Shown in pieces: positions 1-64,000 of a stretch of 64,000 nucleotides of DNA (the stretch's first letter is position 1; every line of letters begins with the position of its first letter). Where the stretch lies: contig MSJI02000600.1 in the NCBI GenBank assembly GCA_001931905.2, positions 1-64,000 on the forward strand, in the 5' to 3' direction. Position numbers and translations under genes: made by a program. Below the pieces are notes generated by a model. The model saw only the letters and a program-made list of their open reading frames with translations, was not told the origin of the DNA and ran no database searches. The DNA comes from Cladosporium sp. IMV 00045. Lineage: Eukaryota > Ascomycota > Dothideomycetes > Cladosporiales > Cladosporiaceae.

Positions 1-2053
1 TGTTGTATGGGGAGGTGTCAAGGCAGAGGTCGAGTCTGGAAGTGTTGGGCGTGGTGGGACAAACAGCAGTAGCACAAAGGGCAAGGACTGGACACGGCGC
101 AAAGCAGTGAGACAGAGCGCATGAACGGCTGCACACGTCTCCAAACACACTACTTGAGGTGGAAGCAGGCAGGGACAGCAGGGCGGGATGGGGGAATGCC
201 CTGAGGTAGTAGTGTGAGGTAAGAACGGAGACCTCGGGACGATAGCGCGGGCAAGCCGGATAGTTTGGAGGTAGAGGTAGAACGAGGAGGAGAGACAGCA
301 GCGAGAGACGAACTCGACTCGCAGTCCACTCCGACAAGAATGATGAGACGGATCTTGGGAGGAGGAGGAACACAGACCAACGAGAAGGAGAGTTACGGCA
401 ACGTTAACAGGCAGTATGCGGCATGGGCGGGAACATCAGCCGGACAAATAAATGCAAGCAAGCTACTACCCATAGACTACGACCAACCGCTGCTTGTAAC
501 TACTGCAGCATGCACAAAGAGAAGAGCGCGCAGATCACAACCAAGAACGAACGTGAGAATGTCGGTGCGCTGGCTGATGTCCTTCGGTGGCTTAAACTTA
601 TCGCGTCAACTTACCGCCTCTCCCTCTGGTGCCTCTCTCGGCCTCTCCCCCTTCACGCTGGCCCTCGGCGCAACTCGTCGCCTCCGAAGAATTGCCTTTT
701 GTTACGTTCCGCATACTCGCATCGCCTGACCGCCCACTTCTCGTCATGGGAAGAAAGGGTGAGGCTGAGTATGAGAGATGATGCGTTGAAGACGGGAGGA
801 GCTGTGCCAATCTCAGGCTGTGGTTATCATTCACATCTCACATCTCGCCCCTTCAGCTACCCTTATTTCCCCAATCAGGGAAACGATAAGTGTCATTCAG
901 ACTGTGGAGGACCAATCGCCGGATTAGTGACGGCGAGGAGCCACATGGCGTAGACGATCGACTTCGAAACGATAATACCGGCGGCCTTTGAAGGGCACAA
1001 GACTGAGGGCTAGGCAATCACGCCTCCTGCTGTTTTCCTTACGTGACCCCCGAGTTTGTTCGGGCTGCTGGCCGAGCGAGACTTCTTATTAGTGATCCTG
1101 CGGATAATATATCGCCGCGGGAAGATCATCTGAGGATATGCAAGATATGCACCTCTGCTGACCTCGATACCCCGAGCATCCTATCAGGCTGGGGAATACA
1201 ATTTTCCAGTGTCCGGATGGTGACGGTACGCTGGATGTTGAGGGTCGTGGCATGATGACCACCCTTCGTAATCGGATATTTTCACCGCGATGCGAATGCC
1301 AATACGAAGCCCTCCGTCGCGACTTGGTTTATTCACCGGCCAGACCTCCAAACACCTCACTAGAAAGAAGCAAACCTGCACATTCCTGAGGGTGTATCAA
1401 CATTTCAGCCGGAGAACATAGGTAAGGTAAGGTGGTAAGCGAAACGCAGTCTCGATCCGCGCCACCTACCACCCACACAGGCATATGCTGCCCATCGCCA
1501 ATCTTCACGCTGCCTTCGATTGTCAAGCATTCTCACATCCACCCGTACCTGTGCCGTCTCACGCTGTGCATACCCGCTGTCGCTGTGTCCAACAGCAGTA
1601 GCATTAAAAGCTCGTGCAACAGCGGTATTTGCCGTTGTAAGAAAGCAGTGTAGAGCGATGATTGTCTTCGAAACTGCCAGAAATTCCAGCAATAATTCAA
1701 CTCAACAACACACCTAGAGAATGCAGACACCATAATTGTATATCGTGAACATTCGTCTCGCGTGCTGCCTTTCCCTTCCCATCCGTCTTCATCTCCCTCC
1801 GCTCTAGCCAGCTCCAGAACTTCCCCGCTAGAGCAAACGCGGGTCCAGCCTCTCAGAACGACAGCTTGGCCTCTGGGGCAGGGCAGCAGAGAGAGAGAGA
1901 GGCGCGAATGGGCCCGAGAAAGACCTCACTACATCACATACCTACTATCTGACCATCAGCCAATCTTTCCGATATCTGCATTTGCCTTTCCTGTGCTATA
2001 TAAGTCTATCCTATCACAGCACGTGACTTGATTAATCCTCGCAAACCGCAAAA
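1..2053. other. Left-end stretch without a supported gene
   Basis: About 2 kb in which I recognise no coding region. Open frames exist on both strands (the longest is 176 codons, on the plus strand near 423-953), but they overlap each other, are rich in Arg/Ser/Pro and show no family motif or convincing splice structure. A short GA run lies near 1885-1900. The last 60 bp hold promoter-like signals for the downstream small gene, annotated separately. Confidence 0.6.
1997..2025 (+). promoter_or_regulatory. TATA-like element and CACGTG E-box upstream of the Asterix gene
   Basis: A TATATAAG sequence lies at 1997-2004 and a palindromic CACGTG at 2020-2025, about 57 and 34 bp before the ATG at 2054. 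CACGTG is the core site of bHLH factors such as Cbf1 or Pho4. Given how close both are to the start codon, the TATA-like element may serve the core promoter and the E-box may fall in the leader. This is pattern evidence only. Confidence 0.35.
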
Positions 2054-2688
2054 ATGGCCACCAAGAAGGATATGAGGAGGGAGGACCTCAGTACGTCTCT
2101 AGATCTCCTCGATGAGGCGAAAAAATGCCTTTCCTTTCATATCTCTGAACATGAAAGCTAACACTATCCCAGTCGTCCCCTACACTGAAGGACCCCAAGA
2201 CAAAGAAGCAGGCGACTTCCAGGGCACTATCTCATCCACCCTCCCCATGGCCGCTGTACGTGCACCACCACCATGCTTCCATATCAAGACCCTTCAAAAC
2301 CAACAAACCCAACCCCAAACCCCTCCCAAATACTAACGCATCTCCCAAGATCTTCACCCGCAACAAAATGATCGGCTGGACAGCCGTCGTCTTCGCCATC
2401 CAAGGCTGGCTGGGCGAGACGCCCGCGCAGGCCGCCGCGGCTTCCACCCCAGCCTACCTGCAAGTCGGCATGGCGGCTATGTCGCTTGGTGTTGTAAGTT
2501 CTTGCCCTCCAAAAACCCCTCTTCGTATCTTATGGCGATCTGCTGGCGGTACGGGTGGGATATGTGTTGGAAGTGTGGAAAAGCTGACTGCTTTCGCTAT
2601 GATGTAGGCCTACATGCCTCTTTTCCTCCCTCCCAGCATGGGCGGTGCGGGCTCGTCGACTGGGCCGGCGCCTCCTGTTGCTGCGTAG
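2054..2688 (+). CDS. Asterix/UPF0139 family protein (PAT complex subunit homolog)
   Basis: Four exons (2054-2090, 2173-2255, 2350-2493, 2608-2688), all with GT-AG introns, give a protein of 114 residues. It starts MATKKDMRREDL, continues through a TLPMAA segment, and has two hydrophobic stretches (around GWTAVVFAIQGWLG and VGMAAMSLGVAYMPLFLP). This is the fungal form of the Asterix family (WDR83OS in animals). The animal protein works in the ER membrane with CCDC47 as the PAT complex, which chaperones polar transmembrane helices of multipass proteins. The frames of all four exons join cleanly and the size matches the family. The function is inferred from family membership. The gene is convergent with the lipoyl synthase gene downstream. 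Confidence 0.85.
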
Positions 2689-3088
2689 GAGTGATATCAA
2701 AATCAAGTTAGGATGGAGCTTTGAGCTCATCAAAAAGAGCTTCTAATTTACTTTCGTGTGTAATACTTTCAAAGCGTTGTACATATTTCAAAACTTGTGT
2801 TTTCTCAAAGTCTTTCAATTATACAGATAAGGGTTTTTAATCTATGTCCATGAAACCTGCTTCCTTGCGTCCTCGTGTACATAGATCATCTTTGAGAGAC
2901 GCGAGTTGAGCTGCCTCTATTGGGGAATTTATGCTCCCTCTTCTGGAAAAGTGAACGCCTATATGTTAAAACCACCGCAGATTGCCAAGCAAATATCCCG
3001 ACCCCTGTCCCATCCGCGCCATGCATGTTGAAGGAAAATAGAAAAAGAAGAATATCGCCCGAACCGTTCCCTATCGGAACAGCAGAGT
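2689..3088. other. Convergent 3' intergenic region
   Basis: About 400 bp between the stop codons of the Asterix and lipoyl synthase genes. The sequence is AT-richer than its surroundings, as expected of 3' UTRs. I see no gene or strong repeat in it. Confidence 0.6.
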
Positions 3089-4327
3089 CTAAGTGCTCTT
3101 CATAGCCTCAAGCTGCGCCGCACTCTCCGCAGCAAACAGCTCACTCTTCTTCGCCCTCTTCTTGAGCACGTTCTCAATGAACGCCTCGCCAGCCTTGTAG
3201 CTGCTGCGCACCAGCGGGCCGGAAGCGCAGTACATGAAGCCCAAGTCCAGCGCGCGCTGCCTCCACAGCTCGAAAGTGGCCGGCGTCACGTATTCCTCCA
3301 CCTTCATGTGGCGCTTGGTCGGGCGCATGTACTGGCCGAATGTGACGACGTCGACGCCCACGCTGCGCAGCTGCTTCAGGGTGTCCCATAGCTCGGCTTC
3401 CGTCTCGCCCAGACCCAGCATGATTGAGGTTTTGGTGATGAGCTCTGGTCGGGCTTCTTTCGCGGCTTTCAAGACGGAGATTGATTGGGGGAATGTCGCG
3501 CGGCGGTCGCGCACGTAGGGTGTGAGGCCGGGAGTGGTTTCGACGTTGTGGGCGTAGACGTCGAGACCGGAGCGGGCAACGAGCGCTACTTGCTCCAGAT
3601 CGCCGGAGTAGTCGCCAGTCAGCGCTTCAACGAGGGTGGAAGGCGACTTCTGCTTGATCTTGATGATGGTCTCAGCGAAGTGACGAGCGCCACCGTCGAC
3701 CAGATCGTCACGGTCAACGCTGGTCAGGACGACGTAGCCGAGACCCCATCGTGAGAGAGCCTCGGCGGTGTTCTCAGGCTCGTGCGGGTCGAGAGGCGGA
3801 GGTGCGCGAGAAGTCTTGACGGAGCAGAAGCGGCAGCCTCGTGTGCAGGTGTCTCCCATAAGCATGATTGTCGCCGTCGCCGCGCTCTTGTCACTTCCGC
3901 CCCAGCAGTCGGAGATGTTGGGGCATTTCGCTTCCTCGCACACAGTGTGAAGACCCAGTCCTCGCAAGTCATTCTTGATCTTCTTGTAGTTGTTGTTGCT
4001 CGGAATAGGCGTCTTCAACCACTCTGGCAGACGGGTGTGCGTTCTCTTGCGGCCGGCGGGTCCAACCTGGACAGTCTTGAGCTCGAGCGCATCTTCGGGT
4101 GTGATGGGCTCCTCTGGCTTGCCGCCGACGAAGTCTGCGAACGAAGGACCTGCATTGAGCCGGTCCGAGAAGCTGCTCGAAGGTCTAGGTTTGGCAGGTG
4201 ATTGTGTGACGGTTGAAGGCTCGTTGACGGTGGTGGCGAAGCAGCGCTTTTGCGGAACGAGGGAAGTTCTGGAGTCCAAAAGCGCAGAGGCGACGAAGCG
4301 CCTAGCTGGAGGTCTGATCGCGGCCAT
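3089..4327 (-). CDS. LIP5: Lipoyl synthase, mitochondrial (radical SAM)
   Basis: Lipoyl synthase inserts two sulfur atoms into octanoyl groups on mitochondrial carrier proteins, making the lipoate of pyruvate and 2-oxoglutarate dehydrogenases and glycine cleavage H protein. Counting from the Met at 4327 the protein has 412 residues. It has an Arg/Ser-rich N-terminus suited to mitochondrial import. The auxiliary cluster motif CX4CX5C is at about 130-141 ([12 protein letters not shown]) and the radical SAM motif CX3CX2C at about 161-168 (CTRGCRFC). An RSSYKAGE element near the C-terminus supplies the Arg-Ser-Ser-Tyr signature. No intron is needed. The frame stays open another 30 codons to 4417, but the Met at 4327 begins a typical presequence, so I prefer it. 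The gene is divergent from the molybdopterin synthase gene 272 bp away. Confidence 0.95.
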
Positions 4328-4599
4328 TGCTGTGTGTGAAGAGTGTATGGGGTGGATGTTGGTGAAAGTTGCGATGCAGTCGTTTGACAATTCCAACCAT
4401 GTCGATAGGGCGTGCAAGGGTTCAACTGCTCAGCGATAGAAACCGAAGAGCGCGGCTTCGCCTCCGAGAACAAGCCGTGATTTGCCGCTCAGCATGTCCG
4501 ATGGCCCCCACCACTCGTCAAGCATTCATCGCCCGCAATCACTTGCCTGTATTGGAGCTCACTTCCCATAGAAAACATCATTAACACATATACCAGATT

Positions 4600-5221
4600 A
4601 TGGCAGCCCCTTCAGCATCAGAGAATACCAGCAATGATAGCGGTTTTGCTGCCCGCCTATTCGAGAGCGAAAAGTCATCCTCCTCACAAGATGTCTTCGT
4701 CTCACTCACCTATGACGAGCTCGATGCCAAAGCCATGATGGACCGAGTAAAGAGTCCCAAAGCTGGCGCCGTAGTTCTGTTTGCCGGTACATATCCCTTT
4801 TCCATGGAATTTGCCATGAGTCTCCAGCACCAATCACTGACACCTATCGCGCAGTAAGCTAAAATGTAGGTTCTCTGTAGGTTGTACCCGCGACTCTTTC
4901 GCTGGTGAGACAGTCACTCATCTCGCTTATTCTTCCTACCCTCCTCTGGCTCTTCGCACGCTGCAATCGATCGCGACTGGTATTAAAGAGAGACATGGCT
5001 TGGTGGCCATTGCTGTGACCCATCGCTTGGGTAAGGTGGACATCGGAGAGGAGAGCATCTTGATCGCTGTGAGCTCGCCACATCGACAAGCAGCTTGGAA
5101 GGCTGGTGAGGAGTGCCTAGAGGAGGTCAAGGAGAAGGTTGAAGTCTGGAAGGAAGAGTGGTTCGCCGACGGAGGAGTGTGGAGGGCCAACCGAGATGGC
5201 CAACATGGTGTGAAGGTGTGA
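4600..5221 (+). CDS. cnxH: Molybdopterin synthase catalytic (large) subunit, MoaE/MOCS2B type
   Basis: This subunit, with the small sulfur-carrier subunit, converts precursor Z (cyclic pyranopterin monophosphate) to molybdopterin, needed for nitrate reductase and xanthine dehydrogenase. There are two exons, 4600-4786 and 4881-5221, giving 175 residues. The intron splits a Gly codon, and splicing creates the conserved stretch AGAVVLFAG-CTRDSF. The second exon holds HGLVAIAVTHRLGKVDIGE and SPHRQAAWKAGEECLEEVKEKVEVWKEE with the conserved lysines and WK motif of MoaE. The N-terminal 30 residues are variable and Ser-rich. The symbol follows the Aspergillus name for this subunit. Confidence 0.92.
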
Positions 5222-5334
5222 GCCACGAGAGATGCCCAAAGGTGGCATGGCCGCCGGCTGCAATCGTGGCCGAAGTCGAGAAATATACTCATGGATATCA
5301 TAAACTATTTTTACAGTGTTTGCCCTCCGCTCTA

Positions 5335-5985
5335 TTACTTCCGATCCTGCTGTGCACCGATCAGAACCTTGGCCTCTGCCTTGGCCTGTTCTTTCCTCTC
5401 CATCTCCATTAGCTTGTCCACGATCTCCTCTTTGATGTTCCCAAACCCATCCTTCCGACTCAGCACCTCAGCAACCCATGATTCGATCTCTTCGTCTGCA
5501 TCCGTCTCTCCTCCATACACATCGAACCCAACGCCCTTCCGCACCTTCTCTCGCAAATCCTCTATATCGGCGATGTCATAGTATATGAAGCCCGCGCCGA
5601 TCGCAATCATAAATACGGACACCGTATTCATAGTGGCAAGACCCAGGGCCTCAATTGCGTCCAGCCCTCCCTCAGCTTTCGGTGGAGGTGCATTCGAAGG
5701 TGTGAATTTGGTAGGTACGGGCGGGCGCTTGCGGATGAGTGAGCGGCGCGTTACCCATGCGCTGAGCATGGCGAATCCTAGACCTCCAAAGAAGAGAGCA
5801 TTCTGTCTGCGGAATCGTCTGGCCGGGTCTATACGTTCCACCGCTGCTGAGGTGGTAGAAGGTTTGATCTGGTCTTGTTGGAGCTGGTTCTCGGGATGTT
5901 CGCTTGGAGGTGGAGGTGGAGGTGCGAGTGCTCGGCGACGAGCGCGTAGGTCGCCAGGAGCGAAGTAGCGGTCCCAGAGAGACAT
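5335..5985 (-). CDS. AIM11: Aim11 family mitochondrial membrane protein
   Basis: A single-exon protein of 216 residues. It has a Pro-rich N-terminus, then RRFRRQNALFFGGLGFAMLSAWVTRRSLIRKR, a first membrane helix followed by a basic cluster. A second helix lies around NTVSVFMIAIGAGFIYYDIADIEDL, followed by a charged C-terminal tail. This arrangement (FFxGLxFxxLSxxVTRR, then a second helix ending near YYD) matches the fungal Aim11 family. Yeast Aim11 was named from a screen for altered mitochondrial inheritance, and its biochemical role is not known. The C-terminal tail ending in QQDRK is soluble and Lys/Glu-rich. Confidence 0.85.
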   Translation of the reverse strand: MSLWDRYFAPGDLRARRRALAPPPPPPSEHPENQLQQDQIKPSTTSAAVERIDPARRFRRQNALFFGGLGFAMLSAWVTRRSLIRKRPPVPTKFTPSNAPPPKAEGGLDAIEALGLATMNTVSVFMIAIGAGFIYYDIADIEDLREKVRKGVGFDVYGGETDADEEIESWVAEVLSRKDGFGNIKEEIVDKLMEMERKEQAKAEAKVLIGAQQDRK

Positions 5986-6802
5986 GTAAGCGAGCGTAGT
6001 CTTTGAGTATCAAAGTGGGTGTTGTTTGTATATCAGTGTCCAAGGGTCTGTTGCTTTGATTGCTTTAGCTTTGGAGCCTGCCAACATCCGAGGTGGGCTG
6101 ACTGACTGGCTAGCCCTGGTGTTTCACTTCCCCAGATTGCGCTTGCATCGGCAAGGGCGAGGCCAGCGAGTTGGACCTCGCGCCTACCTACTCTCCATCC
6201 GTGCTGCTGCGCCTTGGACTCAACATCCAATAACAACACCCATCACCCTCTCATACCATCACTCTGAACCTCACCGCCTGTGTACAACAGTCACATCCGG
6301 ACGACTCTCATCCTCTGTTTGATGCTCACGCACTATATTCGTCTAGAAGAGCCGGGACAAGGCTGGAGAGCAAGGGAAGACAGGGATTCACTTGCACTTG
6401 AATTGAAAGACGACGGGATACTACACTACACTACACTACACTGCACTGCACTGCACTGCGATCAGAGGCCTTACATTTTTCATTCATACCTACAATTGCC
6501 GCTCTGTCTGCGAGCTCTGTTTCTATCCTTTGTACACTTCGCTTCTGTACGTATTGACCATGGCACGGGCGCATCATATACTTGAGGAATCATGGCGGGA
6601 ACGGCGGCGATTGGGAACTCTCTCCTTTTTCTATTGTACTTATTCTGACAAAGCTTGATTCAGACCTCGCATCGCGCGGAGCAGAGTGTACATATACTCA
6701 GAGACAGAAACAGGACGGCGAGCCATTAGGCACATTGACGTAGTCAGCCTATACACCTCTAACTCGTTGGCACTGCCCTAGCGCGGCTTGGACCTTCACA
6801 TC
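5986..6802. other. Divergent promoter region with pentanucleotide repeat
   Basis: About 800 bp between the divergent AIM11 and CPSF6-like genes. It holds the pentamer repeat at 6421-6460 and otherwise no recognised gene. The open frames here (6026-6322, 6280-6585) lack family features and are probably chance. Confidence 0.55.
6421..6460. repeat. Pentanucleotide microsatellite (CTACA)4(CTGCA)4
   Basis: Eight pentamers in a row: four CTACA followed by four CTGCA-type units, the last ending in CTGCG. It lies about 340 bp before the start of the RRM gene, probably in the promoter or 5' leader. Confidence 0.9.
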
Positions 6803-6873
6803 ATGTCTGGCGAGGACGATAACTTCGATATCGATATTTATGGTGACGAAGAGGAAGCACAGCCGCAGCAGCC

Positions 6874-6904
<31 letters not shown>

Positions 6905-8065
6905 AAGGAGCAAACGCAAGAGTGCGACGACTTTGATTACAACTACGAAGAAACGCAGGAACAGCAGAACAACACAGACAACAATGGCCAAAACCACGCC
7001 TCTAACGGCAACGACGCAACGAACAATCATGAGGCTTCACAGCCTCCCGCAGCAAAAATATCTGCCGTTCCACAACAGAACCTCAAACGCAAAGCACCAG
7101 ACGACGAGCCCGAAGAACAACAACCACAACGCCCATCCACCAGCCAAAACCCCGTCGCCGCCGACGGCCGCCCACTAGACCCAGGCGCCCTCCCCGCGCT
7201 CAAACTCTCCGAACTCCACTGGTGGACAACAGAAGAAGACCTACGCGCCTTCTGCGCCGCAGCCAACACCGAGCCGGAGCTCCGCGAAGTCGCTTTCGGC
7301 GAACACAAAATCAACGGCAAGAGCCGCGGCGAGGCATACCTAGAATTCACATCTCCGGCAGCAGCGACCGCCACCAAACGCGAAGTCGAGCGCATGAATG
7401 CCGAGAACGCGGCGAAAGAACCGGGCACAGGCCCCAAAGACAAATTCCAAGCCTGGTACACGCAAGTCGGCAATCCCTACCGCGGCAAAGACGGCGCGGT
7501 GGGCGACAAGAAATTCGGCGGGCAGGCGGGCAAGTTCAACAACCAGGGCGGCGCGTACAATAACAATTACCAGGGCCGCGGCAATTTCGGCGGCGGGCGC
7601 GGAAACTACAATCGCGGTGGAGGCTTCAACAACAATAACAACAACATGATGGGTCGCGGCGGTGGCAACCAGAACCAATGGGGCATGAACGGCGCCGCAG
7701 CAGCGGGTTTCACCAACCCCATGATGGCCGGCTACGGCAACATGTACGGCAACATGGGCTACGGCGGCAACAACATGATGGGAGGCGGCCGCGGCGGCAT
7801 GATGAACGGCATGATGGGCGGTGGCGGCCGCGGCGGTTTCAACGGCATGAATATGGGTATGGGCGGGATGGGAGGGATGGGGATGGGGAATATGATGGGC
7901 GGGTTGGGGAATATGGGCGGTATGGGGATGAACGCTGGTGGAGGTGGAGGTAGAGGCGGAGGAGGAGGTATGATGGGCCGTGGTGGTGGTGGTGGTTGGG
8001 GCGGTGGAGGGATGGGGATGGGTGGGTGGGGTGGGCAGGGGAACAAGAAGCCTAGAATGGAGTAG
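6803..8065 (+). CDS. RRM protein resembling CPSF6, with poly-Gln and Gly/Met/Asn-rich tail
   Basis: The protein, 420 residues from the ATG at 6803, begins with an acidic SGEDDNFDIDIYGDEEE segment and a poly-Gln tract. A single RNA-recognition motif follows at about 130-200 (LKLSELHWWTTEEDLRAFC ... GEHKINGKSRGEAYLEF). The WWTTEEDL signature is the one found in CPSF6/CPSF7 of cleavage factor Im, which binds mRNA 3' ends before polyadenylation. After the RRM the protein becomes a long low-complexity tail of Gly, Met, Asn and Arg (RGG-like repeats, GNMGG, GMGMG) ending NKKPRME, a likely nuclear signal. The upstream in-frame TTG at 6788 is not used in this model. CPSF6 orthology is inferred from the RRM. 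Confidence 0.85.
6860..6904 (+). repeat. CAG/CCG triplet tract coding poly-Gln
   Basis: An in-frame run of mostly CAG triplets with two CCG interruptions encodes a Gln-rich tract (QPQQPQ followed by about 11 Gln) within the RRM protein's N-terminus. Pure triplets at the 3' end make it a candidate for length variation between strains. Confidence 0.85.
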
Positions 8066-8687
8066 GGTTGCTTCTGAGGCTTCTTCTCCTCGCTGACTAT
8101 CGCAAAGAGAAGGCGGATGCGAGGGTTTGCAGAAAAGCAGGCAAGAGAGTAAGAGAGAGTGGAGTACATTTTCGGCTGATCCTTTTTTCTGTCTTCTTTT
8201 GATTTTCTCAACATTGATATCATCATCTAGCGTGGCGTATGGTTATTGCCTTGCGCTTTTGTTTCTGGTTTTCTTTGGGTAAGATTCATGGGTATCAGGC
8301 AGACTGGAGGTCGGGAAACGGGGACTCATGTAATGTTGGTGGCGTTTTTGCAAGGGAGAATGAAACTTTATATACAGCTCCTTGGTCTCCTTCGTTGTCG
8401 TTTGGCACATACGCTCTTATAGCAGATGAGGTATTTCAACGATGGCTGCTGGGTAGAATCCACTAACGCTGGGCCTAGCGGTGCTTTGATATCTGGTGAC
8501 TGCCGACCTATGTAGATTTAACCTCGTCATTTGAACGCCATATCTCTGCTCCTGCCGATTTATGCTTGACGAAACGACATCTCAGTCTCAGTTCTATGGC
8601 TTTGAGTGGAAACAGAGGAATTGTATGAACAAAGTGATCTTGTCCCAGAGGGGAGCACTGAGTTGCTTGTTAATACAGATGAGTGAA
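8066..8687. other. Convergent intergenic region
   Basis: About 620 bp between the stop codons of the CPSF6-like gene and the NACHT-ankyrin gene. No gene or strong repeat seen. It marks the left border of the NLR/HET-S-like pair. Confidence 0.55.
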
Positions 8688-8912
8688 CTAACGCAGCTGA
8701 AAAGGATGCGCTCCGTAGTGTAGAAGGATTTGTGCGATGTCTGAATAGCCACGTTCAACCGCCACAGCAAGCATGGTCGTTCCATCGATACTTCTGAGAT
8801 TCGCGTCCGCTCCCTGATATAGGAGTAGACGAACATTGCCCGGGTGATTGTGTTCAATCTCCATGGAAAGGACGCTCAAACCGTCGGAGCCTCTAGAGTT
8901 GACGTCCGCTCC

Positions 8913-9506
8913 TTTGTCCAGAAGCATTTGCACCATCGAGCGATGCCCATGTTTAGATGCCTTGGAGAGTGCAGTTTCGGTATGATCATCATGTACATTG
9001 ACATCGGCTCCGCCACCAAGCAGCATTCGCGCAATATCCTCATGGCCCAGCTCACTCGCATGATGAAGCGCCGTGTAGCCCTTGTCATCTTGAAGATTGA
9101 TCTGCGCTCCTTTGTCCAGAAGCATTTGCACCATCGAGCGATGCCCATGTTTAGATGCCTTGGAGAGTGCAGTTTCGGTATGATCATCATGTACATTGAC
9201 ATCGGCTCCGCCACCAAGCAGCATTCGCGCAATATCCTCATGGCCCAGCTCACTCGCATGATGAAGCGCCGTGTAGCCCTTGTCATCTTGAAGATTGATC
9301 TGCGCTCCTTTGTCCAGAAGTATTTGCACTATCGCGCGATGCCCATGTTTAGATGCCTTGGAGAGTGCAGTTTCGGTATGATCATCATGTACATTGACAT
9401 CGGCTCCGCCACTAAGCAGCATTCGCACAATATCCTCATGGCCCAGCTCACTCGCATGATGAAGCGCCGTGTAGCCCTTCTCATCTTGAAGATCGATCTG
9501 CGCTCC
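8913..9506 (-). repeat. Three 198-bp tandem units coding paired ankyrin repeats
   Basis: Units at 8913-9110, 9111-9308 and 9309-9506. The first two read as identical over 198 bp. The third differs at about seven positions. Each encodes 66 residues, that is two ankyrin repeats (cores such as KGYTALHHASELGHEDI and TETALSKASKHGHR). Exact period and near-identity point to recent unit duplication or gene conversion. Flanking ankyrin repeats are far more divergent. Confidence 0.95.
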
Positions 9507-10903
9507 ATTGTCTATGAGCACTCGCACGCATTTGCTGCTATTGGTCAAGGATGCGCTGATGAGTGCGGTATGCGATTCCTCATCCTTTGCGTCGAGGTTG
9601 ATACTATACGCCAGCAGTAGCTGAACGATGTCGTGGCGATCGTACAAGACAGCATGGAACAACACCGAGACGAGGTCTAAGAACCTTAGCAACGATCTCA
9701 GGACCTCTTCGTGGCCTGGAATAGCTGCGTCTTCGAGAGCAGGAAGAGCAGAGCTGCACAGCTGTGCAGCAACAAACCGATTCGCCAGAATTATCTCGAG
9801 TATATCAGCGTTCCCTTTTTGGATCGCCGCTCTTAGATTGCTTTCTGGATATGGAAGGCCGCGAACGGCTGCCGTGGGATGACCGAACAAGCAGCGTACC
9901 ATTGCAGGGTTGCCCTTCCTGACTGCCCAGAACAAACAATCTTCGTCGTTGTTTGCGATAGAGTGGGGATTTGCACCGCGCTCAAGCAGCATGCTGACCA
10001 AACGATCGTCACCAAAATTTACCGCTGCACCAAGCAAGGATCTATGTTGCTCATGAGCCATGTACTTATTGAGCTGGTCGTCCGTGATGGAGTGCTCAGT
10101 CAGCGTGCGAGCACCCATAAGAGCAAAAATGTAGCAATGCGTTACTTCCTTGCTTAAGCGATGGGCATGGTATCTGGTGGTGAGATTGTAAAGCTTTGAC
10201 CAGAGTTTGCAAGGGAAACCGATAATGAAGTCGCCCTGTATTAGACCGGCACAACAAGCCGAGTCTGCATGTGATATAAGGCCAGCCAAAGCATAACCAA
10301 GGAATGGATGTGTGGTCTTTGTGCGTGCCTTGAGCTCTTCACAAGCTTGAGCGCGGCTATCAAGATGGTCTTTCAGGCCGTCCGTTGGTGAGGGAAGCAA
10401 GACAGGTTCGCATCTCGTCAAGTAATGGTGGCAGCAATCTTTGAGTCGATCATGGCAAGATCCGCTCAGGTTACTGGGCAGATCAGGATCCAGAACCTTG
10501 AGTCCGGATTCGAGTAGATAGTCTCTCACGGACTCATGGATGAACTGAGTAGTGGGTTGCTTTCCTTTACTCATTTCCGCCAGGCCCCTGGAGGAGTCCA
10601 GAATGAACCTCTCCATATCTTTTGTGCTGACCTCGTCAGGATCCCAAGCTTCTATGGTTTCTTCATCCATGCTAGTTGTAACAGCAAAATACAGCTCTTC
10701 ACGCTTCAAGGGACGTTGGGCGAATAATAGCCATTGGAACGTCAGAAGAACGGTCTTTCTGTCACTGTCATCAAAAGAGTCTCTCTGCAAAATCCTTTCG
10801 AATAACTGATGCAGGTCTACTGGAAGTTCTCTCAAGCGAGCCTTAAGCTGGGAGACCCTGCCCTGTGATTTGGCCTTGTTGAGGATTCGGATCACAAGGA
10901 CTA

Positions 10904-10907
10904 CCCC
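10904..10907 (-). other. Frameshift site in a four-base homopolymer
   Basis: The CCCC run (GGGG on the coding strand) is where the NACHT frame (…SGIFLW) and the downstream frame (VVLVIRILNK…) meet. Removing the effect of one G aligns both to the continuous segment expected in fungal NACHT proteins. No good splice donor or acceptor brackets the site. Confidence 0.8.
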
Positions 10908-11778
10908 AAAGAAAGATACCAGAAGCCTTCCGCTGTATTTCGTCTCTGATATCTTGAGCCGCTTTTGAAGTGCCAATCTGCAGTTTGTTCCTTGTGTAGT
11001 CTGCAATGTCCAGCTCGTGACCCTCTTGTCCGTCAAGGATCAGCTCTAGGCAGCTTTTGATCATGATGTGTGGATAGTGGCGACTCGATAGAAGTACACG
11101 GAAGCCGACGTGCTTCTCCATTGCCAACTCACTTAGAGTCTCAAAGAACTCGATCATGTCTTGTGCTTCGTCGTCTTGGCATTCATCAAGCGCATCCACG
11201 TAACATGTGAGTTTCGTCGAGCCCATCGCCATCACAGCTTCCCGGAACATGTTCTTGAGTTGTTCGACATGCCAGACACGCTGATGACCTTGCTGGCCAA
11301 TGTTAAGCTCCATCGCTGGCAGGCCAGGCACTTCTCTCAAGAGTTGATGCAACAGTGAGCGGTACATCCCCTCTGCACATCGCTGGAGTTGCGTACCTCT
11401 CGCGTTGAAGAAGAACGAGACGATGGCATCTTCCTTGAAGACACGCATGCCATGGTCGTAGGCGACTTTCATGACTGTCGACTTGCCCGCGCCCGGCTTC
11501 CCTTTGATCCAGAGGAATCCTTGGTGACTGCGCATGTCGCTTTTGTCCTGCCAAATTTTGTACTTTTCCGTCTTGAACAGCCAACGGCACGTTTTGGGAT
11601 AAGCCGAACTGATTGTGCTGTAACGCTCATCCATCTCGTCGAACAAAAGTGCCTCCCTAAGTCCCGTGGCAGTGTCCGGGGCCTGCCCTTGGGCTTCTGC
11701 TTGAGGTACTGGCGTAGATGTAGACGGTTGCGGATACACATTGTATGTGTTGTTGGTAGTGTTGGACGCAGTGTTGGT

Positions 11779-11850
11779 GTTGGTATAATTACCGTACACA
11801 TTACGAGAGTTGCCTTGTGCTGTAGCGTTTTCGTAACGGTTTCCTAAGCG
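11779..11850 (-). other. HET-s-related amyloid-like motif (R0) in the receptor N-terminus
   Basis: Residues 40-63 of the receptor contain the core QGNSRNVYGNYTN preceded by RLGNRYEN. The core follows the pattern [AS]-[RKQ]-x-x-[YLI]-G-[ND], which fits both HET-s repeats (ARVQLGN and SRVLIGN) and both motifs of the neighbouring HET-S-like protein (AKVLYGN and SQAQYGD). In characterised systems such an N-terminal motif templates the amyloid fold of the HeLo partner. The function here is inferred. Confidence 0.7.
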
Positions 11851-11967
11851 CGGCGGATCAATGTCGAGTCTTCGCCTTTTCGCTGGAGGACCATCTACGC
11901 TGTCATCCTCGGCAAGCTCTTGATTCACACCGGATGCAACGACCCGGTTGAATACCGGTGCGCTCAT

Positions 11968-12556
11968 GTTGTGAGGGCGCTGAATGTTTTGATTTAGGCT
12001 GGTGTGCAACCTGAGACAAGTACAGACTCCCCTTAGCCTCGCCGTGCGATTTGGAAGTCAGACGCTCGTCAGTATCAGGCATAGATGTCTCAATCGGGTG
12101 GCGTCAGCCAGACAGAAATAATCTCGAGTGCTCGCATGAGACAGTAAAGACTCCCCTCAGCCTCGCCGTGCCAACGTGGAGCAAGATGCTCATAGATGTA
12201 AGCAGAGGCATCGCTCAGGTGATGTCAGCCAGATGGGAGTACATAGCAAGTGCTTGCATGAGGCCGCCGCACCAAGTCGCGGCCTAGCCGCTCGCTTATA
12301 TCGTCTTGCATGAAGCTGGGCCAGCGCCATGCAGAACCCCCAACCAATCGATCAGATGATCGGCCGTCTAAGCCTTGCTGTACACGGCGGCAGACAAGCT
12401 GAGCCTTGTATGTGCAGAGAAGTGGGAGATGGTATATAATAGGCGCAGAGTCTCTTTCGTCACCAGCAGTGTACTCAAACTGCAAGCATTGTGATCAGCG
12501 GAATCTGTTAGCACGATTTATTAATCTAAGTTGCAAGCATCTCGCAAGAAGTCGGA
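11968..12556. promoter_or_regulatory. Shared divergent promoter of receptor and HET-S-like genes
   Basis: 589 bp between the two ATGs. It holds an imperfect tandem duplication (12024-12262) and a TATATAAT at 12433-12440, about 117 bp before the HET-S-like start. A shared control region would allow co-expression of receptor and effector. That is inference from layout. Confidence 0.5.
12024..12262. repeat. Imperfect tandem duplication in the divergent promoter
   Basis: Copy one, 12024-12140, starts AGACTCCCCTTAGCCTCGCC. Copy two, 12148-12262, starts AGACTCCCCTCAGCCTCGCC. Both also share a GTCAGCCAGA element and end with a GCATGAG. The offset is 122-124 bp, with scattered substitutions and small indels (I judge about three quarters identical). 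Confidence 0.8.
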
Positions 12557-13545
12557 ATGGCTGAGCTAGCCATCGGTGCCGTTGGTCTAATCGCTCTCGA
12601 AAGCACGGTAAGCTGAAGCTATCTATATCGTCCAGACCTAACACAGTGCAAGTCTAATAATCTTCAAGGTGGACAGCTTCTTCACCAAAGCCTCAACATG
12701 GAGACACTATGGCAAAGACTTCGAGCAACACGCCCTGTCGCTCGACCTGGCAAGCATCGCCTACAAGAGATGGAGGAAAAGCGTCAAGCTCATGGATGGC
12801 ACCGCTGAAGCACACGTCGCGAAAATGACAGTCGCTTCTGAAGAAGAAGCGTCCACTGTCGTGAGGCTCCTGGGTACCATTCAGCTGGCCTTTCAGAATG
12901 CCGAGAAGACCATGGAGCGGTACGCTGGCGATGAACCGGCAGTGGCGCCGAACGCAACGTCGAACGAGCTTGCCGCCAGAGTGGATGCTGTGAACAAGGC
13001 TCGCCAGTCCAACGCGAGCGCATTCCAAAAAGCGCGTTGGGTCTTCCGCGATGCGAAATCTTTCAGGGAGCTTGCCGAGTAAGAGATAGACGTACTCAGA
13101 GTGAGACTGTAGGCTAACGTCTCTCAGGACCGTATCACGCAACGTTGATGGCTTGATCAAAGTCTTTCCGCCAGCGATCCAAAAGATCCAAGAGCAGCTG
13201 GCCGCAGTGGACCTCGAAGCCATAGTGCCACCCGCCTCTGCCGCTACCAACCCAGGAGTGCTCACAGCGGAGAGGTCTGATTTGAGCAAGGTCCGCGACG
13301 CCGCCGCCAGCATTGACCCGATACTGCAGCAAGTGGCAGATGAAGAGATTCCGCAGGTCGGCTATAGACACCGGTACGAGCACAATGTCTCCGACGTAAC
13401 CGCAAAGGTGCTCTACGGCAATCAGATCCATGGGGATTTTGTCCCAAGCGGACCTGGCCATGTATACACCGGGAACGAGGCTCGTGGGAATTCTCAAGCC
13501 CAGTATGGCGATTTGGTCAATCCGACGCGTGGTTTTTGGGATTAG
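12557..13545 (+). CDS. HET-S-like protein: HeLo domain plus C-terminal prion-type repeats
   Basis: Three exons (12557-12607, 12669-13078, 13128-13545) encode 292 residues, close to the 289 of Podospora HET-s/HET-S. The N-terminus MAELAIGAVGLIALEST is hydrophobic and small-residue-rich, like the HeLo segment that inserts in membranes. It is followed by YGKDFEQHALSLDLA, equivalent to FGRDYERCQLRLDIA of HET-S. KSFRELAETVSRNVDGLIKVFP matches the end of the HeLo fold. After a linker come two motifs: about 240-259 (core AKVLYGN) and 265-284 (core SQAQYGD). The protein ends RGFWD, like the KGFWDN end of HET-s, whose aromatic residues fold back on the amyloid core. In HET-S the prion domain forms a beta-solenoid that turns the HeLo domain into a membrane-disrupting cell-death executor. 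Divergent neighbour: the NACHT receptor with the same motif. Whether this allele is HET-s-like or HET-S-like in activity cannot be told. Confidence 0.9.
13381..13545 (+). other. C-terminal amyloid-repeat region of the HET-S-like protein
   Basis: Codons 239-292. Motif one has core AKVLYGNQIHG, motif two HVYTGNEARGNSQAQYGD, then NPTRGFWD to the end. The spacing of the aligned core residues is 30 (A246 to S276), against 36 in HET-s, so the linker between the repeats is shorter. Gly, Asn and alternating hydrophobic residues fit a two-repeat beta-solenoid. Confidence 0.75.
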
Positions 13546-15285
13546 CGGTGCGATGAGTATTGAAGGGGAATGGATATTTTGAGATGCTTTTGCGAAATCT
13601 CCAAACATGTTTTGCGCCGCGCGTGCCAGCCATCTTGCAGATGGTTGTAGGGTAATCTTGATTATTTAATCTGATCCCAGTTGAAATCGGTGTTGCATGA
13701 GATCTTGATGGCATCCTAATGTATTCTGGTTAGGCATCAGAACGTACATTTTTTCTGATCCTGATGTCGCGAAGTTTGCGCGCCCCCACATATAACAAGA
13801 GGTCCGCTCTCTCATCAGTATCTTGCTGTGGAATATGCGCGACACTTACACGCCGTGTATTGCATACCTTGTTAACTTCGCCGCGATTTGCTCTCCGGGA
13901 TTTGTGGGCATCAGAGAGTTGTGGATGCCGACGCCATTGGAAACTTCTTTCAAAGAAAGGAGCACTTCTATGACGGAGTATATGCGAGCACCTCAAGGTC
14001 CAGAGATAGCCAATGCCACAATGGCCATATTGATCAAGTGCTGTGACCAAATAAGGACATGCAATCATGCCATGTGGCCGAGGTAAGTGAGGTCAGAGGC
14101 TCGGATTTGGCTACACAAGCTGGAATGCTGCGATGCAACGCCAGGCTCCTCGGGCAACATCGAGCTGCGCAATGGATGTACCTGTCGTCAGTAGTAGTGA
14201 GATCCCAAGTTACTCAGCGGCCTTTCCTTTGTCCGTCGTGTCGGAAGGAAAAGAGGACGACCCTATTTCATGGATGCCTCTTATAGATTATTGCGGGGCG
14301 AAAAGCCGAAGGAAAGCCCTCCGCGCACGATCGCCTCTTTGCCAGCCGAAGCCAGCAAGCCCAAGTGGGAGCGAACTGCTGGCCCGAACCTCTTCTGCCC
14401 GTGCAGGTGGTGAGATGTAATTAGGCGATTGGCTTGCTCGTGCACCTCCTTTCGCCCTGTCATTCATCCGTTGAGGTAGACATGTACCATGTAGCTGTGC
14501 CTTGTTGCATGTAGATGTCGCTTTTAGCTGGGTAGATCTCACGCTGCTGCTGCTACCGGTGAGCTGGGAGGGCATCAATTGCGCCGATGGCTGCCCCAGC
14601 TGTATACCCGAGCTGAGCTTAAGGGTGTCTCTCACATGTATTGGGTGTGGACTGACTGCGTTCATGCTGGGGAGATTTTACTATTGATTAGGATTTCGCA
14701 AGTGGCCGTATTATCATAAGTGATCTGCTCTATTCATCGATTATCGATTATCCCTACTTCCCCGTCGAACCGAATATCCACAGCGCCAGTGGCCCGGAAC
14801 GAGCTCGCCTGCATGGACGCTAGGAATCCCCAAGGCTGCCCGCATCTGTGCTCGATGCTGTCTCTCGCTCTCTCTGTTGGCCTGCGCGCTGCCTGCACTT
14901 AGTTAGCTAGGTATACTGCCACTACTACCACGACTGCCATACACCCTACTACCCTGACGTGCCCTACACCCTTGCCACGACTCTACACGACTCATTGTCT
15001 AATCCCACTCTCCACCAACGCTTCACCGCAACTACCTAAATCTCCCTCGGCCTGCCGAAACACCTCTCATTCTCGCCCCAGCTACGTCGACACCCACCAC
15101 CAGCTGCAAAGCGGACATAGCGAAACCCGCCACATACTCACCGGACCGCGTCGGACGACCATTGATGGGACCCAGCTAGCACTTTCGCGCCTTTCTCCCT
15201 CCTCGCCCACCGTGGCACGCCGCCCGATACCCTCGACGTCTTTTCATTCAGTCCCCGCCAGCCGTGCTGGCAAGCTTGCGAGAGC
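13546..15285. other. Gene-poor region before adenylate cyclase
   Basis: About 1.7 kb. The first part is AT-rich 3' flank of the HET-S-like gene. The stretch near 14900-15285 is C/T- and C/A-rich, as expected of a fungal promoter and 5' leader for the adenylate cyclase gene. Short open frames here (13730-14068, 14288-14665) have no recognisable features. Confidence 0.55.
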
Positions 15286-18200
15286 ATGACGCTGCGCGGC
15301 AAACTCCACATTGGACACAACGCAAGCAGCAATCCTTCGAGCAGCCCCACCAGCAACCCTGCCACCGGCCCAGCGAGCAGCGACAACATTCCGCAAAATC
15401 AATATCAGCAGCGCCATGGCTCTGCTGAGAGTTATAGGTCGACGGACACGGTGAGGGGACCTGGCGTGTCGGCTGTGGATGCGAAAGCGGCGAAAGGAAC
15501 TGGCTTTGGGAAGTTGAAAGGTCAAAAGTCTGGGTAGGTTATATCATCGGAAATGTCCTTTCTTGCGCACTCATGCGGGCGTCGCAACTTGTTGAGGTGG
15601 TGGTGTCCTCTCATCTGAGATCGGGTGGCACGAAGCCTCACAGCGTTGCGCAAGCTCGCCGGACGCTTGGCTGCAGATGTTGTTCTGCGCGGCTGCTTGC
15701 ATGCCCGCATAGCCACTCCACGGTTTGCAGAGCAACAATACTGACATTCGCATGCGCAGATTCGACAACGAAACTGCCGTCTCGCCAGGCAGCCTGCCTC
15801 AAAAACCACAAACGAACCAATCTCGCGCCGACATCGCGCCATGGGACGACGGCGGCCCTTCACCTATGGAACAGCCCATGGACAGATACCAGAGCGAGTT
15901 TCCCATACATCATGGCTCGACCAGCACGCCTGCGATCAACCGATATCCTCCCACCTCCAGTGCGATCCCCCCTTGGGCGACAGGCAAACATGACGGACGG
16001 CAGATGGCCACTTCCGTATTTGACGGATACTTCGCGCATTCAAACGAGAATCTAGGCCAGGTCTCACCAGGCTGCGCTCCACCAGGCGGAATGGGATTTC
16101 AAGAAGACGGCGAAGACAGGCGGCCTTCAATAGCCAGCGCGACCACGATATCGTCACAAGGTTCAAAGGGAAGCATGGGTGGCAAGTTTCAGAAAAAGCT
16201 CCAAGGTTTCTTTGGCGAAGAGTTCGCCAATGAGTCGTCCAGCAGGACCGGAGGATACGGCAGTAGGCATAACTCGGAGACGAGCTCGTTGAAGAACTCC
16301 ATCCCAGGGTTCGCTTCTGGAGGTGGCCCACGGAATAGGAACAATTCCATGAATGATGCTATGTTGAGAGGTAGCGGGCCTCCGAGCCCTACGAGCTCAC
16401 GGCCGCGGACACCAGCTCCTGCGCCAAGTAGTGAGGTGACGCCGTGGGTGTATCAAGATACCCAAGTAAGTGTGAAAGGGCTTGGATATTGAAATCGATT
16501 CTTCCCTGGAGAAGGCCTGGACTAACAGTTTGGCAGGAAGCGCCCAACCAGAGCAACAGCCAGCCCTCACAAGCCGAATCTAGCAACAGCGGTCGATCAC
16601 ATAAGGCCTCAATTGGTGGACATAGGCTACACCTGCCAGGACATAGGCACAATCGAAGTAACGACGAAAAACAAACTGGTGGTTTTGGCTTCCCTCTGAG
16701 AGCTTCTACAAGTCGTGACCAAACTGCAAATCCCCTGCGGCAAGGTTCTACCATGGGCTCAACACTGAATCTGAGGAGCCGTGCAACAAGCCCGTCGCCG
16801 AGCATTAAGAGTGCGCAAAGCCGCGACAATAGCATTGCACAACGATCACCCAGTGGACGAGAGCCCAAGAGATCGATTGTGGATCGCATAACAGGCAGAC
16901 ATAAGCGAGAGAAGGGCGCACCAGAAGCACTGGGCTCTTCAGCATCTACGACTTCGCTACAGAGTCAGCAACAAGCTCAGCGGCCTAACAAGACACGCAT
17001 GGATACTGCCTCCGTATCCCGACCATCAGCACGCCCTATTGAGGGCACAAATGGCACATCGGCATCGCAGAAACAGTCCAGGTTGCCATTCGGGAAGCGG
17101 CGGGGTGAGACGAGCTCCGAGTCGAAGCAAGCCAAAGATCCAAATGCACATGAGACGGGAGGGGCGGCACTATGGGATCTGGACACAGATTTGAACAACA
17201 TGGAGGGTATCATTGATCGACGGCAACCGCCCATGACACCTCCCGCGAGCGAGATATACACTGGATTTCCAGGCGAGCAGCAAGCTCAAAAGGAACAGCA
17301 AAAGGAAGAAGCAGGCGCCTGGGATGCACCAGACAGTTGGGCCGTCAAACGAAAAACCGACGAGAACGTCGAACGCTTACGAGAAATCGACGAAGATGGC
17401 AACATGCCTGGCGATGAAGATCCTGGTCCAATGTACTTCATGAGAATCTTCAGAGCGGACAGCACGTTTGCGGTCATATCAGCAAGTCTGAACACGACCG
17501 CGGCGGAGCTGATCTCCATGATGGCGAAGAAGACCTTCCTCCAAGACGAACTCGACAACTATCAGATCGTTATGCGCAAGCAAGATACGAGTCGGCAGTT
17601 GGAGGCTGGTGAGAGGCCGCTCGTAATGCAGAAGCGGCTGCTAGAGCAGGCTGGATACCACGAGAATGACAAGCTCGAAGATCTTGGACGTGAGGACCAT
17701 GGCTATCTCTGTCGGTTCACTTTCTTGCCGGCCAAGATGAGTGGATATTCCAGCTTGGAGCGTGACCCTGGCTTCAACAAAATGCAGCGCTTCAACCACA
17801 TTGACCTGTCCGGACGCAATCTGGTCACCATCCCGATTGCGCTGTACCAAAAGGCTACTGAGATCATCACGCTGAACCTCTCCAGAAACTTGAAGCTTGA
17901 TATTCCCAAAGACTTCATTCAGAGCTGCACGCAGCTGCGAGAGATCAAGTACACAAGTAATGAAGCCTGGCGGATACCACAGAGCTTGCCGCTCGCCCTC
18001 AAGCTGACCATGCTGGATATCTCCAACAACAGGCTGGAGCAACTGGAGCATGCGGAGTTGTTCAAGCTGTCAGGTCTTGTCAGCTTGAAGCTCTCGAACA
18101 ACATCTTGAACACCATCCCACAATATTTCGATCGATTTGGCGCCCTGCGGAGTCTCAATCTTTCGTCAAACAACCTCAATGAGTTCCCCGAAGCTCTGCG

Positions 18201-21200
18201 CGAACTTGCTACGCTCGTGGACTTGGACGTGAGTTTCAACTCTATCTCTGACCTGGGCGACATCAGCAATTTTACGAACCTCGAAAGACTCTGGGCTACG
18301 AACAACCGACTCGCTGGCCCGCTTCACGGGTCATTTGCCAACCTCACAAATCTCAAGGAGATTGATGCGCGCTTCAATGGTATCAACAACATGGATATCG
18401 TGTCTCAACTGCCCAAGTTGGAAATGCTAATGCTCGGACACAACTCCATCTCCGCCTTCGAGGGATCCTTTTCGCGACTCAAGGTCCTGTATCTCAACCA
18501 CAACCCTGTAACACGTTTCGACCTTAATTCCCCCGTGCCAACGCTTTCCGTACTTAATCTGGCTTCGGCGAAACTTTCACAATTACCTGACGCATTGTTC
18601 ATGAAGATGTCGAATCTTACGAAGCTCACGATCAGCAAGAATCACTTTGTATCGCTTTCACCGCACTTTGGCAATCTATCAAAACTGGAGTATCTAAGCA
18701 TCGCAAAGAATGAGCTCAATCGGATGCCAGCAGAGGTCGGTAGGTTGACCGAGCTGAGATATCTCGATGTGCGTGAGAACAACTTGGACCGCCTGCCCCC
18801 AGAGATCTGGTTCGCGAAGCGCCTCGAAACACTGAACCTGTCCTCCAACGTCCTCAGCGAATTCCCCAAGCCGGGTAACCCATTACCTGCCTTGCCGGAA
18901 TCGGCAGGTACAACGCCTCAACAGACTCCTAGCATGGGCTCTAGTCAAGAGTTCGAAGATGTGGGCAAGTTGGAAGACTTCGCTCTGCGCCGTCCGAGCC
19001 AGGCGTCGGGAATGCTCAGCGTGTCTAGCTCGCCGGGAGCAGCTTCTCGAAAGGGTTCTGTCGTCTCGCACTCTTCCCAGAAGATGGGCGGCATTGGTCG
19101 GACTAATACTGCGTCCAGCATGCAAACCATGACACCTCAGAACAGGAAGGACTCAACGCTTTCTAGCAAATTGGCGGCTACGTTCTCGACTTCGCTGAGG
19201 CACTTGTTTCTTGCAGACAACAGACTTGAGGATGATGTGTTCAATGAGCTGGTCTTGCTTCCTGAGCTGAGGATTCTCAACCTCTCCTACAATCAACTAT
19301 ACGATATTCCACCTCGTACCATCAAGCGTTGGACGCACCTCACGGAACTCTACCTCTCAGGCAATGATCTCTCATCCTTACCGACGGAAGACCTTGAAGA
19401 GGGTTCTTCGCTCAAAGTCCTGCACATAAACAGCAACAAATTCCAAGTCCTACCAGCGGAGCTGGGTAAAGTGCAGAAACTTGCAATCCTTGACGTTGGT
19501 AGCAACATGCTCAAGTACAACGTATCCAACTGGCCTTACGACTGGAACTGGAATTGGAATCATCAACTCCGATACCTCAATTTGTCTGGCAACAAACGCC
19601 TCGAGATCAAACAGACGCCCAACGCCGCGAATGGACGTGAGTCTAGGGACCTCACGGATTTCTCTTCGCTGGTCAACTTGCGCATCCTTGGTCTTATGGA
19701 CGTGACGTTGACGATCCCCTCAATTCCGGACCAAGCGCCTGACCGCCGTATCAGAACGGCAGGCTCAGTCATTGGGACTAGTATGCCCTATGGTATGGCC
19801 GATACTCTGGGACGCAATGAGCATCTCTCCACCCTCGACATGGTCGTTCCTCGCTTCCGAGGACACGAAGCCGAAACGCTCATCGGTCTTTTCGACGGAC
19901 AGTCCCTCTCCTCGGGTGGAAGTCGTGTGGCCAAGTACCTCCACGAGAAGTTCAAGCACGTTTTCAGCGAGGAGTTGGAGAAGATCAAGTCTGGCGAGAC
20001 GCCTGTCGATGCGCTCAGGCGAACCTACCTAGGTCTGAACAAAGACCTCGCCACGGCTGCCATGCAAGCCATCAATGAGAGGGAACATCCCGGCAGCGCG
20101 CTCGTCCACCGAGGTAGCGTCTCGGGCCCCGAACTGGGAGACGATGACATGACCAGCGGTAGTGTCGCTACGGTCATGTATCTCCACGGGATGGAGCTGT
20201 TCATGTCGAACGTGGGTGATGCGCAGGCGCTGCTGATTCAATCGGAGGGCGGACATCGTGTCATCACACGCAAACATGATCCTGCAGAGTCGCTAGAGAG
20301 GCAACGCATTCGCGAGGCGGGTGGCTATGTTTCCAGACAGGGCAAGCTCAATGACCAGCTGGATGTCTCAAGGGCATTTGGATTTGTGCAACTCACGCCT
20401 TGTGTGATTGCTGCACCGCACGTTGTGCAGGTCACTCTGAAGGAGTCTGACGAGATGATTCTTCTGGCTTCGCGTGAACTGTGGGACTACCTCACGCCTG
20501 ACTTTGCTGTCGATGTCGCGCGCTCGGAGCGTGGTGATCTGATGCGTGCGGCGCAGAAGCTGAGAGATCTCGCCATCGCTTTCGGCGCCACAGGCAAGAT
20601 CATGGTCATGATGATCGGCATCACGGATCTGAGGAAGCGCGAGCGCGCAAAGGTTCGCACGCACAGCATGAGTATGGGACCATCCGGCTCACCACCGCTC
20701 GACTACTTCAGCGCTGGCCGCAAAGGCAAGCGTGGTAGGGAGAACGTCGGCGACTCCAAACTCGCACGTCTCGACCAGGAAGTCGACGCCCCCGTTGGCG
20801 ATGTCACATTGGTCTTCACCGACATCAAGAACTCGACTATCCTTTGGGAGACATACCCCATTGCCATGCGTTCTGCCATCCGCATGCACAACGAAGTCAT
20901 GCGCCGCCACCTCCGTATCATCGGTGGATACGAAGTCAAGACCGAAGGTGACGCTTTCATGGTCGCCTTCCCTACCGTCACCAGCGCCCTGCTGTGGTGT
21001 TTCACCATCCAATCCCAACTCCTCGAAGTCCAATGGCCGCAAGAAATCCTCTCCTCCGTCCACGGCGACGAAGTCCAAGACGCCGACGGCAACGTCATCT
21101 TCCGCGGCCTCAGCGTTCGCATGGGAATCCACTGGGGCCAGCCGGTGTGCGAAGTCGACCCCGTCACCAAACGCATGGACTATTTCGGGCCCATGGTCAA

Positions 21201-22036
21201 CCGCGCCGCTCGCATCGAAGGCGTCGCCGACGGCGGCCAAATCTGCGTATCCTCCGACTTCATCGCCGAAGTGCAACGCCTGCTCGAATCCCACATCGAA
21301 ACCGACCGCACCAACTCCACCGGCAGCGAAGAGACCATGTCCGACGACCTCCTCTCCGAAGCGATCCGTCGCGAACTCCGGTCCCTCTCCTCGCAAGGCT
21401 TCGAAGTGAAAGACCTCGGCCAGCGAACGCTCAAAGGCCTCGAGAACCCCGAATACATCTACCTCATGTACCCGCACAGCCTCGCCTCCCGCTTACTCGT
21501 CCAACAGCAAAAAGCCGAGGCGGAAGCGCGCTCCAACGCCGAGAAGGACCAGCTCACGTCCCGCCAGCGCGGTCAGCCGCTCACCGTCGACACGCAGAAC
21601 GTGTGGGATTTGTGGAACGTCAGCTTGCGCCTTGAAATGCTCTGTTCCAGTTTGGAGAGCACGGGCGTCACGTCCCTCAAACCGCCTGAGACCGCCCTGC
21701 TGGAGCGCATGAAGCAGCGCGAGGGCGAGGTGACGGATCGGTTTTTAGTGAATTTTGTGGAGCATCAGATTAGTAGGATTGAGGTAAGCCAAACCCCATT
21801 ACCAATCACCAAGATTGTGTATCTTCTTTCCGGGATGGAAGTGCTGACTTTTTTTTTGTGATACAAAACAGACCTGCATCTCCACACTAGCAATAAGAAA
21901 CATGGTCCGGCCCTTCAAGAACGGCATGCTCGAGCAGGCGTGCCCAATGCACGATATTTTGACAGATGTTGCAAGTCAGCTGAGTGAGTTGAAGGAGTTG
22001 AGACGGCAGGCGGATTTCGAGATGGCGCCTTCTTGA
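15286..22036 (+). CDS. Adenylate cyclase (LRR-type, fungal)
   Basis: Makes cAMP for protein kinase A signalling, downstream of Ras and G-alpha, at the plasma membrane. Four exons (15286-15533, 15760-16465, 16537-21783, 21872-22036) give about 2121 residues, the usual size. Order of domains by position: long disordered Ser/Pro-rich N-terminus with the G-alpha-binding region (to about 17400); a Ras-association domain (17430-17750, MYFMRIFRADSTFAVIS); about 20 leucine-rich repeats (17780-19720), interrupted by a Ser-rich insert near 18890-19200; a PP2C-like domain (about 19840-20640, LIGLFDGQ and LDVSRAFG); and the class III cyclase domain (from 20797, GDVTLVFTDIKNSTILWE, with metal Asp, then GGYEVKTEGDAFMVAFP and GMGIHWGQ-like residues near 21120). 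The C-terminal exon likely holds the CAP/Srv2-binding segment. The first intron phase fits only the acceptor at 15759. Equivalent names in other fungi are CYR1, cyaA, MAC1 and UAC1. Confidence 0.95.
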
Positions 22037-22475
22037 ATTATTTATTTTTTTCTTGTCTCGACCTTCTTGTGTGGAGGTCACTTCTTTTACTGGTTTTCTT
22101 TTACTTTTTCGATTTCTTGGATTGGTTTTTATGTTTGATTGACGAATGCTTCGCGAAGCCCGGCGTTTTATGGAAGGGGATATCCTGCGCGAATGGGATT
22201 GGATGACAAATGGGGAGGGAAGGCTCTTAATATCTGGCTTTTCCTGTTTTTTTTTTTAATTTTCTCGATGGGCTATGGAGTTACGATCTGGCGGAGGGGA
22301 AGATGACTAGCGTTTTGTTCCTTTGCTTGTTTCTTTGGTGTATCGATTATTTACGTGATGAGGATGGACAGGGAGGGAGGTCAACGTCTCTATCTATCTC
22401 GTTATTGTGATCCATGAATCTGCTTTGGATTTGAAGCTGTTTGAACGAGAATGGAGCGAATTCATCAACGCCTTT

Positions 22476-22507
<32 letters not shown>

Positions 22508-23057
22508 TGGTTGGGTTCATTGGGAGGTTGGAGAGGGGCTTTCTCTCCTTTTACCTTACGTTGGCCTTTGGAAATTCTTGAGTTCTCAGGAAGGGCGAGG
22601 GTTTTCCATTCTTGCTCTTTGTGTGCTTGCTTCTATGTTTTTGGCTTTCGTGTAGCACGAGACGATGTTTTCTGATAGGCTATGAATGCTCAAGTGGATG
22701 AGGAAGTGAAGCCAAGTATTCATAGCATTCTATACTCACTCCCACACTATTATTCTTCAGGCCTTTTTCGTCTTCATGTTTTGAGGAGCTTGGTGGGCGC
22801 AGTATTAGATTATTTAGGAAGCTCGGAGCATGAACATAAGATTTCGAGGTAGTGATTTGTTCATGTTCGCATATTTCTTTTCAAACGCATGTACAATCGC
22901 GCAACTTCTCTATATACGTGCGAAAAATTGGGTATCTCGTGTGCTGATAGGACAGAAAAAGATCCTCATATGCTACGCCTGAACAAAGAAGAGAAGATCA
23001 CTCTCCCGCCTCTTCCTCAGATAATAATTTCGCCACCCTCCAACCCTCAACCCACCC
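22037..23057. other. Intergenic region between convergent genes, with T-rich tracts
   Basis: About 1 kb after adenylate cyclase and before the 3' end of the minus-strand pyroglutamyl peptidase gene. It has poly-T runs and a TTTC microsatellite (separate entry). Open frames at 22407-22675 cross the microsatellite and are not credible genes. Confidence 0.55.
22473..22508. repeat. (TTTC)9 microsatellite
   Basis: Nine uninterrupted TTTC units in the 3' flank of adenylate cyclase. Confidence 0.9.
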
Positions 23058-23880
23058 TCACGCAATCGTCCGCTCATACCTCTTGCTCACCGACCAACTC
23101 TTCGCCATCGCCCTCAGCAACGCCGTCGTAGCCCTCGTCCCCCTCTCCAAACTCTCCCCGTCACTCTCCGCGGGAACATGCAAAAACAGCACCGGTCTAT
23201 CCTCCACCCGTCCATCACTAACCTGCTGATTCCGCCTCGCAAACCACGCCAAACTGTTAAAATAAATATAATCACAGAGATAATGGCCCGGATCGTTCGA
23301 CTCCTCAACCGTCACACCCTCCACACCCTCGCTGCGTAAATTCCCCTCCCACCCCGCGAAAACCTCGTCGTAATCCAACGTAGTGGTGAGCACATGCTTA
23401 CAATCCCCGAAATCTCTCGACCCAGCGTCGGGAGCGAGTCTCTCGCCGTCCACGTCCGGGCTGCGACTGTACCCGTCGCGGTGCGCGAGGCGTTCGAGAG
23501 AGTAGTGTTTCCGCCCCGAGGCCATGCCGATGTGCAGCACGAGGTCTACGTTGGGGGCGTAGGAGGCCAGCATGGAGGGGACCAGGGCGCGCACTTCTTT
23601 GTAGCTGACGCGGATGGGGTTCGGGTAGGTGAGGATGTGCACTGTGGTGGCGTGGGTTGCTGTGGGCGGGAGGAGGGTGGGGAGGAGTCGGGTGATTTCG
23701 TAGGAGGGGTTGATGGGGTAGCGGTCTTGGAAGGGCTGGGGGGAGGAAGGGTTAACTACATGGTTGTTTCATGCGAATGGGAAAATCTATATTTCTTTCT
23801 ATAGGTAGGTATCAAAGACGTACTGCGAAGCCCGTCACGAGAATTGTGACGACATCTGAAGTTGGCTCGGTGCTGCCCAT
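23058..23880 (-). CDS. Pyroglutamyl peptidase I family cysteine peptidase
   Basis: Removes N-terminal pyroglutamate from peptides (peptidase family C15). Exon 1 is 23824-23880 (MGSTEPTSDVVTILVTGFA), exon 2 is 23058-23735 (PFQDRYPINPSYEI onward), joined across a 88-bp intron in phase 0. The protein has 244 residues. Family marks: TGFxPFQ at the N-terminus, IRVSYKEVRALVP, HIGMASGRKHYSLERLAHRDGY, and DPGHYLCDYIYFNSL with the likely catalytic Cys, followed by LFLHVP with the likely catalytic His. The splice junction yields FAPF where FGPF is usual. That is either a real substitution or a sign that the exact splice site differs. The first exon is short, so its start is less certain than the body. 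Confidence 0.82.
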
Positions 23881-24597
23881 GATTGATAAAGTGGTGGCGG
23901 TGACTGAGGGGTGGTAGGGTGTCGTGGAGTAGATGCGTGAAAACAGTCACTCCTGATGGTTTATCAAACAGAGACAAGGAGAGGTCAAGAGATATTCCCG
24001 AGAACTAGGAATACTTGATAGAACAGAGATAAAAAGGGACGATCTACGGAAATGAGCAAAGATGCAAGATGTGAGATGCACGATGGCAAATGGGGCAGAT
24101 AGTGGCACCGGTTCTTCGTTAAGCTTTGCCCTTCGCAAGCACGCCTGCATGCTTATCCCCGAAGTTCGTTCTTCGCATATCAGAATTCGGAGGGCAAACG
24201 CCAGATATGATTGACGTATCCATGAGGACTGGTTTTAAGCAGACGGCTCGGTTGGATGTCAGGAAAGTCAATTTGGTCATGATGGTGGGCTGTTGTGCGC
24301 TTACACGGCTATCTGATGTCACTCGATCGTCTCGAAATGGATGAAAGATATATCCACCGCTAGAAGAGAATTGGAGGACTTTCACTGTACCAAAATATTA
24401 TCAAGTCCTTCAAAAGGCTGTGTGGCCCTCAATGAGATGGGCACAACGATGCCGTCTCTCAATTCCAAGATGTCTCTATGTAGTCTATGCATTGTCCCAT
24501 TCCATGCTGAGCATTGAAAGCTCCATGTACGCCTTTTTCTCCGCTTCGCATGTCAATCGTACCTAGTCGCCGGCCAATGCTCATATCATCTTTCACT
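23881..24597. other. Intergenic region
   Basis: About 700 bp between two minus-strand genes, containing the promoter of the peptidase gene. One minus-strand open frame of 88 codons (24119-24385) contains an inner ATG and ends GVLAKGKA, but I recognise no family and do not call it. Confidence 0.5.
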
Positions 24598-25968
24598 TCA
24601 AGCATTAACCTTCACCTCCGCCGCCTTCCTCAACCGATTCATAACCGCGGCAGCAACATCTCCCTCTTCGTCATCAATGCCCTCGACAAAAATCGCATCG
24701 ACATCCTGTCTATCCATATCTCTCAATGCGGCGAAAACTCCTCGCGCTATATCCGCCGTGTCACTTCCAAGATTTACATCAAGCAGTGTAAAAGACTTCT
24801 CTCCGTTTTCTGCGGCGTGCGTTTCGACGCTTCGCTTGACGTGTTGCTTATGAATGCTCTGCAGCATGCCGGCGAAGCCTGGTATTGAGGGTTCGTCGCC
24901 GTTCGTGTGAGGTACAGACTCGACTTGCTCAGGTGAAGACTGCCCGATCGGACCGTTCTCGCCTGTTGCGTTGACAGTCCATCGCTTCGTCCTGATGACG
25001 CCGAGTTTCTTGCTCGGTGTGAGATACTGCTCCAAATCTGACCGGGTTGGAGCTTTCTTCCCACTTTCAAAGAGCACGACTGTCGCTTTCGGTGAGTAGT
25101 GTCTGTACTTCATGCCCGGAGCTCGAGGTTTTGAGCCCTTCTCTGAGACATCCTTATAGCCGACCTGGGTGTTTTCCCAACCCTCGCACTGCCTCAATTG
25201 CTCCAGACTGATTCCGCCCGGTCGAAGCACCAAAGGCGGCGATGAAAGTCCGTCTACGACAGTGCTTTCGACGCCGACATCACAAGGTCCACCGTCGAGA
25301 ATGGTCTCGATCCTACCGTCCAAGTCGTAAGCGACATGTTCCGCCGCCGTGGGAGACGGTTTCGTGGACGCATTTGCTGAGGGTGCAGCGACGGGGACGC
25401 CGCTCGTTTTGATCAATGCCAGGGCCAAAGGGTGTCGGGGCATTCGTGCGCCGAAGGTGGTCAGGCCGGCTGTCACTTCCGGCGCAAGAGGGGAGTGTGG
25501 CGGATTTGGGAGGATGATGGTGAGGGGACCAGGCCAGAATCTTTTGATCAGTGGGTGATAGATAGACGGTATGGGGTCGTCGTGTGAGCTGGTGGAAGTG
25601 CCGTTCTGAGATGATCCATCGGTAGGTCGAAGCAAAGTCCTCAACTGCTCCAGGGACGCGAAATGGACGATCAAAGGGTTATCCGCAGGCCTCTGCTTGG
25701 CCTTGTAGATTCCTCTGGTAGCTGCACTTCTCGTGGCGTCCGCTCCAAGACCGTACACAGTTTCTGTGGGAAATGCTACAGGTATATCTGAAGTTTTGAG
25801 TTGCTCCGCGGCTTTGCGCAGATGTTGGGCGTCGGCTGAATCTGCGTCCAATTCGATGTCCAAGTCGTCCAGAATGTCATTCTGTATGGGTCTTGATGTA
25901 AGAGAGCCGAGTTTTGTGGCATCGACGGGGAGAATCGTCGTCTTCAGCAAAGGCGGTTCTGAAGCCAT
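24598..25968 (-). CDS. SUA5: Threonylcarbamoyl-AMP synthase (Sua5/YrdC)
   Basis: Makes threonylcarbamoyl-AMP from Thr, bicarbonate and ATP, the first step of the t6A37 modification of tRNAs that read ANN codons. From the Met at 25968 the protein has 456 residues, no intron. The N-terminal YrdC domain shows VAFPTETVYGLGADATR, YKAKQRPADNPLIVH, RFWPGPLTIIL, TTFGARMPRHPLALALI, PVAAPSANASTKPSPTAAEHV, and GVESTVVDG with LRPGGIS. The C-terminal Sua5 domain starts near PGMKYRHYSPKATVVLF and ends in a region with DRQDVDAIFVEGI and AAAVMNRLRKAA. The frame continues 52 codons upstream to an ATG at 26124 (see the finding). Confidence 0.95.
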   Translation of the reverse strand: MASEPPLLKTTILPVDATKLGSLTSRPIQNDILDDLDIELDADSADAQHLRKAAEQLKTSDIPVAFPTETVYGLGADATRSAATRGIYKAKQRPADNPLIVHFASLEQLRTLLRPTDGSSQNGTSTSSHDDPIPSIYHPLIKRFWPGPLTIILPNPPHSPLAPEVTAGLTTFGARMPRHPLALALIKTSGVPVAAPSANASTKPSPTAAEHVAYDLDGRIETILDGGPCDVGVESTVVDGLSSPPLVLRPGGISLEQLRQCEGWENTQVGYKDVSEKGSKPRAPGMKYRHYSPKATVVLFESGKKAPTRSDLEQYLTPSKKLGVIRTKRWTVNATGENGPIGQSSPEQVESVPHTNGDEPSIPGFAGMLQSIHKQHVKRSVETHAAENGEKSFTLLDVNLGSDTADIARGVFAALRDMDRQDVDAIFVEGIDDEEGDVAAAVMNRLRKAAEVKVNA

Positions 25969-26553
25969 TTTGATGTGAAAGTGGCGGGTTTTGGTAAGCA
26001 CCGTCGGGCTCTTTTGGCGATTTAAGAAATGGTTTGATATCAAGCCCGTTTTTGTACGGATTCCAGTCAAATGTCTAGTATATCCGGTACAGCAGTCTCG
26101 AGCAATTTGTTTGTGAATGATCATAAGAATAGATTATGACTAGATCGTTAGATTGGGTCTGGTGTTAAAATGTGGGCCAAAACTTTCCTGCATGGAAAAA
26201 AGTTGGTGACGAAACGAAGTGTCACGTGCGCCGACTTTTGGATCCATCAAAGCGCTATTACAAAACGCATGAGATAGAATGTCCAGCAATACAAATAACG
26301 AAGAGGAAGTCATCTTAAAACCAATGATATGATCTAGACGTTTTTTTGGTAAATATGTAAAAAGGCCGCCGCTTCAAATGCGAGCGAGCATGCTGTGTCA
26401 CCCTACCGGCCATAATGCGCCCTCATATCCAATCCGCGATTTCTTGTACATCGATTCCGGATTTTTCCACATCTGCCAACGCCGTAATAGTACAGAAGAA
26501 AATCAATCTAGACCGAACACAAGGGAAAAGAAAAAAGAAAAGAAGAAGTAAAG
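25969..26553. other. Intergenic region between SUA5 and the zinc transporter gene
   Basis: About 585 bp on the 5' side of SUA5 and 3' side of the zinc transporter. The first 156 bp are open in the SUA5 frame. A CACGTG lies at about 26223-26228. I see no separate gene. Confidence 0.5.
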
Positions 26554-29467
26554 TTAAGTCCTCTGTCCGCCGCCACACCAACATTGCCCTTCTCCTTCGC
26601 GCTCCACATGGACAAGCATGTCCATGCCGCGCTCGCGAGCCAGGTCGTCGACTCTGTCTCTGACATCCTCCAAGTCTGCGTAAGGAGCTGCGATGACGTG
26701 GATAACACCGCAGACCTTGGACTTGCCTCCTCCATGAGAGTGGCCGTGGTCGTGGCCGTGATGATGGTGATCGTGCGATTCTGCCGCTTCTCTGTCATCG
26801 AGCCAAAAGCGTGGTACGGCGTAGCCAACTACTCCACGCATCTCACTAAGCTCCTGGAGAGCGATCTTGATACCGTATTCCAGATCGTCTGGCACGACCA
26901 GCAGCAGCTTCTGGCCGGAGGAAATTACCAGAGGTACCGCCGCGGCGAAAATGAGAATGGCGATGATGATGGTTGCAAGAGGATCCCACAGGTACCAAGG
27001 CTTCCACAAGGTCATAGCGGTGGAGATAATGACAGCCAGAGAGCCGCCGGCGTCTGCAGCGACGTGCAGGAAAATGCCGTGCATGTTGTCGTTGTGATCG
27101 TGAGAATGGTGCGAGTGATCATGCGCGGAATGGTCGTGCTTGTGGTCATCCGTATGTAAGTGTCCGTGTGCATGCCCGTTCGATTGCGATTGCGAATGGT
27201 CGTGAGAATGGCCATGTGCGTGTTCGAGTCCATGAGAATGATCGTGCGAATGGCCATGAGAGTGTCCGTGGGAATGCCCGTGATCGTGCGCATGCGAATG
27301 TCCGTGAGAATGTCCGTGATCGTGCCCGCCGTGTCCATGATCATGCCCGTGATGCGCGTGCCCGAAAGCAAAAAGTCCAACCATGTTGACCAGAAACCCG
27401 AGTGTACTGACGACAAACAACTCCTTGACTCTTCTCAACTCTCTGCCCTCGAGAATGCCCTCAGCAGCCTCCCAAACAAATTCCACACTGACCAGCATGA
27501 GGAAAATGCCGTTACCGAAACCAGCAAGGGTGTTGAGTTTGCCCCACCCATAGGGCATTTCTGGGCTGGTGGGCCATTTGGACGCAACCGCAGCGCCGAG
27601 GCCAACGACGAGACCCAGGCAGTCGAAAAACATGTGAACAGTGTCGCTCAAAAGACCGAGAGATCCGCTGAGGTAGCCATACAAGCCCTGGATAAGCATG
27701 AATGCGAAGTTCAAGCTGATAGTGATGTTAGCTGTGTTTTAAGACAAGTTGCTCAGGACACGTGAAGACTTACCACGTGAAATACGCTATCCGTCTAGAG
27801 TCCTTCTCAATGATGATGCTGTGTATAAGAGAGCCTGCCTCGCAATGAGAAAGAACGAAATGCGTGAAGCGCGAGTAGTCTCCGTCAGCATGATGATGAT
27901 GCCGGGTGTTGACGTTGTGCGCATGATCATGGGCGTGAGCATCTTTGCCAGACAAAGGAGAGGAAGTGTCGAAAATAACGCCAGCGAATGCCAATGCTGA
28001 AAGCCCGCCATTGCAGATGGTTCCGGGCCACAATGTAGGCGAGAACAAGAACGCGCAGCTCGATGTCAGCAGGCAACCAAGCCCAAGTCCGGCCTTAGCA
28101 GACTGGCGCAGGGTTGCGGGCTGTGCGAAAAGGTTTGCGGCGGTTGCGCTCGCAACTGACAATGTGCTGAATACGATTGAAGTCGGGACAATGGATGGCG
28201 ATCTTGCTTGGAAGATGGAGGCACAGATTGTCGCGAGCGAGAGCAACCCGCCCGCGAGGAGAGTGAGGTTGACGTCGCCGGCTGACGAAGTCAAAGAAGA
28301 AGCGGCCCAAGTGATTGACTGCGAGGATTGAGCAGTCGGAGTAGGAAGCGGAGGGTGCAAGAAAACGACAGTGATCGTCAAAGCCAGATAACCAAGGATC
28401 AAGTTCGAAAATGAGGTGTGAATTGTAAGACCGGAGAAATCAGAAATCGCAGACAGGAGAATAGCAGCCAACGTGAGCTTCCTCTTCATAGCTTGTTGCA
28501 TCCACTGGCCGAATGAAGGCTTGAGAGCGTTGTCCATACAAGTCAAGTTCGCACCCATCATTGCGAGCAGAACGAGGCCTGTCCGCATACCACCAATCTT
28601 CATGGCAGCATAGAACGGCAGACCAACGCTCAGCGAGCGCAAAGCCACCGACTTAGCCGTCGGGACATCCAGAGCAATACCTGCCTGCCGAGAAGTGCTT
28701 GGTTCCTTGCGTCGATCCAATTGCCGTTCAGACGCCCGTATCTTGGATAGAAGGCCGACCAAAAGCAAAGTCCCCGAGGCCAATTGGCATGCTTCGACGA
28801 ATCCAGAGGGTCTCTCAGGCTCCCTAGAAGGCAGGTCAGAAGTCGATGTCAAAACCGCCTTTTGTAGCTTCGCGTAGGCTGAGAGAGGAGGGAAGCCATC
28901 TTCGGTCACTGGCCCACCGTTTGACGAGTATGCCGCCGAGGCCAACAAGTATGGCAGCGGTACGAGCAACGCCGTCAATGCCTCGGGCAATGAGAACCAA
29001 GAGGCAGAGGCAGCGGGAATGTCGCTGAGCGCCGGTGTGTATGTGCTGTTGTTCACGCCAGCTCTTCCAAGGTCCAACTCTCCTCTTGCCCTTCCCTTCA
29101 TTGGAGATCCAGCGGAGTGGCTGTGTGGATGGCCGTGTGAATGGCCGTGTGAGTGACCGCAAGAATGCCCGTTTGCTTGAACCGCGTCGATGTTTGTCCT
29201 GAAAGCCTGGGCGTAAGTGTGCTCATGTTCGGGCGACGGGTATGGACTGTTCTCGCGACTCGTTTCATCGTGAGTGTAGAGCAGGTTGCTGCTCGAGGCA
29301 GCCTTCCTGACAGGTTGGTGGCCGTTGGAGGATGCGAAGGCATTGTTGGAGTTGGCAGAGGCAGGCGAGAGGTGTGAGCCGGAGAAGGAGTGAGTGTGAC
29401 CATGATGGCTTCCTGCCTTATCGCTCCCGCGGGTCACGGGAAGCGCATAGGTGGAGGCCATAGACAT
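26554..29467 (-). CDS. MSC2: Msc2-type zinc transporter (cation diffusion facilitator)
   Basis: Two exons (27774-29467 and 26554-27715) encode about 951 residues. The junction makes IAYFT-CLNFAFMLIQGLYGYLSGSLGLLSDTVHMFFDC, the start of a CDF domain, with the zinc-site residues of helices 2 and 5 (LLSDTVHMFFD; GIFLHVAADAGGS). The N-terminal half has a Ser/His-rich segment (HSHGHSHGHPHSHS) and many predicted membrane helices, as in yeast Msc2 and animal ZnT5. A long His-rich loop (about 27070-27360, repeated HGHSH and HDHGH) lies between helices 4 and 5, and another His cluster near the C-terminus. Yeast Msc2 pairs with Zrg17 to move zinc into the ER. The role here is inferred from that family. 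A second in-frame Met follows two codons after the first. Confidence 0.92.
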
Positions 29468-30107
29468 CCAGGCGTCGGGAGTGCTTGGATGGTTGCAGGT
29501 CGAGGGAGGTTTGCGGCGAGGCTTTGTTGGGTCCTATCGTGCCATTTAGGTAGGTAGCAGGGAGAACGGGAGACGGTGTTGTTTGCTCTGCGCAACGCAA
29601 ACGTCGGCAACCAGATCGTCAGTCGGTCGCTAGTGGTGGATCAAGGTGGGATAGACAACGACCATGCCAATCTGCACAGATCTCTATGGCGCCCCTATCT
29701 TTGAAGCGCGGTTCACAAGTTTACACAGATGCTGAACGCTTTGTTGCAAAATGCTTGATACGGGGGATCAATGTTTATATTGTTCTTTTCAATATTCAAA
29801 GCCGGCCAGGTCGAAGTTTCGAGAATTGCCTAGCTAAAGACGATATCTTTCGATTTCTGAGTCAGATTTCGATTCTAACTGTCGAATATGATTTTGTGCA
29901 GCACCTTTCATCAATTCCATACAAGCATTCGTTGAATCTCACCTTCTGAAATCCAAACAATTGCCCGCGGCCCTGCTCCTCTAGCGTACCAACGGGCAGT
30001 GCCGATTCATCGACCCTGGCCAACCAACAGCTGGACTTTTGATTAAAGATTAAAGAACAAAGAGACGTCATCCCAATCCAACACCAATCCTTCAATCAAT
30101 TCGCAGA
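29468..30107. promoter_or_regulatory. Divergent promoter region, zinc transporter and ALG1
   Basis: 640 bp between the divergent start codons. AT content rises around 29740-29950. No distinct motif or gene recognised. Confidence 0.45.
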
Positions 30108-31577
30108 ATGGACCTGCTGGACGTCCTGCAGTTGATCCTGCCATTCGCTTTTGCGGCGTCTACAGCATTGACTATATTCATCGCCACCTTGCCTCAAATC
30201 TTCGATCCTTCTCAATCCCGCGAATTTAAAGACTCGGATTTCACAGAGGAAGACAAGAAGAATGCCGAAAAGTCAGGCTATGCTTCTTACCAAAAACATA
30301 AGAATGCGGACGGCGTGTTCAAGGCTGGCACGTCTGTCCACGTCGTCGTGCTCGGTGACATTGGCCGGAGTCCTCGAATGCAATACCACGCCCTGAGTAT
30401 TGCTGCCAAAGGAGGCAGAGCCGTGATCGTTGGCTATGTCGACTCAGATGTCCACCCAGACATTCAGGCCAATCGTCTGATATCCGTCTTGCCGATTCCT
30501 ACTTTCCCAAAATATCTGCAAACCGGCAACAAATTACTGTTCCTTCTTACAGCACCACTGAAGGTGTTGCACCAAATCTGGAGTCTCTACTACGCCCTCG
30601 GATACAAGACCGCACCAGCGAAATGGATGCTAGTCCAAAACCCACCATCAATCCCAACACTCGCCGTGGCTCAATTCCTGTGCATCTTCCGCAAAACAAG
30701 ACTCGTCATCGACTGGCACAACTTTGGCTACTCCATCCTCGCACTCCGCCTCGGCAACACGCATCCCCTCGTGCGAATCTCCGAATGGTACGAAGGCTTC
30801 TTCTCCGCGCGCGCCCACGCCCACTTCACCGTCACTCACGCCATGGCTCGCGTGCTCAAATCGAAATGGAGCCTCAACGCCGCCGCTCTGCACGACCGCC
30901 CACCGAAGCATTTCCAACCCCTTTCGCAAAACGAACGCTTCGCTTTTCTACACAGACTCCCGGAAGCGGCACAATACGCCCCGGACATCGAGAAAGGCAG
31001 CTGGCGGCTTGTCGTTTCGTCCACATCCTGGACTCCCGATGAGGATTTCTCCATCCTCCTTGACGCGCTTGTGGCGTACTCTGCTTCCGCTACGAACCAG
31101 ACCAGTCTGCCTAAGATCCTCGCTATTATCACGGGCAAGGGTCCGCAGAAGGAGTACTATCTCGAGCAAATTCGGAAATTGAATCAAGGAAAGCAATTGC
31201 TAAATGTTGTCGTCATCACAGCATGGCTCAGCGCAGAAGACTACGCCTCGCTCCTCGGCTCGGCAAATTTGGGCATCAGCCTGCACACATCATCCTCAGG
31301 CGTCGATTTGCCAATGAAAGTCGTAGACATGTTCGGCACCGGCCTCCCCGTCGCGGGCTGGAGTAAATTCGAAGCATGGCCTGAGCTCGTCACGGAAGGT
31401 CTGAACGGTCGTGGGTTTGGGTCTGCCGAGGAACTGACTCGGATTCTGGAAGAGCTGTTCATGGGCAAAGGGGGAGAGTTGGAGAAGCTTAGGCAGGGCG
31501 TGCTGGAAGAGGGGAAGAGAAGGTGGGATGATGAGTGGATGCCTGTTGCTGGGAAGCTATTTGAACTGCAGGGGTGA
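30108..31577 (+). CDS. ALG1: Chitobiosyldiphosphodolichol beta-mannosyltransferase
   Basis: Adds the first mannose (beta-1,4) to GlcNAc2-PP-dolichol on the cytosolic face of the ER, in the N-glycan precursor pathway. Single exon, 489 residues. A hydrophobic N-terminal helix (LLDVLQLILPFAFAASTALTIF) anchors it. Family marks: VVVLGDIGRSPRMQYHALS, VIVGYVDSDVHPD, VIDWHNFGYSILALRLG, ISEWYEGFFSARAHAHFTVT, SSTSWTPDEDFSILLDAL, ITGKGPQKEYY and HTSSSGVDLPMKVVDMFG with the GT-B C-terminal Glu/Asp region. Fungal Alg1 proteins are of this length. The stop is only 57 bp from that of the convergent neighbour. Confidence 0.95.
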   Translation: MDLLDVLQLILPFAFAASTALTIFIATLPQIFDPSQSREFKDSDFTEEDKKNAEKSGYASYQKHKNADGVFKAGTSVHVVVLGDIGRSPRMQYHALSIAAKGGRAVIVGYVDSDVHPDIQANRLISVLPIPTFPKYLQTGNKLLFLLTAPLKVLHQIWSLYYALGYKTAPAKWMLVQNPPSIPTLAVAQFLCIFRKTRLVIDWHNFGYSILALRLGNTHPLVRISEWYEGFFSARAHAHFTVTHAMARVLKSKWSLNAAALHDRPPKHFQPLSQNERFAFLHRLPEAAQYAPDIEKGSWRLVVSSTSWTPDEDFSILLDALVAYSASATNQTSLPKILAIITGKGPQKEYYLEQIRKLNQGKQLLNVVVITAWLSAEDYASLLGSANLGISLHTSSSGVDLPMKVVDMFGTGLPVAGWSKFEAWPELVTEGLNGRGFGSAEELTRILEELFMGKGGELEKLRQGVLEEGKRRWDDEWMPVAGKLFELQG

Positions 31578-31634
31578 TTACGAAAGTTTGTGGGATGTAA
31601 TATTTGATCGAGAAGAGAGAAGAAAATGCAGATA

Positions 31635-33470
31635 TCAGATCACAAGCCAGCTCAAGCCCATCCAGCCCGCTATTGTGCTCAATCCTATCAGCAGCACGCA
31701 GATGCCCATCGCCATGCCGGTTCCCACGCGGTCTCCGGCATTCATGAAACCACTGCCATGGACTGATATTCCACCAGGCTCCCCCGTTTCCAAGTCATCG
31801 AACGTTGTGCTGCGACCTAGAAATGTCCATAAGAGCACAGCCGAAACTGCGAGAATCAGCACTGAAAGTAGGGCCAGCGATAATCTCAAGATAGACCACG
31901 ATAGCACAAACTCCAAGCCTTCCGGCTGATCGAGTTTGCGCACAAGATTCCCTTCCACCTCGCGCCGTGCGTTCTCCCTCTCAGGCGCCCGTCGGTTCTC
32001 CGCAGCAGCCAGTCGGTGCGCCCAATGCACAAAAGCGTATCTCGACTTGCCCATGGCAGGACGATGGTAATGCGCGAGAATCTTGTCCTCGCTGAACGTG
32101 TCTATAAGACCTTTGAACGCGAGCTCTCGTGGACTTCGCCGTGAGTGTAACCAGCCGTAGCCGGCCTCTGCTGCTCTGCTGGCCGCGCCGGAGATTACGA
32201 TGCGTTTGAGACTTCTGGCGCTCAGGAATCTCCATGGTCCAGAAAGTTCAGCGTATGCTAGCTTAAGTTGACGGAAAAGTTCCTGGTCGTCGAATTCGAG
32301 GCCGCGGAAGTGGTTCTCTTTTTCTGTGGAGCCTGCGCTTCGAATCGTGGTCAAGGTGTTTGAGCCTGGTAGAGCGATGGAAGTCACTCTTCGGCGGCTG
32401 TTGGATGCACTGGGCCGGATGCTGAGTGTGAGCATGCTCTCATTGTCTGGGATCGGTGCTTTCGTGTCCTGGCCGCCTTCAACCATGTGGCTGAGATCTT
32501 TGTGATGGACGCCCTCGCCTTCGAACGGATACGGTGTCCGCACTAAGCTTGCTGGAAGTGAAGGTCTTGGTCCGGATGTATCAATTGGCGGCGGAACAAG
32601 CTGGACACGTTTGCCCGAGCTTGGTGTCTGTTGTGTTTCACCTGACGCTGAAAACTCGCGCATGCTTCCTGGACTTCTTGGGTCATTAATTCGAAGCGAA
32701 GCGGGTAGAAGCGAACCTCGATCACCGGGGTGCATAGGCGCGAACGAGTCGATGGTTCTGTCCAGAGTGGTCTCGTCACGCATTAGTGCCTGCAGGGTGA
32801 TTTCGTGCGCGATGGCATGGGCTGACAGGATCTGATCCACTTTGGTTGCAACTGGCGCTGGCATAACCGAAGAGGATCTGTATGCCGGCTCAGATCGAGG
32901 GTCAACAGTGCTGTGTGGTCTGCTGAAGCCGGAGAACCTTGCTGGCTTTGGGTATTGCGGCGGACTGCTACCATGCTCCCCTGGCAGGAGCTCAGTGATC
33001 GAGCCGTTGAATGAAGTACTTGGTGTATCTGGTACATCTGGTTCGTCTTTGCAGCGGATGCTCTCTCCTGGTCTTTTCACTGGCGAAAGCCTCTGATATC
33101 CATCCCCTTCAGGCTGGGAAGAGCGACCTTTACCCTGGCTCTGTGCGACAGGAGTTTCATTGACGCCCGTCTGAGGTCGTGATGGTCGTCTTTTGCTCTG
33201 TGAATGTCGCCCTCGGTGAAGCAAGGTTTCTTCAACACCGCTAGCTTCTCTGTCCAGCATCCCTGTAACCTCATCCTCCTCACTGGTGGTGTCGTCGAAG
33301 AAGTCTGCTGTTCTGGCACCGAAATCGGCTTGGCTGTTTATCGATTCAAGCATTTCGGGGTGAACGCTTCGGACCGGACTACTGACTGAATGTGTAACAT
33401 GTGGTGAGCGTCGAGGCGAGTCCGACATGCGAACGCTGCCCTCGATACTTGGTTTGATGTCGGAGTCCAT
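31635..33470 (-). CDS. Uncharacterised fungal membrane protein
   Basis: From the ATG at 33470 (MDSDIKPSIEG) the protein has 611 residues in one exon. The first two thirds are Ser/Pro/Arg-rich and probably disordered, with many SP sites (SPRRSPHV, RLSPVKRPGE). A folded-looking stretch follows (LEFDDQELFRQLKLAYAEL, SGPWRFLSARSLKRIVI, HYHRPAMGKSRYAFVHWAHRL). Two membrane helices close it (LSLALLSVLILAVSAVLLWTFLG and GMAMGICVLLIGLSTIAGWMGL). The frame is open 28 codons further upstream but without an ATG, so a short 5' exon is possible. I do not recognise the family and give no function. Confidence 0.75.
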   Translation of the reverse strand: MDSDIKPSIEGSVRMSDSPRRSPHVTHSVSSPVRSVHPEMLESINSQADFGARTADFFDDTTSEEDEVTGMLDREASGVEETLLHRGRHSQSKRRPSRPQTGVNETPVAQSQGKGRSSQPEGDGYQRLSPVKRPGESIRCKDEPDVPDTPSTSFNGSITELLPGEHGSSPPQYPKPARFSGFSRPHSTVDPRSEPAYRSSSVMPAPVATKVDQILSAHAIAHEITLQALMRDETTLDRTIDSFAPMHPGDRGSLLPASLRINDPRSPGSMREFSASGETQQTPSSGKRVQLVPPPIDTSGPRPSLPASLVRTPYPFEGEGVHHKDLSHMVEGGQDTKAPIPDNESMLTLSIRPSASNSRRRVTSIALPGSNTLTTIRSAGSTEKENHFRGLEFDDQELFRQLKLAYAELSGPWRFLSARSLKRIVISGAASRAAEAGYGWLHSRRSPRELAFKGLIDTFSEDKILAHYHRPAMGKSRYAFVHWAHRLAAAENRRAPERENARREVEGNLVRKLDQPEGLEFVLSWSILRLSLALLSVLILAVSAVLLWTFLGRSTTFDDLETGEPGGISVHGSGFMNAGDRVGTGMAMGICVLLIGLSTIAGWMGLSWLVI

Positions 33471-33751
33471 CGAGCCCTCGCTTTCCAGTAGAATTTCGAT
33501 TGAACACGCTGCCCTTGTCTCCTTGATCTTTTTTGCACTGGCTTCTAGCGCCAACGAGGATGTGTAGCTGAACCACTATCGTCCTTCACACAGGAAGGAA
33601 TCACAAGAGCCATCGCCGAGCCATGATACAACACAGTAGCCGGTCACTGTAGTTGCATTGACAACAGCGACCTTCAGGAATGCATATTCAAATTGCAGCC
33701 AAGCCTAACCGGCGTACCGGTTACCACGTTACACGACATCAGGCAAAGTCG

Positions 33752-36106
33752 CTAAGCGACGAACTTCCCACCGCAGAGAATGCATTTGTCGCATGCAGCA
33801 AAAAGTAGTCTTGCTAGCGAGACTTGAGGTTCAATAACATTGATGCGTTGATGTTGTTGACCATCTTCCGTCATCGCTGCACCACTTCCTCCGGTAGCTT
33901 CGCCATCAATCATGGTCTTATCCTCACTCTTCACGATCTCAGAGGGTGTACCACTGATTGCAGGCAGCGTATCTTCGTTGATGTACAAGGCTTGGCATAT
34001 ACGACAGCTTTTGCTGATGCCCGGCTCCATGATGGACAGGAATGTCAACGCGCACCTTGTGAATTGGTGACCGCCAGCACATCGAGACCAGCGAGGATTC
34101 TCGAACTTGATGTCTTCATCACAGATGCCGCACTGTTCGACGAAACGCACAGAATTCATCATTTCTGGGTCGACCGAGCTTCCATGTGAGTCGATCTTCG
34201 CTTTCGCAGCTGCGAAAGCAGTTGCAATTTTTCTGCTCAGATCGCTGGCCCCTTTGAACCTATCGGGAAGCCCAATGATGGCATCTCCAATGTGGCTCAA
34301 GCATTCTTTCGCAAGCTGCAACTTAGGTTTTTGCTGGAAAGCCACGTCTTTGAGACGTTCAATACGCCGCGAAAGCATGTTGGGACCGTAGAAGATGTGT
34401 GCTCTCAAATAGATCAAATAATCGACAAGCTTTGACTCCAATTCGTCGTCGTTGAAGTTCTCTCCACCCAGGGGGAGTGGCATCTCAGTGACAACGTTGA
34501 GATCCTCCTCGGAAATGTCGAGGGCCCTCATTGCCGATTGCACAATGCTCTGCGTGTCATTCTTGGTCGTGTCGATGTTACCGTCTCGAGTCGCGTATTG
34601 ATGCAAGCAATATGAAAGTGTCTCAGCAGATATGGTCTCCGGCAGTGATTGGCCGCCACTGGATGGTAGAGGGATCTCTTCACTGCTGTACTCTCGTGTG
34701 ATCGCAACGATGCTCCTCTGTTCCGATTGTATTATATGAGCGGGAATGTCGCTAGGCAATAGGGATACGCAGGTGGCGACGAAGTCTCCCAAGGGAGAAG
34801 ACGCAATGCCCCACGTACGTTCTTGGACGCTTGACCCTAGATCGTTCGACGCAGCATAGTTGGCGATGTCCTCTTGAAGCGCATTCTGCCAATTTGGCTC
34901 CTTCAATTTGGCCACTTTGCTAAGTGATTTTGGTAGCCTCGAGGTCGCAGAAGAAGCAGTAGAGAGATGCGAGACTATGTGCAGATCTGTGTTTGCGTTC
35001 CCACTTCCATTCGCGTTCGCAACGAAAGCAAGGCCGGTAATCGGATCCCATCTACCGTCAAGGTGATGACTCCGTGGCTTGCCAGTCGGGAATGCTGCTA
35101 TATCGACGTTCAGTACCGTATCCGGTCCAAAGAGCAGGAGAGAGTCAGAACTAGGCGCAAACTGTAAGGGCCCAGAAAGTTCTGATGCGAGTGGCGATGC
35201 CAACTCAATTGGGTCAGTTGTGGTCAGCCGGGGGCTGAGGTCCGCTGACTCTTCGTAATGCACATCACAGACGTAGAGGCGCCCTTTTGCAATGTACGCA
35301 AGTCGTGACCGAGCACTGCCGGACCAAGCACTGAAGGCGAGAGCAGTGACACTCGAGATCGGCGAAACCCCACTGTTTTGCAAAATTCCGGATTGAGGAT
35401 TGCCGTTGGTTGCATGTAGTCCTATGCGATGTACCACATTGCAACTCCACTGGACGTTTTCCGTAGCCAGAACGTGATGGGGTGACTCGACCTTCAAGAT
35501 GAGAATGTCGCCACCGTCAGTGGAGACCGCTAAGTAATGTATGCTTGGCGCAAGGTACGCCGCTAGTTTGGAATCGATCGAAGAGCGCTTTCCCCGTAAG
35601 GCAGGTGCCCAGGCAAAGGCTCTGATTCTCTGCCGGACTTGCTTGGTCTCCTTGTCGGGTGTTGAACTGTTGCGATAGTACGCTTGTACAGCGTGATTGA
35701 CAGTCAGACAACGCCTCCATTTGTCTTTGCTTTGCGGCTGACCGAAACACTCCCACAGAGCCAATGCTTGGTTGGAGTGCAGGATAGCAAGCACACATGT
35801 GTCGAACTGCGCAAGTCCTGGTGGTGACCATTTGAGGCCCTCGACGTAACGCATAGAAAGCTCCTCTCCAAGCGACCAATTAGCCGAGCTGAAAGGGTCC
35901 TTGAAAGGGATTTCCTTCAAACTGAACCCATTGACTCGAAAGACAACACTGTCCCAGGAAAGGTTGTTTGGGCCTTTGCGGTTCAAGCGAGGAACCAGAA
36001 TGGCGACCGAGTCGCTTCCGCCAACAGCAATTAGATTGTCGGCGGACCAGCTGAGGTCGTCAATGCCAGTAGGCCAGAATGGCACTTCAATGCGTGCCGT
36101 AGTCAT
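33752..36106 (-). CDS. TFIIIC subunit, 90-kDa type with C-terminal zinc finger
   Basis: A 784-residue protein in one exon. The N-terminus (ARIEVPFWPTGIDDLSWSADNLIAVGGSDSVAILVPRL) starts a WD40-like propeller of the TFIIIC delta/90-kDa type. The C-terminal 130 residues form a zinc-finger region with paired Cys/His: CGICDEDIKFENPRWSRC, GGHQFTRCALTFL, KSCRICQAL and CDKCILCGGKF. This architecture is that of the RNA polymerase III transcription factor IIIC subunit (human GTF3C4, yeast Tfc-family relatives), which binds tRNA gene promoters. Assignment rests on the two-domain layout. The start at 36106 gives a normal WD40 beginning, 390 bp from the divergent AP-2 gene. Confidence 0.85.
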   Translation of the reverse strand: MTTARIEVPFWPTGIDDLSWSADNLIAVGGSDSVAILVPRLNRKGPNNLSWDSVVFRVNGFSLKEIPFKDPFSSANWSLGEELSMRYVEGLKWSPPGLAQFDTCVLAILHSNQALALWECFGQPQSKDKWRRCLTVNHAVQAYYRNSSTPDKETKQVRQRIRAFAWAPALRGKRSSIDSKLAAYLAPSIHYLAVSTDGGDILILKVESPHHVLATENVQWSCNVVHRIGLHATNGNPQSGILQNSGVSPISSVTALAFSAWSGSARSRLAYIAKGRLYVCDVHYEESADLSPRLTTTDPIELASPLASELSGPLQFAPSSDSLLLFGPDTVLNVDIAAFPTGKPRSHHLDGRWDPITGLAFVANANGSGNANTDLHIVSHLSTASSATSRLPKSLSKVAKLKEPNWQNALQEDIANYAASNDLGSSVQERTWGIASSPLGDFVATCVSLLPSDIPAHIIQSEQRSIVAITREYSSEEIPLPSSGGQSLPETISAETLSYCLHQYATRDGNIDTTKNDTQSIVQSAMRALDISEEDLNVVTEMPLPLGGENFNDDELESKLVDYLIYLRAHIFYGPNMLSRRIERLKDVAFQQKPKLQLAKECLSHIGDAIIGLPDRFKGASDLSRKIATAFAAAKAKIDSHGSSVDPEMMNSVRFVEQCGICDEDIKFENPRWSRCAGGHQFTRCALTFLSIMEPGISKSCRICQALYINEDTLPAISGTPSEIVKSEDKTMIDGEATGGSGAAMTEDGQQHQRINVIEPQVSLARLLFAACDKCILCGGKFVA

Positions 36107-36495
36107 CGTTCTATGTTTTAGTCAATGTAGTCGTTGAAGCTGTTACGAAGTTTGGATTTCTTGCAGGAGTCGAATACGCCCTGCCGTCTCCTCATGAGCG
36201 TGAGCAAACTCGATGGAAGCGCGCCAGCCTCGACATCTATGTCTTTCAGCGTAAGGCTTGAGTCGTGCGAAGATTATTATGATTAAGGTCGTTTCATGAT
36301 TTGGCAATCAAGAAGCTCATGGTCTTGCACGGAATTAGCCGCAAACTTTCAACGAAGGAACCTCACCTCACTTCCCCAGACGCTAGCGGAGTTGCAGGGG
36401 GGTCCGAGCTGCTACACATCCCACTTCGTCAATCGCTCGCTACCGAGTGTCTTACAATCAAGTCAGAGGGGAGACTTTGATGGTTCTGCGACAAG
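36107..36495. promoter_or_regulatory. Divergent promoter region, TFIIIC subunit and AP-2 sigma
   Basis: 389 bp between divergent start codons. No gene or clear motif found. Confidence 0.45.
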
Positions 36496-37053
36496 ATGGT
36501 CCTCTCCTTCATCCTGATTCAAAACCGGCAGTATGTGCCGCGTTATCCTAATCAAAATTTCCAAGGCGCACTCGCTAACTCATTCCTTAGAGGCAAGACC
36601 CGCCTAGCCAAGTGGTATAGCCCATACAACGACGACGAGAAGATCAAGCTCAAGGGAGAAATCCACCGCCTTGTCGCACCGCGCGACCAGAAACACCAAT
36701 CCAACTTTGTCGAATTCCGCGGCGCATCGAAAGTCGTCTACCGCCGCTATGCCGGACTATTCTTCTGCGCATGCGTAGACGCCAACGACAACGAACTCGC
36801 TTACCTCGAAGCGATACACTTCTTCGTGGAAGTGCTGGATCAGTTCTTCGGCAATGTCTGCGAGTTGGACTTGGTGTTCAACTTCTACAAGGTGAGTGCT
36901 GGTGGGACAGATGAACGAGGAGGCGGAGCATTGCGCTGATACTGCGGGAAGGTGTATGCTATACTGGACGAGGTTTTCCTCGCTGGAGAGATTCAAGAGA
37001 CGTCGAAACAAGTTGTGCTTACGAGACTGGAGCATCTGGATAAGCTAGAGTGA
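36496..37053 (+). CDS. APS2: AP-2 complex sigma subunit
   Basis: Small chain of the AP-2 clathrin adaptor at the plasma membrane. Three exons: 36496-36530, 36591-36891, 36952-37053, total 145 residues. Splicing joins [12 protein letters not shown] to [24 protein letters not shown], the hallmark opening of adaptor sigma chains. [52 protein letters not shown] and [19 protein letters not shown] follow, all near-invariant in the family. The match to sigma-2 rather than sigma-1 rests on [17 protein letters not shown] and the Ser-poor C-terminus (RLEHLDKLE). Length and intron positions are typical. Confidence 0.95.
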
Positions 37054-37859
37054 TTATGCAAGAGCTGGGAAGGTGAAAGACCAGATTGTCAAGAGAAAGG
37101 GGCCAGCGACGCGTCGTCTAGGAAAGGGATCCCTACATGCATACTGTCGTTCTCAAGCGCACAGATGCTGCGGGAAATGGATTAAGAGGCGCGAGGTACC
37201 GCCAAGAGGCCACAATAGGGGCCGATGGAGGAGTGGGATATCATCGACCTGAGGAGATTCTTGACACTTTGAGTGCGTACTGTACTTGGCCTGCCGGACG
37301 GATAGTATTGAGCCACAACGTCAGAGTATCAGATCACGGCGCTGGCAAGAGATTCTACAAGAACAAAGAATAGCTGGGGGCACAGACAGCCACATTAAAC
37401 AGCACCAGTTCAGATACCATAATTCACAATGAATATGGAAATAACTTTTGAGAAAGCATTGTTACAAATATCTTTAACATCGGCGAAACTGCTAAAGTAG
37501 AGAAGAGCACACTGCCGGATTTAATATCAAATTGTCTTGCCATTACGTGCTATCTTGCTGGCCGAATCTTCGTTCGACGAGTAGTATATCAAAAGTACAA
37601 CTTTCACCAAATCTCCGTTGATTTTGATGTTCCGCTCGCCTTGTCCGTTCTGCACCATGTTGACTCCAATGATGCCACGGTGCAAATTTCCCACACAGCC
37701 ATCTGCATTTGAGGCTTTGGATTTGTTGATAACACCCCCATCAGTCAGTGTGGGCCAGCTAATGGCCTGCGCCTGGAGGGGGGCGGAAAAGGATGCCACA
37801 TCCGCAAGCTTTTCCACTTGGAGTACTGTGTGTTGCCCGATGTGTTCAAACTCCATTCC
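37054..37859. other. Convergent intergenic region with an in-frame open extension
   Basis: Between APS2 and the unknown minus-strand gene. Bases 37527-37859 are open in the same frame as the unknown gene beyond its stop (110 codons). See the finding. The plus-strand frame at 37137-37373 has no recognisable feature. Confidence 0.5.
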
Positions 37860-38945
37860 TCAATCATCCAGCACGATGATCTCCTCATCCGGCACCAAGC
37901 CCTTCGTAACCTCACTCCCAACCGCCTGTGGCGTATCCATGCCAGCGATCCTGAAGAGCACAATCTTGTCGTTGCAGAGGTCGAATTGCTCAACGCAATC
38001 CTCATCCTCCGGCTTCTCGCCGCCGATGATGAGAACGCCCCCATCCAGAGTATCAGAAAGTTCGTAGGTCTTGCGCACGGTCTCCACTGTCGTAAAGCGA
38101 TTCCCTTTCATCCAAGTAAAATGCTCCCCCTTGGACGCGGTTTGTACCTTGAGACCGCGCTTCAACACGCCTATCCAGTAACGATGAGACCGCAGCGGGT
38201 CCGCTGGGTGGAGCAAAGCGACCTTGTTGTGCCATTGCCGTTCGCGTTTGAGTGTTTTAGAAACGTCGCGGAGATCATCTGGTCCGAGCCAGACCTTCTC
38301 TTCAGCGGAGGATTTGGGCTCGGCGTCCTTCTGCGAGTTGGCAGTCGTGCCCGTGCCGGTGGCGAGTTGGGGTGGCGGAGGTTTGGAAGGAGGCTGAGTC
38401 GGCGTGCTTGCGCCTGGGGCGCCGGAGCATCCGACACAGTGCTCGCCGTGACTTGAGAAGGCGGTCTTCGAGATTGCGGCTTGGTATGCGGCAGCGTAAG
38501 TGCCTTGTCCAGCGGTTTTGTTGACACTGATGATCTCCTTGATCTCCGTAGTCGGATCGTAACGAGTTTGGTGCTTCTTGCTCCGATTCTGAGGGCTCTC
38601 GCCTTGCCAGTCGTCCTCTATGGCACAGTCCTTCATGGCGTCGGCGTCGATTTGGCCGATGCGCTGGCTGGCGAAGTTGCTACTCTGCGTACTCTCCGAT
38701 AGCGTGGAGGGGGAGATGTTCAAGTCGCCATGGGCAGTGTTTGGATGCTCAAATGCAACATCCTGCATGAGCTGCTCGAAGCTGTCTTGATGTTCCGGGG
38801 CATCGACAAACTCCTCCTCTTCCACTTCATCGTAGTTGTGGTTGTGGCTGCCTTCGTCAAAGTCGGCGATGCCGGGCATACCACCCATCGGTGCGTCGAA
38901 GTCGTACTGCTGGTCGAAGCCTTCGAGTGACGCAAGACCTTCCAT
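37860..38945 (-). CDS. Uncharacterised acidic protein
   Basis: 361 residues from the ATG at 38945 (MEGLASLEGFDQQYDFDAP). The N-terminal third is acidic with Glu/Asp runs (VEEEEFVDAPE). A Pro-rich linker (TQPPSKPPPPQ) follows a segment with a CVGCSG motif. The C-terminal half looks folded and is the best candidate domain: VWLGPDDLRDVSKTLKRERQWHNKVALLHP, RSHRYWIGVLKRG, TTVETVRKTYELSDTLDGGVLIIGG, and an end of EEIIVLDD. No family recognised. The frame is open 35 codons further upstream, but the Met at 38945 begins the better sequence. The stop is UGA followed by GGA. See the finding for the 110-codon open frame beyond it. Confidence 0.75.
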   Translation of the reverse strand: MEGLASLEGFDQQYDFDAPMGGMPGIADFDEGSHNHNYDEVEEEEFVDAPEHQDSFEQLMQDVAFEHPNTAHGDLNISPSTLSESTQSSNFASQRIGQIDADAMKDCAIEDDWQGESPQNRSKKHQTRYDPTTEIKEIISVNKTAGQGTYAAAYQAAISKTAFSSHGEHCVGCSGAPGASTPTQPPSKPPPPQLATGTGTTANSQKDAEPKSSAEEKVWLGPDDLRDVSKTLKRERQWHNKVALLHPADPLRSHRYWIGVLKRGLKVQTASKGEHFTWMKGNRFTTVETVRKTYELSDTLDGGVLIIGGEKPEDEDCVEQFDLCNDKIVLFRIAGMDTPQAVGSEVTKGLVPDEEIIVLDD

Positions 38946-39405
38946 TGTTGGTCTGTTTTTGGAGCACCTATCTTGATTGCGCAGTTCTACACAAATGTAA
39001 CTGGCGTTGATATAGTGGTGTTGTTGGTTTGTGGGACGATGGGTGGACAACTGAGGAAAGTGCTGTGACTTTTATCGACATAGATCACATGTTTAGTCTG
39101 CGCATTCACGTGGGTCGAGTTTGTAGGAGTGAAGTCCCATGATCTTTAAGTGATGCGTTAGAGCGCGAGCGGCTTTCACAAGAGTGATGCACTCGGGCAC
39201 AAGTTCTGCCTTTGCGCCGCTCATTAAAGCTCAGGGCCCTTTTCACTTCCCACCTGATCAACTCTCACATCTTCCAGCCACCCAGCTTTCATCGAAACCT
39301 ACCCCATCCAACCTACTTTTCAATACCCACCTCCCAAACCCTTACTCGCCAAACACACCACCAAAAACCTACTTCACACATCCAAAACAACAACAACCAG
39401 TCAAC
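38946..39405. promoter_or_regulatory. Divergent promoter region with CA-rich leader
   Basis: 460 bp between divergent starts. It contains a CACGTG at about 39109-39114, and a C/A-rich stretch at about 39250-39405 that is probably the 5' leader of the small gene downstream. Confidence 0.45.
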
Positions 39406-39941
39406 ATGGCAGACAAAGGCGGCGCAAGAGGCTGGACCGACGCCGAGAAGGTACTCTGAGCTCTACAGCATCTCTGACAATCGTACCGAGCGCATACTTA
39501 CCCATAACACACAGGTCGGTCTCTTCCTTCAAATCATCGCCAAGGCGGGTCCGGTCCCGTGGCCGGATCTCACGCTGCCAGAGGGGCGCACTGTCAAGGC
39601 CTGCCAGGTCATGCTCGACAAGGAGAAGCAAAAGATCAAGAAGGCTCGCGAGGCTGCCGGCGAAGAAGCCGATGCTGTGCTTTCATCTCCAAAGGTATGT
39701 CCTGGTCTAAAGATCTCGTGCTGAGCGGTGCTGACACATGGTACAGAAGCGCAAGGCGGCCGACGCTGATGGCGGAAAGGCCAAGAAGGGCCGCAAGGGC
39801 AAGGCCACCGAAAGTGCCGAGCAGAGCGACGACGAAAATGTCCCTGGGATGCCGAAGAAGGGCGGTCGCAAGAAGACGAAGGCTGCCAGGGCCGGTTCCG
39901 AAGAGCTGGTGAAGGAAGAGAACGTGGAGGACATGGTGTAG
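39406..39941 (+). CDS. Small lysine-rich protein with a Myb/SANT-like N-terminus
   Basis: Three exons (39406-39450, 39515-39694, 39747-39941) with GT-AG introns give 139 residues. The first 60 residues (GWTDAEK joined to VGLFLQIIAKAGPVPWPDLTLPEGRTVKACQVMLDKEK) resemble the helix-turn-helix of a short Myb/SANT-like domain common in filamentous fungi. The rest is Lys/Glu-rich (KRKAADADGGKAKKGRKGK, GMPKKGGRKKTKAAR) with nuclear-signal-like clusters and ends EENVEDMV. A chromatin or DNA-binding role is plausible but not shown. All three exon frames join without a stop. Confidence 0.8.
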
Positions 39942-40687
39942 GAGGCAAAATGGTTTCTAGCAACCGATACGCTCCCCTTCCTGCATCAAAGGATAGTCAC
40001 GACAACACCTCAACACCGACCTTGGAATTCTGAGACACACTCGCTTGCTCTATGAGCCCTCTTTGATGGATTCTGAGCTTGGGGTGTTCTTTGCGAGACA
40101 TACTTGCCTTTGCGAGCAGTTTCAGTGCATAATGACAGTGCTCTTTTCTTTCATCTTTTTGTTTGCCTCCTGTCTTGCCCTCTTCAATTGGTTTGCTCAG
40201 CAATGGTGAATGTCCACATTAGTGTACTGAAGTGCGAATGTCTTATTTAGAAGTGAAGTGTGAACGTATAGGTGTTGTACCTTGATGCGACGGGGGAAGC
40301 TTTCTCGGCACGTTCCGTTCGGAGGTTTCGAGACATCTGTGAGAGAAAGTACAGAGTACCTGAGTCTCTCTTTTGATCAGCCTCGCCAGGACTTCATTCT
40401 TTTACAATTACCTCCGTTTTCCGGCTCATCTAATTGAGCCCATCTGGATGCTCATCGGCTCGATCAATTTGAGGACAGCGACGCAAGCCTTTGGGAAGAC
40501 CAGTCGCAACACTCTCGCATCGTCATCACGTCGGCATCTCACATCGTTACATTCACTGTTCAAACCGCATCATTCTACTTTTGCGCACCCGCGCATTACG
40601 CACAGCAATTACCGACCTAGCGTCATCTTGTCTGCTACACGCGCATTCACCAGCAAGCACACGAACAAAAATATAAAGCCCGCAGCC
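39942..40687. other. Intergenic region and 5' flank of NMA111
   Basis: About 750 bp. From 40373 onward it is open in the NMA111 frame (see the finding). The first half shows no gene. Confidence 0.5.
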
Positions 40688-43600
40688 ATGGACCACAACC
40701 ATGCCGCAAAGCGCAAAGCACCACCAACATCAAGCTCAGATCGCCCCATGAAACAAGTACGACAAGATCAGCTCTCGCCTCCGCCGGCAAACGGTGTTTC
40801 CGCAGATATTTCCGCCAACGATACACCCAACGGCTACGCGTCATCAGAACACGAGGAAGTGGAAGAGTTGGTACATGCCACCACTGCGGAGTCAGCAGAA
40901 TGGCAGGCGACAATCGAGAAGGTGGTCAAGAACGTCGTCAGCATTCACTTCTGCCAGACCGCCAGTTTCGATACGGATTCAGCCATCTCAAGCGAGGCTA
41001 CTGGTTTCGTCGTGGATGCCGAGAGGGGATACATTTTGACGAACAGACACGTCGTTGGAGCGGGACCGTTCTGGGGTTACTGCATTTTCGACAACCATGA
41101 GGAGTGCGACGTTTTTCCGGTCTACCGCGACCCTGTTCACGACTTCGGTATCCTGAGGTTCGACCCGAAGAAGATCAAATACATGACACTGGATCAGTTG
41201 GAGCTGCGACCTGATATGGCGAAGATTGGTTCAGAGATCAGGGTGGTCGGTAACGACGCAGGAGAGAAGCTCAGTATTCTATCGGGTGTGATTTCAAGAC
41301 TGGATAGAAATGCGCCGGAGTACGGCGAAGGCTACAGTGATTTCAACACCAACTACATTCAGGCCGCCGCAGCTGCGTCAGGTGGATCTTCGGGATCGCC
41401 TGTTGTCAACATTGATGGCTTTGCAATTGCGCTACAGGCCGGCGGCAGATCTGACGGCGCTGCCACCGACTACTTCTTGCCACTGGATCGCCCACGGAGA
41501 GCGCTGGAGTGCATTCGAGCCGGCAAATATGTGGATCGCGGCACGATTCAAACGCAGTGGATGTTGAAAGCGTTCGACGAGTGCAGGCGACTTGGTTTGA
41601 GCCCTGAATGGGAGGCCAAGGTACGAGCGGAGTTCCCTAAAGAGACGGGCATGCTCGTCGCTGAGGTCATTCTGCCTGACGGTCCTGGACACACCCACAT
41701 CGAGGAAGGAGACGTCTTGGTCAAAGTCAACGACGAACTCCTTACTCAATTCACCCGCCTAGACGACATCCTGGACTCCAGTGTCGGCCAGAAGGTTAAG
41801 TTGCTCATCCAGCGAGGTGGCACGGATATGGAGGTAGAGCTCGATGTGGGTGATCTCCATGCTATCACCCCTGATCGCTACGTTTCTGTGGCTGGCGCTT
41901 CATTCCACAACCTGTCCTACCAGCAAGCTCGCTACTACGCCGTGAGCCTTTCCAAGCCAGGTGTGTATTGTTGCGAGGCCACTGGCTCGTTCAGATTCGA
42001 CGGTTCTGAATATGGCTGGCTCATCCTGTCCATCGACAACAAACCGACACCTGATCTCGACACCTTCATCGAAGTCATGAAAGCTATCCCCGACCGCAGC
42101 CGAGTTGTTGTCACCTACAAGCACCTTCGCGACATGCACACGTTGAACACTAGCATTCTTCTGGTTGATAGACACTGGAGTAAGAGCATGAAGATGGCTG
42201 TCCGTAACGACGAGACTGGATACTGGGACTTCACCGACCTTGCTGAGCCTGTGCCACCGATTGCCCCAGTTCCCAGAAAAGCCAACTTCGTCAAGATGGA
42301 GGGCGCTCAACACCCCGCTGCTGTCGACGTTATTCGCTCGTTCGTCCGCATCGGCGCCACCATGCCTCTGCGTATTGACGGATTCCCCAGATCTCGGAAG
42401 GTGGGATTCGGTCTGGTAATTGATGCAGAGAAGGGTTTGGTCGTCGTCAGTCGCGCAATCGTCCCCTACGACATGTGCGATATCAGCGTCACCATCGCCG
42501 ACAGCATCATCGTTGACGGTAAGGTCGTGTTCATGCACCCGCTTCAAAACTATGCTATCGTCCAGTACGACCCAAGCCTGGTTCAAGCTCCGGTGAAGAG
42601 CGCAAAATTGGCAGAGACTCCGATTAAGCAGGGCGAGAACACTATCTTCTTTGGCTTCAATCAGAACTACCGACCGGTCGTGGTGAAGACTGCAGTAACC
42701 GATATTACCACCGTTGCGATCCCCGCGAGTGCCAGCACTCCTCGATACCGCGCCGTAAACCTTGATGCAATCACTGTTGACACCAGCTTGAGCTCACAAT
42801 GCGGTAGTGGTGTTCTCGTGGCTGAGGATGGCACAGTGCAGGCCCTCTGGCTCACCTACCTCGGTGAGCGTACTGGCCACAACAACAAGGACATCGAATA
42901 CCACCTCGGTTTCGCCACGCCTGCTCTGCTCCCTGTTATCAACGAGATCAAGTCTGGCAACAGGCCCAACCTCCGCATCCTCAATCTCGAGACGCAGACT
43001 GTGCAGATGTCCCAGTGCCGCATCATGGGAGTCGACGAGAAGTGGATCGAGCGCGTCGAGAACGAAGACCCAGAACGCCACCAGCTCTTCATGGTCCGCA
43101 AAGTCGACGCCGGAAACGTCGGCGGTCTAGCAGAAGGCGACGTGATCCTCACCCTCAACGACAAGCTCGTCACCCGCGTCTCAGACCTCGACGTCATGTA
43201 CAACAATGACGTGCTCTCAGCAGTAGTCGTGCGAAAGCAAGAAGAAATCCGCCTCGAAGTCCCCACCGTGCCAACCTCCGAACTCGAAACCGACCGCGTC
43301 GTCGCCTTCTGCGGCGCCATCCTCCACCGCCCCCACCACGCCGTGCGCCAGCAGATCAGCAAAGTGCACAGCGACGTCTACGTCGTGGCGCGCATGCGCG
43401 GCTCCCCCGCGTACATGTACGGCATCGCGCCGACGAATTTCATCATGGCTGTGAATTCCGTGCCGACGCCTGACTTGGAGTCTTTCGTCAGGGAGACCAA
43501 CAAGATCGAGGATAACACGTACTTCCGCTTGAAGATGATGACGTTCGATAATGTCGGCTGGGTTTGCACGCTGAAGAAGAATGATCACTACTTCCCTACT

Positions 43601-43741
43601 GTGGAGTTTGTGAAGGATTCTTCTGTGAGAGAGGGCTGGAAGCGCGTTCAGTATATGGATGGTGTGGCGAAGAAGGGTGTCGGCGAGGCTAGTGCTGCGC
43701 AGGAGGAAGTGGAGGTCGGCGAGATGGAGATGGATGAGTAG
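40688..43741 (+). CDS. NMA111: Pro-apoptotic serine protease Nma111 (HtrA-like, double protease-PDZ)
   Basis: HtrA-type protease linked in yeast to apoptosis-like death and found in the nucleus. From the ATG at 40688 the protein has 1017 residues, the family's usual length, one exon. The N-terminus has a basic stretch ([17 protein letters not shown]) suited to nuclear import. The first protease domain has His121 (LTNRHVVG), Asp152 (HDFGILRFD) and Ser235 (GGSSGSPVV), a complete triad. PDZ domains follow. The second, degenerate protease half starts near [17 protein letters not shown] and has [10 protein letters not shown] in place of the active site, then two more PDZ-like parts ([16 protein letters not shown]). 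An upstream in-frame extension is discussed in the findings. Confidence 0.95.
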
Positions 43742-44098
43742 GGGTCGCTGTTAGGACCCTGTTTTAACGATCTCATGGATGGAGAAAGTGCTTTGAGGTA
43801 GTTGAGGATCTAACGCATTCTGAAATTGCATACTTGTAAACTATAGAAAAAGCGAGAGTACTGTAGATGTACTTTCTGTATCATGATCAGAACACAACCT
43901 CTGTTTGACATGCCATTCAACATCATATACCAAGAAATAGTTCAGACTATAGGCTGTGCATCACGGTTGATTTCGTAGGCTTTGACACGAGCGCAGGCAC
44001 GATGTAGATGTCCTCGGATTTAAAAGAAGAACAATATATGTGATACACTAGCCTCCAGCACTTGGTCGGCCAAAAATCAGCATCTTAGAAATCTACGA
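43742..44098. other. Convergent 3' intergenic region
   Basis: 357 bp between NMA111 and SLU7 stop codons. AT-rich, no gene seen. Confidence 0.55.
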
Positions 44099-45547
44099 TC
44101 ACAGCAACTCGTCTTTCCCCAGCATCTTCGCCATCGGATCATCCTTGGCTGACCTTTCTCGTCGATACTGCTTCATATCAGCCTCGCTCACCCCCGCCTT
44201 CAACTCGTCCAAACGTCTTCGGCTCTCGTCCATATTACTCTTCTCGGGACGGTCCACGGCATTCGGCACATGCTCTTCCCTCCTCTCCTCGTCCTTCCAC
44301 GCCTCTCCCTTCTCCTCCACAGCGGCATTATCCACCTCCTCAGCCGTGGGAAGATGCATCCCTCTTGAGAACTGATCGGCTTCTTGAATGGCTCTCTTCC
44401 CCTCCTCGCCAACGCAGAAGCTGTTCTTGACAGTGCTGTTGCAGCACGCATACCCCCACTTGAAATCCTTCCACCAACTGCCCCACACGCTCGTGTGATT
44501 GTTGACAAGAACGTCTTCGGGATACATGCTCTTCTCCGCGACCTGCGGCGCGCCCTTGATGCGTCCCCGCTCGTCGTACTCGACGTAGCTCTCGTTCGAC
44601 GTGACCTGCGCGTCTTTGAGCGGGTTGGCCTTGACCTCGTCCTGCGATCCGTACTTCTCCAGCAGCATTTTTTTCTGCGCCTCTTTCTTCTGCAGGTCTT
44701 CGTCGGCTTTGCGCTTGCGCGAGATTTCGCCCGCCGTCGGGTTGGCTTGCAGGTGGAGCTTGTCTTTGTCGCCGCGCTCCTGCGTTTCCCACGCGTACGT
44801 TTGCGCGCGCTCGAACTCGGCTGCGTCGCCAGCGGCGCGCTGGAAGCCGTCTTCGGCGATCAGTTCGTTGGTGCTGTCGGCTGTGTCGAGCATGGAGCGC
44901 GTTTTCGGGTCGTATTTGGCGCTGTCGAGGTCGAGGTTGAGGAGGTATTTGGCGGTGTCTTCTCGCAAGCGCAGATTTCGGGTGGAGGTAGCTTGCTTTC
45001 TGCCCATGTCTGTCTCTTCATCGTATTTTGCGCCTTCTAACCCGTCGCCTTCTTCGTCTTCGCCATCTTTGTCTCCACCGTTTGCGGCCTGCTTCTTCAC
45101 ATCTTCAAGCGCGTTGTACTCGTCCACAACTTCCTGGTATTGCCCAGCCTCGAAGCCATTCCACCGATCTCTCTTCGCATCCCAGCCCAGCTTGACATCC
45201 TGCACAACCTCGTCCGCCGCGATATTCTTGCCGGTCCACTTGGCACCGTGCTTGCGCCGCCGCTCAAGACAGTCCTTTGCCTTGTGCGTCATGGCGCCAC
45301 AGTTTTCGCATGCGCCTTTGCGAAACTTGGTCGCGGCCGGGCCAGCGCGCTTGCCGCGGTCGTACCATTTCGATGTCGCTAGTGAGTCTTTGTTCTTCTC
45401 GGATTGCAGACGTTGATGCTCGAGGTAGTCGTCTTGCGAGGCGGTTGCGTCGTCGATGTAGAAGGGCTTTTTGGCAATGAAAGAGGGAATGTACTCGTTG
45501 CGCTCGTTGCTCTTGGGAGCCGAGTCGGTGGGCTTTTTGGGAGGCAT
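44099..45547 (-). CDS. SLU7: Pre-mRNA-splicing factor Slu7
   Basis: Acts in the second catalytic step of splicing, in 3' splice-site choice. From the ATG at 45547 ([10 protein letters not shown]) the protein has 482 residues. Landmarks: [51 protein letters not shown] with a CX2CX4HX4C zinc knuckle (Cys80, Cys83, His88, Cys93), [52 protein letters not shown], and [24 protein letters not shown]. These are the conserved blocks of the family. The open frame upstream to 45637 starts with a less likely sequence. The C-terminus ends [11 protein letters not shown]. Confidence 0.95.
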
Positions 45548-46209
45548 GGTGGTCGGTTTGATTTGACCTGCCGCAGGTCTTCGGCGCAGGTATTGTGTTC
45601 GATACGATGATCGGACTACGAAGTGGTCATTAGGCAAGATGCAAGTGAAGCTTGACGCTGGTCGGCCGGCAGGCGAGGTTCGGCACGCACAAGCAGCCGA
45701 CGCTCATTCGCGCGCCGAACGCATCACTTTCACAAGCAACAACCACGCCCACCCACTTTTATCATTACATGCGCTGCCGGCTCCGCAAAGTCCGTAACGA
45801 GAACACAGACATCAACGTATGCATACATCATGCTGAATCCATCCCATATTCCGATCCTTGAGCCAATGAAGGCCGCCAAATGCAAGCGTTTGCACGAAGC
45901 ATTGATAAGCATGCCGTAGTCTCGTAGCTTCGTCGACTGAGACATTGGCAGCACGGTAAGATTTATTAGAGAGACATGGGCGAACGACTTGGAGACCCTT
46001 GTTGCACTCCACTGTCTGGCCTTTTTTGTTGTTTACCTTAGCTCATTTTTTCATATTCACTGCTATTTCTACACTTGATCTTCCCTTTTCATTTTCCTGT
46101 GGTAGGATGGAACAGGTCCCTAAACCAAAGCCTGTCGTCCCAACACCATCTTGCCCTCACTGGTTCGAAAGCTGGGTCTATAGCCTATAGAGCTTCCAAA
46201 AACTTCAAC
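45548..46209. promoter_or_regulatory. Divergent promoter region, SLU7 and MFS transporter
   Basis: 662 bp. Part near 46020-46200 is T-rich then mixed and is probably the transporter's 5' leader. No gene recognised. Confidence 0.45.
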
Positions 46210-48066
46210 ATGCACCTCCACTCGCTCAAGGAGCTGGACAGCTCAGAAGGGACTGTCAAGCTACACATTGATGGCGTTGATGGCCCCGTAGTCCTGCATC
46301 CTACCCGAAATCCTCACGACCCTAACGATCCCTTACGATGGCCTCGATGGAAGAAGCATGTCGCTTTCGGCAGCGTTTGTTGCTTCACTTTTCTTGGAAA
46401 CTTCGGCATAGGTTTGTCTTTGCGTTCTTGGCGTTGAAATAATATGTCAAGAATCGGCTGACCAAAGTTCCTCCCAGGTGGTCTCGCTCCAGCGTTCTAT
46501 GTGCTGAGTATCGAATTCGACAAGACCCAAAGTGAAACGAGTGCACTCCTCCTATGGCCCATCCTCGTTCTCGGTGCCTTCAATTTCTTCTGGGTACCCA
46601 TGGCCAACTACTTCGGCAAGCGGCCGGTTTTCGTCTTCGCTTCTCTTCTGCTGTCTCTCTGCTACCTCTGGGGTGCTGTTGCGAAGTCCTTCGAGAGTCT
46701 CCTCTGGAGCAATATCATTGCTGCTTTCGCTGGCTCGTCTACGGAAGCTTTGGGCGCCTCGATCGTCAATGACCTCTACTTCTTGCACGAGCGTGCGAAT
46801 CTAATGGGAATCTACATGAACTTCATTTCAGGGGGCAACACTATCGGGCCTCTGATCTGTGGATTTATTGCACAAAATGTGGGCTGGAGGTGGCACAAAT
46901 GGCTTGCGTTCATTCTCACTGCAATCAACTTTGTCGCCGTGTCACTCACATGTCCTGAGACGAGGTACGACCGCTCCGGACTGGCTGCCGAGGCGCCGTC
47001 AACGAGTGGCAGCTCTACATCAATCATCAACACCACAGATGAAGAGGGTGCAACCATGGAGAAGACTATCAGCACGAGCGAGCGAGAGTCACAACGCAAC
47101 AGTCAAAACAGCATCTCTCCAAAGACCTATCTGCAACAACTCAGTCTCTGGTCCGGCGTGCCCAAAGACACAAGTCTGCTCGAACTCTTCTTCAGGTCCT
47201 TCCCCCTAATCGTCTACCCAGCAGTAGCCTTCTCCTTCCTCGGTTATGCGTGCGTATCTTTCCCAACCAACTCCTCCCCCAACCGCCTCCACAACTCACT
47301 AACAAACCCCAGCGTCTCCCTCGCCTGGGTCGTAGCAATCAACATCCTCTCCCCCTTCCTCCTCCAAGTCGCCCCTTACAATTTCGGGCCCTCCATCGTC
47401 GGACTCATCAACATCCCCGGCCTGATCGGCAACCTCTTCGGCGCCTGGGCTGGCGGCTGGCTCGTAGACCGGTATTCGGACCGGTACAGCAAGCGTCACG
47501 GAGGAGTTTTCCAGCCGGAATCGAGGCTGCATTTGCTCTGGATTTCCACGCTGATCGTGCCGGCTGGGTGTTTGGCTTTTGGCTATGGAGGGCAGTTGGG
47601 GCTGCATTGGACTTCTTTGTAAGTTTTTCTCTTTGGGGGTGTCATTGCATGGTGTTGGAAGGGTCATGGAATTTGTTTTGCTGATTCTTGGATTCACAGA
47701 TTCTTCGGCTACGGCATGGTCGCTGTGGGACTCACGTTCGTTCCGGTCGCCACCATGACTTATGTCAGCGACTGCTATTTGCCTGTTAATGCTGATGCGC
47801 TCTTGCTTGTCAATGGTCTCAAGGTACGTTTCAAGTCATATGCACGCATGCTCCAAAAGCGAGGGTGAAATACTGACATCATTATTCAGAACATTGTCGC
47901 TTTTGGTTTTCTTTGGGGAGTCGACGCGTGGGCTGAGACGGGGTATGTAAATTCGTTCGGCACCCAAGCGGGTATTTACGTTGCGATTTTGGCGCTGGCG
48001 ATTCCGTTGATTTTCTACGGTGAGAGGATTAGACATACTACTGCGCAGTGGAGGATCATCCTGTGA
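46210..48066 (+). CDS. Major facilitator superfamily transporter, drug:proton antiporter-like
   Basis: Five exons: 46210-46411, 46478-47249, 47313-47618, 47700-47823, 47890-48066, total 526 residues. The N-terminal soluble segment ends PHDPNDPLRWPRWKKHVAFG, a motif common in fungal DHA1-type transporters. Membrane helices follow, with the loop NYFGKRPVFVFAS (the GxxxD/RxGR-like A motif), SNIIAAFAGSSTEALGASIVNDLYF, and a central loop rich in Ser/Thr (STSGSSTSIINTTDEEGAT). The second half contains VAINILSPFLLQVAPYNFGPSIVGLINIPGLIGNLFGAWAGGWLVDRYSDRY. Substrate is unknown. The second intron (47250-47312) is 63 bp without a stop in frame, so the unspliced form would also be readable. The splice version matches the expected GYA-VSLAW helix better. 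Confidence 0.85.
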
Positions 48067-48174
48067 GGCCTTGCACGCGGTGGAAAAGTTAGGAAGCTTC
48101 AGGCAATGGAATCTACACGGTCTAGATAAACGACGAATGCTTCATGAATTTCATTGTGAATCGTCTACCACCAT

Positions 48175-49287
48175 CTACTCCTTCGCTATCAACTCCGAAT
48201 GCATCCTCGCCACCTCCGGCACAATCAAGCTCTCAATCTCCACCGGCGTCTCCCTCGACGCCGTCACATCCTGCTCCTCGGGCCTGGGCGAAGTAACACT
48301 CTTCGCCCTCCTGCTCGCCGGCACACGAATCCAATTCTCACCACCGGAAGCCGAAACGAACAAAACCTCATACTTGCGCGTATTGAGCAAATTGCCAATG
48401 ACGAGGTGATGCGCGTACTTTTTCAGCGCGTAATGGCACTTATCGGCCAGCAAGCCCGGGTCCGTCTCGAGTTTGAAACTGACAATCATGCTGCGAGGCG
48501 CCCAGGCGTCGACGAGGGTTTTGAGGAATTTGGGCACGGGGTCGAGGTCGATGACGAGTGATTTGCCTTCCATTTGAGCGGCGGGAAGGTTGGATTTTGC
48601 GTCGCTGCCGGGGGAACCTGCTGATGATGCTTTCCGGCCATTGGCGTGCGTGAAGTCTTCCGAGGACTGGATTTTGTGCTCGACCATGCGCTGGGCGGGG
48701 ACGAAGAAGTCGCTGACCGCGGCGGCGAGGTAGAAGAGGCCGTTGGCGCCGAGGGGTTGCATTAGAGTCGCCAGCGCGCGGAGGTCCCAGAGGTATTCGT
48801 TGACGGTCGTGAAGGGCAGGAGGAGCAGGGCGTTCTCCCGCTTGGCTTTCTCGTAGCGCTGCAGAACGGCGGACATTTGGGCCTGGTAGGAATCGTCGAC
48901 GACAACTTCGCCGGCGGAGTTTGTCGTCATGAAGTCCAGAAAGCAGTTGGTGCTGTGCGAGTAGTGGCGCGAGTACGGAAGGAGGGAGAATTGGCGGTGC
49001 AGGAAGATGACGGCGTAGCCATTTTCCAGGAAGTATTCGGCGGACGTGGCGCCTCGCGTGCCGGCGCTGAAATTGTCGATGAAGCGCACGGTTTGGTTTT
49101 CCAAGGGGACGGTCGTGCCGCCGGATGTTACGAGGGCGACTCGTCGGTTGTTGGTGGCGTGGTGATTTATGAAGTCTCGCGCGAGAGAGGCGGTTTGATC
49201 CAGAGATGCCGGTTCTGGGTTGGCGGCGAAGTAGTCGTTCTCTGGTGTGGTGAGAGGGGTGCCGTTGGGCTGGGCTTGAGATGCCAT
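48175..49287 (-). CDS. CAB2: Phosphopantothenate-cysteine ligase
   Basis: Joins cysteine to 4'-phosphopantothenate in coenzyme A synthesis. Single exon, 370 residues. Key features: NRRVALVTSGGTTVPLENQTVRFIDNFSAGTRGATSAEYFLENGYAVIFLHRQ, the nucleotide and substrate-binding region of the eukaryotic ligase, then NALLLLPFTTVNEYLWDLRALA, NGLFYLAAAVSDFFVPAQ, SKLVIDLDPVPKFLKTL-like residues, APRSMIVSFKLETDPGLLADKCHYALKKYAHHLVIGN and a C-terminal end. No additional domain is visible. The start ATG at 49287 gives a normal variable N-terminal of about 40 residues. Confidence 0.95.
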   Translation of the reverse strand: MASQAQPNGTPLTTPENDYFAANPEPASLDQTASLARDFINHHATNNRRVALVTSGGTTVPLENQTVRFIDNFSAGTRGATSAEYFLENGYAVIFLHRQFSLLPYSRHYSHSTNCFLDFMTTNSAGEVVVDDSYQAQMSAVLQRYEKAKRENALLLLPFTTVNEYLWDLRALATLMQPLGANGLFYLAAAVSDFFVPAQRMVEHKIQSSEDFTHANGRKASSAGSPGSDAKSNLPAAQMEGKSLVIDLDPVPKFLKTLVDAWAPRSMIVSFKLETDPGLLADKCHYALKKYAHHLVIGNLLNTRKYEVLFVSASGGENWIRVPASRRAKSVTSPRPEEQDVTASRETPVEIESLIVPEVARMHSELIAKE

Positions 49288-50199
49288 TGTGGTAGACCGT
49301 GTTTGTGAGCTGGATGTGTTGATGACTGATGACCGAAGTTGCTCGATGAATGGAGATGGTTAATGCTTTTACCTCGATGGCAGTCGATGAAACTCCTCAC
49401 CCAGGCTGAGACAGCTGATCTGGTGCTGACGTTTGGACTTCCATTGCTCCGGAATAGCAGTCATCAGATAGATGCCCGTTCGTTTTGCAGTACTGTTGCT
49501 GCGTCGAAGATACCATCATACTCCATCCCACCGTCGGTCAATTTGAAGCTCGGACCGAAAACGGTGACATGCCTGAGGCATACATATGCAAGAAGCATGT
49601 CGGCGACAAAACACAAACGACGTGCTTGTTAGAAAGGCGCATGGGGAGACGTTAAAGCGAACGTCCTGGTATCAATTGGAAGCATCATCATTGCTCGAAG
49701 ATTGACTAAGACAGTTGCTGTCCATGGCATCCACCATGGTCGCTATCGGTAGGAGGTTGCATAGCCTTGGGACTGGTTTGAAGCACTCCCAAGCTATGTG
49801 AAGCACCTACTACTCTCACTACATGTGACGAACCGTACAAAGTGTTGTCGCTGTTGATGCGACAAGATCAAGTGATCGATGATGGAAACAGCCACTGAGC
49901 AGGTCGGTTGGGACCGGACGGGCATCACATGGAAATACAAAACAGCTCAAAACAGTCACTGACATAAAACATATGACGAAGAAAATTGCACGATAGATGA
50001 TTCAAATGATGCCTTATCCCGAGGCTGGTATTGGATTATGTGATTATTTCGACTGAACGCCCGATGGAGACGACGCCTTGATACTCATGTCCGTAGAATC
50101 GTAACTGCAGGACAAAGTCAGTGGGAGGTTCTGATCAAGCAAAATTGCACCAATCGAGTCTTACCTCAATGCATGGTTGTCTGTGTCTGAAGGAAGCAT
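49288..50199. other. Intergenic region
   Basis: About 900 bp upstream of CAB2 and downstream of the Grg1-type gene. No gene or clear repeat found. The plus-strand frame at 49339-49632 lacks features. Confidence 0.55.
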
Positions 50200-50469
50200 T
50201 TAGATGCCCTGCTTGTTGGCCTTGGCAGAGGTCTCGTGCTTCTTCTCGTCGACCTTGTCGCCAGCGGCGTCAAGGGCACCGGAGGCGCGGTCGGCGAGGG
50301 AGTCGTTGCCGGGAACGTTGCCCTTGGCCTGCTCCTTGTTGGCCTCCTTGGAAGCGGTGGCGGAGTTGCCCTGGATAGTCTCGGAGACGTAGTTGGCGGC
50401 GTTCTTGGCGGAGTTGACGGCCTGGCCGACAATGCCCTCGTTGGGAGCGTTGGTGTTGGGGGCAGACAT
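50200..50469 (-). CDS. Glucose-repressible Grg1/CCG-1-type protein
   Basis: 89 residues, one exon, from the ATG at 50469 (MSAPNTNAPNEGIVGQAVNSAKNAANYVSE). It is small, hydrophilic, Ala/Asn/Lys-rich and lacks Cys and Trp, with a tail KVDEKKHETSAKANKQGI. These are the features of the Grg1/CCG-1 family of filamentous fungi, whose transcripts rise on glucose depletion or by the clock. The 5' leader is C/A-rich (about 50470-50530), as in abundant fungal mRNAs. The function of the family is unknown. It resembles hydrophilin stress proteins in composition. Confidence 0.85.
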   Translation of the reverse strand: MSAPNTNAPNEGIVGQAVNSAKNAANYVSETIQGNSATASKEANKEQAKGNVPGNDSLADRASGALDAAGDKVDEKKHETSAKANKQGI

Positions 50470-52018
50470 GATGATAGTTTGGAGTGGGTTGGAGGTTTTG
50501 GTTGTTGAGAGTGTTTGTTGGTTGAGAGAGTTGATGTGTTGTGTCGAATGTGTAGAAAGACAGGTGAGGGAGAGGGGTAAATAAAGGATAGGAGGGGCAC
50601 ATGAGTGACGTAGGAAGTTCGTCGCGACGAAGGTGGTCCCGCATTCCGCGTGCAGCGCAAGTGAAGTTGATCTTCGATCACATGAAATTTGTACGTCATC
50701 ATGACGCCCCAAACAAGGCGATGTGAAGTCCAGCCCCTCGAAGACTACGGGCGATGTCGAACAATGGCGTGCACAAATGGGCCGCTTTTACGCGGCGGCC
50801 GTCACCGAGATCTGCATGGTGGGAAATGGGACTTTCTTGTCGCTGCCTGGCGACGCTTCTGCGGGTTTGCGTGTCTTCACATGTTCAGGGACCATCTCAG
50901 GCGAACTGGTGTTCTGTGGCCATTACAGGAGATCAGGTGCAGAACTTCGAAACCCATCGCTCTGATGCACGAAGCCCTCGATCTCGGTAACAAGCAATAA
51001 TTTGCATTGCTTTTGCTACTGCAGCTCGCCATCTTGACCGTCCAGGCTTGCGGCCCAAGCGTTGATGGTGAGCCATTTTGGAGGCGGCTAGCCACCTCTC
51101 GCCACCTTTTGATAGTCGGTGCGCTTTTCGTCACAGCTCAACCATGCGATATCAAGGTCACGCGGATGTGATGAAATTGCGGAGCCAGAAGGCGAGATGG
51201 AGAACACGTGTTGTTATGGGAAATATTCTATCGAGTTCCAAAGACCACATCATCTCTAGTTTGTGGCTGTTCAATAGATCCGTTCTCGTATCGTCATTTC
51301 ACTGGAGTCGCGGGCTAGTCAATGTGGAGCGCAGTTGATCGTTGAATTGAGATTATCTTATCTACCCCCTGATCGACCTAACGAAAGAACCTCGCTCTCG
51401 ACAATAGACATACACGATATGGAGCGACGCGGATGTTGAAGGAAGAAAGTACGCGTAGGGACGGGTGAAGCACCCACAAAGCTACGCTCCCTGAGAACAG
51501 CATGTCACTATATTTTATTATACATCACTAGTCGAAGACAACTTTGCAGGACATACGTGATGTGGAACGACATAGCTGTTAAAGGAAAAAATTACGCGTA
51601 GGGACGGGTGAAGCACCCACAAGGCTTCGCTCCCTGGAGAAGAGCATGTCACTATACATCACCAGTCGAAGACAACTTTACAGGACTGCTTGGGGTTCAA
51701 GGCCTTACAAACACTCCAGAACAGCTTGTGCTCTTTCGTCCATAGTAGCGCGTGTCTCGAGATCTGAGCAGTACGACTATTGGCGCACTGGTAGTCTTTC
51801 AGGCCCGTGAAGTAGTATAAGACTACTCTCGTGAGTGCCGAGATCGTATTTGCATGCATTCTCGCAGCTTGCGGCGCAGGTCGAATAACAGATACGCCCC
51901 TCTCTGCGTTGCGTGCCAGGGATTTGATGACCTTTGAACGTCTCTGGTGCAAGTAGAGGCACACTGCTTTCGTGCTCCTACATACTGCTTGCGACTCTTG
52001 TGCTGGTAACTCTGACTC
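50470..52018. other. Intergenic region with a tandem repeat
   Basis: About 1.5 kb without a gene. Grg1 promoter and leader occupy the first part. The direct repeat at 51408-51684 is annotated separately. Open frames at 50689-51000 and 51659-51964 lack recognisable features. Confidence 0.55.
51408..51684. repeat. Imperfect direct repeat with a conserved hairpin core
   Basis: Unit 1 (51408-51550, 143 bp) and unit 2 (51551-51684, 134 bp) are head-to-tail. The best conserved part in both is TACGCGTAGGGACGGGTGAA followed by GCACCCACAA, which contains the hairpin GGGTG-AAG-CACCC. GCTCCCT follows and can pair with the GGGA before the loop. ACATAC opens each unit and a GTCGAAGACAACTTT-like tail closes it. 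Confidence 0.8.
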
Positions 52019-52552
52019 CTACAACTTGGCTTCCTCCATGATCACGTCTTTGAGCAGCTTCAGAGCCTCGATGGCAAATTGCACCATATTCGCCACACGG
52101 TCTCCTCCAAGACCGGTCTTCACCTCCCTCGTGAAAGTTCCTCGTTCACAAGCTACTGCAAGAGCCACATATCCAGGCTGCCTGTTCTCTGTGGTACCGC
52201 CTGTAGGTCCTGCCGTTCCACTCTCTGAGATCGTATACGTACTCTCCAGATCTTTCCGAACGGCTTCGGCAAGCCCCGAGACGATGTCGGTCGTCGGACC
52301 AGAGTAATTTGAGATAGTCTCTTGGGTCCAGCCTGCGTACGCTATTCGAGATGGAAGAGTGTACAGTGTCAGGCCGCCTTTGTAGATTTTGGATGCGCCT
52401 GGACCCGAGAGGAGTGATGAGCTGATGAGGCCTCCGGCCGCGGTCTCAGCGACACTGATGGTCTCGCCTCGGGACTTGAGAAGCGAAGTCACCTCTTCCA
52501 AGATTGGGCGGACGGCCGCAGGTGGGAAGTCAGATACAGATGATGTAGACAT
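52019..52552 (-). CDS. CinA C-terminal domain protein, bacterial-type NMN amidase-like
   Basis: 177 residues from the ATG at 52552. Segments VTSLLKSRGETISVAETAAGGLISSSLLSGPGASKIYKGGLTLY, ISNYSGPTTDIVSGLAEAVRKDLESTYTISESGTAGPTGGT, and GYVALAVACERGTFTREV match the CinA C-terminal (COG1546) domain. In bacteria this domain has nicotinamide mononucleotide amidohydrolase activity (PncC). No second (MoCF) domain and no intron is present. Such single-domain proteins occur in some fungi. Origin by transfer is possible but unproven. The frame is open to 52756, but the upstream residues look like untranslated leader. Confidence 0.85.
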   Translation of the reverse strand: MSTSSVSDFPPAAVRPILEEVTSLLKSRGETISVAETAAGGLISSSLLSGPGASKIYKGGLTLYTLPSRIAYAGWTQETISNYSGPTTDIVSGLAEAVRKDLESTYTISESGTAGPTGGTTENRQPGYVALAVACERGTFTREVKTGLGGDRVANMVQFAIEALKLLKDVIMEEAKL

Positions 52553-52955
52553 GGTCTGGCGTCTTTGAGGTGATGTTGTGCGAACAAATGTTGAAATGAG
52601 CAACGGACGAATTGAGTTCACAGATAATTCCGCGCTTTGCCGGTAAAAGGTAGTATGGCTTGTTTTGTACAAGAAGTGGAATTGTTTGGTCAAGCACTGC
52701 ATGGGGCTTGATATATCTTTACACGTATAGATCAGGTCTGAGGACACGATTACCAAGCATCATCATCATTGATTCATTCATGGCCGACGACATGAACGCA
52801 ACTTTGGAGGTGGAGCGCATCGCGGGGCTTAGCGCCGGGAGCTTATGCAAGATAATGCGAGATAACGGGATCGGCCGCGTCGAGCCCAGTCGGACTTTTG
52901 AACTTTTGAAGATTCGGAAAATGCACTTGATCTCGGACATGGACTATTTCTCGCC
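52553..52955. promoter_or_regulatory. Divergent promoter region, CinA-like gene and SOF1
   Basis: About 400 bp between divergent starts. No gene. The stretch before 52956 is an open frame without features and is probably leader. Confidence 0.45.
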
Positions 52956-54353
52956 ATGGTATGTCTTGAAAGGTGCACTGCTGGCGGTAAATACAAAGAT
53001 TAACACTATCTCCAGAAAATCAAAGCGCTCACCCGCTCCACATCCTCCGCCCAGGCGCCCGGCAGCGATGTCGCTCGTACGCCGCGCAACCTCGATCCCG
53101 CCCTCCACCCCTTCGAGAGGGCGAGAGAATACACGCGCGCTCTGAATGCCACGAAGCTCGAGCGCATGTTCGCGCAGCCATTTGTCGCCGATCTAGGACG
53201 AGGACATGTCGATGGTGTATACACAATCGCAAAGGACCCTAAATCGCTGGAAAGATTTGCAAGTGGCAGTGGCGATGGTGTTGTAAAAGTATGGGATTTG
53301 CCTAGTCAAGATGAGGTCTGGCAGGGACAGGCGCATTCGAATATTGTCAAGGGTGTTTGCTGGACCCAGGATCAGAAGCTTTTGTCGTGTGGAACCGACA
53401 GAACTGTGAAGCTGTTCGATCCGTACAACACGGCCTCAAAGAGTGCGCCTTTAGCGACATGGTTGGGCGACTTTGGATTTTCGGCAATCTCACGCCACCG
53501 CAGTGAACCCTCATTCGCTGTCTCCGCCTCGGGGATCTCTATCTACGACTTGAACCGCCCAAACTCTCAGCCTACACAGAGTCTCGCATGGCCTACAAAT
53601 GTTGACACCATCACGTCCCTTGCATTCAACCAGACCGAGACCTCGCTCATTGCCTCGACTGGCTCGGATCGCTCAATCGTTCTCTACGACCTCCGAACAA
53701 ATACACCTCTCCACCGCTCTGTATTGTCTCTGTCATCGAACGCTGTCTGCTGGAACCCCATGGAAGCTTTCAACTTTGCTGTCGCAAACGAAGACCACAA
53801 TGTCTACATCTTCGATTCGCGTAATATGAACCGTGCATTGAACGTACTCAAAGACCATGTCAGTGCGGTCATGGACGTCGACTTCTCCCCGACCGGTGAG
53901 GAGCTGGTTTCGGCCTCATACGATCGCAGCATCCGTCTCTGGAAGCGCAACCAAGGCCATAGCCGCGATATCTACCACACCAAGCGCATGCAGCGCGTCT
54001 TCTCTTGCGCGTGGACACCAGACAACAACTATGTTCTCTCCGGTTCCGACGACGGTAACGTGCGCCTCTGGCGCTCCAACGCATCAGCGAGACAAGGCAT
54101 CAAATCCTCCGCACAGCGCCAAAAGCAGGAATACGACGAGGCGCTCAAAGAACGCTACAAGCACATGCCGGAAATCAAGCGCATTTCAAGACACAGACAC
54201 GTGCCGAAGCAGGTCAAGAAGGCTGGCGAGATCAAGGGCGAAGAGATCAAAGCTATCAAGCGCAGGGAGGAGAACCAGAGGAAGCACGCGCGGAAAGACC
54301 AGAAGAAGAGGCGCAGCGAGAGGGAAAAGATGGTGCTTGCCAACGAGCAGTAA
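52956..54353 (+). CDS. SOF1: U3 snoRNP-associated WD40 protein Sof1 (DCAF13)
   Basis: Part of the small-subunit processome for 18S rRNA maturation. The ATG (52956-52958) is an exon coding only Met, followed by an intron (52959-53015) and one long exon (53016-54353), total 446 residues. The joined N-terminus is M-KIKALTRS, the expected start of Sof1 (MKIK...). Then LDPALHPFERAREYTRALNATKLERMFAQPFVADLGRGHVDGVY, about six to seven WD40 repeats with typical ends (VKVWDLPS, VKLFDPY, IVLYDLRT, VYIFDSRN, IRLWKRN, VRLWRSN), and the conserved Sof1 C-terminus with EYDEALKERYKHMPEIKRISRHRHVPK and a Lys/Arg-rich tail. The single-codon first exon is inferred from this match. Confidence 0.9.
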
Positions 54354-56669
54354 AAGGAGGGGTTGTAACGATATGCTTGTTGATGCACGGGTTTCTGTTT
54401 TTACATCTCTCTTGCATTGCATTGGCTTGAAATTCTCATTTTTGCTTCGCGAGGCACAAAATGGCGTTACTCTATGGCCTAGGGGCGTTGGGTGGCGTTC
54501 TTAAAAAGCTTTTATGCGAAAGGGCAGTCAATAAAAAAATTCGAGCTGTCACATTCTCCAAACCTATCTTTTATCACAACGTCGCAACAGCCTCCATTCC
54601 GGTCGAAATTTAGAACAGACAGAATTGGGCTTCGCTTACAAGAATAGCAACACAGTGGCGAACTCCCACATCGACGACCTGTCCCACGAGGCGGTGAGTA
54701 CAAAAGGTGGTGTGTAAGCATTCTAGAATCTGGCACTTAACCTTCATCGAATGGCACTTTTCGTGTTTTTGAGACAACCCTCCACACCATCACCGCAGCA
54801 AGAAAATAGAGACGAAAGACCAGTTCAATCATCACCACGTTCTGCTTACCGACCTCCACACACCGTGGCGGCAGCGAGAAGAAGGGAGACTCGGTCATCA
54901 ATACTCATGTGCGACCTGTGACCGACGGGAGTTGACGAAATTTCTACACTTCTTGCCGCCTCGTATTGATGGCTTGGTGATTGGATCTTGCGGGAGGGTG
55001 GTGGGAGGTGGGACGAGGGGAGGGTGTTGCGCAAGGTGTGGTGTTGCCCTGCCCTGCCCTGCCCCTCATCGACCAGCCCCTTGCTTTGCGATGCTGGGAG
55101 ACATTGCTGCATTGTGTGAGGCGGCGAGTGTGCGACTGCTTGGCTTACGATGTTGCGGTGGAGAATAAATGACATGGACTGGGTTCTGGGAAGTGAGTTT
55201 GATATGGTGGTTGTAGCTGTAGATTTCGTCGACATGTGACTTCACGATCAAACCGAAGTTCGTCAACGGTTTCCCCGGCAAAACGGTAGGTAGGCGAAAA
55301 AGAGGGTACCGACAGGACGAATCCTCCGATGGACCTGCATATGCTGTGCGATGCTTGCTTGCGTCGTCTGGCATCCGTGCGTCGGGTAGTCGCTTGGGAT
55401 ACCTGGGGCTTTATTTGCTGCCGAAAGCAGGTCGAATGGCGCACGGCGTACCTGAGTTTCAAGTTGCTCGAGCATTGGTGTAGTACGGAGCCGCCGTGAT
55501 ACGGCCAGGGGTCGTAAGGCGTGGCAGTGGGCGATGTGGCGCAAGGCTCCAGAGAGCCTTGGTGCATTGTAGCTTTCGAATTCATGCCGTGACCCTCATC
55601 GCATGGCTGCCATTAGGCGGTGAGCGTCGCGTCTTGTCCCTGATTGTATTGCGATTGGGAGGTGGGATTAGGTAGAGGTGATGTTTTTGTTTGGGGTGAG
55701 GTTAACATGTTGCTTTGTGATTGGTCAAAGCAGGCTTCGTTTGACGGTCCACCGCGAACTGCAAGCTGCAAATGCATCCTGCACGACATGGATGCTCAAT
55801 GCAGCCGACGTCGTCGGATGGGCAACTCACACTCTTCTTTACGATCACATCTTCTGTTTGTGCCCGTAAATAGCAAGCTGGCTGTCAATCGCAGCGGCAT
55901 GGCTTGGTGGAGTTCAATCGATACCATGCCACTTGCCCTGGTCAGGCCGCCACCACCACATGTCTTGCACGCTACCTCACGAGATAGCCGGGCCATGGTG
56001 TAGCTCAAATGGAGGCCGGGAAGAGGTCAATTGCTGGCGAAAATGCAAGTATCCTAGACGGTGGCAAGAAGAAGGCTAGTAAGTACATGTATCGGCAGAG
56101 ACGTAGTGCACTGCCCGGTCGTTCATCCATCCATTCGTTCCCTACCAGCCCTCACCCTGCGTCGTCCACGGCATCTCACCTCAACCTCAACCTCGTAACC
56201 CTGCGCGCACTCCGGCACGGCAAGGTGACATCAGCCGCTGCCTTTTTATGCGATCGTCCGCTCCTCAATCGCGGCCTCTCCTTGCGACACTTGATTCCCT
56301 TCTGTCCCATTCCTCCCAGCTTCTTTCCCAACCGCGCATCGTTCCTTCCTCAATCCGTCGTCACTGCCCGGCAATTCGGCTTCCCGAGCAGAAAACCGAC
56401 TCATCAACACCCCTCAGTGACGCCGCGTGGCCTGAGGTCCGCTATTGCGTTTGCGGCATCAATTCCTCCTACCAAACAACTTCCTCATACCTAACTTACG
56501 ACTTGGACTTCATTCTTTCGCCCGCCACGCCCCAGCCTGAGTATCCCTACGCTCTTTCCTCCGCAAGCTGCCTACTAGGCCAGCGCACACCCAACCTGCA
56601 GCAGGTCGCCGCCTTTCTTGCGCCGTCGTTCGCTTTGGGGCGCGTCCGATCGTTTAGTCCCCTGCAAAC
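54354..56669. other. Long region without a supported gene
   Basis: 2.3 kb between SOF1 and the tyrosinase gene. It includes a short pentamer run (GCCCT repeated, near 55045-55064) and C/T-rich stretches near 56110-56660 that look like the promoter and leader of the tyrosinase gene. Open frames on both strands (e.g. 55145-55585, 56009-56494) have no family features. Confidence 0.5.
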
Positions 56670-58871
56670 ATGTTCTTGCCGGCGGTATTTGTGCGCTTGG
56701 TAGCGGCGCTCGTCCTTCTGCGTCTGGTCGCCGCTGTCGCTGTCCCGCCACTGCTGAACCACCAAATCGAAGAGCTCACTCGGCGCGATGACGGCGAGCC
56801 ACTCCTCGAGCGTCGCCAGAACACCAACTCTTCCGGCTTTACGGTTGTCACAGGCATTCATGGCACCAGCCCGCAACCCAGGTTGGAGATCAGGGAGCTG
56901 CAGAAGAACGCCGATCAATGGAACATCTACCTGCTTGGAATGAACCGCTTCATGCGCACCAATGAGAGCGAGAAGCTATCGTACTACCAGATTGCCGGTG
57001 AGTCGTTATCTGGCTCTTGGGCGTGATTTCACATGACTGACTGTTTGCAGGGATCCACGGAAGGCCTTATACGCCATGGGATGGTGTCAAACCAGCTCCC
57101 GGTATCGGTTCTCCCGGATACTGCATCCACTTGTCCCAGATTTTCCTCCCGTGGCACCGTCCTTATCTTGCGCTATACGAAGTTGGTGTCTTTTATCAAT
57201 CTGTCAATACTCCGGGGTCATTGACTAACCATCGTTCTAGCAAATTCTCTACTCTCACATCGTTGCTGCCGTCAATGAGTTTCCATCTAGTCCGACTCGC
57301 ACTCGCTACGCTCAGGCGGCGATGTCATGGCGCCACCCATACTGGGACTGGGCCGCTGCACCAGCTAACGGCGGTAGCGTGCTTCCAAGCAGTATGACGA
57401 CCCCTACTGTGACTGTCAACATGCCAAACGGAACCAACACCATTCCGAACCCTCTCTACGCCTACCGCTTCCATCCGGTGTACAAAGAGGATTTCTACTA
57501 CGACCCAGTTCGTCGTCTGCCCGCTTTTGCTTGTATATCAATTGCTAACTAGATTCACAGTGGTCCTCCTGGAACTCGACGCTGCGTGCTCCTAGCGATG
57601 GAAGCGACGATGCCTATAGTGTGGACAACGCCATCGGACCGATCCTGGACAACAGCCGAATTTCCTTCAGAGACCGCCTATATAATCTGTTCACATTCTA
57701 CAACAACTACAGCGAGTTCAGTACCGAGTCCTACACGTTTGGCACGGCATTTAGGAACGCCGACAGCTTGGAGTCAATCCACGATGTGATCCATGGCGCT
57801 ACCGGAAGTGGTGGACACATGACTTATCTGGATTATTCGGCTTACGATCCAATCTTTTGGCTTCACCACATGATGGTCGACCGTGTCTTTGCGCTATGGC
57901 AAACGATCAACCCTGACAGCTTCGTCAAGCCAACTGCGGCATTTCAAGACTCGTTCACAATTCCACAGGGAACGATCTTAGATGGTAGCACTCGTAAGCA
58001 ATCTGTGTGTTGATCATGTCTTTCGAGTCATGTTTGCTAACATATTGCAGCTCTGGATCCGTTCCATCGAAACACCAAGGGCGACAAGTGGACACCGAAT
58101 TCAGCGAGGTCGACCAAAGCGTTTGGCTACACGTACCCTGAACTGCTCAACAACGCAAGCGTATCTTCTGTGAAGATCGCCATCAACAAGCTGTACGGTA
58201 GCAACACCGGCAGTGGTAGCCTGTTGTCCAAGCGGTTCTTCGACTTTGACGAATCCGAACAAGGCCTTCTACAGCGCGACACCGCCCCTCGAGGCCCACC
58301 TCCCAAACGCCGCGAGTACATTGCCAACATTGTCAGCGACAAGTTCAGCTGCAACGGATCTTACGCCGTCTATGTATTCCTCGGCACATTCAACAGCTCG
58401 GATCCTTCGTGCTGGCCGACTCAGCCAAACCTGGTGGGAACGCATGCCGTGTTCGCCACCGTGCCACAGGAGGCGGCGGATAAGGCACACAAGGCTAAAC
58501 GCGCTGCTCCTTCTGGCATTCAAGTCACGGGTACGATGCCTCTAACCAGCGCCTTGCTGGAGAAGGCGAAACAGGGCGAAATGAGGTCCATGAAGCCCCG
58601 TCATGTCGAGGAGTACTTGGCCAACAACTTGCAGTACAAAGTGGCGAGGGTCAGTTTCATTCCTGACATGAGCTCAATCGATCATAAAACTAACTCCTCT
58701 TCCCAGTTCGACGGCACCGAAATCCCCCTCGCCGACGTCCCCAGCCTCTCCGTCACCGTCATCGGCGCAGACGTGACTCCAGCGGCCAGAGATGACCAGT
58801 TCCCCCGCTGGGCTAACTTCCAGTCTCTGGATCGCGTGACCGACGGCATCGGGGCGAGGTGTCTCACCTGA
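56670..58871 (+). CDS. Secreted tyrosinase with type-3 copper centre
   Basis: Oxidises phenols to quinones, a step toward melanin-type pigments. Six exons: 56670-56997, 57051-57181, 57241-57507, 57561-57993, 58051-58649, 58707-58871, total 640 residues. A signal peptide (LPAVFVRLVAALVLLRLVAAVAVP) is followed by dibasic sites (LTRRDD, LLERRQ) that could be Kex2 sites. CuA: IHGRPYTPWDG and HLSQIFLPWHRPYLALYE. CuB: HDVIHGATGSGGHM and DPIFWLHHMMVDRVFALWQ. A C-terminal region of about 230 residues, with LLSKRFFDF and PPKRREY basic sites, is likely the shielding tyrosinase C-terminal domain. The final intron (57 bp, 58650-58706) has no in-frame stop. The splice was chosen because it joins KVAR to FDGTEI. 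Confidence 0.93.
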
Positions 58872-59827
58872 TTGACAAGGTAGCGTTTTGGGGAGGGGTT
58901 TCAAATTCAGCATACTTGAAAGTAATGGAAAGCAAAGCTTGCATATAGGCGTTTCTGGATGGATTAATGGGTTCAGAGCGGAAGACGGAGAGAGCATTGC
59001 AGCCGGTATGCTTCTTTCGTGCTTTTGCTCTTGCATAATGATCAGGAATGGTGGAGTCTGGGCCTTGTCTCTGGGCGCCGGCGTAAGTAGATGTTCGACT
59101 GCTTCGTGTAGCTCCTATAGTGGTTTTTGCGGTTGGCTGCATCGTACGCGACTGCGCCTGAGTAATAATACATTTTCCAGTGCATAGCTTCTTGCTTTCG
59201 GTATTTCCAGGCCGTTTGTCTCAACTGGATGTGCTAGAGGAGACCGAATACAGGAAGAGAATCAATCCCGTCAAACTCGATTGATTTGACATTGCAGTGC
59301 TTCTGTTCGCCAATGAACTTCTATTCGCAACGCAGCAGCCGTACGCATGAGCTTCAGATCTAGACGGCTCGCTAGTCGTCGAAATCTATACAGGCCCGCC
59401 GGTGTTAATTTAATGAATTGAGCGAGCAAAAGGTGGACAAGGCTTGAGTAGTGAAGTGGACGGTGATGCAAATGATACCTTGCCCGAGCGCTTATGTTTC
59501 GCTCTCTCCTTTCTCGCTTCCCTTGGAATAACTTGTCCCTTCGCCTGCAATGAGAGTTCATCCTCAAACCCCAGGCAATATACGACGTTCGATTTGGGAA
59601 GGTTCCACGGATTGAGAAGTCCAGCTTTTGCGACTCGTTGGCTCAGTGGAGCGCCTCTCGCATTTCCAATCTCCTGTGACATTTCTGCACATGTGATCTT
59701 CTTTTATACACGTATCCTGTTGTCATCTACGGCATCTCTATCCCAATTGAAACACAATTTTCCACAATATATCCAAATAAAAGAGAAACTAAATTCCAAC
59801 TTGTCTTCCCAACCCCAAAGATCTCAC
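58872..59827. other. Convergent intergenic region
   Basis: About 950 bp between the tyrosinase and GT8 gene stops. No gene recognised. The plus-strand frame at 59444-60280 mostly overlaps the GT8 gene and is a shadow. Confidence 0.55.
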
Positions 59828-60988
59828 CTACCCAGCCCCATGATCCGCCTTCCACTTCGTCCAAACCGGCGCGGCCACGCTGAGAATCTTACAAACATCC
59901 CTCCTCTTCATGCGGAAATCATCGTACAAGTCCTTCCAGATCTTCCTCTCCGTGCAATCCTCCCTCCCGTCCACCGAGTGGCAGGCAGGCTGCATCTCAG
60001 CAAGCGAGTCCGCAGACCACAGCGTCCAGGGCTTCGGCAGCGGCCAGTCGCTGAAGTGCACGAGGGCCGCTTCGTCGAGGACCGCGCGCGCGTCCCAGTG
60101 CGCGTTCGGGCCGAGGTAGGCGCTGTGGTCGGCGCTGCGGAATTCGGCGGTCAGGAGCGCGTAGGGCCTTTGTGGCAGGACGAGGGCGGAGCTGCCGTAA
60201 CGGTAGTTGAGGAGGTCCATGTCGTATTTCTTCCCGTCGCCGTGGGAGGTGACGTTGGGGTTCGTGCGCCAGGATGTTAGGGTTTCGAGCAGGATTTTCA
60301 ACTCGCTGTGGCTGGGTTGGAGGAGGAGGAGGAGGGATGTGAGGGGCCAGGGTTGCGAGGCTTGGTTGGGGTCGGGGCTGGGGAGGTCGGCCCAGTAGGC
60401 GCGGGGCATGGCGACGGGGGCGGGCGGGAGGAGGAAGAGGTGGTCGAGGTTGCGGAGGAGGGTGAGGTCTGCGTCGAGGTGCATGACGCGGTCGTAGGTT
60501 GTCAGCTCGAAGGCGCGCAGCTTGGTGATGCTCGAGTCCCAGCTGGATTCCGTTTCCATGGTGCCGGCGACGGTGGCGCCGTCTTGGCCCAGCAAGCCTA
60601 CGGGGAGCAGGTTGACATTGTACTCTTTCTGCGCGATGTTGAGCAGCTGGCTGGTGCGGTCGGTGTTGCTGGCGATGAACGTGTCCCATTCCTTGGGGTA
60701 GAACAGGACTCGGTCGGCGCGGCTTCCCAGGCGCTTGAGCGAGTCGAAGACGAGCACGGCATTGCAGAGGCTGTGCGGGTCGGTGGCGTACAGGCTGTAG
60801 GCGAAGGAATGCCAGTCCACCGCCGTCTCTCGAGGCCGCGTCAGGAGATACAGGACGAGGAATGTGGCTGTTGCCGTCAAGGCCCAGAAGAGGATGCGCG
60901 AGCGGCGGAGGGCGGGCCAGCGTTTGTCCGGGCTACCGTATTGGCGATAGTAGTGCTGACGGTCTTCATCGTCGATATCAAAGGACAT
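59828..60988 (-). CDS. GT8-family glycosyltransferase, type II membrane protein
   Basis: 386 residues, one exon. A short cytosolic N-terminus precedes a membrane anchor at about 32-49 (ILFWALTATATFLVLYLL). The luminal part has SLCNAVLVFDSLKRLGSRADRVLFYP, a TKLRAFELTTYDRVMHLDADLTLLRNLDHLF segment with the DxD metal motif (172-174), and WADLPSP, TSWRTNPNVTSHGDGKKYDMDLLNYRYG and LVHFSDWPLPKPW blocks. This is the glycogenin-like GT8 layout of fungal Gnt1-type enzymes, Golgi N-acetylglucosaminyltransferases. The exact donor sugar is not known from sequence. The C-terminus (RKIWKDLYDDFRMKRRDVC) also fits that group. Confidence 0.85.
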   Translation of the reverse strand: MSFDIDDEDRQHYYRQYGSPDKRWPALRRSRILFWALTATATFLVLYLLTRPRETAVDWHSFAYSLYATDPHSLCNAVLVFDSLKRLGSRADRVLFYPKEWDTFIASNTDRTSQLLNIAQKEYNVNLLPVGLLGQDGATVAGTMETESSWDSSITKLRAFELTTYDRVMHLDADLTLLRNLDHLFLLPPAPVAMPRAYWADLPSPDPNQASQPWPLTSLLLLLQPSHSELKILLETLTSWRTNPNVTSHGDGKKYDMDLLNYRYGSSALVLPQRPYALLTAEFRSADHSAYLGPNAHWDARAVLDEAALVHFSDWPLPKPWTLWSADSLAEMQPACHSVDGREDCTERKIWKDLYDDFRMKRRDVCKILSVAAPVWTKWKADHGAG

Positions 60989-61459
60989 GCTATCGGGTAA
61001 GAATATTCGTGCTCATTGTCTTGAAGGCGGGAACGATATTTCTCAATGATCAGAGGGAATGATGTACACAGTTCAGGGACTCTGGAGGGCCTCGGCCCCT
61101 GCCGTTTGGTGGCGTCGTCATCGTCCGACCTTGTCGATCAGGTACGCCGAGATGGTTTCTCGATCTGGCATGATATATCTTGTCGAGAAGATGTGAGTGA
61201 GATACTCGTTCGACATAGTTGGAGTATTGTCATATCGCTAGACAATCACAGCATCTCATCTTCGGTATACGAACAGAATAGCCTGATGATTCCTTAAAGA
61301 GAAAGGGTCGATCATCTCATCCTCCCAAAGCCAATCGGCGCTTCCAACACTCGCACGCCTCACATCAACGTCGACTTCGAACATTGAAGGGTCTTCAGAG
61401 TGACGTGCGTTTGTTCACGTCCAACAACACATATATCCAGTATCTTACAATGGCCTGAG
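60989..61459. promoter_or_regulatory. Divergent promoter region, GT8 and PI-PLC X-domain genes
   Basis: About 470 bp between divergent starts, no gene recognised. Confidence 0.45.
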
Positions 61460-62770
61460 ATGCTCTTGCAACCTCCGACTTGTCCAAGCCCCAAACGTGC
61501 ATTCCTCATTTTCAACATGCTCGCCGTAACGGCCGTGGTCTTCTATCTCTTCGCTGTCTTTGGAGAGACAAATCCCGCTGCTCTCACCCATCAAGAACCA
61601 GGAGTCATTGGACCCAACAGCGATAGCAAACCAACTTCCAACCTAGCCGACTACGCCCTTCAAAAAGTTCTCAACGATGCCGCTCCCATATTCGGCGACG
61701 AAAGCGATGCCACCGAGCCCGCCACAGCGACCTGGATGAAGCACTACCCAGACGACACCAAGCTGGTACACATGAACATCCCCGGAACCCACGACGCAGC
61801 GACATGGAACTACTCCCAGGCAACCCAAGACGCCCTCTCGCCCATCACCAACCTCAACGGCATCAGCGAAATCTCCCCCGACAACTTCCGCTGCCAGGAC
61901 TCCTCCCTCCTCGCCAGCTTATCCGGTGGCATCCGCGCCTTCGACCTCCGCTACGCCCACGACGTGACCAACACCAGCCTGGTCTTCTGGCACGGAATCG
62001 GCCTGCAATCTCAAACCGCCACGCTCGACTCCCTCCTCTTCGCCTTCTACGCCTGGCTCTCAACCCACCCGAGCGAAACGCTCTTCCTCTCCCTCCAATT
62101 CGAAGGCAACTCCATCCCGCACTCGGCCAACGACATCCACGTGCAAACCCTCCTGTACTCCACCCTCACCTCCCCAGCAGCGAAACAGTACATAGTCCAA
62201 ACCAACACCCTCTCCACCCTCGCCACCGCCCGCGGCAAAATCACCCTCCTCCGCCGCTTCGACCTCGACCTCCTCCCCACCTCCCACACAACCAGCCTTC
62301 CAGGCCTTCACTTCAGCCCGCGCGCCTGGACCGTCAACGGCGCCAACACGACCCTGCAATACAACCCTTCGGACGAAACCGCCCTCGCCCACATCCAAGA
62401 CTACTACTCCCCTCAAACCCCCGCCCACGCCCCCGCGTCGGAAAACATTCAAGCAAAACTAAACGCCACCACGGCTTTCCTCTCCTACGCCGCCTCAGTC
62501 CCCTTGTCAGAAAACGACGACAAGCTCTTCTGGAGTTTCGCCAGCAGCACGAAAATCGGCGACGAGCCGCCCAGCACGCCGCGGATTCAGGCGCTGGGGA
62601 ACGGCTCGGAGGTGACGCCGGAGGGGGGCGTGAATGATCGGCTCGTGGAGTTTTTGAATGGCATGCAGGGGAAGAGGTTGGGGATTGTAATGTTTGATTT
62701 TTGGGAGAGGCCCGAGGGGTTGATGGAGGGTTTTTTGGGGTTGAGGGGGGTGGATGGTGGGAAGAGGTGA
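61460..62770 (+). CDS. PI-PLC X-domain protein, membrane-anchored
   Basis: From the ATG at 61460 (MLLQPPTCPSPKRAFLIF) the protein has 436 residues. A hydrophobic segment (FNMLAVTAVVFYLFAVFG) is a signal or anchor. The X-domain shows KLVHMNIPGTHDAATWNYS with the first catalytic His, GGIRAFDLRYAHDVTNTSLVFWHGIG with the Arg/Asp pair and second catalytic His, and SETLFLSLQFEG. No Y domain or C2 domain, so it resembles bacterial-type PI-PLC and fungal PLC-like phosphodiesterases. Substrate is unknown. A GTG further upstream extends the frame but is unlikely to start translation. Confidence 0.85.
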   Translation: MLLQPPTCPSPKRAFLIFNMLAVTAVVFYLFAVFGETNPAALTHQEPGVIGPNSDSKPTSNLADYALQKVLNDAAPIFGDESDATEPATATWMKHYPDDTKLVHMNIPGTHDAATWNYSQATQDALSPITNLNGISEISPDNFRCQDSSLLASLSGGIRAFDLRYAHDVTNTSLVFWHGIGLQSQTATLDSLLFAFYAWLSTHPSETLFLSLQFEGNSIPHSANDIHVQTLLYSTLTSPAAKQYIVQTNTLSTLATARGKITLLRRFDLDLLPTSHTTSLPGLHFSPRAWTVNGANTTLQYNPSDETALAHIQDYYSPQTPAHAPASENIQAKLNATTAFLSYAASVPLSENDDKLFWSFASSTKIGDEPPSTPRIQALGNGSEVTPEGGVNDRLVEFLNGMQGKRLGIVMFDFWERPEGLMEGFLGLRGVDGGKR

Positions 62771-62996
62771 TCTTGCGCCTTGTGTTGGGGTTACTTTCGT
62801 TTGGGGTTTGGGCTTGTATATTGGTTGATAACATGGTTGTTGATAGAATGATTAAACACTCGAGAGCTTTGGTTTACGGAAAGTCGATGCATTGTTTGAG
62901 TAGGTCGCTATGTGGAAAGAGCGTTTTCAGCACAACAGTGCCGTGAACGATATTAACATTTCTTGACAAGGCCTATATCAGGGACATTATCTGCAA

Positions 62997-64000
62997 CTAG
63001 ATCTTCCTCTTCAAATGCCATCCGACCTTAGCTGTCCGCGCTGCCAGAAGCAGAGCCGAGCCCAGAAAGAAACAACATCCTCCCCAGCTGCGGAATCACT
63101 ATTGTTAGTCTTGTGCTGGCCCGGTTCGACGAAGTAGGGAAACACTTACATCTGCGCGTAGAGATAGCTTCCATTCCCTCGTTGAATCAAGGCTCCGGCC
63201 TAGATTGATCAAACATAGTCAGTAACCCTCAAGAACTCCAAGACATCCCTCGTGCCACGAGCACAACCACAAAACAACTCACCAAAGGCGGCCCCGTCAA
63301 GCAAGCAAAGCTGACAAGCGTAAACCCCATCCCCATCCTCACCCCCGCCTTCTTCAGATCCTCCGTGAGACTGCTCAAACCCGCGGGAAACAGGGACTGC
63401 ATGCCCGCCGAGCCGGAGCCATAAATCGCCGCGAAAACAAACAACGTCGGCCTCGAATGCACGCCCGTCCAAGCGTACAGCATCGTCCCCGCCAGCAACG
63501 TAAACGGCAGCAAAACGTTAATCGAGCCCAGCTTGTCGGCGAAATAGTTCGGCAGCACGCGCCAGATGAAACCGACCGCTACCATTGTGAGAAGTAGGTT
63601 GATGGAATCCGCGTAGTCCATTCCGATGATCTCGCGCCCGAAACTGCCCACGTAGAAGAACGCGAAGTACAGGCCCCAGAAATTGAAGAATTGCGCCGTG
63701 CAGTAGAGCATGAACGGCGCTTCCTTGAAAGACGACCATTCGACAAGCGGGCCGCTTTTGCGCGGCGGCAGGCGCGTGCGGTAGAGGGAGATTGTGAGAA
63801 TGTTCGTCAGCAGCATTATGAAACCGCACACGCGGATGGTCCAGGGGAAGCCGATGCGCGGTAGCAGTTGCTGGATGATGATGGGGAAAACGACGCCGCC
63901 GGTGCAGGAGCCCATGGCGGCCACACCCACGACGAGGGCGCGCTTGCGCACGAAGTACGTGCTCACGAGGCTCATGGCGGGGCAGAAGTGCAGGCCGTTG
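62997..64000 (-). CDS. MFS monocarboxylate-type transporter, N-terminus beyond window
   Basis: Partial gene. Exons on the minus strand: 63283 to beyond 64000, 63150-63199, and 62997-63087 ending in TAG. The frame at the right edge reads NGLHFCPAMSLVSTYFVRKRALVVGVAAMGSCTGGVVFP, typical of helices 4-5 of fungal monocarboxylate-transporter-like MFS proteins. It continues through PLVEWSSFKEAPFMLYCTAQFF, a DYADSINLLL stretch and LPNYFADKLGSINVLLPF. The C-terminal exons restore TGPPL-AGALIQRGNGSYLYAQ-IWGGCCFFLGSALLLAARTAK. Splicing was chosen because this removes an early stop and gives the expected last two helices. Substrate unknown. Confidence 0.85.

Follow-up and report, generated by a model that had tools for sequence, protein, structure and literature searches.

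Does a pair of divergent genes in the genome of Cladosporium sp. IMV 00045 encode an amyloid-signalling cell-death system and, if so, is that system complete and of a new kind? The pair lies in the window, here the whole stretch of 64,000 nucleotides analysed (contig MSJI02000600.1, whose executor locus is called C597), and a duplicated locus is present on contig C906. In Podospora anserina, according to the available descriptions, HET-S/NWD2 consists of a HeLo executor with two C-terminal repeats and an adjacent, divergent NACHT receptor with one N-terminal motif, and a preliminary description of the window had proposed a complete pair of this type, possibly representing a new receptor-effector pairing. 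The locus is very probably an amyloid-signalling cell-death pair of the HET-S/NWD2 type and of the HRAM class, as judged from the sequence features in Table 1. The HeLo domain and the adjacency on which the preliminary interpretation was built stand, while completeness in the window and newness are less well supported.

Table 1. Features of the executor-receptor pair in the window
Feature	Positions	Strand	Details
HET-S-like executor gene	12557-13545	+	3 exons: 12557-12607, 12669-13078, 13128-13545; 292 aa spliced model
Exon 2, HeLo domain core	12669-13078	+	PF14479 and PDB matches
Motif repeat r1	13363-13434	+	24 codons shown, glycine 19 conserved; 41.6 bits (24.3 without relatives)
Motif repeat r2	13453-13524	+	47.9 bits (37.7 without relatives)
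Shared divergent promoter region	11968-12556	.	partial duplication spaced 121-124 bp; also in C906
Single receptor motif r0	11776-11847	-	46.7 bits (35.0 without relatives)
NACHT-ankyrin receptor gene	8688-11967	-	frame broken within 10843-11036; Pfam domains
NPHP3_N/NACHT-type nucleotide-binding domain	11080-11592	-	PF24883, 115.2 bits; NPHP3_N E 2.6e-32
198-bp ankyrin unit array	8907-9512	-	3.1 copies, 98% matches

The HeLo executor and its NACHT-ankyrin neighbour

The spliced reading of the executor contains introns of 61 and 49 nt. Its HeLo domain, as first described, is recovered both by PF14479 (E 6.6e-15; 55.9 bits against a cut-off of 23.2) and by the HET-s/HET-S HeLo structures 2wvq, 2wvo, and 2wvn in a PDB sequence search (best E 2.6e-8). 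The first 22 residues (exon 1 and the 5' part of exon 2) show moderate hydrophobicity (mean hydropathy up to 1.56 over 19 residues), which would fit a membrane-inserting helix, and the C-terminus consists of two 21-residue repeats, r1 and r2, followed by an aromatic end.

The receptor is organised as r0, located upstream of the NACHT region, an NPHP3_N/NACHT-type domain, and ankyrin superstructure repeats (E 5.2e-75 in Pfam), in agreement with its earlier designation as a NACHT-ankyrin protein, although the NACHT profile itself remained under its cut-off (E 1.1e-4). The repeats are ankyrins, and WD40 repeats of the NWD2 kind are not present in the Pfam results. The two genes diverge, as had been claimed, from ATGs at 11967 and 12557 that are 590 bp apart, and the region between them carries direct repeats at 12019-12067/12143-12191 (78%) and 12083-12112/12204-12233 (73%), with a counterpart in C906 (L007 5346-5436/5470-5560, 74%). 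A bacterial-type promoter scan, an NCBIfam search, and a PDB search with the N part of the receptor gave nothing useful.

A motif shared by the executor tail and the receptor N-terminus

The three motifs align without gaps and glycine 19 is invariant in them. The common motif that had been proposed for the executor tail and the receptor N-terminus was confirmed by comparison scores of 44 in the window and 45 in C906, both exceeding all 2000 shuffles, with the best shuffles coming close (43 and 44, respectively). In the window copy, 15 of 2000 shuffles reached the score of r1 against r2; in C906, none of 2000 did. With relatives left out, 27 motifs score between 16.3 and 47.4 bits, and the motif-profile background has a maximum of 10.6 bits among 707,272 six-frame positions, which rules out common low complexity as the origin of the likeness; a HeLo look-alike without the motif is ruled out by the motif-profile and shuffle tests. 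By PF14479, two C-terminal repeats with glycine 19, and an adjacent receptor with a similar r0, the executor very probably belongs to the HET-S family.

In the four executor repeats of the two copies, G at 19 and Y at 5 and 18 are constant, R/K is found at 15 in three (Q in r2 of the window), and positions 16 and 10 read V, A, A, A and S, A, A, V, respectively. H occupies position 3 in three of the four, recalling HRAM3. Of the sites at which HRAMs usually have a hydrophobic residue (5, 8, 10, 16, and 18), the one at 8 holds a polar residue in every repeat (N, N, N, S) and differs from HRAM1-5 as characterised in the available text of the 2015 survey (PMC4518210). Position 11 bears opposite charges in r1 and r2 of both copies (D/R and E/R), and is the only one of the charge-pairing positions reported for HRAMs (4, 6, 7, 11, 12, and 13) that shows pairing here. 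The window r0 is nearer to r2 (8/22 identical) than to r1 (6/22) and, in C906, where identities tie at 6, the score favours r2 (39 to 27), the same trend that the available text reports for HRAM1 and HRAM4 (PMC4518210).

The relation to the HET-s prion domain itself is more distant. PF11558 (HET-s 218-289) finds no match in the executor tail and none over its cut-off anywhere in the genome; since, in the accessible part of the survey, it matched only 38 of 155 HRAM proteins (PMC4518210), such a match is not a required feature of HRAMs. Four motif profiles were run against the PDB and two of them pick the HET-s prion domain, the match being profile-dependent. Thus, the profile of 27 motifs has the HET-s(218-289) structures 2kj3/2lbu/2rnm as its top match among 177,635 PDB sequences (E 2.5e-4) and aligns both HET-s repeats, which singly reach only E 13 and 1.1, and that of all 36 motifs finds the domain at E 2.1e-4, whereas HET-s was not found at E 10 with 28 receptor motifs from which this pair was left out (A5) or with the six motifs of this pair alone (A6). 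A two-row alignment of exon 3 gave nothing useful against the PDB.

If the pair works as HET-S/NWD2 does, the ankyrin domain of the receptor would bind a non-self or danger ligand and the NACHT domain would drive receptor oligomerisation. The clustered r0 motifs could then fold into a beta-solenoid that would template the C-terminal r1 and r2 of the executor, whose HeLo domain would expose its hydrophobic N-terminal helix and permeabilise the membrane; we infer this whole sequence of events, from ligand binding to permeabilisation.

The duplicated locus and the fate of the window pair

The C906 locus keeps both genes in the order and orientation of the window, so that adjacency and divergence, given as a check on the pair, are preserved in the duplicate. 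An intact receptor frame is absent in the window, where the gene is split into two overlapping open frames (10843-12009 and 8688-11036), and present in C906, where a single frame runs for 1072 codons from the first TTG or 1058 from the first ATG; the term complete therefore suits the C906 pair and is less well supported for that of the window. Since the window frame is broken, the open C906 receptor, or other receptors of this genome with the motif, may drive the window executor. In a duplicated genome, cross-triggering between parental sets could be defused where a receptor loses its frame and the adjacent executor stays intact.

The frame break would also be expected if, in this duplicated genome, the window pair were a relic without function or with half of it and the C906 copy the working one, and breaks in further motif receptors or executors (C171, C687, C2, C43, C851, and C637), together with a dN/dS of 0.73 in the executor tail, point in the same direction. 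Such decay is nevertheless unlikely at this locus: the HeLo frame of the window is open, dN/dS between the window and C906 is 0.11 for HeLo, 0.11 for r0 (27 codons), and 0.08 for NACHT (each a single value for both copies jointly), the receptor break may be an assembly error, and other data contain a relative (P0125) that matches the HeLo exon of the window at 99% over 47% of the query. HeLo, NACHT, and r0 are under purifying selection. As regards linkage beyond this genome's two loci, the HeLo relative P0128 and the motif-bearing NACHT-ankyrin relative P0012 both have a longest contig of 7053 bases, which suggests that they may share one contig.

Divergence between the copies is uneven. The dS of the pair (0.44 in HeLo and 0.71 in the N part of the receptor) exceeds the 0.15, 0.18, 0.24, 0.28, and 0.35 of five flanking frames, selected from 21 rows and each with dN/dS <=0.13, the rest lying in the pair, in overlapping wrong frames, or being doubtful (among the latter 408-950, with dS 0.54, and 20706-21179, with dS 0.22). 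The tail is 48% identical at the amino-acid level against 90% for HeLo (Fisher p 1.3e-11), and the ankyrin part is 43% identical as protein, with a DNA-level homology block that extends only to 10168 and nothing matched past it. An allorecognition (het) locus, in which old alternative alleles were joined by hybridisation and the tail and ankyrins carry specificity, could produce this picture. This history appears rather improbable, however, as the ankyrin dS of 1.9 is near saturation, a single locus and selected flanking rows are involved, and faster mutation or conversion would leave the same pattern.

Relation to known systems

The pair resembles HET-S/NWD2 in having a double-repeat HeLo executor beside a divergent NACHT receptor with a single motif, and departs from it in its ankyrins in place of WD40, in a motif that has diverged beyond PF11558 and is polar at position 8, and in the many other, unlinked motif receptors of this genome. 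It shares with the HRAM1-5 HeLo/NLR pairs, as given in the available text (Daskalov, Dyrka, Saupe 2015, PMC4518210), an executor under 310 aa, two plus one motifs, glycine 19, R/K at 15 (3/4), an aromatic C-terminus, and adjacency, the last of which occurs there in 98 of 155. The sigma system of Nectria haematococca (sesA/sesB/het-eN), in the portion available (PMC3321046), likewise combines a NACHT-ankyrin receptor with motif-bearing effectors, but with another motif and other effector domains. HRAM/NLR12 receptors similarly outnumber their PNP_UDP effectors, with a mean of 5.7:1, and are often non-adjacent, although that effector is a single-motif phosphorylase according to the accessible text (PMC9815663) and here it is a double-motif HeLo protein.

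The novelty of the pairing is reduced by these precedents. A 2012 paper already counts ANK as a receptor repeat in pairs of this type, and a 2014 paper places NACHT-ANK with the prion-motif proteins, as far as their available parts go, and 16 of the 120 receptor relatives listed bear the motif. HeLo, HRAM, and ANK as one stated combination were not found in the available portions of this literature, where ANK is tied to the sigma motif. Given those portions, prion-motif receptors with ankyrins are already in print, and the pair extends a known principle to one more fungus.

Motif receptors and executors across the genome

An r0-type motif was found in 32 genes of this genome, namely in 26 of 34 receptor N-termini examined, in C852, C492, and C900, and in C841, C912, and C4; in 17 of them, motif and NACHT lie in one frame of at least 741 codons (8 by direct reading and 9 from combined readings). 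Against this number, six HeLo places were found, and only those of C597 and C906 have a double motif tail in an open frame. The HeLo protein could be a common executor for many unlinked motif receptors, the neighbour being just one of them, a reading that deserves attention even if it is somewhat less probable than not. In its favour, contigs with PF17111 (HeLo-like) matches do not overlap with those of r0, none of the four PF01048 matches lies on an r0 contig, and one effector with different NLRs has been proposed, in the text available (PMC5485727). In the four PF17111 tails examined, out of 15 matches, the profile detected no HRAM (maximum 1.1 bits). Moreover, 23 of the 32 r0 motifs score higher with the C597/C906 repeats than with those of C637 (8 lower and 1 tie), a comparison that pits four repeats against two and so favours C597/C906.

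However, the domain, tail, receptor-motif, and exact-DNA-pattern searches behind the count may overlook executors whose head domain is of another type, and the absence of an executor from the contig is weak evidence for some receptors since contigs are short. In addition, r0 motifs are diverse, C656, C199, and C222 scoring lowest with relatives left out, and separate HRAM classes may be unable to seed one another. Among the unlinked receptors, C522, C786, and C281 score high and C656 low, and C2 fits C637 better. The duplicated receptor pair C687/C2 has swapped its motif within flanks that retain about 82% identity, and that of C2 matches the second executor, on C637, which looks decayed. Slightly more tentative still is a hub-and-spoke network in which about 30 dispersed receptors, mostly NACHT-ankyrin, would share one HeLo executor (in two copies) through a HET-s-related motif, with wiring changed by motif replacement, as in the C687/C2 swap.

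Should a single executor be seeded by numerous unlinked receptors, amyloid signalling would act as a many-to-one immune bus, comparable to the helper networks of plants. It would also make the idea of one effector for different NLRs, as worded in the available text of PMC5485727, testable with 32 natural motifs, one executor, and a natural motif swap, and this genome-wide picture is weightier than the pair alone.

Two other HeLo loci were discarded as members of the system, to the extent that they were read: that of C420, with one HeLo protein of 511 aa and another in a 528-codon frame, for which the best profile score was 7.5, and that of C852, where kinase-like sequence, recognised by eye, follows HeLo and no motif tail is found. 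C852 is also among the contigs with an r0 motif.

The Pair in the Window

The HeLo domain proposed for the executor in the preliminary description was recovered by PF14479, which matched exon 2 (E 6.6e-15) of a gene with a 292-amino-acid product once spliced, and the executor sequence matched HET-s/HET-S HeLo structures of the PDB directly (E 2.6e-8). The receptor was likewise borne out as a NACHT-ankyrin protein by NPHP3_N (2.6e-32) and ankyrin repeats, the NACHT profile itself reaching E 1.1e-4, below its own cut-off. Moreover, both genes are divergent neighbours, as had been proposed, with ATG codons 590 bp apart that point away from each other. Within the divergent promoter between them, an element is duplicated in part, with a spacing of 121-124 bp; the duplicated locus on contig C906 has it too. 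The pair had also been called complete; this holds for C906, where the receptor is a single open frame, but not clearly for the window, where it is split into two overlapping frames. The ankyrin part of the window receptor includes 198-bp units arranged head-to-tail (3.1 copies, 98%).

Coordinates of the features (C, contigs of the same genome; L, stretches of those contigs with their own coordinates)
Feature	Location	Coordinates	Strand	Remarks
Conserved neighbour	window	6788-8065		glycine-rich RNA-binding-like by eye; 96% identity between copies; locus anchor
Receptor	window	8688-11967	-	NACHT-ankyrin
Promoter region	window	11960-12560		divergent promoter
Executor	window	12557-13545	+	HET-S-like HeLo
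Motif repeats of third HeLo gene	C637, L012	5548-5619; 5643-5714		Q at position 18
Receptor motif	C852, L011	3218-3289; C852:27241		NACHT receptor divergent from HeLo gene
Motif	C900, L056	1510-1581		ankyrin-like sequence follows, by eye
NPHP3_N / HeLo-like PF17111	C627	47593-49285	- / +	divergent neighbours
NPHP3_N / HeLo-like PF17111	C882	38864-40554	- / +	divergent neighbours
NPHP3_N / HeLo-like PF17111	C385	75432-78882	- / +	divergent neighbours

The Amyloid Motif

The motif occurs as two repeats at the executor end (r1 and r2) and once at the receptor start (r0), and all three can be aligned gap-free, glycine being invariant at position 19. In both copies of the pair, the executor tail scored higher against the receptor N-terminus than all 2000 shuffles, with a margin of one point over the best shuffle; between r1 and r2, the window value was reached in 15 of 2000 shuffles and the C906 value in none of 2000. 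A position profile built from 27 motifs gave 24.0-57.8 bits at motif sites, training members included, against a background maximum of 10.6 bits over 707,272 six-frame positions outside motif sites, and the training motifs still reached 16.3-47.4 bits when relatives were left out. Non-training sites scored 46.0 (C841), 42.9 (C4), 39.0 (C492), 37.6 (C912), 33.8 and 32.2 (C637), 30.3 (C900), 25.5 (C852), and 24.0 bits (C2).

Among all PDB sequences, the top match of this profile was the HET-s(218-289) amyloid (E 2.5e-4), with both HET-s repeats aligned; taken singly, these gave E 13 and 1.1. A 36-motif profile recovered HET-s(218-289) at E 2.1e-4. Nevertheless, neither 28 receptor motifs without this pair nor the six motifs of the pair alone recovered it in the PDB at E 10, thus the PDB support for HET-s likeness is profile-dependent. 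In a profile-profile comparison, the motifs of the pair matched those of other receptors, a set collected by likeness, with 97.2% probability. PF11558 did not match the executor tail, nor anything in the genome above its cut-off; a survey from 2015 counts PF11558 matches in 38 of 155 proteins with HET-s-related amyloid motifs (HRAMs) (PMC4518210). Histidine at position 3 is reminiscent of class HRAM3, but position 8 is polar here.

The Duplicated Locus

A second copy of the pair lies on C906 of this genome (49.87 Mb in 954 contigs), in the same gene order and orientation, with 90-92% identity to the window in the flanks and 81-82% in the pair. HeLo, NACHT, and r0 are slow-evolving between copies (dN/dS 0.11, 0.08, and 0.11, the last over 27 codons), whereas the executor tail has a dN/dS of 0.73 and 48% amino-acid identity, versus 90% for HeLo (Fisher p 1.3e-11). 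The ankyrin parts share 43% protein identity and show no match at the DNA level past 10168. The dS of HeLo (0.44) and of the receptor N part (0.71) exceeds that of five flanking frames (0.15-0.35), all with dN/dS <=0.13 and taken after leaving out pair-internal, overlapping wrong-frame, and doubtful rows. The high dS of the pair, at a single locus in one genome, would fit old alternative alleles in an allorecognition-like situation.

Receptor Repertoire

Among 34 receptor N-termini, selected because they matched the C906 receptor best, 26 carry the motif (including C2), and it is absent from the other eight (C503, C685, C155, C154, C61, C763, the second C199 receptor, and C730). Six further motif genes (C852, C492, C900, C841, C912, and C4) bring the total to 32; NPHP3_N lies directly downstream of the motif in C841, C912, and C4, and the C492 gene is NB-ARC-like by eye. 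Conservation across these genes is complete for glycine 19 (32/32) and high for aromatic 5 (30/32), H/Q 17 (29/32), and R15 (28/32). An exact DNA pattern for the motif occurs at 18 places in the genome, versus 7 with a backward control; these are 11 known sites, two new receptors (C841 and C912), and five non-motifs. The contig of the C900 motif gene has no NPHP3_N match, and this gene may represent a decoy or else a broken receptor. Four of the motif-less copies (C503, C685, C155, and C154; L023-L026) have an identical N-terminus over the stretch compared, two of them at an equal position close to the start of their contigs, and may represent either recent multiplication or assembly redundancy.

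The receptors of C687 (L054) and C2 (L053), called duplicates by sequence likeness without mapped synteny, are 82% identical upstream of the motif and 83% downstream, but their motifs have 5 of 21 residues and 60% of bases in common (p 8e-6 against 82%, for a pair picked among 11). In eight other clear receptor pairs, the motif is conserved about as much as the downstream flank or more (mean difference +0.04, leaving out the more distant pairs C281/C851 and C146/C550). C687/C2 represents a natural motif swap in a likely duplicated pair. The C2 motif shares Q at position 18 with the C637 repeats and scores highest with them. Frames are interrupted in C2, where an intron could be responsible, C687, and C637, which together look like a decayed second channel.

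Executors and a Possible Shared Hub

PF14479 has six places in the genome, and a double motif in open frame behind HeLo is found at two of them, the window locus and C906. The repeats of the third HeLo gene, on C637, sit in different frames, and this executor looks decayed. In the stretches read, the motif tail is absent at both C420 HeLo places and at C852. PF17111 contigs show zero overlap with the 32 motif-gene contigs, and the four PF01048 places in the genome are all on other contigs as well. Tail searches of the genome returned both pair copies, one receptor (E 0.4 and 0.3), and nothing else. Since 32 motif genes face only two open double-motif HeLo genes, a hub, in which many unlinked motif-bearing receptors would share one HeLo executor, is worth weighing; we take it seriously rather than claim it, as executors with other head domains may be missed by the domain and tail searches used.

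The C852 HeLo gene runs on, by eye, into kinase-like sequence, which recalls MLKL-like layouts. The PF17111 neighbours on C627, C882, and C385 are possibly additional receptor-effector pairs using another motif.

Proposed Mechanism and Precedents

By analogy with HET-S/NWD2, from which all steps past the gene anatomy are inferred, the ankyrins would take up a ligand and the NACHT would then oligomerise, r0 motifs would form a solenoid and template r1-r2, and HeLo would subsequently attack the membrane. In the consulted parts of the literature of this type (PMC4518210, PMC3321046, PMC5485727, PMC9815663, PMC4986451, and PMC12881547), such pairs are already described, with ANK receptors among those named, thus the pair is one more example of a published kind. 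The suggestion of a new pairing thereby loses support, although the HeLo-HRAM-ANK combination was not found spelled out there. Among the papers listed by literature searches, judged on titles and abstract openings, none dealt with this pair or with a HeLo hub serving many receptors in a fungus whose genome is duplicated.

Relatives in Other Genomes

Of 8000 candidates scored in the receptor search, 4205 fell within E 0.001, most of them likely owing to NACHT and ankyrins alone. The motif is present in 16 of the 120 matches listed, the next best of the 120 reaching 6.8 bits; the 16 include P0002, which comes from Cladosporium fusiforme (46% identity over 98%). Executor relatives numbered four with a single-sequence query and 17 with an alignment query, each of the latter covering <=54% of the query, as expected for exon fragments. 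For P0128 (HeLo, 72%) and P0012 (receptor with the motif), the longest contig is 7053 bases in both cases, which suggests that the two are adjacent in a third assembly.
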